Source: Rhodospirillaceae bacterium
GTDB taxonomy: Bacteria; Pseudomonadota; Alphaproteobacteria; Rhodospirillales; Rhodospirillaceae
Direction of reading: 5' to 3'
Assembly (NCBI GenBank): GCA_002737725.1
Contig: NSIP01000001.1
Coordinates: 460,921-524,920, forward strand
Length of the DNA: 64,000 bases
Shown here: positions 1-64,000 of the stretch, piece by piece
Layout of the letters: each line of letters opens with the position of its first letter
Position numbering within the stretch: position 1 is the first letter of the stretch
Notes under the pieces: model-generated
Told to the model about the DNA's origin: nothing
Databases searched by the model: none
The model's input: the letters and a program-made list of their open reading frames with translations, nothing else
Program-made: the position numbers and the translations under genes

Positions 1-1
1 A

Positions 2-931
2 GGAACATCGATGGCTGCACCGCATGCCGCGGGTGCGTTTGCGATCATACGCTCGGCCTTGCCGGCCAAGACCGTTGATGAGATCGAGCAGGCCTTTAAA
101 TCGACGGGATTAAAAACCACCCGCACCGACAGCAATATTGTGGTAGCGAAAATTCAGGTGAATAAAGCGATCTTGCGTCTTCAGGGGCGTGACAAACGCA
201 ATTTCAACAATGTATTGAGTTCGAACTTTGCAAGCCAGTACCAAGCCTTTTTAAGGTTTCAAAATGATTCGGCACAAGCCGGCAAAGTCACCGTAATTAT
301 GCGTGACGCCGGTTCCGGCCAAGCGATCGGCACCTGGACCAGCCCCGATATCCCAGCCCGCGCGTCGTCACAATTTGATATCGGCGAACTCGAGGCCAAA
401 TCTCTTGCAACGATTGAGAACACACCTATCCAAAGTTCAGTGCGGCCATTCTATAACCTCGAGGTCGAGAGCACGGTCCCCGGCTACATGCAGCACATCG
501 TGTGGGCAATTAATGCTGGCGTGCTGACCAATCTGACGGCCTGTGCTGATGGTTTGTCCGATGATAGCCGCACGCTGCTGAACGTGCACAGCAGCCAGAT
601 AGACGGATACCCGTCGCGAATCCGTATCGTCAACACAGGCACCGCGACGGAACCCGGTGTGCTCAATTTTTACAATGCGGTCAATGGTCGAAGCATTGGC
701 GCGTACACCACACCAGATATCCCGCCCAATGGCTCCCTCGAGATCACGCTAGAGCGTATTGAGGCCCTTGTGCCCGAATTGCAAGACCTAAAGATCACCG
801 ACAATACAAGGAGTTATCAATACAATGTGCGCCTCGAAGGCCTCACAGGCTACGCGCAACACATTATTGAGAATACACGCAGCGGCGTATCACTTGATAT
901 GTCACCCAAATGCGACCTAGGTGTGCGATAG
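2..931 (+). CDS. Subtilisin-like (S8) serine protease, C-terminal part
   Basis: Carboxy-terminal part of a subtilisin-family (S8) serine peptidase whose 5' end lies left of the window. The frame is open from base 2 and begins G-T-S-M-A-A-P-H-A-A-G, the S8 catalytic-serine block. The nucleophile Ser codon is bases 8-10, so the ATG at base 11 is internal and not a start. The triad Asp and His must lie upstream and cannot be seen. After a short stretch that completes the protease fold, the tail holds two diverged copies of a module of about 95 residues (roughly 80-173 and 204-304 of the visible protein). Both copies carry a T-x-P-D-I-P motif and a closing Y-N-x-x-x-E/L ... Q-H-I block. A secreted or surface protease with duplicated beta-type tail domains is likely; the substrate is unknown. 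Confidence 0.85.
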   Translation, partial: GTSMAAPHAAGAFAIIRSALPAKTVDEIEQAFKSTGLKTTRTDSNIVVAKIQVNKAILRLQGRDKRNFNNVLSSNFASQYQAFLRFQNDSAQAGKVTVIMRDAGSGQAIGTWTSPDIPARASSQFDIGELEAKSLATIENTPIQSSVRPFYNLEVESTVPGYMQHIVWAINAGVLTNLTACADGLSDDSRTLLNVHSSQIDGYPSRIRIVNTGTATEPGVLNFYNAVNGRSIGAYTTPDIPPNGSLEITLERIEALVPELQDLKITDNTRSYQYNVRLEGLTGYAQHIIENTRSGVSLDMSPKCDLGVR

Positions 932-1110
932 AGTAAGCTACGCGATATTCGAATCGCTGAGTTTCTCTATCTATTTGTTGTCGAATTATTCTTGCCAAAA
1001 ACCAATTCTCATTTTTCGGTACGACGCTAATAATTTAACGTGATTTGATCGGCATCAGGTCTTGCGGTTCCGCGAGAGGTAAACTCTGCTCTGCAATAGG
1101 AGCAAATGCC

Positions 1111-1487
1111 GTGACATTGAAACTTATTCGCCTCGAACTCGCGCGAACCAAAGACCACCCTGATGGTGATGCTAGACATGCCTATGAATTTCGGGCGCCA
1201 CTCGACGCGAGCGGGCATCTGGACCAAGCCGCGTGGCCAATGGTCAAAGAATTGTACCTTGTGCGGCGTTTCGAAAAAAAAAGATCGAGCAAGGGTTGCT
1301 GATCCGCACCCAGGGCGAAAAGTGGGTCTTTTCTTATGCTGCGGGCGATGATGGCGACGAGGCCATTTTCAAATTCTCAAACCACGCCCTCAAGCCAGGT
1401 GAGCACCTTTCGATTGCCGAGCATGATGGTCAGCAGCGCACCTTTCGGGTGGCCCTGGTCAGCGATTGGTCTCCACCTAAAAAATAG
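1111..1487 (+). pseudogene. Conserved alphaproteobacterial hypothetical protein, frameshifted
   Basis: A protein of about 124 residues split between two frames. The first half starts at GTG 1111, after AGGAG at 1098-1102, and reads V-T-L-K-L-I-R-L-E-L-A-R. The second half (K-I-E-Q-G-L-L-I-R ... down to S-P-P-K-K) is in another frame. The break falls in a run of nine A (1274-1282), so either a one-base slip or a sequencing error would explain it. The order of sequence (LIRLELAR N-terminus, charged middle, F-x-x-H-x-x-x-P-G-E-x-x-S-I-x-E-H-D-G near the end) matches a small uncharacterised family I recall from alphaproteobacteria. No function is known to me, and no partner gene is adjacent. Confidence 0.6.
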
Positions 1488-1517
1488 CCGCAGCTGATAA
1501 CTGACCAAAGGCAGGTT

Positions 1518-2012
1518 TTAAATTAAGCCATGTTTCTTGAAACGGCGTCGTGGCGCACTCAATACGGTGACAAGCGGCCCCTTGATCAGTTCGTAAAGGC
1601 TGAGCCCGATCAGCGCGCCGAGAATAGTAAAAACAATCGACCACACCGAGCGCGGCAGGGCAGGGATGAACGACGCCCACGTGGCGCTACGAATATCGGC
1701 GTCGACCCACCTCCAAATCGCGATGGGGTGCAGCAGCGGAGTTGTCTTGGCCAAAGCATCGTGGGCGGCTTGAGCATTTGCTAAGTTTTGTTGAGCTGAG
1801 GCCACAATTTCTGTGCGGACTTGATCGGCCATGGTTTGGGCGCGAAGCCCTGACTGGGCATCAGCCAGCCGCGCCTCAGCACGACCCAAATCGGCTCCAC
1901 TGCGGGCCATATATTGTGCCTCAAAGGGTGCGATTAGCGCCGCCATCAAGGCCAAGGCTGCAATGCACATGCCCGCTAACAGTCGATCAAGTTTGTTGAT
2001 AAACCAGGTCAA
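1518..2012 (-). CDS. DUF2937 family membrane protein
   Basis: 164-residue membrane protein resembling the uncharacterised DUF2937 family. A hydrophobic segment lies near residues 12-32. A long helical, probably periplasmic, stretch rich in Ala, Gln and Asp follows (about 35-90), and a second hydrophobic segment sits near 120-145. The C-terminus is basic (R-R-R-F-K-K-H-G). The order TM, soluble helix, TM, basic tail fits the family and an inner-membrane location with both ends cytoplasmic. It is a single gene convergent with the frameshifted gene on its left; nothing nearby suggests a role. Confidence 0.6.
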   Translation of the reverse strand: MTWFINKLDRLLAGMCIAALALMAALIAPFEAQYMARSGADLGRAEARLADAQSGLRAQTMADQVRTEIVASAQQNLANAQAAHDALAKTTPLLHPIAIWRWVDADIRSATWASFIPALPRSVWSIVFTILGALIGLSLYELIKGPLVTVLSAPRRRFKKHGLI

Positions 2013-2057
2013 TGCTCATCCCTCAATTCCCGTAAAATACAGTGTCATAGGCTCGCG

Positions 2058-2076
2058 GTTCAATTCTCACATTCGC
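2058..2076 (+). repeat. Possible degenerate half copy of the CTAG-ended palindromic repeat
   Basis: The 19 bases here differ at about three positions from the left arm of the dispersed palindromic repeat at 6221-6293 and 48842-48914. They sit between the DUF2937 gene and queA. No matching right arm is visible, so this is a weak assignment. Confidence 0.3.
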
Positions 2077-2169
2077 ATTCCGCTCTGCGAGGGTTAATTT
2101 TGCAACGCCTGATCGCCTCGACTATAAGCCATCGCTCATACCAACTAGATCGGATCACTGACACCGCCC

Positions 2170-3219
2170 ATGCGCACCGATCTGTTCGATTTTCATCTTC
2201 CACCCGACCATATTGCTGAACGGCCAGCACAGCCGCGCGATAGCGCCAAACTGTTGCATGTTGCGGCCGATGGTTGGTTCGATCGTATGGTGTTGGACCT
2301 CCCCGGGTTATTGAGACCCAGCGATGTGATGGTTTTTAACGATACGCGCGTTTTACCCGCCCGCCTTTTTGGCCGTCGCGGCGTTGTGGCGATGGAATTG
2401 CTTCTGCATCGCCAAGTCGATTCTGACATCTGGGATGTTTTTGCCAAGCCCGGCAAACGGCTCAAGGTGGGGCAGACTATCGATTTCGACAAAGGGCTGA
2501 TGGCGGAGGTCGTGTCAAAAAGTGATGATGGGTTGGTGCGGGTCAAGTTCAACGTCGGCGGAGCCGCATTGCTGCAAGCACTTCATGCCGTCGGTCACAT
2601 TCCATTGCCGCCCTACATTCGGCGGCCCGACGATCTGCAAGATCGTTTCGATTATCAAACCGTCTATGCCGCCAAGGATGGATCGGTTGCAGCACCCACG
2701 GCGGGGCTTCACTTCACAGAGCGCTTGCTCAAAGCCATCGACGCCACGGGGGTTCAACGGGTGAATGTCACATTACACGTCGGCGCGGGGACATTCTTAC
2801 CGGTCAAGGTCGACGATACCGATCAACACATTATGCATGCTGAGTTGGGCGAGGTTTCTGCCGATGTCGCCAACGCGGTGACCAAAGCCAAATCAGACGG
2901 TGGTCGCGTCATTGCTGTGGGCACGACCTCATTGAGGTTGCTCGAATCGGCGGCTCCTGCGGATGGGCACATCGCCCCTTTTTCGGCTCAGACGGCAATC
3001 TTCATCACGCCGGGCTATCGTTTCAAGGCCGTCGATGTGCTGATGACAAATTTTCACCTGCCCAAGTCGACCTTGTTCATGTTGGTCAGTGCATTCTGTG
3101 GGTTAGGGCGCATGACATCTGTTTACACTCATGCCATCAAGGAAGGCTATCGCTTCTACTCCTATGGCGATGCGTCATGGTTAGAGCGAGCAGACTTGCA
3201 ACAGGCGGGCGATCAATGA
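2170..3219 (+). CDS. queA: S-adenosylmethionine:tRNA ribosyltransferase-isomerase QueA
   Basis: QueA transfers and isomerises the ribosyl group of S-adenosylmethionine onto preQ1 at position 34 of tRNA, giving epoxyqueuosine. The 349-residue length is normal for the family (about 340-360). Family blocks are present: N-terminal [31 protein letters not shown] near residue 58, P-T-A-G-L-H-F-T near 177, the central [10 protein letters not shown], and [10 protein letters not shown] near the C-terminus. It is first in the operon queA-tgt-queG, and its TGA stop overlaps the tgt ATG (ATGA at 3216-3219), which implies translational coupling. It acts in the cytoplasm after Tgt in the modification pathway. 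Confidence 0.95.
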
Positions 3220-4352
3220 GTGCGGCAAGATTTGAGTTGATGGCGAGCGAAGGTGCCGCGCGACGCGGCCGCTTGCACACCGCCCATGGCGTGGTTGATA
3301 CACCGGCTTTTATGCCCGTTGGAACGGCGGCCACTGTGAAAGCGATGTTTACCGATACGGTGGCGGCGACTGGCGCGCAGATGATTCTTGCCAACACGTA
3401 CCATTTAATGTTGCGCCCCGGGGCCGAGCGCATCGCCAAGTTTGGCGGTGTACGCCAATTCATGGGCTGGACGGGGCCGATACTGACAGATTCGGGCGGG
3501 TATCAAGTGATGTCACTGGCCAAGCTGCGAAAAATTGACGACGGTGGTGTGACGTTTCAATCGCATATCGATGGCTCGAAGCATTATTTATCGCCGGAGC
3601 GCTCAATCGATATTCAATATCTCTTGGACGCGACTGTGACCATGGCCTTCGACGAATGCACACCTTATCCCGCGACGAAGGATGAGGTGGCCGAGAGCAC
3701 GCAGCTGTCAATGCGCTGGGCCGAGCGCAGCAAAGTCGCATTCAAGCCGCGCGAAGGCTACGCCCTGTTCGGCATTGTGCAGGGCGGCATTCATGCCGAT
3801 TTGCGCGCTGAATCGGCGGCCAAGTTGCAAGCCATCGGCTTTGATGGCTACGCCATTGGCGGCTTGGCGGTGGGCGAAGGGCAGGAGCTGATGTTCTCTA
3901 CCCTTGATGTCACCACGCCACATCTTCCAACCACCCACGCCCGCTATTTGATGGGTGTGGGCAAGCCGCTCGATATTGTCGGCGCGGTGGTCAGGGGCAT
4001 GGATATGTTTGATTGCGTCTTGCCGACGCGCTCGGGCCGCACCGCCCAAGCCTTTACGAGCCAAGGGCCATTAAATATGCGCAATGCCAAGCATGCGGAT
4101 GATCCCAGGCCACTGGACGAAGCGGTGAATTGCCCGGCCAGCCGCAATTATAGCCGCGCCTATTTACATCACTTGATCCGCAGCGAAGAAATTCTAGGGC
4201 TGATGTTGCTCAGTTGGCATAATGTGGCCTTCTATCAACACCTCATGGCCCAACTGCGTGATGCCATTGCCGCCGGAATACTGCAAAACTTTATCCAGCA
4301 GTTCACAGCAGCCCAAGCGGGCGGCGAGCTCAACGACGATGCCGCCGGATAA
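3216..4352 (+). CDS. tgt: Queuine/preQ1 tRNA-guanine transglycosylase with incomplete zinc site
   Basis: Tgt exchanges guanine 34 for preQ1 in tRNAs with GUN anticodons. The start at ATG 3216 overlaps the queA stop; the frame is open upstream but that extension lies inside queA. Length is 378 residues. The catalytic Asp of T-D-S-G-G-Y-Q (about D92) and the nucleophile Asp of F-D-C-V-L-P-T-R (about D266) are present. The structural zinc site normally reads C-x-C-x2-C plus a later His. Here the stretch is [12 protein letters not shown], with Val304 and Ser309 replacing the first and third Cys; Cys306 and His335 remain. The rest aligns well with alphaproteobacterial Tgt. The enzyme may be impaired or use an altered metal site, or the changes may be early decay. 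Confidence 0.92.
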
Positions 4353-5448
4353 GGAAACTATCCGCCGCATGGCGTTTGATTTCGGCTTCGATGTGGCGCG
4401 CTTTACGGCGGCCGTCACTACTAGCCAAACCCAAGCGCGCCTGCATGCCTTTCTCGACGACGGCTTGCATGGCGACATGGCCTGGATGAGCGAGACAGCG
4501 GCGCGTCGGGCTGATCCAAAAGTCTTGTGGCCTGAAGCAAAATCAGTCGTGGTCGTTGGCCTCAACTATGGACCAGATCATGATCCGTGCGAACTGTTGC
4601 AGCATTCTGGATGCGGATCCATCAGCGTTTATGCACGCCATAAAGACTATCACGACGTTTTGAAAAAAAAGCTGCGTCGGTTGGCAACGTGGCTGCATCA
4701 GGCCTCGGGCGCTGAAGTGAAATTATTTGTTGATACCGCACCGGTGATGGAAAAGCCTTTGGCGCAAACGGCGGGGCTTGGCTGGCAAGGCAAACATACG
4801 AATCTTGTCTCACGTGAGTTTGGGTCATGGTTGTTTTTGGGTGAAGTCTTCATAGCGCTTGAGATCGAGCCTGATGTGCCCGAGGGCGATCATTGTGGTG
4901 CATGTCGTCGTTGCCTTGATGTGTGCCCAACGAATGCTTTTATCGACGCCTACAAAATCGATGCGCGTCGCTGCATCTCGTACCTCACCATCGAGCACAA
5001 AGGTCACATCGCGCGCGAGCTTCGCCCACTCATGGGAAATCGTATCTATGGCTGTGACGATTGTCTGGCCGTGTGCCCGTGGAACAAGTTTGCCTACGTC
5101 ACGGCCGTGCCAGAACTGACCGCGCGCGCGGATCTGACAGCGCCCCTTTTGGCAGAGTTGGCTGTGCTCGATGATGCGAGTTTCCGCGTTTTGTTCTCAG
5201 GCTCGCCGGTTAAGCGCATCGGGCGGGCGCGTTTCATTCGCAATGTTCTGATTGCCATCGGCAACAGCGGTGATGTTGAATTGGCAGTCTGCGCCGAACG
5301 TTTGTTAGTCGATGAGTCGCCGTTGGTACGAGTTGCGGCCGTTTGGGCGTTAAAACGGCTTGTGCCTGATGCGCATGCCGCGGCGCTTGGGGCCAAGTAT
5401 GTGACCAACGAAACGGATGAAGACGTGCGCACGGAATGGGCCAGCTGA
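4339..5448 (+). CDS. queG: Epoxyqueuosine reductase QueG
   Basis: QueG is the cobalamin- and 2[4Fe-4S]-dependent enzyme that reduces epoxyqueuosine to queuosine in tRNA. ATG 4339 gives 369 residues, close to the usual 350-380, and overlaps the end of tgt by 14 bases; a longer upstream frame is ignored because it lies within tgt. Two ferredoxin-like clusters are visible: [12 protein letters not shown] (Cys 186, 189, 192, 196) and [11 protein letters not shown] (Cys 239, 242, 246), with an extra Cys near 212. The catalytic Asp lies in F-V-D-T-A-P-V (about D132). The last 80 or so residues form the HEAT-like tRNA-binding tail. It completes the pathway begun by tgt and queA. Confidence 0.93.
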
Positions 5449-5456
5449 AACAAAAA

Positions 5457-5492
5457 CGGCGGATCGCTGGTGCGACCCGCCGGGTATTTTTT
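5457..5492 (+). terminator. Rho-independent terminator after queG
   Basis: Hairpin just after the queG stop: CGGCGG (5457-5462) pairs with CCGCCG (5477-5482), with an inner CGC/GCG pairing, followed by a T run at 5487-5492. It probably ends the queA-tgt-queG transcript. Confidence 0.6.
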
Positions 5493-5529
5493 ATTGGTCT
5501 CGGCGTCTCTCAATCACCGCTTATTCTCT

Positions 5530-5921
5530 TTACTCTTGGCTGGCCAGGGCGCGCGCAAGCTGGCTCAGGGCCTCTTGGTGTTTTTCATTGCCAATCGCTG
5601 AGACCTTGCGGGCCAGCTCTAAACACATGCGTTGACGCTGATTGATGTGGTCGTCATCCACGCCCTCAAGGCCATCATGAAAAAAAGTGATCGGGACGTT
5701 GAGGACGCGCGAAATTTCATAAAACCGCCGGCCGAGATGCGGTTGATGCCGCGCTCGTACTTGTGCGCTTGCAGATAGGTCACGCCGATCATGTCGGCCA
5801 TTTGTTGTTGGCTCAGGCCCAGCATCACGCGGCGCTCGCGGATGCGCGTTCCCACATACCGATCAACATTATTGGCCCGATTGGCAGGCTCGGCTCGCAA
5901 CTTTGGCTCAATCATATTCAT
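5530..5921 (-). pseudogene. XRE-family (helix-turn-helix) regulator, frameshifted
   Basis: Cro/CI-type regulator of the kind common in alphaproteobacteria. The first frame, from about ATG 5921 after GGGGA, reads V-G-T-R-I-R-E-R-R-V-M-L-G-L-S-Q-Q-Q-M-A-D, then Y-E-R-G-I-N-R-I-S-A-G, the complete HTH. The family sequence resumes one frame over as R-F-Y-E-I-S-R-V-L-N-V-P-I-T-F-F-H-D-G and continues to a TAA at 5530-5532. One base has been lost at about 5728-5732. Without the repair the product ends in unrelated residues. The intact gene would encode about 130 residues. Either a real one-base deletion or an assembly error is possible. Confidence 0.7.
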
Positions 5922-5960
5922 TCTGGTCCCCAACCCATGGTGTTCTGATCGCAGGGCCAT

Positions 5961-6220
5961 TCAGCTCTTGATAGAGCCGCGACGTCCCTGGGTGTCGCAG
6001 CTATCGGTTGAGAAATAACCTAGGGTTTGCCAAAACCTCTCAGGGAGAATTGTATAAAATTGTTTCAACGCACCGCTTTAAAGTACAGAATAGTTATACT
6101 TTTCAATATATTAGAGCGGTTTATTGCAAAGCGACGGGGCCAAGAACACACGGCGATGAAGGTAAAATACGCCTAACACAATTGCTAAAAACGCGAGGGC
6201 CCACCATGTGCAAGCCGCTC
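5961..6220. other. Intergenic stretch with no recognisable gene
   Basis: AT-richer stretch between the regulator pseudogene and the palindromic repeat. A 75-codon frame at 6008-6235 on the plus strand has no recognisable motif or good ribosome-binding site and runs into the repeat; I do not call it. It may hold the promoter of the regulator. Confidence 0.4.
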
Positions 6221-6293
6221 GTAGCCCGATTCTAACATTCGCTTATCAGTTTCGCCGCAGCGTGGGCAGCGAATGTCAGATCCGCTGCACTAG
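6221..6293. repeat. CTAG-ended palindromic repeat (MITE-like), copy 1
   Basis: Imperfect inverted repeat of about 73 bp. The left arm CCGATTCTAACATTCGC is at 6226-6242. The right arm runs from GCGAATGTCAGATCC at 6269 to CTAG at 6293. The TAG stop of phaR (minus strand, 6290-6292) lies inside the terminal CTAG. Copies sharing these arms are at 48842-48914 and, as a half element, at 18216-18240. The middle differs between copies and resembles copy 3 read in the opposite orientation. Confidence 0.7.
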
Positions 6294-6895
6294 GATCGGT
6301 CCTTGGCGAGTTTGTCTAACCGCGCCTGCATGGCATCAAGTTGTGATTTGAGGGTGTCTAAATTATCAGCGCTCGGCGGCGGCGCGGCGGACACGCTCTG
6401 GTTGGTGTCGGGCTTAACCTGATTGGCAAAAGGGTCGAACATTTTGATGGCATTTTCAAACAGCGCCAAATTTTGTTTGCCCATCTCTTCTATGCGCTGC
6501 ATGGGATACACGCCTTTGAATGCGTTCTGCATCATGTCGCGCATCTGTGTTTCGTTCTGCGAGAAAGAATCCATGCTCTGTTCAAGATAACGCGGCAGTA
6601 CGCCACCCAGCGTGTCGCCATAAAAGCCGATGACTTGGCGCAGGAATTTAATGGGCAGCAGCGATTGGCCTTTGCCTTCCTGCTCGACGATGATTTGCGT
6701 GAGAACGCTGCGGGTAATGTCTTTGTTGGTTTTGGCGTCGGTGACGGTAAAGTCTACGTTTTTGCGGACCATGGCCGCTAAGTCTTCCAGCGTCACGTAT
6801 TTCGATGTGGCGGTGTTATAGAGTCGCCGATTGGCATACTTTTTGATGTTAATGACGATGCCCTTGTCGCCGCTCGCAGTTGCGTGTTCAGCCAT
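6290..6895 (-). CDS. phaR: Polyhydroxyalkanoate synthesis repressor PhaR
   Basis: PhaR is a DNA- and PHB-granule-binding repressor that couples phasin and PHB gene expression to polymer accumulation. The 201-residue protein has the PhaR/PhbR N-terminal DNA-binding domain (I-K-K-Y-A-N-R-R-L-Y-N-T near residues 17-28, followed by V-T-L-E-D-L) and then the PHB-accumulation regulatory domain (I-V-E-Q-E-G-K-G-Q-S-L-L-P near 69-81). The C-terminus is a likely coiled coil (L-D-T-L-K-S-Q-L-D-A-M-Q-A-R-L-D-K-L). It faces the PhaE-like and phaC genes divergently, with about 150 bp between, as expected for a local regulator. Its stop codon lies in the terminal CTAG of a palindromic repeat. Confidence 0.92.
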   Translation of the reverse strand: MAEHATASGDKGIVINIKKYANRRLYNTATSKYVTLEDLAAMVRKNVDFTVTDAKTNKDITRSVLTQIIVEQEGKGQSLLPIKFLRQVIGFYGDTLGGVLPRYLEQSMDSFSQNETQMRDMMQNAFKGVYPMQRIEEMGKQNLALFENAIKMFDPFANQVKPDTNQSVSAAPPPSADNLDTLKSQLDAMQARLDKLAKDRS

Positions 6896-7048
6896 GCCAC
6901 CCTCATTTTTTGCTGGTTAAAAAGGCCTATGTGATGAAATTGTGCTCTGCACAACGGGCTGTGTCAAAGCCTGGGTTTCGGTGGCTCAAATCAAGAATGC
7001 GCCGCCAAAGTGCGCGACGAAAGTGCGATCTCGCCCTATAATTGAAGC

Positions 7049-7465
7049 ATGACAGCGCAACCGACTGATTATGATGCCCTAGCCAAGCGCTACCTCGACC
7101 TTTGGCAGCAGGAAATGGCCAAATTGGCGCAAGATCCGCAGGCTGCGGGGGCGTGGGCGAACCTATTTCAGGGTATGATGCAAAACGCCACTGCAGCGTG
7201 GGGGCAGGCTTGCGCACCTGGCGCTTCGCCCACCACGTCAGGATTCAATTTTGGGGGTCTGAACCATGAACGTGCCGCCCCGGCCAAGTCCCCTGTCGAT
7301 GCGACTCGGGCCGCGTCCGCTGCCGCTTCATCTGGCGACGGAGGGGTGGCTTTTGCAGATGTCCTTCGCCGGATTGATGCCCGCCTCGACTCCATCGAGC
7401 AACGACTCAGCGCTCTCGAAACCCATCCGCCAGCTCGCCGCCGAACGCGCCAACCAAAGCCCTGA
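7049..7465 (+). CDS. Small PhaE-like protein upstream of phaC
   Basis: 138-residue protein of uncertain family. The N-terminal 50 residues are helical and aromatic (Y-L-D-L-W-Q-Q-E-M, W-A-N-L-F-Q-G-M-M, A-A-W-G-Q), reminiscent of the N-terminus of PhaE-type synthase subunits and phasins. A Pro/Ala/Ser linker follows, then a short helix (V-L-R-R-I-D-A-R-L-D-S-I-E-Q-R-L-S-A-L-E) and a basic tail. It overlaps the phaC frame by about 90 bases or more, so the two are surely co-transcribed. The helix-linker-helix build and the position support an accessory subunit of the PHA synthase; this is inference from context. Confidence 0.55.
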   Translation: MTAQPTDYDALAKRYLDLWQQEMAKLAQDPQAAGAWANLFQGMMQNATAAWGQACAPGASPTTSGFNFGGLNHERAAPAKSPVDATRAASAAASSGDGGVAFADVLRRIDARLDSIEQRLSALETHPPARRRTRQPKP

Positions 7466-8537
7466 CACCTATACGCAAGATTGGCATCACGGATTAGACG
7501 TCGTTGCTTTCGTCGATGCGCTGACGCGCGAGGCCAAGGCACGCATGGATCGTTTACTGGACGGTGTGAACCGTTATCAAACACACACCTTCAAACGCAC
7601 GCGCGTCGCACCGCCTTCAATTTGGTCACATGGTGCTGCAAGCCTGCGCGACTGTGGCGGCCCCACCGAAGGCCCCGCCGTGATGGTCGTGCCCTCGTTG
7701 ATCAATCGCGCCTATATTCTCGACCTCGCTGAAGATCGCAGCTTGCTGGCGTCGATTGCGCAGTCAGGCATGCGCACGTTTTTGCTTGATTGGGGCGAGC
7801 CCTGCGCGCATGAGCGCACGTTCAGCATGGATGACTATATTATACGCGTCATGATCCCGGCGCTCGAACACATTGTGGCGCTGACAAAAACCAAACCGCG
7901 CCTGGCGGGCTATTGCATGGGTGGTACATTGACAACAGCTGCGGCCGTCATGTGTCCGGATTTGATCTCAGGCCTCGCGTTGCTGGCCGCCCCTTGGGAC
8001 TTTCATGCGCGCAGCGACGCCTCGCGCCATTTTCTCACCACGTTTCGCCCGATGATCGAGGGCATGATCACCGCCCAAGGCTGTGCGTCTGTGGATTTTT
8101 TGCAAGCGATGTTTGCCTCGCTTGATCCCACGCTGGTGGGCCGCAAGTTTCGCGGTTTCGCGGTGCGTGATATGGCCACCGATGCGGCACAAAAATTTGT
8201 CGAGCTGGAAGATTGGTTGAATGACGGCGTGCCATTGGTTGCAGACGTCGCTCGCCAATGTTTGTTTGGCTGGTACAGTGAAAACCAAACACTAAAAAAT
8301 GCTTGGAAAGTGGGCGACACGATCATTGACCCAGCTCTGATAAAAGCGCCGACGTTGGCCGTGATCCCCTCTCATGATCGTATTGTGCCGCCAGACTCGG
8401 CCAAGGCTTTGGCCTCGCGCATTCCTCACGCCAAGATCATGACGGTGGATTTGGGCCACATCGGCATGATGGCAGGCAGCAGCGCGCCAAATATCTTGTA
8501 CGCTCCATTCGCCAAATGGCTGAAAGAATTGAGGTAA
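7377..8537 (+). CDS. phaC: PHA synthase-like alpha/beta hydrolase (PhaC)
   Basis: Polymerises (R)-3-hydroxyacyl-CoA into polyhydroxyalkanoate, or a close relative. The protein is short for a class I PhaC (386 residues from ATG 7377; 423 if the ATG at 7266, which has a better GGGGG ribosome-binding site, is used), closer to class III size. The lipase-like box is G-Y-C-M-G-G, with Cys at about residue 180 of the shorter form, where PHA synthases have a catalytic Cys. Candidate acid and base are S-H-D-R-I-V-P-P and L-G-H-I-G-M-M near the C-terminus. The start is unsettled because the upstream 138-residue gene overlaps in another frame. Neighbours phaR and phaA support a PHB role. Confidence 0.8.
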   Translation: MPASTPSSNDSALSKPIRQLAAERANQSPDTYTQDWHHGLDVVAFVDALTREAKARMDRLLDGVNRYQTHTFKRTRVAPPSIWSHGAASLRDCGGPTEGPAVMVVPSLINRAYILDLAEDRSLLASIAQSGMRTFLLDWGEPCAHERTFSMDDYIIRVMIPALEHIVALTKTKPRLAGYCMGGTLTTAAAVMCPDLISGLALLAAPWDFHARSDASRHFLTTFRPMIEGMITAQGCASVDFLQAMFASLDPTLVGRKFRGFAVRDMATDAAQKFVELEDWLNDGVPLVADVARQCLFGWYSENQTLKNAWKVGDTIIDPALIKAPTLAVIPSHDRIVPPDSAKALASRIPHAKIMTVDLGHIGMMAGSSAPNILYAPFAKWLKELR

Positions 8538-8543
8538 CGCCCG

Positions 8544-8607
8544 GGGCATTTTCCCGAGAAGTGGTCTTCCGCTTGGCGTGGAAAATGCGACCAAACAAAG
8601 AGCGCTT
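8544..8607. repeat. Palindromic intergenic repeat family B, copy 1
   Basis: GCATTTTCC (8546-8554) and GGAAAATGC (8580-8588) form a perfect 9-bp inverted repeat, followed by GACCAAACAAAGAGCGC. The tail AAAATGCGAC-x-AAACAA-x-GAG and the central GTGG ... TCCGCT recur at 37729-37790. Similar AAAATGCGAC-AAAACAAAGAG elements are common between genes in alphaproteobacteria. It lies between phaC and phaA. Confidence 0.6.
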
Positions 8608-8695
8608 GCTGCACCGCAACATAATTCTTGCTCCGCCTCTGTCCCAGGCTTAAAAGCGCGCATTCATTTTCAAACTCCCAACCGGAGCCATATTT

Positions 8696-9871
8696 ATGAC
8701 CGACATCGTCATCGTTTCTGCCACACGCACGGCCATCGGCTCTTTCGGCGGCTCACTCGCTGGTCTATCGGGCGCAGAGTTGGGCCAAGTGGTGATCACC
8801 GAAGCGCTCAAACGCGTAGGCGTTGCAGCAGCGGATGTCTCGGAAGTCATCATGGGCCAAGTGCTCACGGCAGGCACTGGCCAAAACCCCGCGCGCCAAG
8901 CCTCCATCAAGGCCGGTGTGCCCAAAGAAGTCTCGGCCATGACCATCAATCAGGTGTGTGGCTCGGGGCTCAAGGCTGTGGCGTTGGGTACGATGTCGAT
9001 CAAAGCCGGTGATTCGTCCATCGTCGTCGCTGGTGGCCAAGAAAGCATGAGCCAGTCGCCGCATTCCATGGTGCTGCGCAATGGCGTGAAAATGGGCGAT
9101 GCATCGATGATCGACACCATGATCAAAGACGGCTTGTACGATGCCTTCAACGGCTACCACATGGGCACCACGGCAGAAAACATTGCCGAGAAATGGCAAC
9201 TGACGCGCGCTAAGCAAGATGAATTCGCCGCCACCTCGCAACAACGCGCCGAAGCCGCCATCAAAGCGGGGCGCTTCAAAGATGAAATCGTGCCGGTGAT
9301 GATCACCGTGAAAAAAGAACAGAAAACCTTTGACCTTGATGAATACGCCCGCGCGGGTACAACTGCAGACTCGTTGGCTAAGTTGCGCCCAGCTTTCTCA
9401 AAAGAAGGCACGGTGACGGCGGGCAATGCTTCGGGCCTCAACGACGGCGCAGCTGCCGTTGTGCTCATGACCGCAGCCGAAGCCGCCAGGCGTGGCCTCA
9501 CCCCGCTCGCACGGATTGCCAGTTGGGCGCAAGCGGGCGTCGACCCGGCGATCATGGGTACCGGCCCCATTCCCGCCTCAAAAAAAGCATTAGAGAAAGC
9601 CGGTTGGAAAATCGGTGATTTGGATTTGATCGAAGCCAACGAAGCTTTCGCCGCGCAGTCACTCGCCGTATGTCAGGATTTGGGCCTCGATCCGGCCCAG
9701 GTCAACGTGAATGGCGGCGCCATCGCGCTCGGCCATCCCATCGGCGCGTCGGGTTGTCGTGTCCTCGTCACGCTGCTGCACGAAATGAAAAAACGCAGCG
9801 CCAAAAAAGGCCTGGCCACCTTATGCATCGGCGGCGGCATGGGCATCGCGATGTGTATTGAGCGGACTTGA
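8696..9871 (+). CDS. phaA: Acetyl-CoA C-acetyltransferase (beta-ketothiolase)
   Basis: Condenses two acetyl-CoA to acetoacetyl-CoA, the first step of PHB synthesis; such thiolases can also work in degradation. The 391-residue length is typical. The acyl-accepting Cys lies in N-Q-V-C-G-S-G-L-K (about C88). The C-terminal catalytic blocks are [14 protein letters not shown] (His near 348) and C-I-G-G-G-M-G-I-A (Cys near 377). N-E-A-F-A-A-Q is also present. CGGAG lies 7-8 bases before the ATG. It is in the PHB locus downstream of phaC, but the partner reductase phaB further along is decayed. Confidence 0.95.
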
Positions 9872-9932
9872 TGCTCAATACACATAAGTGTGAGCGCATC
9901 GCGCGAGCCAAGATAAAGTGAGTGGAGCGTGC

Positions 9933-11309
9933 TTAACCCGTAACTTCCGAAATTCTCTGCCCGCTCATCCGCCACAGACGCGCGCCCAGTACAACGGCAG
10001 CGGCGGCCAGTGACAAAGCCAGCCCCCACCACAGTCCCACCGCACCCATGTCCATGGGGAAGGCGAGTATCCACGCCATGGGAAAGCCAACGCCCCAATA
10101 GCCTACAGTCACCAACATCATCGGCACGCGCGTATCTTTGTAGCCACGCAGCGCACCTGCAGCGATACTTTGGAATCCGTCGAACACCTGGAACAACGCG
10201 GTGATCACCAGCAGCTTCGCGATCAACTCAATCACCTCGGCATCGCTGGGAACCGTGGGGTCCAGGCTAAACAACAAGGCAATACTGCGCGGCACGCTGA
10301 ACATCACCAGCGCGGTTACGGCCATAAACGTCACACCGAGCATCAGCGCCACCACGGCGGCTTGACGTGCCGCCACGGGTGCCTGCGCGCCTAAGTGAAA
10401 TCCCACGCGCACGTTGACGGCTTGGGCAATGGCCAGCGGTACCATGAACGTCAACGAGGCGATGTTAATAGTCACGTTATGCGCCGCCAGCGCAGTCGTA
10501 CCAATCAGGCCCATCAACAACGCCGAAGCCATGAACAAAAAAATCTCGACACCGAACGTTACGGCAATGGGCCAGCCCAAATTGGCCAGTTCGCTGGTCA
10601 ACTTCCAGTCCAGTGGTACACGCCAATTGTGCGCACGCAAATCGGGCGTGATACGAATCGCCACAACCATGGCCGCGCACATGCCCCAAATCGTGATGGC
10701 CGACGCCGTGGCCGAGCCCATCAGGCCAAGTTTGGGGAAACCCCATACACCGTGGATCAGCGCGTAATTCAGAATGCCGTTGGTGATCAGTGCACCAAAG
10801 CCAATCACCATCACCGCACGCGGATGGTTCATGGCCGTCAAGTAACTGCGTTGAACCGCAAGCAACATCGATGCTGGTGCGCACAGCGTGAGGATTTGCA
10901 CATAGCCTGACACGTCATGGGCCAGCAATGTAGGCTGCCCCATCGCTAATAAAATGGGTTCTGCGAACCAGAACAGTGGAACCATCCCAGCGGCGATCGT
11001 CATCGCCAGCACGAAGCCTGCGCGTAAAATCGGGGCGATTTTTTCCGGCTCTTGGGCGCCGCGCGCATGGGCAATGAGAATGCCAACGCCTACTAGTGCG
11101 CCTTGCAGTACAGCACCGGTCGCAAAGAAAAGCCCTGAGCCCAATCCACCTGCCGCCAACGCATCGCGGCCCAGCGCACCAATCATAATTGTATCGGTGA
11201 TGCCCATGCCCACCTGCGCCAGTTGGGCAACGGCCAAGGGCAACGCCAAGCGCAACATGGCGCGGGTTTCTTGTTTGAATCGAATCGCAGGGTGCGAAGA
11301 AGTTAACAT
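9933..11309 (-). CDS. MATE family multidrug exporter (NorM type)
   Basis: Inner-membrane antiporter of the MATE family, predicted to export cationic drugs or metabolites using a Na+ or H+ gradient. The 458 residues show about 12 hydrophobic segments in two similar halves. The first half has the typical L-P-L-A-V-A-Q-L-A-Q ... T-I-M-I-G-A-L-G, and the junction region carries G-A-L-R-G-Y-K-D-T-R-V-P-M, a characteristic MATE motif. It is transcribed against, and inserted between, phaA and the phaB remnant. A short reading frame with a strong ribosome-binding site lies about 50 bp upstream and may control it. The substrate cannot be told. Confidence 0.88.
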   Translation of the reverse strand: MLTSSHPAIRFKQETRAMLRLALPLAVAQLAQVGMGITDTIMIGALGRDALAAGGLGSGLFFATGAVLQGALVGVGILIAHARGAQEPEKIAPILRAGFVLAMTIAAGMVPLFWFAEPILLAMGQPTLLAHDVSGYVQILTLCAPASMLLAVQRSYLTAMNHPRAVMVIGFGALITNGILNYALIHGVWGFPKLGLMGSATASAITIWGMCAAMVVAIRITPDLRAHNWRVPLDWKLTSELANLGWPIAVTFGVEIFLFMASALLMGLIGTTALAAHNVTINIASLTFMVPLAIAQAVNVRVGFHLGAQAPVAARQAAVVALMLGVTFMAVTALVMFSVPRSIALLFSLDPTVPSDAEVIELIAKLLVITALFQVFDGFQSIAAGALRGYKDTRVPMMLVTVGYWGVGFPMAWILAFPMDMGAVGLWWGLALSLAAAAVVLGARLWRMSGQRISEVTG

Positions 11310-11361
11310 AGCGTGTCTTTCGTTCAGGGCCTGAGCGGCTCCTAACGGAAGACCGCGCGAA

Positions 11362-11463
11362 TTAGATGGCTTTGGGCGTGTGTTTGGATGTGGGTGACGC
11401 CGGAAGGGAGCTGCAACCGCACATCACGGAGGTGACAAATCGCGTTTTATAAATCGTAATCAT
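11362..11463 (-). CDS. Possible 33-residue leader peptide upstream of the MATE gene
   Basis: Short frame with an excellent ribosome-binding site (TAGGAGG, 6 bases before ATG 11461-11463). It starts MITIYKTRFVTSVMCGC and ends in TAA at 11362-11364. It is on the same strand as the MATE exporter, about 50 bp before its start. There is no signal peptide. Size, the closely spaced Cys codons (C-G-C) and placement suggest a regulatory leader peptide, for example one whose translation controls the exporter. A chance frame is possible, so confidence is modest. Confidence 0.4.
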   Translation of the reverse strand: MITIYKTRFVTSVMCGCSSLPASPTSKHTPKAI

Positions 11464-11624
11464 CGGTCGCCTCCTAATCTGAACGTTTAAAGGTGGCGTT
11501 TCTTATGACCAGCAATTGGCAATGTCAATACGTCAGGTTATGAGATCGCATGTTTGCACCGCTTCAGTGCGCTGCATCCGCGCCCTATCATTGTGCCTGG
11601 ATCAAATGAACGGGGGCTCTGGCC
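11464..11624. other. Intergenic stretch between the leader frame and the phaB remnant
   Basis: Presumably holds the divergent promoters for the leader/MATE transcript and the old phaB. No reading frame here has convincing coding character; the frame at 11516-11737 is a shadow of the phaB remnant. Confidence 0.4.
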
Positions 11625-12352
11625 ATAGCGGGCTCACGAGTTGCAATTGTCACCGGCGGAACGCGCGGTATCGGCAAAGCCATCAGCGTGGCGTTGAAAA
11701 ATGTCTGGCACAAGGTAGCGGCCAATTATGGCGGTAATGACGACGCGGCCAAGGCCTTCACCGCCGAGACTGGCATTGCTGCGTACAAATGGGACGTGGG
11801 TGATTTCAAGGCGTGCCAAGAGGGCGTGGTGCTGGTGACCCAGAATTTGGGGCCCGTTGATATTGTGGTCAACAACGCTGGTATCACGCGTGATGGAACC
11901 ATGCATAAAATGAACTTCGAGCAGTTGTAAGAGGTGATCAACACGAACTTAGGCGCGTGCTTTAATATGTGCCGTGCGGTCATCGACAGTATGCGCCATC
12001 GTGGTTTTGGACGCATCGTCAATATCGGCTCCATCAATGGCCAGCCCGGTCCGTACGGCCAAGTGAATTATGCGGCGGCCAAGTCTGGCATTCACGGCTT
12101 TAGCAAAGCCTTGGCGCAAGAAGGTACTGGCAAGAACATCACCGTCAACGCTATCGCACCGGGCTATGTGGATACGGATATGGTGCGGGCCGTACCGCCG
12201 CCAGTGTTAGAAAAAAAATTATCGCGCACATTCCGGTGGGTCGCTTGGGCCGCGCTGAGGATATCGCGCGCAGCGTGATGTACCTAGTGGCCGATGATGC
12301 CGACTTCATTACCGGCTCGACTATGTCGATCAATGGCGGCCAACATATGTAT
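11625..12352 (+). pseudogene. phaB: Acetoacetyl-CoA reductase PhaB, decayed
   Basis: Remnant of the SDR enzyme that reduces acetoacetyl-CoA to (R)-3-hydroxybutyryl-CoA. Clear family sequence runs from R-V-A-I-V-T-G-G-T-R-G-I-G-K-A through N-N-A-G-I-T-R-D-G-T and the active-site Y-A-A-A-K to S-I-N-G-G-Q-H-M-Y. Four lesions are visible. An ATA (11625) sits where the ATG should be, 8 bases after GGGGG. An in-frame TAA (11928-11930) falls in F-E-Q-L-stop-E-V-I-N-T-N-L. The frame is broken in a run of eight A (12211-12218). No stop codon follows the usual H-M-Y end, so the frame runs on through the terminator. Several independent lesions mean real decay rather than one reading error. phaA and phaC nearby look intact. 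Confidence 0.85.
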
Positions 12353-12376
12353 TGGGTGTGTGAGGGCAGAGAAATG

Positions 12377-12409
12377 AAAAAGCGGAGATCCGAGGATCTC
12401 CGCTTTTTT
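12377..12409. terminator. Bidirectional rho-independent terminator between phaB and spt
   Basis: AGCGGAGATC (12381-12390) pairs perfectly with GATCTCCGCT (12395-12404) around CGAG. A-rich sequence lies on the left and six T (12404-12409) on the right, so it can serve phaB on the plus strand and spt on the minus strand. Confidence 0.9.
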
Positions 12410-12430
12410 GATCTCGAATGTGATGCTGCT

Positions 12431-13660
12431 TTAGCCCACCGCGCTGCGGCGCACTTTGCGTTCGATCAGGCCCAAGTTGATGGCCACACTTTCAAAGATG
12501 CTTACGACTTTGCGCAGTTGTTCTTCGGTGTGGACCGCGCACAGGCTGCAGCGCAGCAGCGAGTACCCATACGGAGTGGCGGGTGGCAGCGCCAGGTTGA
12601 CATACACGCCAGCCTCGATCAGACCGCGCCAGAAGGCCACGGCCACTTGCGGATCGGGGGCTACAACGGCGACCACAGGCGACAGATCACTCGCGACCTT
12701 CAAGCCGATCTCGGACAAACCGCTGTGCAATACTTTAGCGTTTCTCATGAGTCGCGTCCGCAGCGCACCGCCCGATTTCACCAGGCCCAAATTGACGGTG
12801 GCGGATGCGACGACGGAAGGCGGCAACGAGGCGGTAAAAATATACGCGCGGCACACCAAGCGCAGCATGCCGAAATCAGGATAGCTCGACACCACAAAGC
12901 CGCCGACCGTTCCGACCGATTTTGAGAACGTGCCGACAATGAAATCGACATCGTCTTCGCAGCCGACTTCTTCCGGCAGGCCACGGCCATAACGACCGAG
13001 CACGCCCATGGAGTGTGCTTCGTCGCTGAGCAAGAATGTGTTGGCGTGTTTCTTTTTGACGGCCACGATCTCGGCCATCGGGGCTTTGTCGCCCAACATC
13101 GAGTAGATGCCTTCAATCACGATCAGCTTGTTGCCTGGCTTATCGACCAATCGCGCCAAGCGCTTATCTAAATCGGCGGCGTCATTGTGCTTGAAACGGA
13201 TGATCTCGGCCTGGCTGGCGCGCACGCCGTCGTAAATCGAGGCATGGCAATCGGCATCCATCAAAATGTAATCGCCGGGACCCATCAACGTCGACAGCAC
13301 GCCCGCATTGGCCAGAAAACCCGTCGAAAACACAATGGCGTGGTCTTTGTTGAAGAACTCGCACAGGGTGTTCTCAAGTTCTTTGTGACCTGAATACGTG
13401 CCATTTGCGACGCGTGAGCCTGTCGTGCCGGTCCCAAAAGCATCGAGCGCATCATGCGCAGCTTTCAAGGCTTCGGGCGCGAACGTCAGGCCCAGATAAT
13501 TGTTGGTGCCGCATAAAATGGTGCGCTTGCCAGCAATGATGGCTTCGGTTTGCGAAATTACGTCGTCCATTCTCACCTGGAACGGGTCGGCGCCATCGCC
13601 AGCCAGAATCGCGTCGCGCTGTCCCATGAGGTTCGAAAAACGGTCAAAAATACCAGGCAT
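12431..13660 (-). CDS. spt: Serine palmitoyltransferase (alpha-oxoamine synthase)
   Basis: PLP enzyme that condenses serine with an activated acyl group to 3-ketosphinganine, the first step of sphingolipid synthesis. The start is ATG 13660, with AAGGA 8 bases before it; 409 residues, normal for the family. Typical alpha-oxoamine synthase blocks: N-N-Y-L-G-L near residue 54, T-G-S-R-V-A-N-G-T-Y, D-E-A-H-S-M-G-V-L-G, and the PLP-lysine region G-T-F-S-K-S-V-G-T-V-G-G. KBL and BioF belong to the same superfamily, but the dedicated ACP, acyl-ACP ligase and reductase genes directly upstream match the Caulobacter sphingolipid operon and favour Spt. Confidence 0.85.
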   Translation of the reverse strand: MPGIFDRFSNLMGQRDAILAGDGADPFQVRMDDVISQTEAIIAGKRTILCGTNNYLGLTFAPEALKAAHDALDAFGTGTTGSRVANGTYSGHKELENTLCEFFNKDHAIVFSTGFLANAGVLSTLMGPGDYILMDADCHASIYDGVRASQAEIIRFKHNDAADLDKRLARLVDKPGNKLIVIEGIYSMLGDKAPMAEIVAVKKKHANTFLLSDEAHSMGVLGRYGRGLPEEVGCEDDVDFIVGTFSKSVGTVGGFVVSSYPDFGMLRLVCRAYIFTASLPPSVVASATVNLGLVKSGGALRTRLMRNAKVLHSGLSEIGLKVASDLSPVVAVVAPDPQVAVAFWRGLIEAGVYVNLALPPATPYGYSLLRCSLCAVHTEEQLRKVVSIFESVAINLGLIERKVRRSAVG

Positions 13661-13710
13661 CGTTTTATTCCTTTGTGTCGTACCCAAGTGAACCCGGCGT
13701 TGCAGGGCCG

Positions 13711-13977
13711 TTAGCCCCGGTCAGCCTTCACGATCTTTTCCACAGCGAGTGCGAGGTGTTTAACGGTGGTGATATCGGGCAAAATATTCATTGGTATCGA
13801 GATATCGAAACAGTCCTCGACCGTCGCTACGAACTCCATGACCACCAGGGAATCGAAATTCAGGTCTTCGCTGAACCGAGTCTCTGGCTTGAGATCCACT
13901 CCGGTCTTGTTGAGGGGGCCCAGAAGTTCATGAAGTGCGGCGAACGTGTCCGCAGATGGCTCACCGTTCGCAGTCAT
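13711..13977 (-). CDS. acpR: Dedicated acyl carrier protein for sphingolipid synthesis
   Basis: Acyl carrier protein of 88 residues from ATG 13977. A longer in-frame start upstream adds a basic, unconserved N-terminus and is rejected. The phosphopantetheine Ser is in F-D-S-L-V-V-M-E-F, followed by the acidic helix V-E-D-C-F-D-I-S-I-P, as in ACPs. It lies between cerR and spt on the same strand, the position AcpR holds in Caulobacter, where it delivers the acyl chain loaded by AcsR to Spt. It is not the housekeeping AcpP, which normally sits with fabG and fabF. Confidence 0.85.
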   Translation of the reverse strand: MTANGEPSADTFAALHELLGPLNKTGVDLKPETRFSEDLNFDSLVVMEFVATVEDCFDISIPMNILPDITTVKHLALAVEKIVKADRG

Positions 13978-14096
13978 GACTTGAGGACCAATTCGACAAA
14001 ACAAATGCGGGCTGGGCGTTTTCTTATTTCGCAAGCGCGAACGCCTCAGCTCCACGGCCCTATTGGGCGGGAATGACAGGAAAATGACAAATCAAC

Positions 14097-15062
14097 TCAG
14101 CTGTAACTCTTTAACAAACCTCGTGAAATCGCCCAATTGACGGTGTTTTTGAACCCATCCGGCAGGCTCCAGCGGGGGCTCCAGCCAGGGACTGTGGGGC
14201 CATGGGCCACCCAATTCGGGTGTAGAAGCTCAGGGATTTTATCCCAACTTAAAGTAGAGGGATTCCCCGAGATTTGCGCGAAAAGTGACCAAACCCCGCC
14301 AGCGAGATAAAGCACAGGGCTGGGCAGGGCAATCAGCCGGGGCGTCACTTTCAGGGCTTGGCCCGCGGCATTGACCACACCGGCCCAGTCGTGACCGCCG
14401 GGCTGGCCGTCATCAATCTCCAAGGGTTCGCCCGGGTCATCGCGCAAGGGCAGCAGATTCAAAATGGCCGCCACCAGATCATCAACATGAATCATCGACA
14501 GTCGGGCCTGGGCGTCGGGGGGAACAACCGCAAAGCCGCGTGCCGCCATGGTGAAGATGCGCAAGGTCTCCAGATCGCCCGGCCCATAAACCGCAGGGGG
14601 TCGAAGGATGCTGATCGACATTTTAGATGCGAAAGGCCGCAGTGCTTTTTCGCTTTCGCGCTTGCTGGCGGCGTAATTGGAAAGCCGCGGTTCACGCGCG
14701 GCCAAGGACGAGACATGAATAAAGCGCGGCGGCTCGGGCAATTCAGCAGCCATTCGGGCCAAGCGGCGCGTGCCTTCGGCATTTTGTGCCAGAAATTCAT
14801 CACGGTTCAGCGCCTTGATTGCGCCCGCCAAATGAATCACGGCGTCACAGCCTTCAACAAGGTGCCGTAACTGCAACTCATCGCTCAAAGATCCGGCCAC
14901 CCATGTGAGTGAGCCGGGCAGATCATCATCGCCTGGCGTTTGTGCACGGCGTGTCAGGGCCCTCACGTTAGCGCCGTCGCGGCGCAGAGCGCGCACTAAA
15001 TGCTGACCGATAAAGCCTGTGGCTCCGGTCACGCCAATGGTCGCGGTGGGTTGCTCGGTCAT
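14097..15062 (-). CDS. cerR: Ceramide reductase CerR (extended SDR / NAD-dependent epimerase family)
   Basis: Extended short-chain dehydrogenase of 321 residues. The N-terminal Rossmann motif is G-V-T-G-A-T-G-F-I-G (about 10-19), and the catalytic Y-A-A-S-K lies near residue 130 after V-S-S-L-A-A. In Caulobacter the equivalent gene reduces the 3-keto group of the sphingoid intermediate, after N-acylation in that bacterium. It starts 9 bp after acsR and precedes acpR and spt, so the function is inferred from operon identity as well as family. By sequence alone it could be any sugar- or lipid-type epimerase. Confidence 0.8.
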   Translation of the reverse strand: MTEQPTATIGVTGATGFIGQHLVRALRRDGANVRALTRRAQTPGDDDLPGSLTWVAGSLSDELQLRHLVEGCDAVIHLAGAIKALNRDEFLAQNAEGTRRLARMAAELPEPPRFIHVSSLAAREPRLSNYAASKRESEKALRPFASKMSISILRPPAVYGPGDLETLRIFTMAARGFAVVPPDAQARLSMIHVDDLVAAILNLLPLRDDPGEPLEIDDGQPGGHDWAGVVNAAGQALKVTPRLIALPSPVLYLAGGVWSLFAQISGNPSTLSWDKIPELLHPNWVAHGPTVPGWSPRWSLPDGFKNTVNWAISRGLLKSYS

Positions 15063-15071
15063 GGTGTGGCT

Positions 15072-16832
15072 TTAAGTATCGAGGGCAGTGATCTCGCCCG
15101 CTTCAAACATGGTTTTGGCTTTGCCGCGCGCAAGTTTACCAGAGGTCGTTTTGGGCAAGCTGCGCGGCGGCACCAACACCACATCGCACAAAATGCCAAT
15201 GGCCTCTTGCACGCGGGCTTTGATATCGGCAATCAAAGCGCCCCGTTCCTCCACATTAGCGGGTCGGCACTGGACTAAAATGGTTGGCCGCTCGTTGTCT
15301 TGGCTATCGACCAGGACAATGGCAGCGGAATCACCCGAGCGCATGCCATCCATGTGCTCGACTGTCCATTCGATGTCTTGTGGCCACACATTGCGCCCGT
15401 TGACGATCATCATGTCTTTGGCGCGGCCTACGATGAACAGTTCATAGCCCAGCCAGTAACCCAAATCGCCCGTGTCCAGCCAACCATCGATCAGTGTTTC
15501 GGCGGTGGCCCTGGGGTCGTTGTAATATCCGGTCATCACGCTGGGCCCTGAGAAGTAAACACGGCCAATCTCGCGTTGGCCCAGAACGTGCGCGTCGTCG
15601 ACATCACGAATTTCGACATTGTGATCTTTGATGACTACACCGCACCCCACAAAGGTGCGCCCCATCGGCGAGCCGTCGTTGGGAACGGGCGTCGCTAAAT
15701 GCGTGGCAAGGCCATCTTTGGCAATGTGGTCGAGTGTCATGCCGGTGAGCGGGCGTGAGAACGATACGCCCAAAACACACTCAGCCAAACCGTAGCTGCC
15801 ATTGAAGGCTAACTCTCGAAAACCGTATGGTTTGAAAGTCTCGCCGAACATCTGCATCACTTGCGGCTTAATCATTTCGCCGCCGATGCCTGCAATCCGC
15901 CAACTCGACAAATCAAGCCCCAGCGAGCCTTCGGGCATGGTTTGGACGCGGCGGGCACATAACTCGTACCCAAACGACGGCGAATAAGACATCGTCGCGC
16001 GATTCTCGCTGATCAGTCGTAGCCACGTCAGCGGACGGCGGGCGAAGTCTTCGGTCGCTAAATAATCGGTCGAGGTCTGCGAAGCCAGCACTGCCAGCAT
16101 GAAGCCCACCAGGCCCATATCGTGAAAGAAAGGCAACCATGATACGGCGCGCTGATCGGCAAAATTCTCAACGGCGTGGCTCATGGCCGAGCAGTTTTTC
16201 ATCAGCGCACGGTGCGTGACGCACACGCCAGTCGGAAAGCGCGTCGAGCCCGAACTATATTGGATGTAAGACAATTCATCAGCACGCGCTTGATGCAACT
16301 GACCACTTGTTTCGGTCCATGTCGCCACATCGGCATAGGTGCTGATGCGCTTGAGCCCCCTGCCTTCTACCGCTTCGGTGATCATGGGCAAGTAATCCGG
16401 CAATCCCAGCAACATACTGGGGGTGGCCGAGACGATTTGGTTGCGAATTTGCGCCACATACGCCTCACGCCTGCCAAAGGCTGTCGGCAAGGGCATCGGC
16501 ACCGGAATAATGCCAGCGTACTGACAGGCAAAGAAGTGGACCAGAAAATCAGGCGTATTTGCGGCCAGCAAGGCCACGCGCTCACCCGGCTTGATGCCTG
16601 AGGCTGACAACCGCAAAGCATGGTTGACGGCAGACTCTCGTAAGTCCCGAAACGGCATGACGTGCGACAATTCGCTGCGGGCCGAATAGAAGTTAAAGCC
16701 TGTCACACCGCGCGCGGCATAATCCAGCGACGCTGTCAGGGTCTCGAACTCGCCCAGAATTTTGGGCAGACCTGGATTGGCTGTGGGCGTCGGTCGTAGC
16801 GGCGGGTAGGCTGACGTAGCAGTTTTCGGCAT
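15072..16832 (-). CDS. acsR: Acyl-ACP ligase of the fatty acyl-AMP ligase type (AcsR)
   Basis: AMP-forming acyl-activating enzyme of 586 residues, predicted to load a fatty acid onto AcpR. The ATP-binding P-loop-like motif is Y-I-Q-Y-S-S-G-S-T-R-F-P-T-G-V (near 190), adenylation motifs are N-G-S-Y-G-L-A-E and W-L-D-T-G-D-L-G-Y, and the C-terminal catalytic Lys region is L-P-K-T-T-S-G-K-L-A-R. The S-S-G-S-T form and overall length fit fatty acyl-AMP ligases better than classic FadD. It is the first gene of the operon acsR-cerR-acpR-spt. The 130-bp gap to the divergent hydrolase gene should hold the operon promoter. Confidence 0.82.
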   Translation of the reverse strand: MPKTATSAYPPLRPTPTANPGLPKILGEFETLTASLDYAARGVTGFNFYSARSELSHVMPFRDLRESAVNHALRLSASGIKPGERVALLAANTPDFLVHFFACQYAGIIPVPMPLPTAFGRREAYVAQIRNQIVSATPSMLLGLPDYLPMITEAVEGRGLKRISTYADVATWTETSGQLHQARADELSYIQYSSGSTRFPTGVCVTHRALMKNCSAMSHAVENFADQRAVSWLPFFHDMGLVGFMLAVLASQTSTDYLATEDFARRPLTWLRLISENRATMSYSPSFGYELCARRVQTMPEGSLGLDLSSWRIAGIGGEMIKPQVMQMFGETFKPYGFRELAFNGSYGLAECVLGVSFSRPLTGMTLDHIAKDGLATHLATPVPNDGSPMGRTFVGCGVVIKDHNVEIRDVDDAHVLGQREIGRVYFSGPSVMTGYYNDPRATAETLIDGWLDTGDLGYWLGYELFIVGRAKDMMIVNGRNVWPQDIEWTVEHMDGMRSGDSAAIVLVDSQDNERPTILVQCRPANVEERGALIADIKARVQEAIGILCDVVLVPPRSLPKTTSGKLARGKAKTMFEAGEITALDT

Positions 16833-16965
16833 GGCCGCGTTTCTCTACATTACGTTGTGAGGGGTCAATTCACCGAATGTAACATTTATTGCAAAAATAA
16901 TCACAACGGCTGCAGGCTTTTATATACAGTCGTCTCTTGCTCATACCAGACCAGGGGGGGGGATC

Positions 16966-17802
16966 ATGCTCATTGATCGCGGGTTCATTCGTCTAGATGA
17001 GGGGTTGGTGCATTATCGGATGTGTGGTCAGGCTCAGGCCAGTCGATTGCCGCTTTATATGATCCATGCCTCGCCAGCTTCGGCGGCACCTTTGGTACCA
17101 CTCATGACCGAGTTTGGACAAACCCGCGTGTGTTATGCGCCCGACACATTGGGCAATGGAGATTCAGCTGGTCCGTCGCCGGATGCACCCGACATGGACT
17201 ACTACGGCGACAGCGTGGCACGCATTCTCGACAAGCTGAAGCTCGACAAAGTCGATGTCTATGGCAGTCACACGGGCGCGCACATTGCCTGCGAGTTGGC
17301 CATCCGCCACCCAAGCCGCGTGCGCAAGGTGGTGTTCGATGGCATTGGCATGTTCACGCCCGAAGATCGCGTCGATTTTTTGAAAAACTATGCTCCGGAA
17401 ATGAAGCCCGATGTTTTTGGAATGCAGTACACCTGGGCGTGGCACTTTATACGCGACCAGATGTTGCACTTTCCCTACTTCCGCCGCACCCCGGAATTCC
17501 GCCGTGGCGAAGCCATGGCCCCGCCCGAGGTCTTGCACGATATTGTTCTCGATGTACTCAAAGGACTAACGACCTATCACAAGGGTTATCGCGCAGCATT
17601 TCGACATCAAGACTTTGAGCGCATTTCACTCATTCAATGTCCGGTTTTTTGCGTCGCCAGTACAGACGATCCTCTTCAAGGCGGTGTCGACCGAGCTCAT
17701 GCCCTTGTGCGCGCAGGCGCTAAAGCCATCCTGCCCAGCGAACGCGTCCCGGGCGGGTTGCAGAAGAAGGCCGCCGCCATCATGCAGTTTATCGACGCCT
17801 GA
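16966..17802 (+). CDS. Alpha/beta-hydrolase fold protein with altered nucleophile elbow
   Basis: 278-residue alpha/beta-hydrolase fold protein. The fold markers are present: M-I-H-A-S-P-A-S-A near residue 33, D-T-L-G-N-G-D-S-A-G near 65, and the elbow V-Y-G-S-H-T-G-A-H-I-A near 105. In G-x-Nuc-x-G the nucleophile position is His instead of Ser, and no His is seen in the last 25 residues where the catalytic base usually sits. It may therefore be a non-hydrolytic member. It is preceded by a G-rich site (run of G just before the ATG), is divergent from the sphingolipid operon, and is followed after 18 bp by a DUF427 gene, probably in one transcript. Confidence 0.7.
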   Translation: MLIDRGFIRLDEGLVHYRMCGQAQASRLPLYMIHASPASAAPLVPLMTEFGQTRVCYAPDTLGNGDSAGPSPDAPDMDYYGDSVARILDKLKLDKVDVYGSHTGAHIACELAIRHPSRVRKVVFDGIGMFTPEDRVDFLKNYAPEMKPDVFGMQYTWAWHFIRDQMLHFPYFRRTPEFRRGEAMAPPEVLHDIVLDVLKGLTTYHKGYRAAFRHQDFERISLIQCPVFCVASTDDPLQGGVDRAHALVRAGAKAILPSERVPGGLQKKAAAIMQFIDA

Positions 17803-17820
17803 GGGGGGCGGCCAGTTGTC

Positions 17821-18219
17821 ATGACCGACGACATGCGAAAGAAAATTGAAGCCGCAAAGGCCAATGGTTATCGCATTGACCTGACGCCGCACATTGGCTG
17901 GGCGCGTGTCTCCTGGCGGGGGCAAGTGATCGCCGAGTCTGATCAGGCTTTGGTTTTGAACGAAACCCGTCACAATCCCGTGATCTACTTTCCCCGGGCA
18001 GACGCACAGATGTCGCTGATGCAACGTACGGCCCATCGCTCCCATTGTTCGTTCAAGGGCGATGCCAGCTATTTTAGTTTGGTGGCAGGTGAAAGTCGGG
18101 CCGAAAACGCCGTCTGGTCGTACGAAAACCCAATCTCTGAAGTTGCTGGCATCAAAGATCATCTGGCGTTTTATACCAAAGCCATGGGGGCAGACTTTGG
18201 GATCGAGGTCGAGGCCTAG
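17821..18219 (+). CDS. DUF427 domain protein
   Basis: 132-residue protein of the DUF427 family, small single-domain proteins of unknown function. Family hallmarks are present: P-V-I-Y-F-P-R-A-D near residue 52, S-H-C-S-F-K-G-D-A-S-Y-F-S-L near 74-87, and the ending W-S-Y-E-N-P-I-S-E-V-A-G-I-K-D-H-L-A-F-Y. It follows the alpha/beta-hydrolase gene by 18 bp. Its TAG stop (18217-18219) lies in the CTAG end of a dispersed repeat, so the last codons may have been reshaped by the repeat. Confidence 0.8.
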   Translation: MTDDMRKKIEAAKANGYRIDLTPHIGWARVSWRGQVIAESDQALVLNETRHNPVIYFPRADAQMSLMQRTAHRSHCSFKGDASYFSLVAGESRAENAVWSYENPISEVAGIKDHLAFYTKAMGADFGIEVEA

Positions 18220-18240
18220 TGGTCCGATTCTAACATTCGC
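18216..18240. repeat. CTAG-ended palindromic repeat, copy 2 (left half only)
   Basis: CTAG at 18216-18219, then GTGGT and the arm CCGATTCTAACATTCGC (18224-18240), identical to the left end of copy 3 at 48842. No full right arm follows; the next bases CTCCACGAGTG weakly recall its outer end, suggesting internal deletion. The TAG stop of the DUF427 gene is in the CTAG. Confidence 0.65.
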
Positions 18241-18353
18241 TCCACGAGTGTAGTCACACCCCTGTGATTGGCGCTCACCCCCGCAAGGGTGTTTACTCCG
18301 TCTCAACACTGACCGTTTCATAAGACGCCTTGCAAGTGGTGCTATTGGTTCTC

Positions 18354-18689
18354 ATGTCCCCGCCCCCGATCCGCCGCGATGTTGTTGTTCGCTTGGTCCT
18401 TGCCGCTGCCAGCGCAGCGTGCCTGGCGATGACGTCGGCGCATGCGCAGGATCAGTCCAAGGCCGCGAAAGGCAAAGAGAAGTGCTGCGGCGTTGCGAAG
18501 GCTGGTGAAAATGGCTGTCAGTCGTCAAGCGTTGCGCACACGTGTGGTGGATGCTCGTTGGTTGATTACAGTGGCGAGAATTGGAAATGGGTCCCCATGG
18601 GCACCTGCGCGCAAATGGGCGGCCAAATGCAATCCTTCGACGGATTTGGGAAACTCGCGTCCATGACGCCTCAGCCTAAGCAGCGCTAA
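18354..18689 (+). CDS. bufA: Bufferin-type precursor peptide, six-Cys variant (DUF2282)
   Basis: Secreted Cys-rich precursor of the DUF2282/BufA family. ATG 18354 gives 111 residues with an N-terminal signal peptide ([19 protein letters not shown], cleavage near A-H-A/Q). The mature part has six Cys: K-C-C-G-V, N-G-C-Q, H-T-C-G-G-C and G-T-C-A-Q. It shares the order G-K-E-K-C-x-G-V-x-K-A-G-E-N-x-C ... W-K-x-V ... G-x-C-A-x-M-G-G with the next gene, which has four Cys. In bufferins such Cys are modified by an MNIO enzyme to copper-chelating heterocycles, and the peptide is thought to be periplasmic. It is first of the operon bufA-bufA-bufB-bufC. Confidence 0.78.
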
Positions 18690-18852
18690 TCGCGTTACCT
18701 TTCCGTCATCTCTGCTCATCACAAAAGTTTTATTCGAGAAGCGTCCACCATTTCCTGTAACACTGTGTCCGCTGCGTGCTATGATTGTCCTCGACGCAGG
18801 ACAGTGGGAAAACGCTCGCTGTCAACCTTTCGTTCCAACACAGGAGACTTCG

Positions 18853-19164
18853 ATGTCTGAACTCAATTTGAAAGCACTTGCCGCCGCAGTTGCCGGTGCA
18901 GTTGCCGTCGCCTCTTTTGCCGCACCTTCTTTCGCCCAAGGCATGGGTGACAGTAAAGGCAAAGAAAAATGCTATGGTGTATCCAAGGCCGGTGAAAATC
19001 AATGCGCGTCAGCCAACGGCTCGCACAGTTGCCAAGCTCAATCCAAAGTCGACCTCGACGGCAACGAATGGAAGTACGTCGAAGCTGGCTCTTGCGCCAA
19101 GATGGGCGGCAAGATCCAAGCCTTCCAAGGCAAAGGCACGCCAATGAAGAAAAATGGCGGTTGA
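18853..19164 (+). CDS. bufA: Bufferin-type precursor peptide, four-Cys form (DUF2282)
   Basis: Second DUF2282/BufA precursor, 103 residues from ATG 18853 with AGGAG 7 bases before it; an upstream in-frame start is ignored. Signal peptide: [21 protein letters not shown]. The mature part has the canonical four Cys in K-C-Y-G-V, N-Q-C-A-S, H-S-C-Q-A and G-S-C-A-K-M-G-G. It lies 163 bp after the first precursor and 50 bp before the MNIO gene. By homology to Caulobacter bufferins it would be exported after modification and protect against copper; the metal is inferred. Confidence 0.85.
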
Positions 19165-19214
19165 TCCGCGCTTCTTTCTGAATTGATGACCGGCGCTTTC
19201 ACAACATTGATCAC

Positions 19215-20111
19215 ATGAACGCGTCTGCGACGTTCTCTCTGAAGCAAAGCCCGATTCCCGCTGCGGCAGGGATCGGGCTTCGTCTCCAGCACTTAAATGA
19301 AATCGCCTCGCAAGCCGATGACGCGCCGCCTGTCGCTTCGTGGTTGGAAATCCACAGCGAAACTTTCCTCAATGCGGGCGGACCTCGGCTGGTGATGTTG
19401 CAGGAGGTGCGTAAACGCCATCCCATCAGTTGTCATGGCGTCGGTTTGTCGCTGGGCTCTGCCCAAGGCCTCGACCCCGCACACCTGAAACGACTGGCAA
19501 AGTTATTCGACCGCGTCAAACCAGCACTGTTATCCGAACATCTGGCCTGGTCAGTTGTTGATGGTGCCTATCTGAACGATTTGTTGCCGCTGCCTTATAA
19601 CGATGAAATGCTCGCTGTTGTCAGCGCCAATGTTTCGCGCGCACAGGATTTTTTTGGTCAGCAATTGTTGGTCGAGAACCCTTCATCGTATCTCAGCTTT
19701 AATGCATCGACGATGCCCGAATGGGATTTCTTGGCGCGGTTGGTGCAAAACACCGGCTGCGGCCTTTTGCTTGACGTTAACAATGTCTACGTCAGCGCCG
19801 CGAATAATGCATTCAGCGCTGAAGACTATCTGGCGTCCGTCCCTTCGGATGTGGTGGGCGAAATTCATTTGGCGGGCCATAGCATCGAAGTTGAGGGTGA
19901 CGACCGCGTGCTTGTAGATACTCATAGTACGTATGTTTGTGATCCGGTGTGGGGACTTTATCGCGACGTAATCGCGCGCATCGGGGCCCGACCCACACTC
20001 ATCGAGTGGGACATGGACATTCCTGCCTTGTCCGAATTGCAACACGAAGCGACCCGCGCTCAAGCGGTGATGGATGCCCGTCAACCACAGGATCAAGCCT
20101 GTGTGGCTTGA
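19215..20111 (+). CDS. bufB: MNIO-family (DUF692) peptide-modifying oxidase BufB
   Basis: Multinuclear non-heme iron-dependent oxidase (MNIO, formerly DUF692), a TIM-barrel enzyme that oxidises Cys in RiPP precursors. Metal-ligand and core motifs: W-L-E-I-H-S-E near residue 43, H-G-V-G-L-S-L-G-S near 74, S-E-H-L-A-W near 107, L-V-E-N-P-S-S-Y near 153, L-L-D-V-N-N-V-Y near 180, G-E-I-H-L-A-G-H near 215, D-T-H-S near 233 and L-I-E-W-D near 258. The 298-residue length is usual. The two precursor genes lie just upstream, and the downstream bufC start overlaps its end by 38 bases, so translation is probably coupled. Confidence 0.9.
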   Translation: MNASATFSLKQSPIPAAAGIGLRLQHLNEIASQADDAPPVASWLEIHSETFLNAGGPRLVMLQEVRKRHPISCHGVGLSLGSAQGLDPAHLKRLAKLFDRVKPALLSEHLAWSVVDGAYLNDLLPLPYNDEMLAVVSANVSRAQDFFGQQLLVENPSSYLSFNASTMPEWDFLARLVQNTGCGLLLDVNNVYVSAANNAFSAEDYLASVPSDVVGEIHLAGHSIEVEGDDRVLVDTHSTYVCDPVWGLYRDVIARIGARPTLIEWDMDIPALSELQHEATRAQAVMDARQPQDQACVA

Positions 20112-20862
20112 GACGCAACGGGCCTTTCGCGCCACCGTTACTGGCGTTGATGATGCTATCGCGCCCCAGGCGCACAGCGCGCATGGGACGCTTGCACAAC
20201 GTGTTGCGGTTTACCGAAACACAGTTCAGCAAAGCCTGATTGATGTTCTCGCCTCAGCATTCCCCGCTGTTCAGCGAATTGTCGGCGTGCGATTCTTTTC
20301 TGCCTTAGCCCGTGACTTCGTACGGAGCCACTTACCCGATGTTCCGCAGCTATCCGTTTATGGCGTAAAATTTCCCGACTTCATCGCAACGCACAAGCGT
20401 TTATCTGACCTGCAGTATCTCGCTGATGTCGCCCGTTTGGAGTGGGCCCGCGGTGAATCCTACTTTGCAGCGGATGCCGCGCCGCTCGATCTGGCTGGAC
20501 TGGCCGCGATTGCGCCTGAGCGCCTCGCATCGGTCATCTTTACGCTGCATCCGGCGACGCGACTCGTTGTCTCGCCCCATGCCATTCACCGAGTCTGGAT
20601 GGTGAATCAACCCGACGTGGTTGATGTCCCTGCGATTGATATCGGAATTGCAGAGCGTGTGATCCTGACGCGCCCACACTACGCGGTGATGGTCCGTTTG
20701 ATTGCGCCCGCCGATGCCGCATTTGTTGCAGCTTTGAATCGCAAGCTCTCCTTGGGCGCGGCTGCAGGCGAAGCGCTGAGCGTTGATCCTGCATTTAATC
20801 TTCAAGCCGTGCTGCAAGACCACTTTATTCACGGCACCTTCTCGACCGTTCAGACAGAATAA
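20074..20862 (+). CDS. bufC: BufC, DUF2063 partner of the MNIO enzyme
   Basis: 262-residue DUF2063 protein, the usual partner of bufferin MNIO enzymes. The N-terminal half has the DUF2063 hallmark R-V-A-V-Y-R-N-T-V-Q-Q-S-L-I-D-V-L-A-S-A-F-P-A-V near residue 43, F-V-R-S-H-L-P near 82, and Y-L-A-D-V-A-R-L-E-W near 115. The C-terminal half is thought to be an RRE-like, precursor-binding domain. It likely presents the precursor leader to BufB in the cytoplasm. It ends exactly next to the convergent Rieske gene. No DoxX or other common third partner is present here. Confidence 0.85.
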   Translation: MPVNHRIKPVWLETQRAFRATVTGVDDAIAPQAHSAHGTLAQRVAVYRNTVQQSLIDVLASAFPAVQRIVGVRFFSALARDFVRSHLPDVPQLSVYGVKFPDFIATHKRLSDLQYLADVARLEWARGESYFAADAAPLDLAGLAAIAPERLASVIFTLHPATRLVVSPHAIHRVWMVNQPDVVDVPAIDIGIAERVILTRPHYAVMVRLIAPADAAFVAALNRKLSLGAAAGEALSVDPAFNLQAVLQDHFIHGTFSTVQTE

Positions 20863-22005
20863 TTACTCAGCCGCGCGCGATTGTACCACAGCGCGTGGCG
20901 CAATTCGCGGCATTTCTGGGAACACCCACCCTGTTGATATTGTACGCCGCGCAGGCGAGGGGATCATCAGCGGTTTATTATCGCGCGCTAAGTCTTGCGC
21001 GGCCCTGGCATCAATCTGCCAGCCTTTGTCGCGCATCGTGTGCAAAATTGAATGGAACGCGCCGACGAGGTGATCATGCTCGGTCTGTACTTCCCAATTT
21101 CGACCCACCGCCGCTGCTTTTGGATAAATTTCCTCGCAAATTTTACGATCTTCGCGGATCGCCCGTTCATTACGCTTGATATTGGTTTTGTCAAAAAACC
21201 GATGTGTCATAAACCCACGGAAGAACAGCAGCCGGTTGAACACGTGCTCATCATCAATCGGTGTGGCAAAATGATAGAATACGAAATTCATCTTCGAGCC
21301 TTCGCCGCCGATAAACACCTGCACACGACGACAAAATCCTGGCAGTTTGAAGTTGAGATACGAGGGCACGCCTTTGCCTTTCTTGCGTAACAACCGCCAT
21401 AAGCCGCGATTGGGCTGTGGCTTTGCGATCAGGTGGCTACCAAAGCCATGCTCGGAATAGTTTTCCACCACATGGTCTAACGGGCGGGCGCGGTGTTCTT
21501 CACCAAAGGCTCCATGCACGAAATGAGAGTGGACGTAATCAAGGTCGATCTCCACCGCACGTTCAAAGCTGCAATTCCAAGTCTCATTAAAATCGATCTG
21601 GCGATAGCGCGTGTCACCCACCTCGGGAATTTCGAAGGGCGGCGAGGCCAGCTCAGGCTCATCGCCCAAGAACACCCAAATCAATCCGTTTTGTTCCAGC
21701 ACGGGGTAGGCATCGACCTTGGCAGGCTCCGCGATGTCGTGTGGTTCCATCTGCGCAGGAATACGCACGCATGTACCTGAGCGGTCAAATCGCCAGCCGT
21801 GATAGGGGCAGGCCACAGTGCCGTCGTCGCGGCACTTTCCGCCCGCCAGATTCGCTCCACGATGCGGGCACACGTTGCTCAAGCAAGCGGCTTTGCCGTT
21901 CTTGTCGCGAAACAGCACGAAGTCGCACCCCAACATGCGCACTTTGATGGGATCGGCGCCCAGGTTTACACTGCGCTCGGCGACGTACCACACATTGGTG
22001 AACAT
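20863..22005 (-). CDS. Rieske [2Fe-2S] aromatic ring-hydroxylating oxygenase, alpha subunit type
   Basis: 380-residue Rieske non-heme iron oxygenase. The Rieske cluster motif is C-P-H-R-G-A-N-L ... C-P-Y-H-G-W (about 46-73). The mononuclear iron site is probably in E-I-D-L-D-Y-V-H-S-H-F-V-H (near 150), giving the D/E-x-x-H-x-x-x-H set. The form resembles single-component-oxygenase terminal enzymes acting on aromatic ethers, sterols or chlorophyll catabolites; the substrate is unknown. GGGAGGG lies 7 bases before the ATG. No reductase or ferredoxin gene is adjacent. Downstream genes on the other strand are unrelated (bufC). Confidence 0.85.
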   Translation of the reverse strand: MFTNVWYVAERSVNLGADPIKVRMLGCDFVLFRDKNGKAACLSNVCPHRGANLAGGKCRDDGTVACPYHGWRFDRSGTCVRIPAQMEPHDIAEPAKVDAYPVLEQNGLIWVFLGDEPELASPPFEIPEVGDTRYRQIDFNETWNCSFERAVEIDLDYVHSHFVHGAFGEEHRARPLDHVVENYSEHGFGSHLIAKPQPNRGLWRLLRKKGKGVPSYLNFKLPGFCRRVQVFIGGEGSKMNFVFYHFATPIDDEHVFNRLLFFRGFMTHRFFDKTNIKRNERAIREDRKICEEIYPKAAAVGRNWEVQTEHDHLVGAFHSILHTMRDKGWQIDARAAQDLARDNKPLMIPSPARRTISTGWVFPEMPRIAPRAVVQSRAAE

Positions 22006-22041
22006 GGTTAACCCTCCCGTTTCCTCTGAACTCTCGTTTTC

Positions 22042-22317
22042 CTAGGTATCGCTTTTGACAGGGAATGCCCAGGCTTTGCTGATCTTGCCGTCTTTGAATT
22101 CATAGACGCCCAGTGTGATCTGGGTCTTGCGACCTTGCGGTGTGTCGAAGCTATCCTTTTCCTCAGCGACAATGTAGTTGCCAACCACCATTGTCCGGCC
22201 TTCGCCCTTCTCGACCTTTTTCATCTGTTTAAAGACTTCGCTCTCGCGGTGATTGTCGTTACCGAAGACCAACTCTTTGATGATCCGCACGCCTTCGGTG
22301 GTCTTTTGGGTCAACAA
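22042..22317 (-). CDS. SnoaL/NTF2-like small protein, probably N-terminally truncated
   Basis: 91 residues from a TTG start; the order E-V-F-K-Q-M-K-K-V-E-K-G ... V-G-N-Y-I-V-A-E-E ... L-G-V-Y-E-F-K-D-G-K-I-S-K-A-W-A-F resembles the C-terminal half of SnoaL-like (NTF2-fold) proteins. The same frame continues upstream (A-R-R-K-A-D-E) to a TAG eleven codons before the start, with family-like sequence only weakly visible beyond it, so the gene may be decayed. It lies just upstream of the Rieske gene on the same strand and could have shared its transcript. Function unknown. Confidence 0.45.
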   Translation of the reverse strand: MLTQKTTEGVRIIKELVFGNDNHRESEVFKQMKKVEKGEGRTMVVGNYIVAEEKDSFDTPQGRKTQITLGVYEFKDGKISKAWAFPVKSDT

Positions 22318-22526
22318 TTCATCGGCTTTGCGGCGGGCAGAATCCTAATTCTGCAGCAGTTCACTGATGTGTCACTTGTTGGCCCTAAAGACCTGAACTT
22401 CAAAATTTGCTCGACCGGTATTCATGCCCGCCCGGTACCCCATTCCCCGTGATGAAGCGGACTGTCGTAGAAAATTGTTAAAGATCGGCAAAGAAAACAA
22501 CGGCCCGGAATCAATTTAAAAATAGG

Positions 22527-24188
22527 CTATTTTCCAGCGATCACATCCTTGAATTGTTCGCGCAGCTTGGTCTTTTGGATTTTCCCCGTAGGCCCCAGCG
22601 GAATAGCATCGACAAAGGCGATGCCATCAGGCAGCCACCACTTTGGCACTTTGGTCTCTAAGTAGGCATTAACCTCTTGAAGACTAGGCTTTTGTGCGCC
22701 CCGCGCCACGCAAATCAGATATGGGCGTTCCAGCCATTTGGGGTGGCGAATACCAATCACAGCCGCATGGGCGATCTGGGGATGGTCCAAAGCGGCGTTT
22801 TCCAAATCGACGGAGCTGATCCACTCACCCCCGGATTTAATTACGTCTTTGGCGCGGTCGGTGATGTGCATGTAGCCATCGGCGTCAATCGTAGCGATAT
22901 CGCCCGTGTCGAACCAGCCATCGGTGGTCAGGGCCGCCGAGTCGGACTTGAAGTAGGATTTCGCAATCCACGGCCCGCGCACTTGCAAATGCCCGGGTGT
23001 GCGACCGTCGTGGGCGAGAATTGTACCCTCGATATCAACAATGCGCATGTCCACGCCATAGACCACGCGGCCTTGTTTCAGTTTCTGCGGCATTTGCTCG
23101 GCACGCGTTTTTTTCAAAAACTTAGGCTTTAGGTTGTTGACCACACCCAAAGGCGACATCTCGGTCATGCCCCAGGCATGGTTTACTTGAATGCCGAACT
23201 CGGCCTCGTAAGCCTCGATCAACATTTCAGAAGCCGCCGCCCCGCCAATCAAAATGCGTTTCAATGCCTTTGGTTTTCGGCCCTTCTCGCGCATGGTGGC
23301 CAGCAGACTCATCCACACGGTCGGCACGCCCTGGGAACAGGTGACGAACTCGCTGTCCATCAACTCGAACAGACTGGGCCCATCAAGTCCGCGCCCAGGC
23401 ATAATCAAGGTGGCACCGCTCATCGGGCACGAATAGGGCAATCCCCACGCATTGACGTGAAACATGGGAACGATTGGCAGCACGCGATCATCCACATTCA
23501 AGCTCATGGTCGCGGCCATGCAGCAGGCGAAAGAATGCAACACCAACGAGCGGTGACTATACAGAACGCCCTTGGGGTTGCCGGTGGTGCCCGACGTGTA
23601 ACACAGCGAGGCGGCGGTATTTTCGTCGAACTCGGGCCACGCGTAGTCTTCATCGTGGGCCGCGATCAACTCTTCGTAGGTCAGCACGTCAGAAAGTTCG
23701 GCGCGCGCCGGGCGATGGGCCGCATCGCTCAACACCACACGGGCCAGAAGGCTTTTTCTGCCCTTGCAGGTATCCGCAACAGCGTCGGCAAAAGTCAGAT
23801 CGAAGAACAGCAGCCGGTCTTCGGCGTGGTCGATGATGTAGCGCATCTGTTCGTTCGACAAACGCGGGTTGATGGTGTGGCAAATGGCCCCAATGCCAGA
23901 TACTGCGAAATACAGCTCCATATGCCGCCAAGTATTCCACGCGAGCGTTGCCACGCGGTCGCCCGGTTTCACACCCAAAGCAATTAGGGCGTGGGCGAGG
24001 CGTTGTGTGCGACGCGACATCTCGGCGTAGGTGGTGCGATGGATTGGTCCCTCGACACTGCGCGTAATGATCTCGGTGTCGGAATGAAACTGCGCGGCAT
24101 AGGTCAGCAGCGGGGCCACCAATAATGGCCGGTCCATCATCAGCCCTGGCAGTGCGCCGGGCATTGCGTTCATGTCCGCCTGCGACAT
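22527..24188 (-). CDS. AMP-forming fatty-acid-CoA ligase
   Basis: Acyl-CoA synthetase of 553 residues from ATG 24188, preceded by AAGGG; a TTG five codons upstream is less likely. Adenylation-family motifs: [15 protein letters not shown] near residue 185, [10 protein letters not shown] near 340, W-F-D-T-G-D-I-A-T near 425 and the C-terminal [12 protein letters not shown]. The sequence resembles medium/long-chain acyl-CoA ligases (FadD/AlkK-like). It ends with K-stop just left of an unannotated gap. Adjacent genes give no specific pathway; an Lrp regulator lies upstream on the same strand. Confidence 0.88.
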
Positions 24189-24233
24189 CTCACCCTTCCC
24201 CAAAACAATGCTAACGACAGTGTGTCGGTGCCT

Positions 24234-24737
24234 CTAGTGGTTCTCGGATTCTATATGGGCTTGGCCAAGGGGCAAAGGAAGGGCGGTGCGGAAACTCACC
24301 TGCTTCAAGGCAAAGCTCGACTGAATGCTGGCAATGGCCGGAATGCGGGTCAGGTGTTCTTTCAAGAACCGCTCGTAGGCGGCTAGGTCTGCCGTCACAA
24401 CGCGCAATAAGTAATCTGCCGTGCCGGTCATGAGGTAGCATTCCATCACTTCCGGCAATGCGCGAATGCGGCCCTCGAATTCATCCAAGGCGCGTTCCGA
24501 TTGCTCTTTTAACGTCACGGAAATGAACACGCTGACTGGCAAGCCGATCACGTTTTGATCGATCAGCGTCATGTAGCCTTTGATAACGCCGCTGTCTTCC
24601 AACTGGCGCATGCGCCGCAAGCACGGCGAGGCCGACAAACCCACACGCTCGGCCAACTCGACGTTACTCAGCCGCGCGTTTTCCTGAAGGATGCGAAGTA
24701 GGCGGATATCGGTGTCATCTAGCGTTATTTTAGGCAT
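24234..24737 (-). CDS. Lrp/AsnC family transcriptional regulator
   Basis: 167-residue Lrp/AsnC regulator. N-terminal HTH: D-D-T-D-I-R-L-L-R-I-L-Q-E-N-A-R-L-S-N-V-E-L-A-E-R-V-G (7-33), then the L-S-A-S-P-C-L-R-R-M-R-Q-L-E recognition part. The C-terminal RAM (ligand) domain runs from about 70 to 150, with V-M-E-C-Y-L-M-T-G-T-A-D-Y-L-L as the typical effector-binding stretch. It is divergent from the large E1-type dehydrogenase, with 130 bp of AT-rich DNA between, so it probably controls that gene in response to an amino acid. In Pseudomonas the similar pair mdeR-mdeB responds to methionine catabolism. Confidence 0.92.
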   Translation of the reverse strand: MPKITLDDTDIRLLRILQENARLSNVELAERVGLSASPCLRRMRQLEDSGVIKGYMTLIDQNVIGLPVSVFISVTLKEQSERALDEFEGRIRALPEVMECYLMTGTADYLLRVVTADLAAYERFLKEHLTRIPAIASIQSSFALKQVSFRTALPLPLGQAHIESENH

Positions 24738-24867
24738 AAATCACCATTTTATAACCATATTATAAATGTTTATTGCTAAAATAGTATTATACTAGCAATG
24801 AATAGCAAGGACCTGCCCTTTAGTCCAACGCTACCATAGCCACGCACATGATCAGAGGGGGCGGTCG
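24738..24867. promoter_or_regulatory. AT-rich divergent promoter region between Lrp and E1 genes
   Basis: Markedly AT-rich gap with repeated TTTATAA and TATTATA-type stretches, unlike the rest of the window. It separates two divergent genes, one of them an Lrp-type regulator, so it very likely carries both promoters and Lrp-type binding sites. No single operator could be defined by eye. Confidence 0.5.
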
Positions 24868-27237
24868 ATGGTTTCAGCGCAACATTTGGCGAATCTCAAA
24901 ACGTTAGAGAAAAAGATTCTGTGGCTGGCGACGTGGATGATCCACAACGCCAACAATATTCGTCCTAGCGTCGATGGCATTAAGGTTGGCGGTCATCAGG
25001 CTTCGTGCGCGTCTCTCGCCACCGTCATGACGGCGCTTTATTTGCACACGCTGCGCCCGCAGGATCGTGTCGCCGTGAAGCCGCATGCAGGGCCAATTTT
25101 TCACGCCATTCAATATCTGCTGGGCAATCAAAAGCTCGAGCACATGCAGAACTTTCGCGCCTTTGGTGGCGTGCAGCCCTATCCGTCGCGCACGAAAGAT
25201 AAAGCCGATGTGGATTTTTCGACCGGGTCGGTGGGCCTGGGTGTCGCCGAGACGCTGTTTGCATCTTTAGTGCAAGATTACTTGCGCCTGCACGAACTGA
25301 CACCCGCCACCGCTGCGCAGGGGCGCATGATCGCATTGCTGGGCGATGCCGAATTAGACGAAGGCAACATTTATGAAGCGTTGCTGGAGGGGTGGAAGCA
25401 CGAGGTCAAGAATGTGTGGTGGATCGTTGACTACAACCGCCAAAGCCTCGATGGCGTGGTCAACGACCAGCTCTTTAAACGCATCACGGGTTTTTTCCAA
25501 ACCGTAGATTGGAATGTCATTCTTCTCAAATACGGTTTGAAGCTTGAGGCCGCGTTCAAAACACCCATCGGCCCTGCGCTGAAAGCTTGGATCGATGATT
25601 GCCCCAACCAACTCTATTCCGCGCTGACATTTCAGGGTGGGGCGGCGTGGCGCGAACACCTCAGCCGCGATCTGAAAGCCGAGAAGGGGCTTGAGGCGTT
25701 TCTGAAGTCTCATGACGACGCTGGCTTGCACGCGCTCATGACCAACCTCGGTGGTCACGACATGGAAGCGATTATTCACGGGTTCGAGCAAGCGGCGAAA
25801 AGCGACACGCCCACCTGTTTCATAGCCTACACCATCAAAGGGTTTGGGCTGCCGCTGGCGGGCCACAAAGATAACCACGCGGGCATCATGAACGATGACC
25901 AAATTGCGAAGCTTCAATCCGAACTCGGCATTGCGGCGGGCCAAGAGTGGCGGCCGTTTGCGGGCATCGAGAAAGACGAGAAGGGCTTGCGCGCGTTTCT
26001 GGATGCGGTGCCGTTCAAGTCCCGTGTGCGCAGTGATCAAAAAACCAAGCCCGCTGCGATTGCTGTTCACGAGCTTGTCCCGCCCAAGGCCGAGCGCATG
26101 AGCACGCAAGAAGCCTTCGGCAAAATTATGAACGAGTTGGGTCGCGGTCAAACGCCGCTAGCTGCGCGCATCGTCACCACGTCGCCCGATGTCACGGTGT
26201 CGACCAATCTTGGCGGCTGGGTGAATCAGCGCAGCCCGTTCCATACCAAACGGCGCGAAGACATTTTCCGCCAGATGCACGTACCTTCGCCACAAAAATG
26301 GGCACAAGACCCCAAAGGTCAGCACATTGAACTGGGCATCGCTGAAAATAATTTATTTCTGTTGCTGGGCGCATTGGGTCTTGCGACGGATTTATTTGAT
26401 GCGCGGCTGTTACCCGTCGGCACGCTTTATGATCCGTTCATCGCGCGTGGCCTCGATGCCATGACCTATGCCGCCTATCAAGACGCGCGCTTTATGTTGG
26501 TCTCAACGCCGTCAGGCATCACGCTGGGTGCCGAAGGTGGGGCGCATCAATCGGTGTTCACGCCGCTGATTGGCATTGGTCATGCCAACCTTGCGTATTT
26601 CGAGCCGGCCTATGCTGATGAGTTGGCCGCCATCATGACGTGGGGCTTTGATCATATGCAAAGACCAGATGGCTGCTCGATTTATCTGCGTCTGTCGACG
26701 CGGCCCCTCAAGCAGCCTGGGCGCGTCATGACGCCCGATCTGCGCGGTGATATTTTGTCAGGCGCTTATTGGGTCAAGCGCCCAGCCCCTGGCTCAGACC
26801 TGGTGCTTGCTTATTGCGGTGTGACCGCGCCCGAGGTTCATGCGGCACTTGAGGCCATGGCTGATGATGTTCCGGGGGCGGGTGTGTTGGCGATCACCTC
26901 GCCAGATCGACTGTACGCTGGGTTTCGGGCGGCAGCCCAAGCGCGTCGCGCAGGGCAACAAGATGCCGAAAGTTTTATCGAGAAGCTGCTGGCTCCGCTG
27001 TCGCCTTCTGCCGCCATTGTCACGGTGCACGATGGCCACCCGGCGGCGCTGGGGTGGCTTGGCAGCGTGCGTGGGCATCGCTGCCAAGCGTTGGGCGTGG
27101 ATCGCTTTGGTCAGGCTGGCAATATCGCCAGCCTCTTCAAGGAATATGGGATCGATACCGAAACCGTGATCGATGCCGTGGCTGATCTGATTCTGGCCGA
27201 ATCCCGGACTATGGCTCCACGGCTAGCAGCAGAATAA
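24868..27237 (+). CDS. Homodimeric 2-oxoacid dehydrogenase E1 / transketolase-family protein (MdeB-like)
   Basis: Thiamine-diphosphate enzyme of 789 residues with the domain order of homodimeric pyruvate dehydrogenase E1 (AceE type). The TPP-binding region is L-L-G-D-A-E-L-D-E-G-N-I-Y-E-A (near 157) through V-D-Y-N-R-Q-S-L-D-G. The pyrimidine-binding domain (about 440-640) includes H-I-E-L-G-I-A-E-N-N, and a transketolase C-terminal domain follows. It is shorter than AceE (about 890), like MdeB, the 2-oxobutyrate dehydrogenase E1 of methionine catabolism. The divergent Lrp-type gene fits that reading. No E2 or E3 gene is adjacent, so the exact substrate and complex are uncertain. Confidence 0.75.
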   Translation: MVSAQHLANLKTLEKKILWLATWMIHNANNIRPSVDGIKVGGHQASCASLATVMTALYLHTLRPQDRVAVKPHAGPIFHAIQYLLGNQKLEHMQNFRAFGGVQPYPSRTKDKADVDFSTGSVGLGVAETLFASLVQDYLRLHELTPATAAQGRMIALLGDAELDEGNIYEALLEGWKHEVKNVWWIVDYNRQSLDGVVNDQLFKRITGFFQTVDWNVILLKYGLKLEAAFKTPIGPALKAWIDDCPNQLYSALTFQGGAAWREHLSRDLKAEKGLEAFLKSHDDAGLHALMTNLGGHDMEAIIHGFEQAAKSDTPTCFIAYTIKGFGLPLAGHKDNHAGIMNDDQIAKLQSELGIAAGQEWRPFAGIEKDEKGLRAFLDAVPFKSRVRSDQKTKPAAIAVHELVPPKAERMSTQEAFGKIMNELGRGQTPLAARIVTTSPDVTVSTNLGGWVNQRSPFHTKRREDIFRQMHVPSPQKWAQDPKGQHIELGIAENNLFLLLGALGLATDLFDARLLPVGTLYDPFIARGLDAMTYAAYQDARFMLVSTPSGITLGAEGGAHQSVFTPLIGIGHANLAYFEPAYADELAAIMTWGFDHMQRPDGCSIYLRLSTRPLKQPGRVMTPDLRGDILSGAYWVKRPAPGSDLVLAYCGVTAPEVHAALEAMADDVPGAGVLAITSPDRLYAGFRAAAQARRAGQQDAESFIEKLLAPLSPSAAIVTVHDGHPAALGWLGSVRGHRCQALGVDRFGQAGNIASLFKEYGIDTETVIDAVADLILAESRTMAPRLAAE

Positions 27238-27256
27238 CATTGTTATAGTAAGCATG

Positions 27257-27279
27257 AATAAAGGAAAATTTCCTTTATT
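27257..27279. promoter_or_regulatory. Perfect 11-bp palindrome after the E1 gene
   Basis: AATAAAGGAAA (27257-27267) and TTTCCTTTATT (27269-27279) around a single A. The spacer is too small for a full hairpin, but an 8-bp stem with a 7-base AT loop is possible. It could be a weak terminator of the E1 gene or an operator; no T run follows directly. Confidence 0.4.
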
Positions 27280-27480
27280 TGGACATTATTAACGGTCGTT
27301 CTTCCCTTTCGTGCGCCATTCAGCTATGAGCCCGCCACCCCGCGTGGGGCGACACCTTGAAGGGCTCGCGACTATGGCCATGCGCGCAGAGCCTTTGCGG
27401 GCCTTTAATGTCTCAAGTGTGGATTTTTTCATGATTATCTTTTGCCATGTTCCGATAAACAATTCCATGGAGGGCTGATC

Positions 27481-28395
27481 ATGACGAAGTCAGAATCTGA
27501 AAAACTCGGCATTCAAGGTTTGGGGTGGATTGTGCGCCGCTCACAACAGCCCGTTCCCGGTCTCACGCCGTTTTATCAAGCCGCAGTGGGTTTAAGGCAA
27601 CTGCGTCCCGCCGCACCCAGTGGCAATGTGATGTTGTGGTCGGGCGATCTTGTGATGTTCGAGCTGAGCGCGCTGACGGTTGGCCCGGATTCCCTCGCAC
27701 GCATGGATGATATGAGTTTTATGTTTCGAGCCCGCAACTTTGAAGTCGCGAAGGCCGCCCTGCTCACAGTAGGCGCGATCATTGAACGAGAAGACGCAAC
27801 CCCGAGCCGTCGTGTATCTGTGAGGGCACCCGACGGAATGATTCTGGGGTTGCGGGAAGCACAACCCGGCGCCAGCTTTCCACCGGATGCGCGTGCCGAT
27901 GCGATTTGGCGCAGCGGCGCAATCACACTTCCGAACACGCCCGCTTTGCCCGAAGCCTTGCAAGATATCGCCTCGATCAATCTGAGGGTGGCTGATCCGG
28001 TTGGCATGGCGGCTTTTTATCATGACGCGCTTGGCCTTGAGTTGCTGGGTGCCCCAAGCGCTGCGGGTGCCAAGCTCTCGTTGGGCCGAACGGTCGTGTT
28101 GGAACTGGAGGTCGGTGGCGCGCAACGCCCGATCCTCAAAGATCGTAACGAGTCTCCCGACGTTTGGATTGCACGAGTGTACGATCACGATGGGCTCGCT
28201 GAACGCCTCAGGCGCAAAAATGTGACCATCGTCAATCAAATCTCGATCACAGGCGGTAAGCTCACGTACGCGTCCGACCCCGAAGGACACATGTTTGGCC
28301 TTCAACAACGCACGCTTGATCTGCTGCCTGCGGGCGCCAAAGACCGGATTGAAGATGTTTTGGCCCGCAAACTCTGGGCTGAGCTGAGCGACTGA
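27481..28395 (+). CDS. VOC superfamily protein with two glyoxalase-like domains
   Basis: 304-residue protein of the vicinal oxygen chelate (glyoxalase/dioxygenase) superfamily, from ATG 27481 with GGAGGG ahead; a start 13 codons earlier is rejected. There are two beta-alpha-beta-beta-beta modules: about 9-125 (ending D-G-M-I-L-G-L-R-E) and about 160-285 (S-I-N-L-R-V-A-D-P-V-G-M-A-A-F-Y ... D-P-E-G-H-M-F-G-L). The second module has the usual F-Y-x-x-x-L-G-L and terminal D-P-E-G-H. Metal ligands are not certain. It is followed after 28 bp by a decayed paralogue of the same layout. Likely a lyase or extradiol-type enzyme; the substrate is unknown. Confidence 0.75.
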   Translation: MTKSESEKLGIQGLGWIVRRSQQPVPGLTPFYQAAVGLRQLRPAAPSGNVMLWSGDLVMFELSALTVGPDSLARMDDMSFMFRARNFEVAKAALLTVGAIIEREDATPSRRVSVRAPDGMILGLREAQPGASFPPDARADAIWRSGAITLPNTPALPEALQDIASINLRVADPVGMAAFYHDALGLELLGAPSAAGAKLSLGRTVVLELEVGGAQRPILKDRNESPDVWIARVYDHDGLAERLRRKNVTIVNQISITGGKLTYASDPEGHMFGLQQRTLDLLPAGAKDRIEDVLARKLWAELSD

Positions 28396-28423
28396 GAGTT
28401 TTCACTGATAAAAAGAGCAGTCC

Positions 28424-29319
28424 ATGCGCGAGTGCATCCAAGGCCTAGGTTGGTTTGTGCGGCGTACCTCGGAGGCTGCGGCCGTGGGGTAATTTTATAT
28501 GTCCGCTTTGGGCTTGCCGACCTTGCGCCAGTGGAACAGGCATGAGACTGCGGGCTCGATGCTTTACGGTGGCGATGTCTGCGTCTTTGAAGTCAACCGC
28601 AGTGGCCAGCCTCCGGTGTCCGATCCGAGCGTAGCTGAATGTACGCAGATCTTTCGTGTTCGCGATCTCGATGCTGTTGTTGCGCAGGTTTTATCGGTTG
28701 GCGCCAGTAGCGCGGTGCAAGAAACCATTCACAACGTGCGCACGGTTTTTCTTCGCGATAGTGTCGGTCACCTTTACGGGCTCCGGCAAGCCCACGATGA
28801 TTCACCATTGGCCCAAAATCTCGAAGCGGCACGCAGTTGGAACGCAGGCGCGCGAGGGTTGGCGGGTCTCCCGTCATTGCCCTCGAGCATCCAGAATTTA
28901 GGTTACGTTCGCCTGCGCGTCGAAGATCCTGATGCGATGGCTACTTTTTATGCTGAGATGCTAGGGCTTGATGTTCTTCCTTCCTCGGCGGACGGGGTCG
29001 TGTAGCTGCATATCGGCGGTACAGGGATTGTCGAATTGTGGCCGGGCGGAGCGCGCCATTCGCCGCCCAAAGACCGCGTCGACATCACTGATGTTTGGAT
29101 TTTGCGGGTTTACGATTATGTCGCCATGAAAGCGCACATGCCCTTCAACCGTGTGCATCAAGTCAACACGCTTGAGATGGCCGGCGGCTGGCTCGATTGC
29201 TATGCTGATCCCGAGGGGCACCTGTTCGGGTTTCAAGAGCGCAAAGCCCAGACTCCCAATCTCCCAACTCGAACCTCGTCGAAGATGCGGCCGCGCGTCA
29301 GCGCAGGATTGCGACATAA
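28424..29319 (+). pseudogene. Second two-domain VOC protein, decayed paralogue
   Basis: Tandem relative of the preceding gene: I-Q-G-L-G-W-F-V-R-R-T at the start, C-terminal V-R-L-R-V-E-D-P-D-A-M-A-T-F-Y-A-E-M-L-G-L and Y-A-D-P-E-G-H-L-F-G-F. It has an in-frame TAA at 28490-28492 (A-V-G-stop-F-Y-M-S-A-L-G-L) and a TAG at 29003-29005 (D-G-V-V-stop-L-H-I-G-G). A frameshift near 29265-29280 follows, after which the family end L-V-E-D-A-A-A-R-Q-R-R-I-A-T stops at TAA 29317-29319. The rest of the frame keeps clear family sequence, so the decay looks recent. Confidence 0.75.
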
Positions 29320-29323
29320 CGAC

Positions 29324-30397
29324 TCAAGGCGCTTTCGGAAACATGAGTTTGGTTGCGAACGGGACCAACGTAATCAAGATGGCGATGCGCACAAAGTGAT
29401 GGACTGCAACGAACGCGGGGTCCACGTCAAAAGCAATCGCAATCAGACACATCTCGGCTACACCCCCAGGGGTGAACGACAGTAGGGCCGTCAGGTAGCG
29501 TGTGTCGGTCAGCCAACTGGCCATCAGCGCAAATAATGCAGAGACAGCGATGATCAGGGTGGTCGCGGCAACTGCGTGCTTGCTCACACGAAAAAAAGTT
29601 TCCGTTGATACGGTTGAAAATCGCGACCCAATTGCCGAGCCTAAAATCCACAAGGCCGCCCATAACAATGTTTCGGGTGGGCGATAGGTGATAGTGCCGC
29701 TGAGATAAAGCGCGGTTGAGGCGATCATCGCTCCGGTCATGGCTGCGGCCGGAAGGTTAAAGACCTTGGCCACCGCATACCCACACAGGCCTGCAGCCAG
29801 CAGCCACGCCACTTCGCTCCATTGAAAGGAGCCGCCCTCGGGAAGTACCGCGCCATCATGGGGGGCTGTGGCCAAGACGGCGCTAACCACCATGGGCATC
29901 AGAATGACGACAAACACCACGCGCAAACCTTGCGTCAGGGCGATCATGCGTTCATCAGCACCGGACTCACCGCCAATAATCACCATGGCGGTTAAGGTTC
30001 CTGGCGCGCCCGAGAAGATCGCGGTGGCGCGGTCGAAGCCGGCTGCGCGGCGAAAGTACTCCGAGGCGATGAATGTAATCAGTGGAACAAACACCAACAT
30101 CAACGACAAGCTTAGCACCCACTCGCGCGCGCGTGGTAAAAGCTCTGGCGTGAATGATCCGCCCAAGAACACGCCGATCACGCAAAGAATGGCTACACGC
30201 ACGCCATGCGGTATGAGCACTGGATAGCCCCGCAACGAGGCTGCGATATTGAAAATCATCGGCCCCAACATCCAGGCCAGCGGAATGTGCAGCAGCGCCA
30301 ACACGCCCCCGCCTACGGCACCGATGCCAAGCGACAGCGCGATGGGTTTTGTCCCGACGCGGGTCAGGGGCGGTTGAGGAGTGGTGGAATCAGACAT
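29324..30397 (-). CDS. AbrB family membrane protein (putative ammonia monooxygenase-type, PF05145)
   Basis: About 357 residues with ten or so hydrophobic segments in two repeated halves. The duplication typical of the AbrB membrane family is visible: P-L-A-W-M-L-G-P-M near residue 45 and N-L-P-A-A-A-M-T-G-A-M-I near 220, with F-S-G-A-P-G-T-L-T-A-M and F-T-P-G-G-V-A-E-M-C-L in matching places. Despite the name it is an integral membrane protein, probably a transporter, and not a DNA-binding AbrB. It is convergent with the decayed VOC gene. The substrate is unknown. Confidence 0.8.
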   Translation of the reverse strand: MSDSTTPQPPLTRVGTKPIALSLGIGAVGGGVLALLHIPLAWMLGPMIFNIAASLRGYPVLIPHGVRVAILCVIGVFLGGSFTPELLPRAREWVLSLSLMLVFVPLITFIASEYFRRAAGFDRATAIFSGAPGTLTAMVIIGGESGADERMIALTQGLRVVFVVILMPMVVSAVLATAPHDGAVLPEGGSFQWSEVAWLLAAGLCGYAVAKVFNLPAAAMTGAMIASTALYLSGTITYRPPETLLWAALWILGSAIGSRFSTVSTETFFRVSKHAVAATTLIIAVSALFALMASWLTDTRYLTALLSFTPGGVAEMCLIAIAFDVDPAFVAVHHFVRIAILITLVPFATKLMFPKAP

Positions 30398-30488
30398 GTG
30401 GGTAAACATAGAGGCTGCGACAAAAAAGGTCGATTGTCGGCTGTAGAGCGGGCAAACTCATGGCCGTGGTATGGCTGGAGCTTAAGGC

Positions 30489-31481
30489 ATGACGATAAAT
30501 TTGAATCTTGATCGTGGCGGCGGCTGGAAAGAGGCCGTCGTCAGTGTCCATGACCTGAATTTTTGGGTCGCGACGGCTGAACATGAATTTGCCTGGACGT
30601 TAGGTCATCGCGGCGCTGTGGGTCGCGAGCAAATGAAAGCCTGGGGCTTGCCCGATCATGTCAGTGCTGATGAGGCGCTTTTTCATTGTGGCGATGAGCC
30701 GCAGGGATTTGTGCGCTTCGTCGCCTTCAGGGGCACGCCGCAGGTTCGCATCCGGGTCGGGGCCATGCCCTGGGACACGGGTGGAATTTTTTCATTGATG
30801 CTGCGTGCGCGCAGCCTCATGTCTGCGAAAGATGGCCTGCTAAATCGCGGCTTTACCATGGTCGCCGACCCAGTGACCTTCGATTACAACGGCCAAATTT
30901 TGACCAACATTATTTTTCGTGGCCCCGACGGTGTGAGTTTCGGTGTCTATGAGCGTGTGAAGCCGTCACTCGCCGGGTGGGGCCATGTGAAACGCTTCAG
31001 CCAGCCCTTCAACTGCATGCAGGTTGTTCGCTCTCGTGATGCCACGCGCGACTTTCATCGCGATGTCTTGGGTTTTGGCGCGTTCGTTGACAACGACGCG
31101 CGTAACGCCAAGCCCGCTGATAGCAATTTCGGCTTCCCGAAGAATCTCACCACGCAATACGTCACCAAAGCCGCGATCATGCATCCGCGCGGGCGATTCG
31201 ATGCCAAAGAGCGCGACAACGGTCGCGTCGAACTGATCGAGTGGGATGGTTTTGATGGCCGCGATTTAGCGGACCTGGCGGTAGTTCCGAATTTAGGCGC
31301 GTTGATGTTAAGGTGGTGCGTCGCGGATGCTACTGCGTCGTACGCGGCGATCATGGCCAAGGGCATTACGATTTACCGACCACTTGTTATGGTCAACGTC
31401 GAGCCTTACGGAACGCTCAATACTTTTTCTGTGCGCACACCCGATGGTGTGATTTACGAACTTTTCTCGGGGCTCCGATAA
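30489..31481 (+). CDS. VOC-like (glyoxalase/bleomycin resistance) family protein
   Basis: 330-residue protein built of two VOC-like halves (about 15-155 and 170-330). The second begins P-F-N-C-M-Q-V-V-R-S-R-D-A-T-R-D-F-H-R-D-V-L-G-F-G and ends R-T-P-D-G-V-I-Y-E-L-F, the usual terminal strand with the Glu metal ligand. The first half is less conserved and may be structural. It is near two other VOC genes at 27.5-29.3 kb but diverged from them, and is divergent from the AbrB-type gene with 91 bp between starts. The substrate is unknown. Confidence 0.65.
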   Translation: MTINLNLDRGGGWKEAVVSVHDLNFWVATAEHEFAWTLGHRGAVGREQMKAWGLPDHVSADEALFHCGDEPQGFVRFVAFRGTPQVRIRVGAMPWDTGGIFSLMLRARSLMSAKDGLLNRGFTMVADPVTFDYNGQILTNIIFRGPDGVSFGVYERVKPSLAGWGHVKRFSQPFNCMQVVRSRDATRDFHRDVLGFGAFVDNDARNAKPADSNFGFPKNLTTQYVTKAAIMHPRGRFDAKERDNGRVELIEWDGFDGRDLADLAVVPNLGALMLRWCVADATASYAAIMAKGITIYRPLVMVNVEPYGTLNTFSVRTPDGVIYELFSGLR

Positions 31482-31487
31482 TAGCTT

Positions 31488-31793
31488 TTATTGCGCTTCC
31501 GTCAGGCATTGCACGGCGATACCGCTGATCTTGTCTTGAAGCGCGGACGGCAGTGGTTTGGCAGCTGCATTGAGTCTGTCGTAAGTTTCAATCTCGGTTC
31601 GCGACAGCTTACCTTTGACCTCGCGCGCAAAGCACGTGCACAGCTTAGCCGAGCTGCCGCCGATGTTCAGATTGTTTTATTCCAGAAAACCCGAGCAAAT
31701 ATCTTGCAAGGGGTCGCCCGAGTTTTTTGGCAAGCTTTGAGCGTGGGCAGCGCTTACGAGAAAGAGGACAACCATAGCAATCATTGTGCGCAT
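31488..31793 (-). pseudogene. Small secreted Cys-containing protein with in-frame stop
   Basis: Read through one TAA, this minus-strand frame encodes about 100 residues. A signal peptide M-R-T-M-I-A-M-V-V-L-F-L-V-S-A-A-H-A is followed by a mature part with Cys at D-I-C-S-G-F, L-C-T-C-F-A-R-E and V-Q-C-L-T-E-A-Q. The TAA is codon 39 (31677-31679), in G-F-L-E-stop-N-N-L-N-I-G-G. The plus-strand frame over the same region is a shadow. The coherent signal peptide and Cys pattern argue for a former or misread gene. Family not recognised. Confidence 0.6.
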
Positions 31794-31820
31794 GGCCTGT
31801 TTCCTCGCTGATTAAATGAA

Positions 31821-32282
31821 TTAAGCGGCTTGAGCTTCTGACTGCGTCAACAGCATATAAAGCCCATCGGCACCTTTGGCACCGCGCAGCTTCTCGCAGG
31901 TGCTGGCGTCGCGTAGCAGGCGCGAAACGCGGGCGAGTGCTTTCAAATGATCGGCCCCAGCGGTCTCGGGCGCCAGCAGAAGAAAAACCAGATCGACAGG
32001 CTGTTCATCGATGGCTTCAAAATCGATCGGCTTTTCAAGGCGCGCGAAGTAGCCGCAGAGGCGTTTGAGGTCAGAGAGCTTGCCGTGGGGGATCGCGATT
32101 CCATTTCCCACGCCCGTGGTGCCAAGGCGTTCGCGCTCTAACAGTGTTTCAAAAATACGTCGTTCACTGGTGCCAGTCAGTTCGGCGGCGTGCTTGGCGA
32201 GTTCCTGCAAGACCTGTTTCTTACTGGTGACCCTCAAGCCCGCCACAACGGACTTGGGCTGTAAGAGATCGCTCATTTCCAT
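31821..32282 (-). CDS. ptsN: PTS IIA-like nitrogen-regulatory protein PtsN
   Basis: EIIA(Ntr) of the nitrogen phosphotransferase system: phosphorylated by NPr on a His and modulates K+ transport, stress and sometimes sigma-54 output. 153 residues from ATG 32282. The phospho-acceptor His is in G-I-A-I-P-H-G-K-L (near residue 67); other family blocks are S-K-K-Q-V-L-Q-E-L near 20 and V-D-L-V-F-L-L-L-A-P near 97. It lies after rpoN on the same strand, as in most Proteobacteria, but the hpf gene normally between them is absent. Confidence 0.92.
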   Translation of the reverse strand: MEMSDLLQPKSVVAGLRVTSKKQVLQELAKHAAELTGTSERRIFETLLERERLGTTGVGNGIAIPHGKLSDLKRLCGYFARLEKPIDFEAIDEQPVDLVFLLLAPETAGADHLKALARVSRLLRDASTCEKLRGAKGADGLYMLLTQSEAQAA

Positions 32283-32285
32283 CAA

Positions 32286-32547
32286 ATGCTATGCCCAACC
32301 GTTCGTGCGGTTTTGTTGTTGTGGTGGTAGGTGTTCATAAAGTCGGAATTCATCATCGGGCGTCGAACGTACGTTGAGCCTTTAATATTTGAGCGATGAT
32401 CGTGACAATGTCTGTTGTAGGTTTCGTGAGTCTATTCACGACGAGAGGTTTATGTTTTTCCCTCTTGTGGTCGGGGACCCCCAAAAAAGGTGGCGGAACA
32501 TAGGCGCGACCCCCCCTCAAGTCAAGCAAACCAAAGGCTTAGTTTTC
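32286..32547. other. Gap between rpoN remnant and ptsN lacking hpf
   Basis: 262 bp where hpf (hibernation promoting factor) usually sits. I find no hpf-like reading frame on either strand. A small hairpin is visible (TCGTGA and TCACGA arms near 32426-32443), together with short G/C and A/T runs. It may carry the ptsN promoter. Confidence 0.5.
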
Positions 32548-34081
32548 TTAACTTGAGAACCGTAAGGCGCGGGTTCGGCGGCGGTTGACCGACGATGGAA
32601 TATTTAATAATCCCAGATACTTAGCCACAGTTCGACGGGCCACATCAATACCTTCAGCTTTCAGCAAATCCACCAGCTGATCATCCGACAGCACGCCATC
32701 GTCTTTCTCCTGATCGATTAAGGATTTGATCCGGTGGCGAATGGTTTCCGACGACATGGCTTCGCCACCCCTCGGCACTCAGCAAACCTTGAGAGAAGAA
32801 ATATTTCAGCTCGAAAACCCCGCGTGGGGTTTCCATGAACTTGTTGGTAGTCACGCGGCTCACCGTGCTTTCGTGCATCTCAATGACCGTGGACACGTCG
32901 CGTAAAATCAGTGGCCTCAGGTGCGAGACGCCATGACGGAAAAACTCCCCCTGCTGGCGTAAAATTTCACTGGCGACCTTCAGCACGGTCTCGGCGGGCT
33001 GCTGCAACGCCCTCACCAACCAGTTGGCAGCTTGCAGGCGTTCGGTCAGGAATTTCTTTTCTTCTTTGGACGAGATCACCTTGGTGACCTCAGCTACATA
33101 ACTTTGGTTGATCAACATGCGCGGCAGCGTTTGCGGGTTCAATTCGTTGCGCCACCCCCCGTGCGCCAGCGGCGTCATTATAATATCTGGAATCACGGTT
33201 TCGTTGGTTTTGCTTTGAAACCGCAGCGCAGATTTAGGGTCGAGTGCTCGGACCTCACCCAGCATGTCTTGCAAGTCCTCCGCCAACACGCCGCACACAT
33301 CGCGCATTTTCTTCAAGTCGCCCGTGCCCAGAAATTCCAGATTTGTGATGAACTTTTCCATCACCGGGTCAAAGCGATCACGCTCGATCAACTGCAGCCT
33401 CATGCACTCTTTCAGGTCGCGTGCGAATATTCCAGGCGGATCAAACCGCTGCATCGTCCCCAGTACTTTTTCGATGCGCGCGATGGGCGCCCCCAACGGC
33501 CCGGTCACATCCTGAAGCGGTGTTGTCAGGTAGCCGTTTTCATCAAGCTGTTCGATCAGTGCCAAACCGATCATCCGATTACTGGCGTCGGTCATCGACA
33601 AATTGAGCTGCTGAACTAAATAGCTGCGTAAATCCTGGGCGTCGGCGGCGATCCGATCGATGTTGGGGCCTTCGCCCCCGGCCATGGAACCACTGGGCAT
33701 CGACACCGCCGAGAAAGCGCCCGCGCCTAAGTTATCATCAACCACGCTGCCCATAGTGTCGGTGGTGGGGTCGTCGCTTTCGCCGTATTCCTTGCCGTCG
33801 TAGTCGGGCTCAGTGCCGGGCGCTGTGCGGTCGAGCTGCGCGGGATCGCTGGAGGCGCTCGCCCCTTTGTCCTCGGAGGGTTCAGCGCTGAAGGTTTATG
33901 CAAAGCTTTCCGGTTCGCCCGACTCATCGCGATCTAACAGTGGGTTAGATTCAAGCTCTTGATCGATATAGGCTGTCAGCTCGATGGAGGACATCTGCAG
34001 CAGTTTGATCGCCTGCTGTAGCTGCGGCGTAATAACTAGGCCTTGTGACTGGCGAAGATCAAGCCGTGGGCCGATGGCCAT
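32548..34081 (-). pseudogene. rpoN: RNA polymerase sigma-54 factor RpoN, disrupted
   Basis: All sigma-54 regions are recognisable: region [22 protein letters not shown] (10-30), the core-binding domain (33754-33000), the HTH H-E-S-T-V-S-R-V-T-T-N-K, and the RpoN box A-R-R-T-V-A-K-Y-L-G-L-L-N-I-P-S-S at the end. Two lesions interrupt it: a TAA at 33896-33898 after E-S-F-A, in the acidic linker, and one extra base at about 32767, after which the C-terminus (G-G-E-A-M-S-S-E-T-I-R) continues in another frame. Repaired, it would be about 510 residues. The canonical Y-R-E-M of the box reads Y-L-G-L. Unless read errors explain both lesions, no functional sigma-54 is made from this locus. Confidence 0.88.
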
Positions 34082-34102
34082 GGTCGATCTTAATCTCCAG
34101 GC

Positions 34103-34891
34103 TCAAAGGCTGAAACGTTCGCCGAGATAAACGCGGCGCACGCCTTCGTGGGCGACAATTTCCGATGGTGTCCCTTCCATCAGAACGGTGCCTTCATGCA
34201 GAATGTAGGCGCGGTCGATGATGTCGAGAGTTTCGCGGACGTTATGGTCGGTAATCAACACGCCTAATCCACGGTCTTTAAGGTGTGAAACCATTTCGCG
34301 GATTTCGGCCACGGCGATAGGGTCGATGCCTGCTAAGGGCTCGTCGAGCAGAATAAAGCTGGGCCGTGAGGCTAGCGCGCGTGCGATTTCGCAGCGACGC
34401 CGTTCACCGCCCGACAGCGACAAGGCTGGTGATTTGCGCAGATGATCGATGGAGAACTCTTTCATCAACGCTTCCACTAGCGCGTCTTGCGCGGCTTTTT
34501 CTTCCTCGACGATCTCGGCAACTGCGCGGATGTTGCCTTCCACCGTCATGCCCCGAAAGATCGAGGCCTCTTGCGGCAGATACCCAATGCCAAGCCGCGC
34601 GCGGCGGTACATGGGAAGTGCTGTGATATCTTGGCCGTCGAGATAAATCTTGCCCTTGTCGGGGCTGATCAAGCCGGTGACACAATAAAAGGAGGTTGTC
34701 TTACCCGCGCCGTTGGGACCGAGCAGCCCAACCGCCTCGCCGCGCTGAACCGACATGCTGACGTCGCGCAGAACCGGGCGACCCTTGTAGGTCTTGCCCA
34801 GGTTGGCCACGACCAAGCCCGTCGCTGGAACTGCGCCATTCATCTTGGCACTTGCGGGGGGTGGGGAGTGAAGGGTGGTGGTGTCGGCCAT
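34103..34891 (-). CDS. lptB: LPS export ABC transporter ATPase LptB
   Basis: Cytoplasmic ATPase that powers LptFG extraction of LPS from the inner membrane. 262 residues; Walker A G-L-L-G-P-N-G-A-G-K-T-T-S (near 56), Q-loop Y-L-P-Q-E-A-S-I-F-R near 103, signature L-S-L-S-G-G-E-R-R-R-C near 156, Walker B F-I-L-L-D-E-P-L-A-G-I-D and the switch His in I-T-D-H-N-V-R-E-T. The R-P-S-F-I-L-L-D-E-P-L-A-G-I-D form is typical of LptB. It lies between lptA and rpoN on the minus strand, the standard alphaproteobacterial order. Confidence 0.96.
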   Translation of the reverse strand: MADTTTLHSPPPASAKMNGAVPATGLVVANLGKTYKGRPVLRDVSMSVQRGEAVGLLGPNGAGKTTSFYCVTGLISPDKGKIYLDGQDITALPMYRRARLGIGYLPQEASIFRGMTVEGNIRAVAEIVEEEKAAQDALVEALMKEFSIDHLRKSPALSLSGGERRRCEIARALASRPSFILLDEPLAGIDPIAVAEIREMVSHLKDRGLGVLITDHNVRETLDIIDRAYILHEGTVLMEGTPSEIVAHEGVRRVYLGERFSL

Positions 34892-35005
34892 GGATGGGAA
34901 AATAACCGGTGAATGTTGCTAAAGCATTGTCGAACTGACGTTTTCCGACGATCTCGCGGTCGGGTCAACGGGCGCGGTCATAGACTCTGAAAAAGTCCTG
35001 ATATC

Positions 35006-35905
35006 TTAACGTTTTTCGGCGTCCTTTTTCGCAGGACTTGCCCATTGAGACGGGGTTGGCGTGGCCTGGGGCTTGGGGGCAATTAAGGCTTTTACCCGGG
35101 TATTGTTGCCCGGGCTCGAGGTTTTGGCCTCGGCAGCGCTGCCGAACAGGCGGCTTGTTCCGGCCTTCGTGTCGATCACGGCAAACCCGCCTTGAGCCTG
35201 GTTCTGGCCCTGGGTCAGGCTGACCTTGCCCTCGATCTTGGCGATCCCTGTTTCGCGGTTGTATTCGCCGCGATCACCGCGCGCGGTTTCTTTCTCGGTT
35301 CTCAGCAGCACATTGCCATTGGCCACGACCAAACGGATATCGCCTTGGCGCATGCTTGACTTATCAGCGCCAGGTTTTGCTTCAGCGAAAAACGCCGTCA
35401 GCTTGTCGGCCTTGATGTCCCGGGTCTCGTCTTGGGCTTCGGCATCGCCTTCGGCGACCGCCACCTTTTCTTTCGACCAGTACTGAATCGCTTGTTGTGC
35501 GGTCACTTTTCCGGTCGGCGTGCTCAGAGTCACAGGGCTACCTTCAATCACCAGCACCTCTTTGTCGAAATCATACACCGCTGCCGCCCCTGAGGCAGTC
35601 TCGTCTTTTGATGCGATGGTGACGCGACCAATGGCATCGACGCGATAAACTTCCGTCGCGCCCGATTTGGTTTCGCGGTAGTGCGCAGTCAGTTCATCGG
35701 CGGTCACATTTATATCACCTTGGGTGGCTTTGGCGTTGCCGCGCGCAATAAACCGCTTATCGGTTTGTTGCCACTCGATGCCTTGATCGGCCGTGACTTG
35801 AATGGGTTTGTTGGGGTCTTTCGAGGTGAAACTCAGAGACTGTCCGAAGGCCGCAAACGGCGCAGCAAATGACAGTGCGACCCCAATGACGAGAATCTGT
35901 TTCAT
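35006..35905 (-). CDS. lptA: LPS transport periplasmic bridge protein LptA
   Basis: Periplasmic OstA-like protein forming the LPS bridge between LptC and LptD. 299 residues, longer than E. coli LptA (185) as in many alphaproteobacteria. Signal peptide M-K-Q-I-L-V-I-G-V-A-L-S-F-A-A-P-F-A-A-F-G. The OstA beta-jellyroll repeats are marked by I-Q-V-T-A-D-Q-G-I-E-W (35-45), G-D-I-N-V-T-A-D-E-L-T-A-H-Y (near 64), and D-I-K-A-D-K-L-T-A-F-F (near 163). The C-terminus is Pro/Lys-rich. Its ATG overlaps the lptC stop (35902-35905). Confidence 0.9.
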   Translation of the reverse strand: MKQILVIGVALSFAAPFAAFGQSLSFTSKDPNKPIQVTADQGIEWQQTDKRFIARGNAKATQGDINVTADELTAHYRETKSGATEVYRVDAIGRVTIASKDETASGAAAVYDFDKEVLVIEGSPVTLSTPTGKVTAQQAIQYWSKEKVAVAEGDAEAQDETRDIKADKLTAFFAEAKPGADKSSMRQGDIRLVVANGNVLLRTEKETARGDRGEYNRETGIAKIEGKVSLTQGQNQAQGGFAVIDTKAGTSRLFGSAAEAKTSSPGNNTRVKALIAPKPQATPTPSQWASPAKKDAEKR

Positions 35906-36597
35906 GGCTTGCGCCCAGTTTTCGTTGTGCCCTTTAAGGTCAATGTGGCAGGGCCCAGAAACATCACGTTCTCACCTTTGTCGCGCAGCTCAAACCCTTG
36001 CGCGACTAATTCACCAAAAGGCCCTTGGCTATCCACGGGCGTACGGCTGGTTGCGCTGCCGTCTTTCAGGCGAATGCTGGCCTCGGCCGTATGCATCTCG
36101 TAGCCCTTATCTTGAAATAAACTCACCTGATTGCTGAGATCAAGCGTCTCGGTCTCGCGGTCATACAGTCCGCTTCCCGCCTCAATCGACAACCAATCGC
36201 CACTTTTCAACGTGATATCAGCTTGGGGCGAGACTAGATCAACGCGCTGATCTGGGGCGGGGCGTTCTTTCACGCCCTTGGCCGTGACGGAAAAAGGTTG
36301 GCCCTTTTGATCGGTGCCGAAATAGCGCGCGTTGACCATACTTAAAGCATCCGCGGCCACGTTCTTGAGGGGGGTGGTCACGTTGCCGACCCGAAATCGA
36401 TCATCGTCGCCCATGAATTGCGGAATCACGAAGACTAAAAGCACCAGCACGCCCGCTAGCGCAGGCAGGCCGATGCGCATGTAGCCGACAAACTGACTAT
36501 AGCGCGCAACATCGACAGTGGTTGATGTGGTGCGCGGTCGCCAACCCGGCTCTTGGTCAGGCTGTTTGGGTGGCGTGTTCGCCGGGTGCTCGTTCAT
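35902..36597 (-). CDS. lptC: LPS export protein LptC
   Basis: Bitopic inner-membrane protein that receives LPS from LptFG and passes it to LptA. ATG 36597 overlaps the kdsD stop (ATGA); an upstream extension lies inside kdsD and is rejected. 231 residues with one TM helix (about 44-64: I-G-L-P-A-L-A-G-V-L-V-L-L-V-F-V-I) and a periplasmic beta-jellyroll (D-W-L-S-I-E-A-G-S-G-L-Y-D, L-S-N-Q-V-S-L-F). Coupled by 4-base overlaps to both neighbours. Confidence 0.88.
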   Translation of the reverse strand: MNEHPANTPPKQPDQEPGWRPRTTSTTVDVARYSQFVGYMRIGLPALAGVLVLLVFVIPQFMGDDDRFRVGNVTTPLKNVAADALSMVNARYFGTDQKGQPFSVTAKGVKERPAPDQRVDLVSPQADITLKSGDWLSIEAGSGLYDRETETLDLSNQVSLFQDKGYEMHTAEASIRLKDGSATSRTPVDSQGPFGELVAQGFELRDKGENVMFLGPATLTLKGTTKTGRKP

Positions 36598-37586
36598 GCC
36601 GCTCCGGCGCGTAAGATGTCGTGCAGACGAACGATGCCGACGGGCTTGCCGTCTTCGACCACGAACAAGCAGGCGACTTTCCACTCGTTCATCAGTCGCA
36701 CCGCTTCAGCGGCAAGAATGGATGCTGGGGTCGTGCGTGGGGCTTTGGTCATAATATCGCCCGCCGTTTTTGTCATCAGGTTCGACTGCATGTGACGGCG
36801 CAAGTCGCCGTCGGTGACCACGCCCAGTAATTTGCCCTTATCAACCACACCCGCTATGCCGAAGGTTTTTTTCGTCATCACCAAAATTGTATCGGGCATG
36901 CCCGCGCTGGGTGCGACAAGGGGCAGCTCATCGCCCGTGTGCATCAAGTCCTGCACCTTCAGCAGTTTGCGCCCCAGCTTGCCGCCAGGATGGAAAACGT
37001 TGAAGTCCTCGGATGTGAACCCGCGCCGCTCCAATAACGCTACCGCCAAGGCATCGCCCAGGCTGATCATCAGCGTCGTCGATGTGGTCGGCGCTAAACC
37101 CAAGGGGCAGGCTTCCGGTGCGTTGGGCAGTTCCAGCACAATATCGGCGGCACTTCCTAAACTTGATGTGCGCTTGCTGGTGATCGCGACAAGCTTAATT
37201 CCAAAGCGGCGCGTGTAGGCAATCAGGTCGGCAAGTTCCGCCGTCTCGCCGCTGTTGGACAACGCCAGAACGGCGTCATCGTTGGTAATCATTCCTAAGT
37301 CGCCATGGCTGGCTTCGGCGGCATGAACAAAGAACGCTGGTGTGCCGGTCGAGGCCAAGGTGGCCGCGATCTTGTGACCAACATGACCGCTTTTACCCAT
37401 ACCCGAAACAATCAGGCGGCCTTTGATGTTCAGCAATAACTCCACACAGGCCGCGAAGTCTGCGTCCAAAGATTTGCTCAGAGCCGCAATACCATCAGCC
37501 GCCAACGAAAACACACGCCTGGCCGCAGCGATGGATTTATCGCTTTCAGCGGCGGGTTTTTTGGCGGGGGTTGTGTTGGCGGCCAT
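36594..37586 (-). CDS. kdsD: Arabinose-5-phosphate isomerase KdsD/KpsF
   Basis: Converts ribulose-5-phosphate to arabinose-5-phosphate for Kdo and thus LPS core synthesis. 330 residues: a SIS sugar-isomerase domain (about 50-180; G-M-G-K-S-G-H-V-G-H-K and S-N-S-G-E-T-A-E) followed by two CBS domains (about 210-330; G-V-V-T-D-G-D-L-R-R-H and G-I-V-R-L-H-D-I-L). The SIS-CBS-CBS order and length are diagnostic. First gene of the run kdsD-lptC-lptA, with lptB 114 bp further on. Confidence 0.94.
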   Translation of the reverse strand: MAANTTPAKKPAAESDKSIAAARRVFSLAADGIAALSKSLDADFAACVELLLNIKGRLIVSGMGKSGHVGHKIAATLASTGTPAFFVHAAEASHGDLGMITNDDAVLALSNSGETAELADLIAYTRRFGIKLVAITSKRTSSLGSAADIVLELPNAPEACPLGLAPTTSTTLMISLGDALAVALLERRGFTSEDFNVFHPGGKLGRKLLKVQDLMHTGDELPLVAPSAGMPDTILVMTKKTFGIAGVVDKGKLLGVVTDGDLRRHMQSNLMTKTAGDIMTKAPRTTPASILAAEAVRLMNEWKVACLFVVEDGKPVGIVRLHDILRAGAA

Positions 37587-37728
37587 GAACTTGATGTAAG
37601 GGCTAATATAACAATACGCTAGTATCGCTTGGCAGGGCCGGGGTGGTCAACGCGAGGCGCTGTGCGAACCCGCGCAAGGCCATGAAAAAGCCGCAAGGCT
37701 GGTGGTCGCCTCAGGTGAAATCGCGCTT
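37587..37728. other. Intergenic stretch upstream of kdsD
   Basis: No coding frame seen. Presumably holds the promoter for the kdsD-lptC-lptA run. It is bounded on the right by a palindromic repeat. Confidence 0.4.
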
Positions 37729-37790
37729 AGAGCGTTTTAGGGTGATGTGGAATCCGCTCCGCCCGCTAAAATGCGACGAAACAAGAGTCT
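37729..37790. repeat. Palindromic intergenic repeat family B, copy 2
   Basis: CGTTTTAG (37733-37740) and CTAAAATG (37766-37773) form the arms, followed by CGACGAAACAAGAG. It aligns over about 60 bases with the element at 8544-8607, including GTGG ... TCCGCT in the loop and AAAATGCGAC-x-AAACAA after it. It ends in the TAG stop region of the downstream exonuclease gene. Confidence 0.6.
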
Positions 37791-38397
37791 AGTGCGCGAA
37801 GATGTCCTCGTCGGCCCAGCCGGCCAGGTCCAATGCCGCGCGGTCGGGCAAAAATTTAAAGCAGGCCTCGGCTAAGGCCGTGCGGCCTTCGCGGGCAAGC
37901 AACTTGTCCATCTCGGCTTTCAGGCCGTGGAGGTACAGCACATCGGCTGCAGCATAGTCGACTTGGTCTTGACTCAGCTGATCAGCCGCCCAATCCGAGG
38001 ATTGCTGTTGTTTAGATAACTCGACATTCAAAATCTCTTTGCAGAGGTCTTTCAAGCCGTGCTTGTCAGTGTTGGTTCGCGTCAGTCTCGATGCGGTACG
38101 GGTGCAATAGGCCGGTGTGCAACGTAAGCCTAAGTTTTTCTGGATCATTGCCAAATCAAACCGCGCAAAGTGGAAAATCTTGAGCACAGATGCATCGGCG
38201 AGAATTTTCATCACATGCGTTGCGGGCACACCGGGCACGATCTGCACCACATGGGCATGTCCATCGCCACCCGATAATTGAACCACGCACAATCGATCAC
38301 GGTGCAGGCGCAGGCCCATGGTTTCGGTGTCGACGGCGACACTGGTCTTGAAGGTGATGTGGGCGGGCAGATCGCCGCGATGAAGATGGTTGGTCAC
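37789..38397 (-). CDS. RNase D-like 3'-5' exonuclease
   Basis: DEDDy-type 3'-5' exonuclease domain protein, 202 residues, lacking the HRDC domains of full RNase D. Catalytic motifs: Exo I V-A-V-D-T-E-T-M-G-L (near 21-30), Exo II F-H-F-A-R-F-D-L-A-M (near 76-85) and Exo III D-Y-A-A-A-D-V-L-Y-L (near 149-158). Such short forms beside kdsD-lptCA are frequent in alphaproteobacteria and probably act in RNA maturation. It lies 200 bp upstream of kdsD on the same strand, with a palindromic repeat at its stop codon. Confidence 0.88.
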   Translation of the reverse strand: MTNHLHRGDLPAHITFKTSVAVDTETMGLRLHRDRLCVVQLSGGDGHAHVVQIVPGVPATHVMKILADASVLKIFHFARFDLAMIQKNLGLRCTPAYCTRTASRLTRTNTDKHGLKDLCKEILNVELSKQQQSSDWAADQLSQDQVDYAAADVLYLHGLKAEMDKLLAREGRTALAEACFKFLPDRAALDLAGWADEDIFAH

Positions 38398-38481
38398 GGG
38401 GTCACTTTGTTGATTCAGACTGCATTCGGCGGGTCATTCGTACAAACCGATAAAAGACCCCTCGCGGGATCTCAAAAGAAA

Positions 38482-38568
38482 TGGTGCCCAAGAGAGGACT
38501 CGAACCTCCACGACCTTGCGGTCACTGGCACCTGAAGCCAGCGCGTCTACCAGTTCCACCACTTGGGC
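38482..38568 (-). tRNA. tRNA-Leu (anticodon CAG)
   Basis: On the minus strand: acceptor GCCCAAG pairs with CTTGGGC, discriminator A and encoded CCA. Anticodon stem CTGGC/GCCAG with loop TTCAGGT gives anticodon CAG. The long variable arm (GTGACCGCAAGGTCG) marks a class II tRNA, and the T arm GGAGG-TTCGAGT-CCTCT is intact. It is 87 nt and decodes CUG. Confidence 0.96.
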
Positions 38569-38793
38569 AGCGGATAGCCGAGACTTGAGCAAAAAGACAA
38601 CCAAGTCCGGCAGTACGTGGCGACGGATACAGCCCAAGGCCACCAGAGTCAATCGACGGTAGAGGGAAAGAGCCGTTTTCAGGCCATTGATTTCCCTTTG
38701 CCGCCCTTGATTTAGCCACGCCCTTGGCGCAAAAAATGGCCCTCCATTCGAACAGCCCGGCGACGGGTCACAGCGCAAGCCCCAGGACCAATC

Positions 38794-39822
38794 ATGGCAC
38801 AGAAATTGGCGGTCGTTTTCGGCGGTTCAGGCTTTATTGGGCGCTATGTGGTGCGCCACCTTGCTGCCGCCGGGTGGCGGGTGCGCATCGCGGTGCGTGA
38901 TACCCAACAAGCGCAGTTCCTCAAGCCTGCAGGGGATTTGGGCCAAGTCTCATTCGTGCCGGCCTCGGTCACGAATGCGCAATCGGTCGCCGCTGCGCTC
39001 GAGGGTGCCGATGCCGTTGTTAACTTGGTAGGTATTTTGCTCGAGCTGGGTCGTCGCACCTTTAAGTCCATCCATGTTGATGCCGCGGCCAATGTGGCCG
39101 CGGCTTGCGCGCGCGCCGGAGTGAAGACGCTGGTTCATATGTCGGCCTTGGGTGCCGATGAAGCCTCGAACTCATCTTATTCGCGTAGCAAAGCGCAGGG
39201 TGAAGTGGCCGTGCGTCAGGCGTTTCCCAAAGCCGCGATCATGCGGCCCAGTGTTGTGTTTGGAACCGAAGACGGTTTTTTCAATCTTTTTGGGTTAATG
39301 GCTCAAGTGTTCCCGGTGATTCCATATTTTACCAGCACCAATCCACAGTCCCCCGAAGGCGGTGGTGCGTCGTTCCAGCCTGTCTATGTTGGCGATGTGG
39401 CCCAGGCTTTCGTTCAGGCCATAACCGACGAGGCCCACGCGGGCACAACATTCGAATTGGGTGGCCCGCGCGTTTATTCCATGCGCGATATCGTCCAGAT
39501 GGTGAATCAGGCCACCATGCGCCACCGCAAAATCATCGGGATGCCGTATGTGTTCGCGATACCACTGAATGTGCTGGGTGCCTGTGCGCGCTGGGCGCTG
39601 CATGCCGTGCTCAAAATTTCGTTTGTGGCGCCGTTGTTACCGACATTCGATCAAATCAAACTTCTCAAAGCGGGAAATGTTCTGTCTGGAAAAATGCCAG
39701 GACTCGCGGCGTTCGGCATTGAGCCCACTGCGCCAGATTCGGTGGTGCCAACGTACTTGAAGCGCTTTCGCCCCGTGCAGCAGAATAAAAAAATCCGCAC
39801 ACCGGCGCGCAATCGGTCTTAG
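38794..39822 (+). CDS. Complex I NDUFA9-like NAD(P)-binding protein
   Basis: 342-residue atypical extended SDR of the NDUFA9/complex I 39-kDa subunit type. N-terminal Rossmann motif V-V-F-G-G-S-G-F-I-G-R-Y-V-V (8-21); V-N-L-V-G-I-L-L-E near 76; S-Y-S-R-S-K-A-Q-G-E near 127, where the usual Tyr-x-x-x-Lys is Y-S-R-S-K; M-R-P-S-V-V-F-G near 150. In alphaproteobacteria this gene often precedes uppP, as here, separated only by two small genes. It probably stabilises complex I or has a redox-sensing role; catalysis is not established. Confidence 0.85.
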   Translation: MAQKLAVVFGGSGFIGRYVVRHLAAAGWRVRIAVRDTQQAQFLKPAGDLGQVSFVPASVTNAQSVAAALEGADAVVNLVGILLELGRRTFKSIHVDAAANVAAACARAGVKTLVHMSALGADEASNSSYSRSKAQGEVAVRQAFPKAAIMRPSVVFGTEDGFFNLFGLMAQVFPVIPYFTSTNPQSPEGGGASFQPVYVGDVAQAFVQAITDEAHAGTTFELGGPRVYSMRDIVQMVNQATMRHRKIIGMPYVFAIPLNVLGACARWALHAVLKISFVAPLLPTFDQIKLLKAGNVLSGKMPGLAAFGIEPTAPDSVVPTYLKRFRPVQQNKKIRTPARNRS

Positions 39823-40118
39823 TTTGTTTCCAGATTCTCGATCTGCTCGATAATCCCACCAAGCTTCACACCCAAGGGGGTGAGGTGATGCTCGACCCGC
39901 GGCGGCATCTCGGCAAAACTGCGCTTATCTAGAAGTCCGTATCTCGTGAGTTTGCGCAGCCGCTCATTGAATACGTTGGCTGAAAGCCCGTCGATTGAAT
40001 GTTCCATCGCCCCGGGCGATGAACGCCTTAGCGCACGAATGACAGCGCCGTCAAAGACCATTTTCACCCAATAATATCCTCGAGCATTTGCTTGACGCTC
40101 GGTTTTTGGGCCGCACAT
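39819..40118 (-). CDS. HxlR-like winged-helix transcriptional regulator
   Basis: 99-residue winged-helix protein of the HxlR type. Typical order: F-D-G-A-V-I-R-A-L-R-R, then L-S-A-N-V-F-N-E-R-L-R-K-L-T-R-Y-G-L-L-D-K-R (recognition helix and turn) and P-P-R-V-E-H-H-L-T-P-L-G in the wing. The usual N-terminal Cys near the W-x-x-x-I/V start is not clearly present, although one Cys is residue 2. Convergent with the NDUFA9-like gene (4-base overlap) and divergent from the cytochrome P460 remnant, which it may have controlled. Confidence 0.75.
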   Translation of the reverse strand: MCGPKTERQANARGYYWVKMVFDGAVIRALRRSSPGAMEHSIDGLSANVFNERLRKLTRYGLLDKRSFAEMPPRVEHHLTPLGVKLGGIIEQIENLETN

Positions 40119-40277
40119 TGATTTGAAAGTTTCGGCGCGAGAATTATTTTTGACTGCGGCATCAACAATTTTGACTAAAAAGTAGCCACCCCACCAGATT
40201 GTGCGCGGTTTCTGTTGACCAATTTTGTCGTCAACATGCGGACAGCATTCTTACCTCATCGTTCGGTGGAGACCAAC

Positions 40278-40737
40278 ATGCCTCGTATTGCCATATTAAT
40301 CATCATTTCTGCCCTTACCGCGACAGCTTCGGCTGCCGAGACTCAACCGCCCGAAGTCGCATATCCCGACGGCTATCGCGACTGGCCCCATGTAAAGTCG
40401 ATGATGATCGATTCTGGTCATCCGCTCTTCGATACATTTGGCGGGCTTCATCACCTTATACGCCAACGCGAAAGCAAAAGCCGGCTACACGTCTGGTCGA
40501 TTTCCTGATGGCTCAGTCATTGTGTTTGATCTGCTCGGCGCCGAGTCGATGGACAGCACAGTGCAAGAGGAAGAACGCAAACTCATCGGCGTCATGTTCA
40601 GGGACGTAAAAAAATATGCGGCGATAGGTGGGTGGGGCTTTGAAGGGTTTAGGGGCGGCACCCACGAGAGGCTTGTCACCCAGGCCAATGCGGCTGGTTG
40701 TTTTGGCTGTCATTCGGCCAGGAGAAGACCGGCTTAG
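40278..40737 (+). pseudogene. Cytochrome P460-family c-type heme protein, frameshifted
   Basis: Periplasmic cytochrome P460-like protein (about 152 residues if repaired). ATG 40278 has GGAG ahead; signal peptide I-A-I-L-I-I-I-S-A-L-T-A-T-A-S-A. The first frame reads Y-P-D-G-Y-R-D-W-P-H-V-K-S ... H-P-L-F-D-T-F-G-G-L-H-H-L, the second resumes Y-A-N-A-K-A-K-A-G-Y ... G-R-F-P-D-G-S-V-I-V-F-D-L and ends with the heme site C-F-G-C-H. The frame changes at about 40455-40461 by one base. Function in the family: NO or hydroxylamine chemistry, or a general c-type heme protein. Confidence 0.78.
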
Positions 40738-40756
40738 TGTTTAGCAAAGCCAGGCC

Positions 40757-41566
40757 TTAGATCTGGATATACCCGTAGGCCGTGGCTAGCACGATGCTGC
40801 CTAAGATCAGGCGATAAATCACAAACGGGGTGAAGCTCGCGCGCTTCAGCCACGCCATCATGAATGCAATCGCAAATAACCCTGCGATAAACGAGAAGGC
40901 CATTCCTAAAATGGCGTCTTGGGTCAGCGATTTATTGTGGGCCGCTTCGAGTTTCAAAATCAGCCACGCGCCGCCCGCCATGATGGTGGGCACCGAGAGC
41001 AGCATTGAAAAGCGCGCTGCCTCAATCCGCTCATAGCCTAGCAGGCGTGCCATGGTCATGGTAATGCCCGAGCGGCTCGTGCCGGGCACCAGCGCAAGGA
41101 TTTGCGCGATCCCGATGAGAAGAGCATCGCCGTATGAGGCGTGCTCGACGCGCTTGATCGTCATGCATGCCTTGTCGACGATGAATAGCAAAATCGCGTA
41201 ACCCACCGTGGTCCACCCAATCACCACCATCTGACGTAAACCGTCGCCGACATATTTATCAAAGGCCCACGCCGCTCCCAAGGTTGGGATAGTTGCGACA
41301 ATGATTTGTAGTGCCAGTCGTGCGCCGGGGTCACGCTTCCCGCGCACCAGGCGCGTCAGGCCCACGATCATCGCCCACAGGTCACGCCAGAAATAAACGC
41401 ACACGGCAAACATCGTTCCCACGTGTACAGCCACATCCATCGGCAAGCCCTGATCAGGCCAACCTGTGAACATCGGCAAAAGCGCTAAATGGCCCGAGGA
41501 ACTGACTGGCAGGAATTCAGTCAGGCCTTGCACAAGCGCCAGAACAATCAATTGCGTCAGTGGCAA
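40757..41566 (-). CDS. uppP: Undecaprenyl-diphosphatase UppP (BacA)
   Basis: Integral membrane phosphatase that recycles undecaprenyl pyrophosphate for peptidoglycan and O-antigen synthesis; also gives bacitracin resistance. 269 residues, about eight TM helices. The two catalytic motifs are present: Q-G-L-T-E-F-L-P-V-S-S-S-G-H-L (13-27) and L-V-P-G-T-S-R-S-G-I-T (near 158-168). The location near the NDUFA9-like gene is typical in alphaproteobacteria. Confidence 0.95.
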   Translation of the reverse strand: MPLTQLIVLALVQGLTEFLPVSSSGHLALLPMFTGWPDQGLPMDVAVHVGTMFAVCVYFWRDLWAMIVGLTRLVRGKRDPGARLALQIIVATIPTLGAAWAFDKYVGDGLRQMVVIGWTTVGYAILLFIVDKACMTIKRVEHASYGDALLIGIAQILALVPGTSRSGITMTMARLLGYERIEAARFSMLLSVPTIMAGGAWLILKLEAAHNKSLTQDAILGMAFSFIAGLFAIAFMMAWLKRASFTPFVIYRLILGSIVLATAYGYIQI

Positions 41567-41643
41567 GGCTAACCCCGCAGAAGACCCCGGAGAGCGTTTA
41601 TATCACTGACGAGTCGCCGACCCAAGGGTCGCGATGGACGCGA

Positions 41644-43056
41644 CTACACTCTCGACCGTTTTGCGATCAGCTCGAACAGCGCGCGCTGGCAATACGCTTC
41701 GCCACCCTCGGGGCGGCCGGGGCGCGAACTTTTGTTCCAGGCATAAAGGTCGATATGCACCCACGGCGCAGCCTCTCCCACAAACTCTTTCAGGAACAGG
41801 GCTGCCGTGATCGCGCCGGCAAGGGGAGATTCTCCAGCATTATTAATATCAGCCACTTTGCTGTCGATCATTTTGCGGTAGGGCGCCCACAACGGCAGCC
41901 GCCACAGCGGATCAAATGTATGAGCTGCGGCGGCAATCAGATCGCCGGCAAGGGCTTCATTATCTGTGAACATGGCTGGCAAATCGGGGCCAAGTGCGGT
42001 ACGTGCCGCCCCTGTCAGGGTTGCACAATCAATCAGGAGGGCAGGGTATTCGCTTGCGGCTTCGGTCAGCGCGTCGCCCAGCACCAATCGGCCCTCGGCA
42101 TCGGTGTTGCCCACTTCCACTGTTATTCCTTTGCGTGTGGCCAGCACATCGCTGGGGCGAAAGGCATTGCCACTCACGGCATTTTCCACTGCGGGCACGA
42201 GTAGGCGCAGGCGCACTGGCAACTTGGCGCTCATCACGGCTTGGGCCACGCCCAGCAAAGTTGCCGCACCGCCCATATCTTTTTTCATCAAAGCCATGCC
42301 ACTGGCAGGCTTTAAATCTAAGCCACCGGTATCAAAGCACACGCCTTTGCCAACCAGTGTGACCTTCGGGTGATTTTCATGGCCCCACCTCAGATCGATC
42401 AGCCGTGGCGCGATCACACTCGCACGGCCCACTGCATGGATCATCGGATAGTTTTGTGTCAGCAAATCATCGCCAACAATTTCGGTGACGCTGGCCCCAA
42501 ACATTGCGCCGACTGCTTTGATTGCGTCGGACAGATGGGTGGGCATCATGTCGGCTGCGGGCGTGTTGATGAGATCGCGCGCCAGCACAGCCGCGTTGAC
42601 GGATCGCTCAATGGCCGTGCGGTCGGCATCAACCGGCCAGACTAATTTGGCCAACCCGCGCGTTGCCTCGCCGTTTGGTTTTTTGTAGCGCTTGAACTGA
42701 TAGGCACCCAAAGCCCACGCCTGCGCCGCCCAGCTTCCAAAAACGGGCAAGAGGTTCGGCGCGCAACCCACGACGTCGCCCATTACATACGTCGCTGGCG
42801 GCAGCGTGCGCGCCATATTGCCCATCACCCAAGGGTCATCGCCTTTGCCGATGCCGACAAGGGCCGCGCGGATGGCGCTATTCTCGCCGGGCAAAACTAA
42901 TGTCGATCCGGCTTCGGCCTTAAAGTTATGGGCGGCAATCCATGCGCGATCATTGGCGTCGCGTTGGGCGGCCCACTCATTCAAAGCGGCCATGCTGATG
43001 GCATGTAACGGGACCGCACCCGGCTCGGGTTCGCTTAAAATCAACGCGGTGCTCAT
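41644..43056 (-). CDS. Leucyl aminopeptidase family (M17) metalloprotease
   Basis: Two-metal M17 cytosolic aminopeptidase, 470 residues. Metal-binding blocks: V-G-K-G-V-C-F-D-T-G-G-L-D-L-K-P (near 235-250), M-K-K-D-M-G-G-A-A (near 255), and the signature N-T-D-A-E-G-R-L-V-L-G-D (near 320-331). The final catalytic region D-C-A-T-L-T-G-A-A-R-T-A-L-G is intact. Resembles the PepA/PepB-like group of alphaproteobacteria. Its ATG overlaps the stop of the upstream TAXI gene by 4 bases (43053-43056), so they are co-translated. Confidence 0.9.
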   Translation of the reverse strand: MSTALILSEPEPGAVPLHAISMAALNEWAAQRDANDRAWIAAHNFKAEAGSTLVLPGENSAIRAALVGIGKGDDPWVMGNMARTLPPATYVMGDVVGCAPNLLPVFGSWAAQAWALGAYQFKRYKKPNGEATRGLAKLVWPVDADRTAIERSVNAAVLARDLINTPAADMMPTHLSDAIKAVGAMFGASVTEIVGDDLLTQNYPMIHAVGRASVIAPRLIDLRWGHENHPKVTLVGKGVCFDTGGLDLKPASGMALMKKDMGGAATLLGVAQAVMSAKLPVRLRLLVPAVENAVSGNAFRPSDVLATRKGITVEVGNTDAEGRLVLGDALTEAASEYPALLIDCATLTGAARTALGPDLPAMFTDNEALAGDLIAAAAHTFDPLWRLPLWAPYRKMIDSKVADINNAGESPLAGAITAALFLKEFVGEAAPWVHIDLYAWNKSSRPGRPEGGEAYCQRALFELIAKRSRV

Positions 43057-44243
43057 CGCTGCGTCGCGCCGGTACTAGTTGCTGAAACTGTCGCGGGTAA
43101 GGCGGGCGGAAGTGTTAGCGGGGCGGGTAGTGGTTTGGGTGCGGCCGGGCGCGGCGCGGGTTGCGGGGCCAAAGGCCTTGAAGGTTCGGCGGGCGCAATG
43201 CGGGGCGGGGGCTCCATCAGTTTTTTCGAAATGTAATAACGCGCTGCGCCATCTTGAATCGGAACCCCTAAGCTGCGGGCCGCCAATTTTTTATCCATCA
43301 GTTTGCCGCGCGGGTGTCCGCTCTCAAACAGTACGGTATTGCGCTCGTGCCAAATGGCGCGCGCAATACCAAAGCCTAGGTCACTATCGAAATCATCACG
43401 TGCGATGAGCACCGTGCCTACATCCATCGTGGCGATATCGGGATGCGCGCCATAGGTGTCTGCGGGAATCACGCCCAAGGTATAAAACGGAAATGCATGC
43501 GTGAGTTTTTCAGCGGTGGGTCCACTGATCGGGATGAGCGTAAATGGAACCGTGCGGCTCAGGTCTTGCAGCGCTAGAATCGGCGCCCCACTGACGACGA
43601 ACATGGCATCGATCTTGCCGTCTTTCAGCGCGGTGGCGACGGTGGTGATGTTCATAACGCGCAGACTGACCGATGTCGAGAGCACGCCATAGGCGGCTAG
43701 AATAGCTTTGACCGTGAAGCGTGTGCCGGTGCCTTCGCCGTCAACCGCAACGCGCTTGCCCACCAGATCTTTCACCGAAGTGATTTTTGTACCCGGCCGC
43801 GCGATCAGATGAATCGTCGATGGATAGAGGCGGGCCAGCACCCGCAAGCGTGTAAATGTCTCTTTCCCTTCGAAATCGCCGATGCCGTAGAACGACCAAT
43901 TGACGATATCGGCTTGCGACAACGCTAAGTCCACATCGCCGCGCAGCAGCGCTTTTAAATTGTTCCATGTGCCTTCGCTCGATTGCGTATTGGCGATCAA
44001 GCCTGGCACGCCGCAGTTCCCACCCCGATCGCATTCGCGCGATCCCGGCGGATTGGAGATCGCATTGCCGACGAGGCCGCCGAACGGAAATTCGGTGGTG
44101 TCAATCGGTCCGGTGGCAATGCGCAGCACCTTCACGTCTTGGGCGAAGGCGGCGGTTGGAATCAGTGCAGGCGCGTAGGCGAAGATGAATCCGAAAACTG
44201 CCCAGAACCAATAAAGAGTAAAACGGGATGCGGACGAGGTCAC
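43053..44243 (-). CDS. TAXI-family TRAP transporter solute-binding protein
   Basis: Periplasmic solute-binding protein of the TAXI type (NMT1/THI5-like fold), 396 residues. Signal sequence near residues 10-34 (F-A-Y-A-P-A-L-I-P-T-A-A-F-A). Core: L-R-I-A-T-G-P-I-D-T-T-E, D-L-A-L-S-Q-A-D, L-V-G-K-R-V-A-V-D-G-E-G-T-G-T-R near 165. A Pro/Ala-rich tail of about 50 residues (from P-P-R-I-A-P-A-E) is unusual and may span the periplasm or bind a partner. No TRAP membrane genes are adjacent, so the transporter is either elsewhere or the protein acts as a sensor. It overlaps the aminopeptidase gene. Confidence 0.8.
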   Translation of the reverse strand: MTSSASRFTLYWFWAVFGFIFAYAPALIPTAAFAQDVKVLRIATGPIDTTEFPFGGLVGNAISNPPGSRECDRGGNCGVPGLIANTQSSEGTWNNLKALLRGDVDLALSQADIVNWSFYGIGDFEGKETFTRLRVLARLYPSTIHLIARPGTKITSVKDLVGKRVAVDGEGTGTRFTVKAILAAYGVLSTSVSLRVMNITTVATALKDGKIDAMFVVSGAPILALQDLSRTVPFTLIPISGPTAEKLTHAFPFYTLGVIPADTYGAHPDIATMDVGTVLIARDDFDSDLGFGIARAIWHERNTVLFESGHPRGKLMDKKLAARSLGVPIQDGAARYYISKKLMEPPPRIAPAEPSRPLAPQPAPRPAAPKPLPAPLTLPPALPATVSATSTGATQR

Positions 44244-44411
44244 GGCGAAGGACTCTGGCTTTTTTTAAGTCTACGGGCAGAACATTCCCCCGCATATTCA
44301 TTTCAATCAGCAGCAAACATTTGAAAGGCGTTCCTATCACACCCTTGTGAAAGGTGGAGAATTTTGCGCCTCAAATGCGCTTGTAACAATATGTCAGCGT
44401 TTTGCGTCAAG

Positions 44412-45218
44412 CTAGCGCATTGCGGCAACGAAGGCGTGGACTTCTGCCGTGGCCGGTTGGGCGCGCAGCTCATTCACCGACCCTACTTGGGCCAAGCGCC
44501 CCTCGTGTAAAACGCACATTCGGGTGGCCATGCGTGCTGCGTCCAAGGGGTCGTGGGTGATCATAATCACGGTTTTGTTGAGGTCTGCCTTCAGCCGCAG
44601 CACTTCATCCTGCATCTCGCGTCGGGTCAGGGGGTCGAGCGCGGCAAAGGGCTCATCCATCAGCAAAATCGGCGCTTCGGTGATCAGTGCGCGGGCCAAA
44701 CCAATCCGCTGACGCATCCCGCTCGAAAGCCTGCCGGGCAGGGCCTCGCCGTAGCCCGTCAACCCGACACGGGCAAGCCAGACTTGCGCACGTTCACGGC
44801 GCTCGGGCGCGGGGATGTTTTGAAGGCTTAAGGGGAACGCTATGTTTTCCAGTACTGTTTTGTGGGGCAGCAAGCCAAAATGCTGAAACACCATGCTGAT
44901 CTGGGTTTTGCGAAGCTGCATCAGCTTGGCATCGTCGAGCTCGCAGATGTTCTGCCCATTCACACGCACCTCGCCTTGCGTCGGTTTAATGAGACGATTG
45001 ATGGTTCGCAGCAACGTCGACTTGCCCGACCCCGACCGACCCATGATGACAAAAACCCCCCCCGCCGCGATCTCCAGCGTCACATCATGCAGCGCGACGA
45101 CATGATCGGTGTGCGTTTGAATCTCAGCCTTGCTCGCCCCTTCGGCCAGCAGCGGCCAGGTGATCTCGGGATTGGGGCCGTAGATTTTGCTGACGGCGGA
45201 AAACGAAACGGCGTTCAT
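44412..45218 (-). CDS. proV: Glycine betaine/proline-type ABC transporter ATPase (ProV-like)
   Basis: ATPase of an osmoprotectant importer, 268 residues from ATG 45218, which overlaps the proW stop by 4 bases; a much longer frame upstream lies inside proW and is rejected. Walker A G-R-S-G-S-G-K-S-T-L-L-R (near 61), Q-loop F-Q-H-F-G-L-L-P near 108, signature L-S-S-G-M-R-Q-R near 160, Walker B I-L-L-M-D-E-P-F-A-A-L-D and T-H-D-P. It lacks the C-terminal CBS pair of classic ProV, so it is a compact member. Substrates are probably betaine or choline-like. Confidence 0.88.
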   Translation of the reverse strand: MNAVSFSAVSKIYGPNPEITWPLLAEGASKAEIQTHTDHVVALHDVTLEIAAGGVFVIMGRSGSGKSTLLRTINRLIKPTQGEVRVNGQNICELDDAKLMQLRKTQISMVFQHFGLLPHKTVLENIAFPLSLQNIPAPERRERAQVWLARVGLTGYGEALPGRLSSGMRQRIGLARALITEAPILLMDEPFAALDPLTRREMQDEVLRLKADLNKTVIMITHDPLDAARMATRMCVLHEGRLAQVGSVNELRAQPATAEVHAFVAAMR

Positions 45219-46066
45219 CGCAGGCCAGCAGGTGTGGATTTGGCGGCGGCTTGTGAAATGCGATCCAGCACCACGGCCAGGATGACAATGGTTAGTCCCG
45301 CAACCACGCCACGCCCAACATCCAGGCGTTGAATGCCCAGCAAGACTTCTTCGCCCAAGCCGCGTGCACCGATCATCGAGGCTACAACCACCATCGACAA
45401 CGCCAGCATGGTTGCTTGGTTGATGCCGGCCATGATTGAGGGCAATGCTAAGGGTAATTCCACCTGCCACAGCTTTTGGCGGGGCGACGCGCCAAAAGCC
45501 ACGGCGGCCTCAACGGCATCTTTATCAGCTGTGCGCAGGCCTAATTCCGTGAGTCTGGCCACCGGCGGCATGGCGTAAATCACCGTGGCCAGCAGGGCAG
45601 GCACCTTGCCCAACCCGAACAGCATCATCGCGGGCACCAGATAGACAAAGCTGGGCAATGTTTGCATGGCATCCAACACCGGTCGTGCGATCAGGCTGAC
45701 GCGGCTTGATCGCGCCAATACGGCGCCCAAGGGAATACCAATCAACGCGCTCAAGCTGGTGGCGACTAACATCAAAGCCAGCGTTTGCATCGCCTGATCC
45801 CAAAGGCCCAGCACACCGACGGCGAAGAACGCCAGCGTTGTCAGGCCTGCGAACACCACGCGGCGCGAGGCCGCAAACGCAATGGCCGCGACGATGAGGG
45901 TCACCAGCCACCAGGGCATGGCACGCAAGATTTGCTCCACCGTTACGATCAGCCATAAAAAAACGTTGCCGACGCTGCGAAAGCCATCGCCGTAATGGGT
46001 CACCAGCGCATCAATGAACGCGTTAATCGCGGGCGCGATAGTGATGGTCAATGAGTCCGGGAACAT
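45215..46066 (-). CDS. proW: Glycine betaine/proline-type ABC transporter permease (ProW-like)
   Basis: Inner-membrane permease, 283 residues with about six TM helices. The EAA-type cytoplasmic loop is A-V-E-A-A-V-A-F-G-A-S-P-R-Q-K-L-W-Q-V-E-L-P-L-A-L-P-S (near 185-211), which contacts ProV. The permease core V-A-T-S-L-S-A-L-I-G-I-P-L-G-A-V and L-D-A-M-Q-T-L-P-S-F-V-Y matches ProW-type proteins. It lies 12 bp after proX and overlaps proV. Confidence 0.92.
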   Translation of the reverse strand: MFPDSLTITIAPAINAFIDALVTHYGDGFRSVGNVFLWLIVTVEQILRAMPWWLVTLIVAAIAFAASRRVVFAGLTTLAFFAVGVLGLWDQAMQTLALMLVATSLSALIGIPLGAVLARSSRVSLIARPVLDAMQTLPSFVYLVPAMMLFGLGKVPALLATVIYAMPPVARLTELGLRTADKDAVEAAVAFGASPRQKLWQVELPLALPSIMAGINQATMLALSMVVVASMIGARGLGEEVLLGIQRLDVGRGVVAGLTIVILAVVLDRISQAAAKSTPAGLR

Positions 46067-46078
46067 CGCGGTACTCCT

Positions 46079-47062
46079 TTATTTCAAGCTGGCCTGTACT
46101 TTGGCGGCCACATCGGCGGGCACCCATGTGGTCCATAGTTGCGGTTGTGTTTTGAGGAAGCGCATCGCGGCGTCGGCATCGTTGGTCTTGCTGGTGCGCA
46201 TGTTGCCCAAGGCTTCGCTCACTAAATTTGCAGACGTTCGATACTTCGCCAGAAACGCCGTGATCTCGGGCGCCGCCGCCACAAACTTGGCATTGGCCCC
46301 AATCCACACATCGACCTTGGGGAAATCCACTCCGCGCGGGTAGTCAGCGCTGGCACTGATGCCTTTCCAATCGGCCTCGTTCCATGCGGGCTCTTGTAAC
46401 TTCATCATGTCATAAGCCCCCAGCACCCAGGTGGGGCCCCAGTAATAAGCCAGGATGGGTTCACGCTTCAGATGTGCCCCGGAAATGGCAGCAGCCAACG
46501 CGGTTCCTGTTCCTGGGCGAAAGTTGGTGAGGTGCGCATCAAGCCCATAGGCTTTCAGCTTGTTGGTGTTCACCACCTCGCAAGCCCATCCGGCCACACA
46601 GTTATAAAAGCGGCCCTTGCCCGGCTCCTCGGCGTCGGGGAACAGCGCTTTGTATTTGACCAAATCCGTCACCGAGATCAGATCAGGATGGGCCTCGACC
46701 ACATATCGCGGCACATACCAGCCTTGCGTTGCATCCGGGAAATTCACCCCAATTTCGATGACTTGCTTTTTGGCCAGTGCGCGCAGCCACACCTCGGCGG
46801 CGGCGTCTTTCCAAACTTCCATCGCCACATCGATGTCGCCTTGGGCAACACCTTGCAGCATCGGAATGGTTGAGCCCGGCAGCGCATCGGTTTTGCAGCC
46901 GTAGCCGGTTTCTAAAATGCGCCGCGCCACAGCGTTGTGAAACCCCACCGAATCCCAATCAAGGCCGGCGAACATAATCGGGCGGCTCAGCTCGCAAGCC
47001 TGCACCGCCCGCCCACCCAGAAGACCGCCGACAAGAAAGACCAACACAATGAGATAATTCAT
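46079..47062 (-). CDS. proX: Glycine betaine/proline-type ABC transporter substrate-binding protein (ProX-like)
   Basis: Periplasmic binding protein of 327 residues with a signal peptide (L-I-V-L-V-F-L-V-G-G-L-L-G-G-R-A-V-Q-A, cleaved before C-E or after A). The OpuAC-type fold shows D-W-D-S-V-G-F-H-N-A-V-A near 35, Y-G-C-K-T-D-A-L-P-G-S-T near 54, and aromatic ligand-cage candidates W-Y-V-P-R-Y and Y-Y-W-G-P-T-W. It heads the cluster proX-proW-proV on the minus strand. Likely binds betaine or a related quaternary amine. Confidence 0.88.
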   Translation of the reverse strand: MNYLIVLVFLVGGLLGGRAVQACELSRPIMFAGLDWDSVGFHNAVARRILETGYGCKTDALPGSTIPMLQGVAQGDIDVAMEVWKDAAAEVWLRALAKKQVIEIGVNFPDATQGWYVPRYVVEAHPDLISVTDLVKYKALFPDAEEPGKGRFYNCVAGWACEVVNTNKLKAYGLDAHLTNFRPGTGTALAAAISGAHLKREPILAYYWGPTWVLGAYDMMKLQEPAWNEADWKGISASADYPRGVDFPKVDVWIGANAKFVAAAPEITAFLAKYRTSANLVSEALGNMRTSKTNDADAAMRFLKTQPQLWTTWVPADVAAKVQASLK

Positions 47063-47152
47063 GGCAGAACCTTAGCAGCGAGCGTTGCATGCCTCCAGTG
47101 GAGCGCTCAATATATGCCGATAGATAAATCGGCTAACCCAGGAACACTCGTG

Positions 47153-47917
47153 ATGCTCGATATTCGTCAAATTCCCGTCCTCGACGATAACTACGTCTAT
47201 TTGGTGCGCGAGCCCGTCTCGGGCGCTGTGGCGGTGGTCGACCCAGCCCTGTCCGATGAAATCATGGCCGAGGCCGACAAGCTGGGTTGGCGCATCACGC
47301 ATATTCTCAATACCCATCACCACTCCGACCACATTGGCGGCAACGAGTCGATCAAAGCTGCGACCAAGTGCACGATTGTGGGCCCCGCGCATGATCCTGA
47401 CCGCATTCCAGGCATGGATATTCAGGTCAAAGACGGCGACGTTTATCAATTTGGCGCAGAATCTGCCCAAGTCTTTTTTGTGCCGGGCCATACGCGCGGG
47501 CACATTGCCTATTGGTTCAAGGACTCTGACGCGCTGTTTTGCGGCGACACCATGTTCTCAATCGGTTGCGGGCGGCTGTTCGAGGGTACACCGCAGCAAA
47601 TGTGGACCAGTTTGTCGCGCTTGCGCGAACTGCCGCCGACCACGCGCATTTATTGTGCGCATGAATATACCGCCAGCAACGTGCGCTTTGCGGTCAGCAT
47701 CGACCCCAACAATGCGGCACTCCGCGCTTATGAGGCCGAGGTGAAAGCCAAACGCGCGCGCAATGAGCCGACGATTCCCTCAACCTTGAAACTTGAACGC
47801 GCTGCTAATCCGTTTCTGCGGGCGGACGCGGCAGACCTGCAAGCGGCCATGTCTATGGGTGGCCAAGACCCGGTGGCGGTGTTTACCGAAGTGCGTCGTC
47901 GCAAGGATGTGTTTTAA
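47153..47917 (+). CDS. gloB: Hydroxyacylglutathione hydrolase (glyoxalase II)
   Basis: Hydrolyses S-D-lactoylglutathione in methylglyoxal detoxification. ATG 47153 gives 254 residues, normal for the family; an upstream extension of 72 codons lies inside proX and is rejected. Binuclear metal motif T-H-H-H-S-D-H-I-G-G (near 53), F-V-P-G-H-T-R-G-H-I near 109, C-G-D-T-M-F near 131, and C-A-H-E-Y-T near 168. The C-terminal substrate-binding helix domain has N-P-F-L-R and Q-D-P-V-A-V-F near the end. Confidence 0.95.
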   Translation: MLDIRQIPVLDDNYVYLVREPVSGAVAVVDPALSDEIMAEADKLGWRITHILNTHHHSDHIGGNESIKAATKCTIVGPAHDPDRIPGMDIQVKDGDVYQFGAESAQVFFVPGHTRGHIAYWFKDSDALFCGDTMFSIGCGRLFEGTPQQMWTSLSRLRELPPTTRIYCAHEYTASNVRFAVSIDPNNAALRAYEAEVKAKRARNEPTIPSTLKLERAANPFLRADAADLQAAMSMGGQDPVAVFTEVRRRKDVF

Positions 47918-47925
47918 AATCGGGC

Positions 47926-48840
47926 TTACCGCACGCCGCGGCGTTTCAGAAGTTGTGGCAATAATCTTAAAGCTGTGAGCAGCGGGCGCTGGCGGTCTTT
48001 GTCTGTCAGATCAATTTTCACGCCCGAGTGTCGTTCGATTTTCCACACGGCGTAATCAAGCCCGCCCTGGAACGTAAGGGCCGCTTTGATCAGGCGTAAG
48101 ATATTCAACACTTTACCCTGCACTCGGCGGATCGCCCAGGCCCGTCCGCCGGCGCTCGCGCGGTCAAAGGTATTGTTCATGTACGTCGCATCAATCGTCG
48201 CTTGGCCCAGTACCGCTTCAGTGACGCCGATGTATCGCGCAAACTCACCATCCACTAACTCTGTAGCTTTGGATTGGGATTCCGGTCGCAATTCTGCCCC
48301 ATAGGTCGCCATCAGCGCGACGATCCAAATGTCACGGGCTGTAAATCGCACTGGCAGCAGCGGTTGGGCGCGTGCCATCATGGTTTGAACGGCCTGGGTT
48401 AAAGCGTCTTCGGCGCGTGTGCGGATCGTGTCGTTTCGAACATGCAAGATCCGCGTCGGTTGCGAAAACCGCGCCCAGACGCTTGAGGAGAAGCATCGTG
48501 GGCCTGTATCGCGCAAGAAGCGGCTCATGGACATTACGGCCACTTTGGCGCGGACCGTGCGGCCTTCGAAGGCGATCTCGCGATAGTAGACGTTTGGCGA
48601 TAACACCGCGCCGACAAAAGCCGAGAGCGGATTTTTGATGGCTGCACGCATACTGTCGACCAGCACATAGAAGTCGAGCATCAGTCCGTGATCAGTGGAC
48701 TGACGCAAGCACGACCCATAAAACAGCACCGCAGCGACGCTTGGCCCAAAGTCGCTCGCAAGGGCACGCGAAAACGCCTCAGCCGCCGGGAAGGTTGGCT
48801 GTCGGGTTTCAGCGACGATGATGTCGCGCAGTTTGGTCAT
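47926..48840 (-). CDS. Tam41-like nucleotidyltransferase (candidate phospholipid or sphingolipid head-group enzyme)
   Basis: 304-residue protein with an N-terminal nucleotidyltransferase signature V-L-F-Y-G-S-C-L-R-Q ... L-D-F-Y-V-L-V-D (about 39-63), resembling mitochondrial Tam41, a CDP-diacylglycerol synthase. Later sequence (L-Q-G-K-V-L-N-I-L-R and the basic C-terminus L-L-P-Q-L-L-K-R-R-G) fits a membrane-associated protein without TM helices. It sits next to a lipid kinase on the same strand, and sphingolipid genes are in the window. Caulobacter's ceramide head-group genes lie beside spt and, as I recall, include a lipid kinase. That makes CTP-dependent activation of a lipid phosphate plausible; not proven. 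Confidence 0.6.
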   Translation of the reverse strand: MTKLRDIIVAETRQPTFPAAEAFSRALASDFGPSVAAVLFYGSCLRQSTDHGLMLDFYVLVDSMRAAIKNPLSAFVGAVLSPNVYYREIAFEGRTVRAKVAVMSMSRFLRDTGPRCFSSSVWARFSQPTRILHVRNDTIRTRAEDALTQAVQTMMARAQPLLPVRFTARDIWIVALMATYGAELRPESQSKATELVDGEFARYIGVTEAVLGQATIDATYMNNTFDRASAGGRAWAIRRVQGKVLNILRLIKAALTFQGGLDYAVWKIERHSGVKIDLTDKDRQRPLLTALRLLPQLLKRRGVR

Positions 48841-48841
48841 G

Positions 48842-48914
48842 CTAGTGGTCCGATTCTAACATTCGCAGCCCATTGCGTGTTGCGATCTTGCGAATGTCAA
48901 ATCGGCTCCACTCG
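48842..48914. repeat. CTAG-ended palindromic repeat, copy 3
   Basis: CTAG at 48842-48845, left arm CCGATTCTAACATTCGC (48850-48866), right arm from GCGAATGTCAAATCGG (48890) to about 48914. Same length (73 bp) as copy 1. It fills the gap between the nucleotidyltransferase start and the lipid kinase end; the last codons of the kinase (R-V-E-P-I and its TGA stop) are encoded within the right arm. Confidence 0.75.
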
Positions 48915-49907
48915 TGGGATCTGAATAAAAGGCAGTGTGTCGTTGGCGCTGACGGTCAAGGGGTGCGCACGCGTCGCTTCAAACAATTCCCCATCTAAGG
49001 TATAGGCCCCATCAAAGCTGAGCGTCACAGTGTTTGTGCGACGAACCACGCGACCTAATCCCTGCGTCAATTTTTTTGTGATCAATTTGGGCATGGCGGC
49101 GAACAGCGCGCCAGGCCCTGCGCGTAAACTTAAGTAGTGCAGGGGGCCGTCACCGTTGTCGGGCTGCGGTGATAATCCAACAACCAATTCATCAAGGGTG
49201 GTGGCGCTGACGAAAAAGAATGCGCCGTTTTCGCCAGCACCCTCATTCCAACGCATCTCCATGGGCTTGGCCATCGCACCCGCAAACAAGCCGCGCCACA
49301 GCAGCAGCCCGATGGCGAGGCTATGGCTCAGCGCATTGGGCAGTTTCATAGGATAGATGTGCTTGCGGCAAAACAAGATCCCATCCACCACGTCGGCCGC
49401 CCCCATGAAAGCTCCGCGCAGCGGCGGACGATCATTGCCCGCCGCGACGGCGAGAATCGGTCTGTGGGTGACATGATCAAGCAGCGTTCCGTCACGCCGT
49501 GCGGCAAGGATGCGTTTGATCGCGGCCACTTTGTCGCCGCCAAAGCTCCAGGCCGCCGCGGTCATATTGGTTTTGCCCGCCGACAACAGGGCTACGGCGG
49601 GTATTATGGCGAAGAGTTTGTGATTGAGCAGCGCGCCAAATACCAAGTCTGCCGTACCGTCACCACCGTTTACCACAATCACGTCAGATTTGATGGCCGC
49701 CGCCTGGCTCAGTGCTGCGTGAATGTCGCCCGGGCCCGAGGTGTAAATCTGCGTGACATCCGGCTCGTCTGCCACATGGGAATCAATCCAGTTCTTCTGC
49801 GCCCTGTTTTGGGTGCTGCCAAGGTTGGTAATAATCGCAATCACCAAGCTCCGGGGGCCATCCGGGGTCGAGGTGATTGCAGTTATGGTAGCAGGTGAGC
49901 GCGTCAT
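48897..49907 (-). CDS. Diacylglycerol kinase-catalytic-domain lipid kinase (candidate ceramide kinase)
   Basis: 336-residue lipid kinase. Nucleotide loop V-V-N-G-G-D-G-T-A (near 79-87). The usual L-G-T-x-N region reads L-L-S-A-G-K-T-N-M-T-A (near 108), distinct from the YegS-like kinase at 52501-53400 (L-I-P-L-G-T-A-N-V-L-A). The altered loop and adjacency to a Tam41-like gene suggest a specialised substrate, possibly ceramide, as for CpgB of Caulobacter. The C-terminus R-V-E-P-I lies in a palindromic repeat. Divergent from lptF with 228 bp between. Confidence 0.68.
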   Translation of the reverse strand: MTRSPATITAITSTPDGPRSLVIAIITNLGSTQNRAQKNWIDSHVADEPDVTQIYTSGPGDIHAALSQAAAIKSDVIVVNGGDGTADLVFGALLNHKLFAIIPAVALLSAGKTNMTAAAWSFGGDKVAAIKRILAARRDGTLLDHVTHRPILAVAAGNDRPPLRGAFMGAADVVDGILFCRKHIYPMKLPNALSHSLAIGLLLWRGLFAGAMAKPMEMRWNEGAGENGAFFFVSATTLDELVVGLSPQPDNGDGPLHYLSLRAGPGALFAAMPKLITKKLTQGLGRVVRRTNTVTLSFDGAYTLDGELFEATRAHPLTVSANDTLPFIQIPRVEPI

Positions 49908-50135
49908 AGGGGCTAAAAACTCTATTATCTCAATGCATTCCAGCTAAATAGTGTTACCACTACTGTAATCGGGGCGGATGTGGTCTGCCGGGTCCGTGAC
50001 CCCGAAACCATTGCAACTCCATGAAAAGGCTGCAATTTAAGGGCCTCAATGGGGCTTAGGTCGTGGTCTTTAGGGTAGGGCGGCCGCTGGTCATGGGGCG
50101 CATTCGCTCGCTGTCGACTAGCGGTACACAAATTC
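49908..50135. other. Divergent promoter gap between lipid kinase and lptF
   Basis: No convincing coding frame or RNA gene seen in these 228 bases; they should contain the promoters of the lipid kinase and of lptFG. Confidence 0.4.
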
Positions 50136-51377
50136 ATGAAAGCTATCGATAGTTATCTTCTGCGCCAGATCGTGCCCACCCTCCTGGTGACGATCTTTAT
50201 CGCCGCCGTCATCTTGATGATGGAGCGGCTGATGCGCTTGCTAGATATCGCGGTGGGCAACGGCGTGTCGACGCTGGTGGTGTTCCAAATGCTCTTTAAT
50301 TTGATTCCTCATTACATTGGCCTCGCGTTGCCCATGGCGTTGTTTTTGGGCGTCTTGCTGGCGTTCCGCAAGCTCTCCTCGCAATCCGAACTCGATGCCA
50401 TTCAATCCACCGGCATTGGCTTGTCGCGCTTTATCCGTGCGGCTGTGGGGCTGGCGGTCATTATGGCGGCGCTGAACTTTCTGCTTTCGGGCTACCTCCA
50501 ACCGTTCACGCGCTACGCCTACCGTGCGATTTTATTCAACATCACCTCGGGCGTGATAGAGCAGGGCATTGGCGAGGGCATCTTCATGAACTTGCCCAAT
50601 GGCTACACCATGCGTGTCGAGCGCTCCTCCGGTGCTGGCCGTGAACTCTCAGGTGTGTTTGCCCATAAGCAATACCCCGACGGCAAAATTACAACGCTGA
50701 CGGCCAAGAAGGGCGAGTTGGTGACGGGTGCGGCTGATGGGATTGTAGTGATGCGGTTGTTTTCGGGCAACCGTTCCGAGTGGGATCCCAAGACCGCTGA
50801 AAATGCCACGCTGAAGTTTGAAGTCTTTGATTGGCCGCTTGATCTGGCCGAATTGGTACAGTTCCGAGGACGTGGCGGTGACGAGCGCGAGCTGTCCATC
50901 ACCGAGCTTTATGGGGCGATGGCGGCCAACCGTGCTGCGGGCCGCAGTGGCTTGAACGCGGGCCCCGACGAAAAACTACCGTCCGCACAGAAAATTACGC
51001 CGTCGGCCGTGGAATCAGAATTTCACGGGCGCATGGTATTCACGTTCTCGATGCTCTTACTTCCCATTCTGGCTGCGCCGATGGGGATTATGTCGCGGCG
51101 TGTGCCGCGTTCCTTTGGGTTGATTTTCGGTTTGCTGGTGTTGGTGAGTTACCAGAAAATATTAGAGTTCGGTGAGGCCTACGCTGCAACCAAGGGCCTC
51201 GCGGCAGCGCCCATTTTGTGGGGCATCTTTGCGGCCTTTACCCTACTCACGTTGCTTTTATTCCGCGTCACCGAAACAACTGCGGGCGCGCCGCCCATTC
51301 AACGTCTGGAAGCGCGCTGGGCCGGCCTGGTCGACTCCCTCATCGCCATTGTGCGCCCGCGCAAGGCGGCAGCATGA
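50136..51377 (+). CDS. lptF: LPS export permease LptF
   Basis: Inner-membrane permease subunit of the Lpt LPS exporter, 413 residues. Six TM helices split 3+3 around a periplasmic jellyroll (about 120-310). N-terminus M-K-A-I-D-S-Y-L-L-R-Q-I is typical; first-helix block M-M-E-R-L-M-R-L-L-D; the cytoplasmic coupling part F-R-K-L-S-S-Q-S-E-L-D-A-I-Q-S-T-G near 83 contacts LptB. It pairs with lptG 19 bp downstream. LptB, LptA and LptC are encoded in this window at 34-36.6 kb. Confidence 0.93.
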   Translation: MKAIDSYLLRQIVPTLLVTIFIAAVILMMERLMRLLDIAVGNGVSTLVVFQMLFNLIPHYIGLALPMALFLGVLLAFRKLSSQSELDAIQSTGIGLSRFIRAAVGLAVIMAALNFLLSGYLQPFTRYAYRAILFNITSGVIEQGIGEGIFMNLPNGYTMRVERSSGAGRELSGVFAHKQYPDGKITTLTAKKGELVTGAADGIVVMRLFSGNRSEWDPKTAENATLKFEVFDWPLDLAELVQFRGRGGDERELSITELYGAMAANRAAGRSGLNAGPDEKLPSAQKITPSAVESEFHGRMVFTFSMLLLPILAAPMGIMSRRVPRSFGLIFGLLVLVSYQKILEFGEAYAATKGLAAAPILWGIFAAFTLLTLLLFRVTETTAGAPPIQRLEARWAGLVDSLIAIVRPRKAAA

Positions 51378-51396
51378 GTGCTGCTGGGGCCCTGAT

Positions 51397-52488
51397 ATGA
51401 TTCTCTCGCGCTATCTCATGCGCGCGTTCCTTGCGCGCTTTGTCGGGCTGCTGTTGGGGCTGGTACTGTTTCTGCAAACGCTTGATTTATTGGCCACGGC
51501 CAATGAAGTTTTAGCTGGCGGGGGCGCACCGCTCGACTCGCTCGTGCGCTACGTGATGCTCCGTGTGCCGTCGCTCATTGAAACCGTGGCTCCCTTGGCA
51601 GGCCTGCTGGGCGCACTCACCGCACTTGTGACGCTGGCCAAAAATAGCGAAGTGCTGGCCATGCGGGCCGCAGGGCGCTCGGTGCTCAGCCTCGTGGCGG
51701 GGCTCGTGGCGGTGGGCACAGCCTTGTCGATCTTGCTGTTTGTGTTTTCCGAAACTGTGGTGGTGCGCACCAATGGCATGCTGGAAGACTGGCGCGATAT
51801 GGGTTTTCAAACAGATGGCCAAGTTGCTGAAAGCGACAATAGCTGGCTGATGGAAGACAACATGTTCGTGCGTGTCGGTCATGTGCTGAATGGCGGCGCC
51901 GAATTGTTGAACGTGCGCCTGTTGCAACGTGGCGGTGATGAGGAAATTCTCGATATTATCGACATTGATCGTGCGGTGTGGGCCGCTGACCATTGGGCGC
52001 TGACGGGTGCGCGTCGCGTGGGCGGCACCAACACCATCACCCAGCTGAATGCGGCTGATCGCGAGCCGATAGATTGGAAGACCCAACTGCGCCCCGAACA
52101 CTTTATGCGCTTTGCCAATCACCCCAACGAGCTCTCGCTCGGAGCTTTGCAGGAGTATGTGGGCAATGTCGCCATTGGCTCGCGGCCTCAATATTTCTAT
52201 GACACATGGCTACACCAGAAAATCGCTGGCCCCATTGTGCTGGCGTTGATGCCGCTGCTGGCGGCGATTGCGGCGTTTGCGCATCACCGACAAGGGAGTT
52301 CCGTGCTGACCATCGTCTGGGGCATCACGTTGGGGTTCTTATTCATCATTGTCGACAACATGATCCTGGCCATGGGGCAGTTTGGCTCGTTGCCGCCGTT
52401 CGTGGCGGCGTGGTTGCCGTTGCTGCTATTTTTGACATTAGGATTATGGATCGTGTTCAGCTTCGAGAACACCGGCGCCAGAACTTAA
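51397..52488 (+). CDS. lptG: LPS export permease LptG
   Basis: Second permease subunit of the Lpt exporter. ATG 51397 gives 363 residues; the much longer upstream frame overlaps lptF and is rejected. Starts M-I-L-S-R-Y-L-M-R-A-F-L, has the TM-TM-TM / periplasmic domain / TM-TM-TM order, and the LptB-contact loop T-L-A-K-N-S-E-V-L-A-M-R-A-A-G near 85. The pair lptFG is followed by a convergent lipid kinase. Confidence 0.93.
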   Translation: MILSRYLMRAFLARFVGLLLGLVLFLQTLDLLATANEVLAGGGAPLDSLVRYVMLRVPSLIETVAPLAGLLGALTALVTLAKNSEVLAMRAAGRSVLSLVAGLVAVGTALSILLFVFSETVVVRTNGMLEDWRDMGFQTDGQVAESDNSWLMEDNMFVRVGHVLNGGAELLNVRLLQRGGDEEILDIIDIDRAVWAADHWALTGARRVGGTNTITQLNAADREPIDWKTQLRPEHFMRFANHPNELSLGALQEYVGNVAIGSRPQYFYDTWLHQKIAGPIVLALMPLLAAIAAFAHHRQGSSVLTIVWGITLGFLFIIVDNMILAMGQFGSLPPFVAAWLPLLLFLTLGLWIVFSFENTGART

Positions 52489-52500
52489 ACCCTGCTGACG

Positions 52501-53400
52501 TTACGCCGGATGCACTACGCGCACCGGCTCTGGGTCGATGGTGATGTGAACCGGCAACCGCGCCAAAATATCGCCGTCAGCTTGAACAGGCTGTCCTGCC
52601 TCACCGTCCACAGTGATCTCGCGCCCGACCACCAGCGTCACATCGCGCAGCGTCGACAGTTTGCCCAGCACTAAGGCCACACCGTATCGCAGCACACTCA
52701 TCCAGCCGCGGCCTTGCATCAGCACGACATGAAATTGATCTCCACCCAGCGCCACGCCGGGTGCGGCAACGAAAGGTCCGCCATAGCGACTGCCTTTGCA
52801 AACCAGCACCGATGCGGCGCGATGGGTCGCGCCATCGATGATGACATCACAGTTTGGAAACGAGTCGGTCGCAGCTTGAGCCACCCCCTGCCAAACATAT
52901 GCGAAAGGTCCAAAGCGTTTCTTCAGCGGCAGCGAGACGTTGGCCACAACGTTGGCGTCAAAGCCCACGCCCGCCATCATGGTGAAGCGCCGCTCGTTGG
53001 CGCGGCCCACGCGGATTGGTTTGATCGGGCCGTATGCGAGTGCGTGGGCGATCTCTTTGGGCGTCAACCGAAGACCGATCTCACGGGCCAGCACATTGGC
53101 GGTGCCCAACGGTATCAGGCCCACGGGCATATTCTTGCCGACCAAACCGTTGACCACTTCGTTGATGGTGCCATCGCCACCGGCGGCTGCGATGATATCA
53201 AAATCCATCGCGGAGGAATCGCGTGCAATGCTCTCTGCATGACGTGGGGCTGTTGTCTCCTTCAGTGTCACAACGCATCTATGCGCCCGCAGCGCTGTCA
53301 TGACGTGCTCAAAGCGCGCCCGGCGCGCACGCCCTGCGGCGGGGTTGAACACAACCAAAATGCGGCGGGGCGGCACAGCGATGGGCGGGGGCGTATTCAT
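52501..53400 (-). CDS. YegS/DgkB-like lipid kinase
   Basis: Diacylglycerol-kinase-type lipid kinase of about 299 residues. Typical blocks: V-V-F-N-P-A-A-G-R near 17, A-A-A-G-G-D-G-T-I-N-E-V-V-N-G-L near 72-87 and L-I-P-L-G-T-A-N-V-L-A-R near 95-106, the canonical family form. Phosphorylates a membrane lipid (diacylglycerol or similar) at the cytoplasmic face. It follows, on the same strand, an LTA-synthase-like gene whose stop is 12 bp upstream, so the two probably form one transcript and could work on the same lipid head group. Confidence 0.78.
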   Translation of the reverse strand: MNTPPPIAVPPRRILVVFNPAAGRARRARFEHVMTALRAHRCVVTLKETTAPRHAESIARDSSAMDFDIIAAAGGDGTINEVVNGLVGKNMPVGLIPLGTANVLAREIGLRLTPKEIAHALAYGPIKPIRVGRANERRFTMMAGVGFDANVVANVSLPLKKRFGPFAYVWQGVAQAATDSFPNCDVIIDGATHRAASVLVCKGSRYGGPFVAAPGVALGGDQFHVVLMQGRGWMSVLRYGVALVLGKLSTLRDVTLVVGREITVDGEAGQPVQADGDILARLPVHITIDPEPVRVVHPA

Positions 53401-53411
53401 TCGCAACGAAG

Positions 53412-54983
53412 TTATTCGAAATACTTGGCGAAAACGCCATTCAGTGTCAAACGCGCCGTGTCATCGCAGCGCATGATGTCGTCGATGCAGGTTTTGAAAA
53501 TGGCGTGCTGATAAATTGAAAAATTATCAAGCGTAAAGCCGAATTTCTGAAGCGCCACTGTGGGTAGCATCACTATATCGAGCGGTACCCCGGCAGGCTC
53601 GGGGGTTGGGGCACACGTAAAGTTGACACAACGAATATCGTAAGCGGTGTGATACCACTTGGTGTGGTCCTCAAAGAACCGCGTCATGAATTCGGGCTGA
53701 TGATCACCGAATGTGAAGACGCCTGCTTTGCGCCCACGTTGGGCTAGCGCGTCCAGAAATCCGCCGTAAGCCTCATCGCTTTGGGCAAACCGAGCGACGT
53801 AATCGGTCATCGGGTCTTTGCGGTCATGGGGTCCATGTTGATTGATGGTCAGCAGCATTGCCACCACTGGGGCTTTGCTGTCACCGATGGTTTTCAGCAT
53901 GGCGTTATACAACGCGGCGTCGGAGGTCTTCCAGTTCCAACCCGAACTTAAGCCTAAATCTTTGGCGTCATAAAACTCATCGACCCCAATCGATCTGTAG
54001 AAATTCTCACCGTTCAGAAAACTGCCGGGCGAGGGATAAAACGCCATCGTGCGGTAGCCCAATTTTTTGAGCTCCGTAAACAGCGAGCGTTTGATGCGAC
54101 CCTCAAGTTGGTGAAACACATATAGCCCGTCGCTGCCGAACTCTTGCGGGCGCATCTGCGTGATCACGGAAAACTCTGATCGCCAAGTGCCGCCGGCGAA
54201 GGTGTGAACATGCAGCGGCCCAGAGTCGGGCGCGTCCTTGGCAAAAAGAACGCGCGGGGCGTAGCCGGGGCGCAGCATCTCGGGCGGGAAAGTCGATTCT
54301 TGCAGCACCATGAAGATGTCGGGCAACGGCCCACTTGGGGCAGCAAAGTCAGGTGCGATGACGGGGCTGTCGGGTGTTGATGGTGCGAGCTCTGTGGTCG
54401 GTAACCGCGCAAGTTGCGCCTCGGGTATTTGCGATGAGCGAACAAAGGCGCGCACCGTCGGCGCACCCAGGTCTTCCTCCCAGTTCCAGATATCGTCGCT
54501 CCACCCTTGCATGCTCAAGGTGATCACGACGCAAGCAATGGTTACAGTGGCCAGCGTCCAGCGTTCCGTGCGTGAGAACGAACCGCGACCGGCGAAGAGG
54601 TGTTTAATATAAAACACAGCTGCGAGAGTGCCCACAATCAGGGCGGTGGCGATGCGCCAGTCGTTGTAGGCCAGCATCAACACATTATCGCGCAAGAAGT
54701 AGTGATCGTATGTCACCAACGGAATGCCGGTGATGGCAAACTTCACCACGCTGCTCGCGATCAGGGCCAGCGCTGGAATTGTGGACAACGCTAACAAGGC
54801 CAGGGGGTGTTTGCCGCGCGCACAGCCCAGCGCATAAAACGGCAGCATGATCAGCGCGATGTAGGGGTCGAGAAACGCCACTGCATACAGCGCAGCGACG
54901 GAGACAATAATCAGGGCAAGTCTAAGTCTGGGTCTGAGTTGTCGAACAGCATGAAGTGCCGGTTTCAGCACGTGTCTCTCCAA
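53412..54983 (-). CDS. LTA synthase-like phosphoglycerol/phosphoethanolamine transferase
   Basis: 523-residue membrane-anchored alkaline-phosphatase-superfamily transferase. About four or five TM segments in the first 155 residues (e.g. L-A-L-I-I-V-S-V-A-A-L-Y-A-V and A-T-V-T-I-A-C-V-V-I-T-L), then a periplasmic sulfatase-like domain from about 225. Catalytic nucleophile candidates and metal ligands: V-L-Q-E-S-T-F-P (about 230), G-G-T-W-R-S-E (near 268), and F-G-D-H-Q-P-E (near 425). It would transfer a phospho-head group onto a lipid or glycan at the outer face. Transcribed with the YegS-like kinase 12 bp downstream. Which lipid is unknown. Confidence 0.72.
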   Translation of the reverse strand: MERHVLKPALHAVRQLRPRLRLALIIVSVAALYAVAFLDPYIALIMLPFYALGCARGKHPLALLALSTIPALALIASSVVKFAITGIPLVTYDHYFLRDNVLMLAYNDWRIATALIVGTLAAVFYIKHLFAGRGSFSRTERWTLATVTIACVVITLSMQGWSDDIWNWEEDLGAPTVRAFVRSSQIPEAQLARLPTTELAPSTPDSPVIAPDFAAPSGPLPDIFMVLQESTFPPEMLRPGYAPRVLFAKDAPDSGPLHVHTFAGGTWRSEFSVITQMRPQEFGSDGLYVFHQLEGRIKRSLFTELKKLGYRTMAFYPSPGSFLNGENFYRSIGVDEFYDAKDLGLSSGWNWKTSDAALYNAMLKTIGDSKAPVVAMLLTINQHGPHDRKDPMTDYVARFAQSDEAYGGFLDALAQRGRKAGVFTFGDHQPEFMTRFFEDHTKWYHTAYDIRCVNFTCAPTPEPAGVPLDIVMLPTVALQKFGFTLDNFSIYQHAIFKTCIDDIMRCDDTARLTLNGVFAKYFE

Positions 54984-55276
54984 TGGGGTGCCTGAGGGGG
55001 GGAAGGGCCGATGGACGGCAAGTGATAAGGTTAGTCATAAAACCGTCACGTGACAATCTTAACCCCGATTGTGGCGCGGATATGGCTTAGAAAAGCTAAG
55101 TTTTGTTGGTTTTAAAGCCGCGCTTACCCTGCCTGTGGTATAATTCTGTAACACTGTGACGTGATTGTGACTCTCGGTTGCGAGAAAGACTTGCGTCTGG
55201 GGGCGGATCGGCGGAAAACGCCGCTTATATAGTATATGCTTTACTCGCGTCGTTCGCGCTTTGAAGGGTGACTGCT
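54984..55276. other. Divergent intergenic region, 293 bp
   Basis: Lies between the divergent LTA-synthase-like and fatty acid hydroxylase genes and should contain both promoters. The stretch near 55140-55160 is AT-richer. No reading frame or RNA gene is supported; a 77-codon minus-strand frame reading from the hydroxylase start is a shadow. Confidence 0.45.
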
Positions 55277-56086
55277 GTGGCCAAGGGATCATTCACATTC
55301 GGGTTCTGGAGCGAGAAGGAATACTTCCTTGATCGCATGAACTTGCGCGAACTGACAGCGGCTTACTTTCAGTACTACGCCATCGCCGCCTACATCGTTG
55401 TCAGCCTTGTTACCGGTGGCATTGTGTTATGGGCGCTCGCCACGGGCGCTGCGACATGGTGGGGTGTGCTCGCCTCCATCGCTGCCACCGTGATCATCTA
55501 TCCGGCAGTATGGTACGTGCTGCACCGCTATGTGTTGCACAGCAAGTATATGTGGAAACACCCACTCACAGCGGGTGTGTGGAAACGCATTCACTACGAT
55601 CACCATTGCGATCCCAACAATTTAAAAGTTCTCTTCGGCGCGCTGTACACAACGCTGCCCACAGTTATCGTCGCCACCATGCCGGTGGGTTATGCCTTGG
55701 GCGGGACATATGGGGCCGTTGCAGCCTTGTGTGCCGGTGTCGTCACGACCTGCATCTACGAATACTTTCATTGCATTGAACATCTGGGCTACGCGCCCTC
55801 ATGGGGCTTGGTGCGAGAGATGAAAAAAACCCACATGGCGCATCACTTCCATAACGAGAACGGCAACTACGGCATCACCAACTTCCTTTGGGATAAGGTG
55901 CTGGGTACCTTCTATGAAGGCGCCAAGGATAAGCCGAAGTCACTCACGGTGTTCAACCTCGGTTACAACGATGAGGTCGCCAAACAATACCCATACGTGT
56001 CCAAGCTCACGCCCAACTGGCCGTATAACACCAACCCGGTGCATCGCAAACGCGAAGAGGCCGCACAAAAACTGGCGGCAGAATAG
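55277..56086 (+). CDS. Fatty acid hydroxylase / sterol desaturase superfamily protein
   Basis: Diiron membrane hydroxylase of 269 residues from GTG 55277, with GAAGGG 8 bases before it (a GTG three codons earlier is less likely). Several TM helices in the first half. The His box clusters of the superfamily are present: W-Y-V-L-H-R-Y-V-L-H-S (near 79-89), R-I-H-Y-D-H-H-C (near 104-111), and K-T-H-M-A-H-H-F-H-N (near 185-194). It overlaps nothing but is 6 bp from the bCerS-like gene, so one transcript. It could hydroxylate the sphingoid or acyl chain of ceramide; inferred from context only. Confidence 0.75.
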   Translation: MAKGSFTFGFWSEKEYFLDRMNLRELTAAYFQYYAIAAYIVVSLVTGGIVLWALATGAATWWGVLASIAATVIIYPAVWYVLHRYVLHSKYMWKHPLTAGVWKRIHYDHHCDPNNLKVLFGALYTTLPTVIVATMPVGYALGGTYGAVAALCAGVVTTCIYEYFHCIEHLGYAPSWGLVREMKKTHMAHHFHNENGNYGITNFLWDKVLGTFYEGAKDKPKSLTVFNLGYNDEVAKQYPYVSKLTPNWPYNTNPVHRKREEAAQKLAAE

Positions 56087-56092
56087 TTTTTC

Positions 56093-57238
56093 ATGAGCCT
56101 GGTCGTCCGCAAGGTTGAAGCTGGCGCTGATTGGGATGCCTTCTATCAGGCTGCGTATGTGTGTCAGGGGCATGATCCCTATTGGGTGCCGCCCTTGCGC
56201 TACATGCAAAGCGCACAACTCAATCCGAAAGAAAACCCGTGGTTCGATCACGGCGAAGCGGCCTTTTGGGTCGCGCTGAAAAATGGCCAACCTGTCGGGC
56301 GGATTTCCGCGCAAGTTGATCGCGCACATTTAGCTTTGCGCAAAGACGATACCGGCTTCTTTGGTTTCTTCGAGACCATCGATGATCAAGACACAACCAA
56401 TGCACTTTTTGACGAGGCGCTTCTCTGGCTTAAAAATAAAGGCATGAAACGCGCGCTTGGGCCATTCAGCCTCAACATCAACGAAGAGGCCGGCTTGCTG
56501 ATTTACGGGTTTGGCTGTTCCCCCCGCATGATGATGGGCCACGCTCAGCCCTATTATCAAACGCGCGTTGAAGGCGCGGGGTTTGTTAAGTCTGTCGATA
56601 TGGATGCTTATCTGACGGCCATGGATACGGCACTGCCGTTCAAGCAAATGGCCTGGCTGCAAAAGACGCTTGACCGCGACAAGCGGCTAACTCTGCGCCA
56701 CCTCAATCCGAAAAAGTTTGATGAAGATATCGCTACGGTGGTGCGCATCTGGAATGTGGCGTGGGTCGATAACTGGAACTCGCTACCGCTGACCGAACGC
56801 GAAGTGCGCCACATGGCCAGCGAATTGAAAATGCTACTGATCCCCGAGTTGGTGTGGTTTGCCGAAGTGTCGGGCGTTCCAGCCGCCATGTGCGTGGCCT
56901 TTCCCGACCTGAACGAAATGGTCAAAGATATGAAGGGCACACTGCTGCCCTTTAATTGGGCCAAGCTGGGTTGGCGATTGCTCACGCGCAAATCTTTCGT
57001 CTCGGGCACCCGTGTGCCGCTGATGGGCGTGATGCCCGAATACAAAAACAAAACTATGGGCTCCGTGCTGGCGCTGTTGACCGTGGGCGCAGTGCGGCGC
57101 GAAAGCCTGCGCTTGGGCTTTCCCGTCTGCGAGATGAGTTGGGTTTTGGATTCCAACCACCAAACCCGCCATTCCATTGAAGGCATCGGCGGTAAGATTT
57201 ATAAAACCTACCGCATGTTTGAGCGGGCGATAGTTTAA
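56093..57238 (+). CDS. GNAT-like acyltransferase, candidate bacterial ceramide synthase (bCerS)
   Basis: 381-residue protein of a GNAT-related acyltransferase family. Typical order: N-terminal D-P-Y-W-V-P-P-L-R (near 27), P-V-G-R-I-S-A-Q near 66-73, G-P-F-S-L-N-I-N-E-E-A-G-L-L near 122-135, Y-Y-Q-T-R-V-E near 156, and a late block G-V-M-P-E-Y-K-N-K-T-M-G-S near 310. In Caulobacter the ceramide synthase (bCerS), annotated as a GNAT protein, N-acylates the sphingoid base. Family likeness plus a spt operon in the same window and the adjacent hydroxylase support that role here, 6 bp downstream of the hydroxylase gene. Confidence 0.6.
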   Translation: MSLVVRKVEAGADWDAFYQAAYVCQGHDPYWVPPLRYMQSAQLNPKENPWFDHGEAAFWVALKNGQPVGRISAQVDRAHLALRKDDTGFFGFFETIDDQDTTNALFDEALLWLKNKGMKRALGPFSLNINEEAGLLIYGFGCSPRMMMGHAQPYYQTRVEGAGFVKSVDMDAYLTAMDTALPFKQMAWLQKTLDRDKRLTLRHLNPKKFDEDIATVVRIWNVAWVDNWNSLPLTEREVRHMASELKMLLIPELVWFAEVSGVPAAMCVAFPDLNEMVKDMKGTLLPFNWAKLGWRLLTRKSFVSGTRVPLMGVMPEYKNKTMGSVLALLTVGAVRRESLRLGFPVCEMSWVLDSNHQTRHSIEGIGGKIYKTYRMFERAIV

Positions 57239-57331
57239 CAGCGCCTGTCCGGCAGCCGCACTTGGGTGTTGATCCGCTTTGCAGAACACTCAAAACTCTC
57301 CTAGCCTGCATTGTCAGATCAGGAGTTCACC

Positions 57332-58798
57332 ATGCCCACATCACGTCGCCAGCTTCTTACCACTGCTGCCACCCTTGGCGTAGCCACAAGCGTTCTCGGT
57401 GCCTTCAGCCCCCGCGCCCTGCGCGCAGTGGAGAAAACCGATGTGATTATCATCGGTGCGGGGCTGTCGGGCCTCAAAGCCGCCATTGAACTGAAAGAAC
57501 AAGGTGCCAAAGTCATCGTACTGGAAGCCAACAGCCGTATTGGTGGGCGCGCCTTCACCGCCGATCACGTGCCTGGTCGTCCTGAATTTGGGGCCAGCCA
57601 AATTGGGCCTGACTACGCGCGTGTGCTTGATATGTGCAACCGGCTGAAGGTGAAGTTAGGCCCTGGCTCGAACATCAATGCTCCCTTTGCATTTTATGTG
57701 GGCGGCAAGCTGATGAAAAAGGAAGACTGGACGTCGGCCCCCCAAAATAAAACCGTCGGCGAAGAACGCGGCGTGCTGCCTGCCGCATTGTTCTCATATT
57801 ACTTGCGCAAACACATGCCGTTGAAGGCTGCCGAAGATTGGCTGGAACCCGCAGCCGCGCAATTCGATGTGGCGCCGGGTCCGTGGCTGAAAAGCAAAGG
57901 CGTGTCGGATGAAGCGCTGCGCCTGATGGAAGGCGGCCTTGCGCCCGACGCCTGGAACACGTCGCTGCTGACCTTGATGCAGGAAGAAGCGCGCGGCATG
58001 ACGATTTTTGGGTCTTCGACTGACAGCAGCAAAGATCGTTTTGCACAGTACGCCGAAACCTCGCAGCATGTGGTGGGCGGCACCTCGCGCTTGCCCGAAG
58101 CCATGGCCAAGGCGCTCGATGGCGCGGTGCTGACCAACAAAGCTGTCACCGACATCGACATGACCAAAACTAATCTGAAGGTGCGCTGTTTGGATGGCAC
58201 CACGTATCAGGCCGATTTCGCCATTTCGGCGATTCCCTTCAAGCCGCTCAATCGCATCAGCATCAATCAGCCGTTGCAGGGGATGCAGGCCGAAGCCGTG
58301 AGGGGCATGCCCTACAACAACAATACGCAAATTCACTTCGTTCTGAAGGGCACGCCCTATTGGGAACAAGACGGCCTGGATGCCTCGCTGTGGTCTGACG
58401 GGCCGGTCACTAACTTGCGCCAGGCCATTGGCTACGATGGCAGCCGCACACGGGCTGCGGCCTTTTGCGTCGGCAAAAAAGGTGATCGCATTGATCAGCT
58501 GGTGCCAAAAGATCGCGGTGTGTTTGTGCTGGCCGAGTTGGAGCGCATACGCCCGTCATTGAAAGGCAAACTCGAGGTGGTCGGCGTGCATTCGTGGCCG
58601 CAGTATATGTTTGTGGAAGGTTGCCGCCATTCCTACGGCCCCGGGCAAGTCACGCGCTGGGCCGCCGATATGATCAAGCCCCACGGTCAAATTCACTTTG
58701 CCGGCGAACACACACGGCGTTTAGATGTGGGCATGGAATCAGCGATGGAATCGGGCGAACGTGCGGCGATTGAAATCATCACGCGTATGGCAGGGTAG
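57332..58798 (+). CDS. Flavin monoamine oxidase-family enzyme with Tat signal
   Basis: FAD amine oxidase, 488 residues from ATG 57332, with AGGAG 7 bases ahead; an upstream ATG is rejected. The N-terminus T-S-R-R-Q-L-L-T-T-A-A-T-L-G-V carries a twin-arginine motif, so the folded flavoprotein is probably exported. FAD-binding G-A-G-L-S-G-L-K-A-A near 42-51, V-L-E-A-N-S-R-I-G-G-R-A near 64-75, and C-terminal F-A-G-E-H-T-R-R-L-D-V-G-M-E-S-A-M-E-S-G. Precedes an exported binding protein by 10 bp, implying an operon acting on an amine or peptide. Confidence 0.85.
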   Translation: MPTSRRQLLTTAATLGVATSVLGAFSPRALRAVEKTDVIIIGAGLSGLKAAIELKEQGAKVIVLEANSRIGGRAFTADHVPGRPEFGASQIGPDYARVLDMCNRLKVKLGPGSNINAPFAFYVGGKLMKKEDWTSAPQNKTVGEERGVLPAALFSYYLRKHMPLKAAEDWLEPAAAQFDVAPGPWLKSKGVSDEALRLMEGGLAPDAWNTSLLTLMQEEARGMTIFGSSTDSSKDRFAQYAETSQHVVGGTSRLPEAMAKALDGAVLTNKAVTDIDMTKTNLKVRCLDGTTYQADFAISAIPFKPLNRISINQPLQGMQAEAVRGMPYNNNTQIHFVLKGTPYWEQDGLDASLWSDGPVTNLRQAIGYDGSRTRAAAFCVGKKGDRIDQLVPKDRGVFVLAELERIRPSLKGKLEVVGVHSWPQYMFVEGCRHSYGPGQVTRWAADMIKPHGQIHFAGEHTRRLDVGMESAMESGERAAIEIITRMAG

Positions 58799-58807
58799 GA
58801 AATCATC

Positions 58808-60310
58808 ATGCGCCTGTCTGTAAGTTTAGCGATCGGATTGGCGTTGCTAGTCTCAAGTGCCGAGGGCAAAACACTACGCGTTGCCATCATGGGTTGGCCG
58901 CCAGGTATGGGAAATCCGTATGCGCAGCAAATTCAAGGCTCGGTTCATCCGTTCATCGGGCTGTACGATGCCCTGACGTTCATGGACACCAACGGGGCGA
59001 TACTTCCCAGCCTTGCGCTGTCATGGACCAATGATGGCGCGAAGACATGGACGTTCAAACTGCGCACCGACGTGTCGTTCAGTAATGGCGAACGGTTTAA
59101 TGCGGCTGCCGTGGTTGCCATGATCGAATGGCTGAAGCTACCCGACTCTGCGCGCGCGCTCTTTGCTGCCGAAGTCAAAAATATTGCCAGTGTGCGCGCG
59201 GTCGGTGAAGACACGGTGGTCTTCACAACCGTGCAGCCCGATGTGATTTTGCCCAAGCGGTTGAGTTTGCTGCAATTGGTGCCACCCGCGTTATGGAAGC
59301 AAATGGGGGCTGACGCTTTTTCGCAACAACCGCGCGGCACGGGCGCGTTTGTCATCGACAGCTGGGGCCGCGACAAAGGCTACTTTATGCTTGAAGCAAA
59401 GCCCGGCGCGTGGCGGCCCAGCAAAAATATTGATCGTATCGAGTACCGCGTTTTGCTCGATCAGGCCGCCCGCGTTCAGGCGCTGAAAACCGGCAAAGTC
59501 GACATTGCTTACAATATTGGCTTCGAGGATTTTGATGACCTTAAGACCGATGGCTTTAACATTGTGGTTAAGCCCGTGGCCACCACCACGGCGCTGGCGC
59601 TGTCCAACATGAGAAAAGACTCTCCGGTTGCCGACAAGCGCGTGCGTCAAGCCATCAACACGGCGGTGGATCGTGCTGCCATAGCGGCTACAATCATGCG
59701 GAGCACGGTCAAGCCCACCAGCCATGGCATCGAACCAGGCGTGTTTGGCTATAACCCAGCCATCGTGCCTTATCCCTATGAACCGGCCAAAGCGCGCGCA
59801 CTATTGGCCGACGCCGGGTACGCCAAGGGCCTAAAACTTAAAGCCAGTGTGCTCAGCGCAGGTGCGCCCGACATGGCCACGATCTACCAGAAAGTGGCGC
59901 AAGATTTGGCGGCGGTGGGAATCACGCTGGAGCTGAACAGCGTGCAAGGCACTGAATGGGTGCAAATGTGGGCTTCGGGCGACTGGCGTGGGGCCGATGT
60001 GCTGTCATCAAGTTGGAATGGTGCGACGTATATGGATGCCGGGCGCGCGGTCGAAGCCTATACCTGCGCCAAGCCGGGGCCGTTCTTCTGCGCGCCTGAG
60101 GTGGAGAAAATTTTTGCACAAAGTAATGTGGAGTTCGACGAGAAGAAACGCGAAGCGCAACTGCAACAAGCTTTAGCCATGCTGCATGATTTGGCCCCGG
60201 CGCTTTATCTATTCCCCCAAGCCGAGATTTTGGCCGCTTCACCGAAAGTCAAAAACATCGTCTATCGCGGGCGCTATGTGGATTTGACGCAAATCGATAT
60301 CACGCCATGA
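58808..60310 (+). CDS. ABC transporter family 5 substrate-binding protein (peptide/opine type)
   Basis: 500-residue extracytoplasmic binding protein of the family 5 (DppA/OppA-like) type. Signal peptide L-S-V-S-L-A-I-G-L-A-L-L-V-S-S-A-E-G, cleaved near E-G/K. Family blocks: A-L-S-W-T-N-D-G-A-K-T-W-T-F-K-L-R near 73, F-S-N-G-E-R-F-N-A-A-A-V near 93, and R-Q-A-I-N-T-A-V-D-R near 280. No permease or ATPase is adjacent; it follows the amine oxidase by 10 bp. Presumably delivers a peptide or amine compound. Confidence 0.85.
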   Translation: MRLSVSLAIGLALLVSSAEGKTLRVAIMGWPPGMGNPYAQQIQGSVHPFIGLYDALTFMDTNGAILPSLALSWTNDGAKTWTFKLRTDVSFSNGERFNAAAVVAMIEWLKLPDSARALFAAEVKNIASVRAVGEDTVVFTTVQPDVILPKRLSLLQLVPPALWKQMGADAFSQQPRGTGAFVIDSWGRDKGYFMLEAKPGAWRPSKNIDRIEYRVLLDQAARVQALKTGKVDIAYNIGFEDFDDLKTDGFNIVVKPVATTTALALSNMRKDSPVADKRVRQAINTAVDRAAIAATIMRSTVKPTSHGIEPGVFGYNPAIVPYPYEPAKARALLADAGYAKGLKLKASVLSAGAPDMATIYQKVAQDLAAVGITLELNSVQGTEWVQMWASGDWRGADVLSSSWNGATYMDAGRAVEAYTCAKPGPFFCAPEVEKIFAQSNVEFDEKKREAQLQQALAMLHDLAPALYLFPQAEILAASPKVKNIVYRGRYVDLTQIDITP

Positions 60311-60341
60311 CGATCAAAAAATAAACGAGTGAGGTGTTGTT

Positions 60342-61000
60342 ATGCCCGAGCAACTCTTGTGGGGCTACGTCCACATTCTACTGCTGTTGTTTTAGCTGGG
60401 CGGCGACATCGGGGTATTCATCGCAGCCAACATTGCTCGCACGACGAAATACAGTATTGAAACGCGCGCCGCGCTGCTGAGTGTTGCGGGCATCGTCGAT
60501 TTATTTCCACGCCATTGCTTCGCGCTGATGCTGCCGTCGGGGCTGACATTGGTGCATGCATCCGGGCTTTATGCGCCACCGTTGTGGGCTATGTTGCTGG
60601 CGTGGGCTGTGGGCGGCGCGTGGGTGTTGATGATTTGGCTGTCGCACAAAAACCCCAAAGCAGGGTTCGTCAAATTTTTGCGCGCTTTCAATTTTAGGGG
60701 CAGGGCGTTTTTGGCCTTGGCCTTCTGGCCGTAGCATTTATGTCATTTGCCAAGGGCACGCCCGTATCTGAACCTTGGCTGTCCACCAAGATCTTGCTGC
60801 TGGGCCAGATGTGTTTTGTCGCTATGACGTTGGAGGTTGTCTCGCGACCTTTTGGTGCGGCCTTTGGCGAGATCGTGGCCTCGGGCTCGACACCCGAGCG
60901 TGAAGCGTGTGCTTATGCCAGCACGGGCAGTACCTTGGGCGTGGTGCTAGTGATTTATGCGATTCTTTTTATTTGCCGCATTTGTAGGTAAGGTTAAGCC
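60342..61000 (+). pseudogene. Membrane protein of unknown function, disrupted
   Basis: Multi-TM protein of about 210 residues if repaired. It starts at ATG 60342 with GAGGTG ahead. Sequence: L-W-G-Y-V-H-I-L-L-L-L-F, a TAG at 60393-60395 (before L-G-G-D-I-G-V-F), L-F-P-R-H-C-F-A-L-M-L-P-S-G near 60510, and, in another frame from about 60700, G-L-G-L-L-A-V-A-F-M-S-F. The reading-frame change is near 60695-60705. The TAG sits where a Trp (TGG) is plausible. I recall similar proteins in alphaproteobacteria, function unknown. Confidence 0.6.
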
Positions 61001-61026
61001 GTTCACACTGCACTGGGGGTCAACCG

Positions 61027-61269
61027 ATGCGCAGATTGATCATGATGAGCTGCATTATCATTGCGATGGCGATTGGAACGTGGGTCTATATGGACTCGTG
61101 GATTGGAGCACTTTGTTTTGCTGTTGCCGTGGGGGTCTTTTTCACCATCATCAGGCATGGGCTTGAGCTGATGGGGGGTCGCTCTTTCCAGCAAGATGAA
61201 GCGACCCATACAGTTGGTATCATCAAGTCTGATATCTCTCCTCACGACGCTGGTCGTAAACCCGAGTAG
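61027..61269 (+). CDS. Small two-TM membrane protein
   Basis: 80 residues: two hydrophobic segments (M-M-S-C-I-I-I-A-M-A-I-G and A-L-C-F-A-V-A-V-G-V-F-F-T-I-I), then a polar tail ending H-D-A-G-R-K-P-E. It lies between two other small-protein or disrupted genes on the same strand. No family recognised; may be a small membrane protein or a chance frame. Confidence 0.45.
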   Translation: MRRLIMMSCIIIAMAIGTWVYMDSWIGALCFAVAVGVFFTIIRHGLELMGGRSFQQDEATHTVGIIKSDISPHDAGRKPE

Positions 61270-61278
61270 AAAAACCGA

Positions 61279-61518
61279 ATGCTCGCTTCTTATCTTCGCA
61301 TCGCGCTTATTATCCTCGGGCTTGTTGGCGCTGCGATTCTGTTCGCCTTTGCCTTCAGCGTCGCGGCGGTAGTGGTGCTGGTGTTGTTACTCGTTGGATT
61401 GATCTTTGGCCGTCGGCCCGGAACCAAGGTCTGGGTGTGGCGAGGCGAGTCAAAATCTGTCGCGCCCGCACCCCTGACCATCGAGCATGACCCCAACGAC
61501 CTGCCGCCCAAATCATGA
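61279..61518 (+). CDS. Small membrane protein of unknown function
   Basis: 79 residues with two adjacent hydrophobic segments (L-R-I-A-L-I-I-L-G-L-V-G-A-A-I-L-F and V-A-A-V-V-V-L-V-L-L-L-V-G-L-I-F) and a soluble C-terminus with G-R-R-P-G-T-K-V-W-V-W-R-G-E. It follows the previous small protein by 9 bp, suggesting co-transcription. No family recognised. Confidence 0.5.
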   Translation: MLASYLRIALIILGLVGAAILFAFAFSVAAVVVLVLLLVGLIFGRRPGTKVWVWRGESKSVAPAPLTIEHDPNDLPPKS

Positions 61519-61787
61519 TACGATTTAAAGTTGTTGGATATCATGCCGCTGGGGTATAAGGGCTGCTCAGGCAACCACTTTGAGCCCTGTATAGCCAATA
61601 TATTTTGTATTAATTGGCTGCGGCGGTGCCGCTACGCATCACTTCAGGTGGTGTGACCACACCATCACGTTGCGCCGAGTTGGATGCTGTCGCATGGCAT
61701 ATCTCCCCAGGCTGATCTTATCATGCCGATCCCTTGACAGCCGAGACACAAACCGCTGCGATAAGATAATCATTTATGGAGGTCCGT

Positions 61788-62495
61788 ATGATAAAACCAG
61801 CTCTCACCGCGATTGCTTTTGGCGTCGCCCTCATCGCAGGTGTTGCGACCGCGCAGCAGCCCTACACAACCCAAGCGCCATCCTTGGATGGTATTGGTAA
61901 GGTCTACATGGGCCGCGAAATCGCCCAAGTGATGGGGCACTTAGGTGCGTCGTGGTTGGAGCGTAGCGAACGCGCCCAGGAAGAAGGCACTGAACTACTG
62001 ATTAAAAACCTTCCGCTCAAACCCACGGATGCAGTGGCTGATATTGGCGCCGGTACGGGGTATTTCAGCTTTCGGCTGGCTGCCAAAGTGCCGCAGGGCA
62101 AAGTCTATGCCGTTGATATCCAGCAAGAGATGCTCGACATCATTGCCGCCCGACAATCCAAGAACACAGTTGGAAATGTGATCGGGGTGTTGGGCACCGA
62201 GAGCGATCCCAGGCTACCTGAAAACGCACTCGATTTGATTCTCATGGTCGATGCCTATCACGAGTTCAACTATCCGCGCGAAATGGGCGAGGCCATGGTG
62301 CGAGCACTGAAAGTCGGTGGCCGCATTGCGCTGGTCGAATATCGTGCCGAGGACGATAATGTACCCATCAAACGACTTCATAAAATGAGCCAAGCCCAGG
62401 CCAAAAAGGAAATGGCGGCGTTGGGCCTCAGATGGGCGCAGACGATCGATGCCTTACCGTGGCAACATCTGATGTTCTTTGAGAAACCCCAATAG
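61788..62495 (+). CDS. Exported class I SAM-dependent methyltransferase-like protein
   Basis: 235 residues from ATG 61788, with GGAGG 5 bases ahead (a start 12 bases earlier contains the ribosome-binding site and is unlikely). An N-terminal signal peptide A-L-T-A-I-A-F-G-V-A-L-I-A-G-V-A-T-A precedes a class I methyltransferase fold: D-A-V-A-D-I-G-A-G-T-G-Y-F-S-F near 83, V-Y-A-V-D-I-Q-Q-E near 109 and L-D-L-I-L-M-V-D-A-Y-H-E near 146. A secreted SAM-fold protein is odd, because SAM is cytoplasmic; it may be periplasmic or lipid-facing, or not catalytic. Homologues with such leaders occur in Proteobacteria. Confidence 0.78.
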   Translation: MIKPALTAIAFGVALIAGVATAQQPYTTQAPSLDGIGKVYMGREIAQVMGHLGASWLERSERAQEEGTELLIKNLPLKPTDAVADIGAGTGYFSFRLAAKVPQGKVYAVDIQQEMLDIIAARQSKNTVGNVIGVLGTESDPRLPENALDLILMVDAYHEFNYPREMGEAMVRALKVGGRIALVEYRAEDDNVPIKRLHKMSQAQAKKEMAALGLRWAQTIDALPWQHLMFFEKPQ

Positions 62496-62526
62496 TCCGA
62501 AAAATAGGCTGAAATCTGAGGTCCAC

Positions 62527-63487
62527 ATGACGCTTCATCGCTTTGTGGTTACCGCTGTTGTTGCTGCGCTGGCAATGCCGGCGTACGGGCAAGATGCGAA
62601 GACCACGTTCGAACAAGACGCCGCTCGATTGGCGCCCTGTGGGACGGGGCCTACGACAATGCCAATCAAGTCAATGAGCAGGGGCGACTAAAGATTCCCG
62701 AAGCCGCATGGGAATCACGGCGCTTAAAGATTTTCAAGAAAGTCGATGCGACGGCCTTTGGGCCGAACGTGACTTATGTCGAACAATATTTGGGCGAGCC
62801 GCCCACCTCGGTGTATCGCCAACGCATTTATGTCCATCGCGCCGATCCGGCCAGCAGCCGGATCATCACCGACATCTATGCCTTCCGCGGCAAAGACGCC
62901 GAGAAAGTTTTGGGCGCGCATAAAGACTCATCGAAGCTCAAAGGCTTCTCGCCAGCCAGCATGGACAAATTGTCCAATGGATGTGCCATGCTCTGGAAAG
63001 CCGTCGGCGATAGTTTCGAAGGCGTGCAGAATGCAGAAAGTTGCCATTACATACCGTCCGGCATAAGCGAGAAGATTAGGTTATCCGACCGTATCGTGCT
63101 CAGCCCGGCGGCGCTGTCGACCTAGACTAAAATGATGCGCGATGACGGTTCCATGATGTAAGGCAATCCGCAAGGGTTGCCCGAAGTGTCTTACAAAGCC
63201 CGCGCATTTAGCTGTTTCTTGATTGTGCGCAACCACGACCAACCCAATGGTTATAAACGCTACAACGACCTTTCCATCAATGATCAAGGCGGTGAAGTGA
63301 CGGTCACGACCAAACACAAAGAGCCGCTGAAGATCAATGTGTGGATACTCAACTTGGTGCCGCGTGTGCCCGGCGTTCGCCCAACGTTGATGATGTAAAC
63401 CAAAGAAGATAAAATAAGTTCGAACGCGTCGGCGGGTTTGGGTCGGCCGATGCCACGCGCTTGGCCGTGGTGGCAGGCTTTAGCTAG
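62527..63487 (+). pseudogene. CpcT/CpeT-family (DUF1001) secreted protein, decayed
   Basis: ATG 62527 opens a signal peptide (F-V-V-T-A-V-V-A-A-L-A-M-P-A-Y-G). A one-base shift at about 62625 leads into W-D-G-A-Y-D-N-A-N-Q-V, then V-T-Y-V-E-Q-Y-L near 62770, R-Q-R-I-Y-V and the C-terminal V-T-V-T-T-K-H-K near 63300, features of the CpcT/CpeT lyase-like family. In-frame stops follow: TAG 63123-63125, TAA 63159-63161 and TAA 63396-63398. A last frame change near 63415 precedes A-D-A-T-R-L-A-V-V-A-G and a TAG stop at 63485-63487. Several stops fall where Tyr would fit (S-T-stop-T-K, M-M-stop-G-N, M-M-stop-T-K). Confidence 0.65.
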
Positions 63488-63517
63488 GCCAACTGCACAT
63501 TGACGAAGTAAAGTCGC

Positions 63518-64000
63518 TTAACCGTTCGGGAGAATAATGATCTTGCCCTGACGGTCATCGCCGGTCTTGGCTTGATGTGCCAATGCAACCTGGATTTGAT
63601 CCAGCGTGTAGGTCGCGGCGATTTTTGCTTTCAAGTCACCCTTGGCGATCATGGCGGCAAGTTTGGCATACACCACTTTGCGTTGGTCTTTGGTGCGGGG
63701 GCTTTGCATGCTCATGCCCACCAGTTTCACGTGCTTGCGGAATAAATCTTGGAAAGAGACCTCGCAGTTTTTGCCGGTCATGTAGCCGTAATTCACGATG
63801 GTTCCATCGCGTACCAGGCAGCGACCAATGGTTTCGGTTCCGGTTGAAGCCACACAATCAAATCCAATGCTAAGCTCGACACCACCGGTGGCGGCTTTCA
63901 CCAATTCTGCTGTTTTGTCGGGATCCCCGGTCTCGACAATTACTTGGTCAGCATCCAAGGCTTTCAGCTCAGGGATCAGCGAAGCGCGCCGCACGATGTT
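63518..64000 (-). CDS. MDR/zinc-type quinone oxidoreductase, C-terminal part
   Basis: C-terminal part of a medium-chain dehydrogenase/reductase (quinone oxidoreductase / trans-2-enoyl reductase like). The frame stays open to the window edge (N-I-V-R-R-A-S), so the 5' part lies beyond base 64000 and GTG 63992-63994 is internal. Seen: L-D-A-D-Q-V-I, V-E-L-S-I-G-F-D-C-V, L-V-R-D-G-T-I-V-N-Y-G-Y-M, and the C-terminal L-A-H-Q-A-K-T-G-D-D-R-Q-G-K-I-I-I-L, typical of this superfamily. Confidence 0.82.
   Translation of the reverse strand, partial: NIVRRASLIPELKALDADQVIVETGDPDKTAELVKAATGGVELSIGFDCVASTGTETIGRCLVRDGTIVNYGYMTGKNCEVSFQDLFRKHVKLVGMSMQSPRTKDQRKVVYAKLAAMIAKGDLKAKIAATYTLDQIQVALAHQAKTGDDRQGKIIILPNG

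Follow-up and report, generated by a model that had tools for sequence, protein, structure and literature searches.

Buf1 peptides are described as having four conserved cysteines, of which the central ones are modified and the outer two are joined as a disulfide, giving a peptide that binds periplasmic copper (PMC12452194). Related MNIOs are reported to take 4 Da off each cysteine, giving 5-thiooxazoles, and one thiooxazole-forming MNIO, FonBC, favors a small residue after the cysteine (PMC12668002). For DUF2282 precursors, the same report describes little conservation around the cysteines and one modified Cys-Tyr site (PMC12668002). A role of the signal peptide as leader is given in PMC13419390, citing Junger et al. 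2026. Tandem precursor genes, as well as several precursors with one MNIO pair, have already been published (Antoine et al. 2025, PMC12452194), and modification in the case of several precursors per pair is posed there as an open question.

Among the described systems, the Caulobacter Buf1 operons (CC3254-CC3257 and CC2907-CC2905) have the same gene order as the locus analyzed here, that is, precursor, MNIO, and DUF2063 protein (PMC3511200). In contrast to them, the locus of this Rhodospirillaceae bacterium, which lies in a window of 64,000 nucleotides (the whole stretch of DNA that was analyzed), has two precursors and neither DoxX nor NrsF; furthermore, the first precursor (t1) has five to six mature cysteines in this genus, and a different conserved element lies upstream. 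Among the matches listed, at least four loci of other families (L093, L155, L156, and L157) have two adjacent DUF2282 genes, as here, and in L093 and L157 the tandem is followed by bufBC, again as here, but all eight copies have four core cysteines, a number that the first copy of the present operon exceeds. Buf2 (BUF_6/12Cys) resembles t1 in its six cysteines and in maturation by an MNIO and a DUF2063 protein, but t1 is a DUF2282 protein without a match to BufA2. The EGKCG captophorins/oxazolins (HvfA, FonA) are thiooxazole peptides made with an MNIO plus PME1 and contain several heterocycles each (PMC12668002); here, in contrast, there are no EGKCG repeats, and the MNIO scored 363.1 bits as BufB compared to 229.6 bits as HvfB, the latter below its cut-off. 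Tandem precursors behind a single MNIO were known before, and what is new is a t1 with extra cysteines; a literature search by titles and abstract openings returned no published five- or six-Cys Buf1.

Organization of the operon

All four genes of the operon point in one direction, on the forward strand. The first precursor gene, t1 (positions 18354-18689), encodes a Buf1/DUF2282 protein with a presumed Sec signal peptide and six mature cysteines, including a CGGC motif, and the second, t2 (18853-19164), encodes an ordinary four-Cys Buf1/DUF2282 protein. They are followed by bufB (19215-20111), encoding the MNIO (DUF692) bufferin maturase, and by bufC (20074-20862), encoding the DUF2063 (PME-type 1) partner protein, which overlaps bufB by 38 nt. 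The preliminary description had proposed a Caulobacter-like, bufferin-type operon in which two DUF2282 precursors with six and four mature cysteines stand directly before an MNIO and a DUF2063 partner, and profile searches bore this out. With PF10048 (DUF2282; cut-off 22.4 bits), t1 scored 60.7 bits and t2 76.5 bits; the contrary outcome named there, a placement outside DUF2282, did not occur. BufB scored 337.5 bits with PF05114 (MbnB_TglH_ChrH; cut-off 25) and 363.1 bits with the NCBIfam model MNIO_BufB (NF050167; cut-off 310), and BufC scored 77.0 bits with PF09836 (DUF2063; cut-off 27.2). None of the NCBIfam precursor models reached its cut-off with t1 or t2; with the BufA2 model NF050166, t1 gave no match at an E value of ≤1 and t2 scored 28.7, below the cut-off of 60. 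Judged by family matches and gene order, the operon is of the ordinary bufferin type and carries two precursor genes instead of one.

The source assembly (G000) comprises 2.92 Mb in 37 contigs and is 98.33% complete. It contains one MNIO, as does each of the seven relatives checked, and no DUF2282 protein above the cut-off besides t1 and t2. A third, weak DUF2282 match (C18:8016-8093; E = 0.045) fell below the cut-off and was rejected as a different Cys-rich protein, which we take to resemble a high-potential iron-sulfur protein. The lack of a DoxX gene, already noticed for the operon, extends to the whole genome within the limits of the assembly, since the search with PF07681 covered the whole of G000 and gave no match in its contigs. 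NrsF was searched for in all five genomes of the genus (G000 to G004) and was absent from each.

The closest solved relative of BufB by sequence is 3bww (E = 4.4e-36). Across 20 BufB rows (G000 and 19 homologues), 25 His, Asp, Glu, Asn, Gln, or Cys positions are invariant, among them H74, H109, E154, N155, D187, N190, H218, H222, D235, H237, E264, and D266; the metal ligands and the base are presumably among the invariant polar positions of this family. A 161-residue BufB fragment of L057 was left out of the final BufB alignment. BufC has 262 residues, the length given in the literature for the two-domain form (DUF2063 plus RRE); with respect to a putative RRE half, BufC scored below the cut-off of NF050145 and a PDB sequence search gave no match. 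BufC also stayed below the HvfC cut-off.

Cysteine patterns of the two precursors

The mature cysteines of t1 are C44, C45, C55, C64, C67, and C85, with one more cysteine within the presumed signal peptide, and those of t2 are C40, C51, C60, and C81. The canonical four-Cys spacing of 11/9/21 is identical in both proteins. The two extra cysteines of t1, in K-C-C and in C-G-G-C, had been regarded as a set, but just the second of them is conserved. C67 is located three residues past the canonical Cys3 (C64) in the context HTCGGCS; HTCGGC is unchanged in all five t1 copies of the genus, and in each of them C67 has Gly before and Ser after it. C45, on the other hand, is private to G000, since Phe or Tyr stands at this site in the three relatives whose N-terminus can be read (KCF, KCY, and KCY versus KCC in G000); the codons are TGC TGC in G000 compared to TGT TTT in G004. 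C45 takes the place of the aromatic residue usual after Cys1, a substitution that is probably neutral or private. By this pattern, t2 is classified as an ordinary Buf1 and t1 as the divergent member of the pair.

Signal peptides are presumed for both precursors on the basis of their hydrophobic stretches (2.29 for t1 and 2.16 for t2, compared to a set mean of 2.06). The signal peptide of t2 contains the stretch AAAVAGAV, which 8 of the 19 four-Cys copies linked to bufB in the family share (t2 of G000 included) but none of the four readable t1 copies has; outside the family, it was found in just 2 of 75 linked copies, and it is also missing from the sole linked precursor of G022. The residue after C55 in t1 is Gln and not the usual Ala, and Gln is found there in 18 of 111 ordinary copies as well. 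A sequence search returned no solved DUF2282 structure, and AlphaFold models made with eight sequences each were poor (mean pLDDT of 51.0 for t1 and 51.6 for t2), so that C67 could not be placed in them.

Distribution and history of the precursors

The cysteine numbers were surveyed in G000, 60 relatives, and the best matches of a class sample (385 genomes) and a phylum sample (398 genomes); best-match loci among the matches listed plus fetched ones were taken, and identical cores were collapsed (146 to 117). Among the matches listed, 111 of the 117 distinct copies have exactly four cysteines from Cys1 on. The six exceptions are t1 of G000 (six Cys), the t1 copies of three relatives (five Cys), a contig-cut t1, which still displays CGGC, and a truncated stray copy (three Cys). 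None of the 112 non-t1 copies among the matches listed has more than four, and six further copies from tandems likewise have four core cysteines. At the position of the extra cysteine, three residues after Cys3, the 111 four-Cys copies carry Thr (56), Gln (38), or another residue (17). Their first spacing is 11 throughout, the second is 9 in 47, 8 in 37, and 7 in 27 copies, and the third is 21 in 103. The residue after Cys1 is always Tyr, Phe, or Trp in these 111 copies, a rule broken by both L157 copies (Ala), and a small residue (G, A, S, C, or T) follows Cys2 in 70%, Cys3 in 95%, Cys4 in 39%, and Cys1 in 0% of them. The t1 patterns S[GV][AS]HTCGGC and GE[ND]WKWV, searched for in 84,980 species genomes, gave four confirmed loci, all from MAGs of the same genus; variants of either motif would escape this search. 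The extra cysteine (C67) is a genus trait, since it is present in all five genomes of the genus that were examined, and none of the 112 other copies surveyed has more than four cysteines. On this evidence, t1 represents a small lineage with an extra cysteine, found so far in one bacterial genus only.

In the tree calculated from 31 precursor cores (rows cut to 75 residues, class outgroups picked by hand, and t1 of G003, which ends at a contig end, excluded), the t1 copies form one clade (100/95). Its sister (97/93) is the single precursor linked to bufB in G022, a member of a different genus of the same family; this precursor reads HTCGGL where t1 reads HTCGGC, and this Leu at the place of the extra cysteine suggests a Leu-to-Cys change in the ancestor of the genus. 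A third group (87/90) is made up of stray four-Cys copies that are not next to bufB. The tree position of t2 is weakly resolved; by identity, its nearest relatives are the bufB-linked single precursors of G020 and G036 (75% and 65%, respectively, compared to 49% and 57% for t1).

Both flanks of the locus (alpha/beta hydrolase and/or DUF427 genes upstream and a Rieske gene downstream) are found in G002, G004, and G020; the upstream flank alone is visible in G028 and G036, and G022 has none of these flanks in the 6 kb examined. Both t1 and t2 are present at the locus in G000, G002, G003 (where the contig stops within t1), and G004, a t2-like precursor alone in G020 and G036, and t1 alone in G001. 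The gene order in G001 is hydrolase (without DUF427), t1, bufB, bufC, and t1 is the sole bufB-linked precursor there. G001 and G003 are grouped together in the BufB tree (90/86), and this pair falls within the genus (100/98); therefore, a loss of t2 in G001 is the simplest reading of the sequences. The assembly of G001 is 88% complete and contains a single stray copy with four cysteines at another place (C372); assemblies are fragmented, with 37 contigs in G000, about 430 in G001, and about 440 in G003.

Within the genus, dN/dS ratios (Nei-Gojobori; t1 of G003 excluded) are 0.08 to 0.20 for t1 (five of six pairs computable), 0.05 to 0.19 for t2 (all six pairs), 0.07 to 0.13 for bufB (eight of ten pairs), and 0.09 to 0.24 for bufC (eight of ten pairs), values that are rough because every computable dS is at least 1.23 and thus near saturation. 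These ratios point to purifying selection on t1, with a constraint about equal to that of its neighbors. Identities within the genus are 57 to 78% for t1 and 65 to 89% for t2, the two four-genome sets being different.

Upstream elements

A palindromic element, TCACA-N4-TGTGA-TT, the presumed operator of a regulator, lies upstream of t1 (18254-18269, forward strand). It is followed by a GGTGTTTACT block (18288-18297, forward strand), whose conserved part is GGTGTTTA and which is a candidate -10 or regulator site; the element and then GGTGTTTA are found upstream of t1 in all four readable genomes of the genus. The 16-base sequence TCACANNNNTGTGATT occurs exactly once in the 2.92 Mb of G000, compared to no occurrence of its backward control. 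Upstream of t2, there is a degenerate copy of the element (18719-18734, forward strand) with two mismatches in G000, which is exact to TCACANNNCTKTGATT in G002 and G004 and has no recognizable counterpart in G003. Closer to t2 follows a sigma-70-like site, GTAACA-17-TATGAT (18757-18785, forward strand; 9 of 12 matches), of which one was found compared to 0.3 expected in shuffles; its TGTAACA is kept in G002 and G004, but the TATGAT part is not. In the same two genomes, a block related to the element upstream of t1 (TCACAAAACTTTGATTCGAGA) and CCTGTAACA are located ahead of t2; the degenerate copy in G000 corresponds to the former. It may be that t1 and t2 are expressed separately and that t2, bufB, and bufC are also transcribed from a promoter of their own.

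When up to two mismatches to TCACANNNCTKTGATT were allowed, 19 of 99 bufB-linked DUF2282 copies had the element upstream, compared to 0 of 18 unlinked copies (Fisher p = 0.041; 0.5 per 117 expected from shuffles), a test in which the sequences are related, the shuffles are single-base, and 3 of the 18 unlinked copies have less than 400 nt of downstream sequence. With up to one mismatch, the numbers are 8 of 99 and 0 of 18 (p = 0.36, not significant); the bare palindrome gave 10 linked and 0 unlinked copies (p = 0.36) or, with one mismatch, 28 and 2 (p = 0.15). Allowing one mismatch to TCACANNNCTKTGATT, there are 10 sites in G000 compared to 1 for the backward control. Inspection of open reading frames by eye revealed no evident metal-related gene near nine one-mismatch sites in G000 and a further exact TCACANNNNTGTGATT site in G004; a wider palindrome regulon is not claimed, the neighboring genes having no evident tie to metals. 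Two or three palindrome sites (L142, L145, and L148) sit just ahead of genes. Since NrsF is missing from G000 to G004, control by the sigma-F/NrsF route known from Caulobacter is unlikely in this genus.

Discussion

Our analysis makes it likely, from sequence and by analogy with the characterized peptides, that the locus is a Buf1 operon for periplasmic copper buffering in which two paralogous precursors share one BufBC pair. By that analogy, t1 and t2 would each be synthesized with a Sec signal peptide that also serves as leader, and BufB together with BufC would oxidize the central cysteines (C55 and C64 of t1, C51 and C60 of t2) to thiooxazoles in the cytoplasm. Export, removal of the signal peptide, and formation of a disulfide between the first and the last cysteine would follow, and the heterocycles of the mature peptides would bind copper. 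C67 could serve next to C55 and C64 as a third metal ligand, be it as another thiooxazole or as an unmodified thiol.

Processing by one enzyme of two substrates that differ in their cysteine patterns had been raised as a possibility, and it gains support from the single MNIO in G000 and each of the seven relatives, from t1 standing alone in G001 and a t2-like precursor alone in G020 and G036, and from purifying selection on both precursors. Both are probably BufBC substrates, considering the purifying selection on t1, the conserved palindrome upstream of it, and its position as the sole precursor beside bufB in G001; that t1 and a t2-like protein are each the sole bufB-linked precursor somewhere is the best support found here. 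We judge that t1 is quite probably modified. If it were not, it would be an exported thiol peptide with another periplasmic role, and t2 would be the sole true substrate of BufBC. Such a role would fit the diverged signal peptide of t1: if AAAVAGAV, missing from all four readable copies, is a leader contact, t1 may be a poor substrate, and partial modification in multi-precursor genomes is left open by Antoine et al. (PMC12452194). However, G001 retains t1 as the single precursor beside bufB, the precursor of the sister lineage is also the only one linked to bufB in G022, and the canonical cysteine spacing is intact, and thus we regard an unmodified t1 as unlikely.

Somewhat more doubtful is an operon that deals not with copper but with another metal or a stress, or in which t1 and t2 divide metals between them. 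Sigma-F-controlled DUF2282 operons of Caulobacter are reported to respond to chromate and cadmium (PMC3511200), and other soft metals might be accommodated by the C-x-x-C of t1, but the characterized Buf1 binds copper (PMC12452194).

With respect to C67, the chances that it takes part in metal binding are about even in our estimate. It looks modifiable, since Gly precedes and Ser follows it in all five t1 copies; this small-residue argument is soft because DUF2282 precursors are poorly conserved around their cysteines and include one modified Cys-Tyr site (PMC12668002). A tentative extension of our model, which we hold to be possible but not the expected outcome, is that t1 is a "three-site" Buf1, in which the last cysteine of CGGC is converted by BufBC to a third thiooxazole and the leader of t1 changed together with its core. 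If the extra cysteines were instead structural, C45 and C67 would pair in an additional disulfide and leave metal binding as it was; the even number of mature cysteines in t1 of G000 is in line with this, but the three other readable t1 copies keep C67 and have Phe or Tyr at the place of C45, so that such a bond is possible in G000 alone and is improbable as an explanation. Finally, the greater divergence of t1 within the genus (57 to 78% identity compared to 65 to 89% for t2, in differing genome sets) might suggest a decaying duplicate without function, but with rough dN/dS values of 0.08 to 0.20, no stop or frameshift in the four complete copies, a conserved upstream element, an invariant HTCGGC in all five copies, and t1 kept alone in G001, this is very improbable.

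The overall picture of what bufferins are is unchanged by t1. If the "three-site" proposal is true, one enzyme in one operon would make two periplasmic metallophores that differ in stoichiometry or metal preference. The t1 lineage beside its ordinary paralogue offers a natural test of what determines the cysteines that an MNIO modifies, and the pair also tests how metal binding depends on the number of heterocycles.

DoxX seems to accompany the stray DUF2282 precursor, i.e., the precursor gene encoded away from bufBC, in three relatives of the window genome. In two genomes of the same genus (G004 and G002) and one of the same family (G020), a DoxX match was found 0.2 to 0.35 kb downstream of a stray four-Cys DUF2282 gene on the same strand, and none of these pairs lies beside bufBC. 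The pairs are located at C8:29900-30599 in G004 (L040, L087), at C44:31902-32415 in G002 (L037, L088), where the DUF2282 gene is truncated, and at C56:6278-7007 in G020 (L048, L086). A search of the window genome revealed neither a stray precursor nor DoxX. Two further loci, L155 and L156, have DUF2282 genes in tandem, whose signal peptides, judged by eye, resemble the lipoprotein type; bufB had no match within the 4.0 and 4.2 kb examined, respectively.

The palindrome TCACA-N4-TGTGA, the presumed operator at window positions 18254-18269, is also present 5' of bufB-linked DUF2282 genes in other genera (L020, L022, L023, L127, and others), and it is followed by CTATNAT in several loci (L020, L022, L023, L027, L029, and L046).

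Genes for an alpha/beta hydrolase and a DUF427 protein (16966-18219) precede the bufferin operon, and their synteny with it extends across several genera of the same family. Farther upstream, on the minus strand (12431-16832), lies a row of genes encoding a serine palmitoyltransferase (NF047599; 588.6 bits, cut-off 500), an acyl carrier protein, an NAD-dependent epimerase-like protein, and a fatty acyl-AMP ligase (NF006624; 728.5, cut-off 600). This row is probably a locus for bacterial sphingolipid (ceramide), to whose pathway we take the gene set to be tied.
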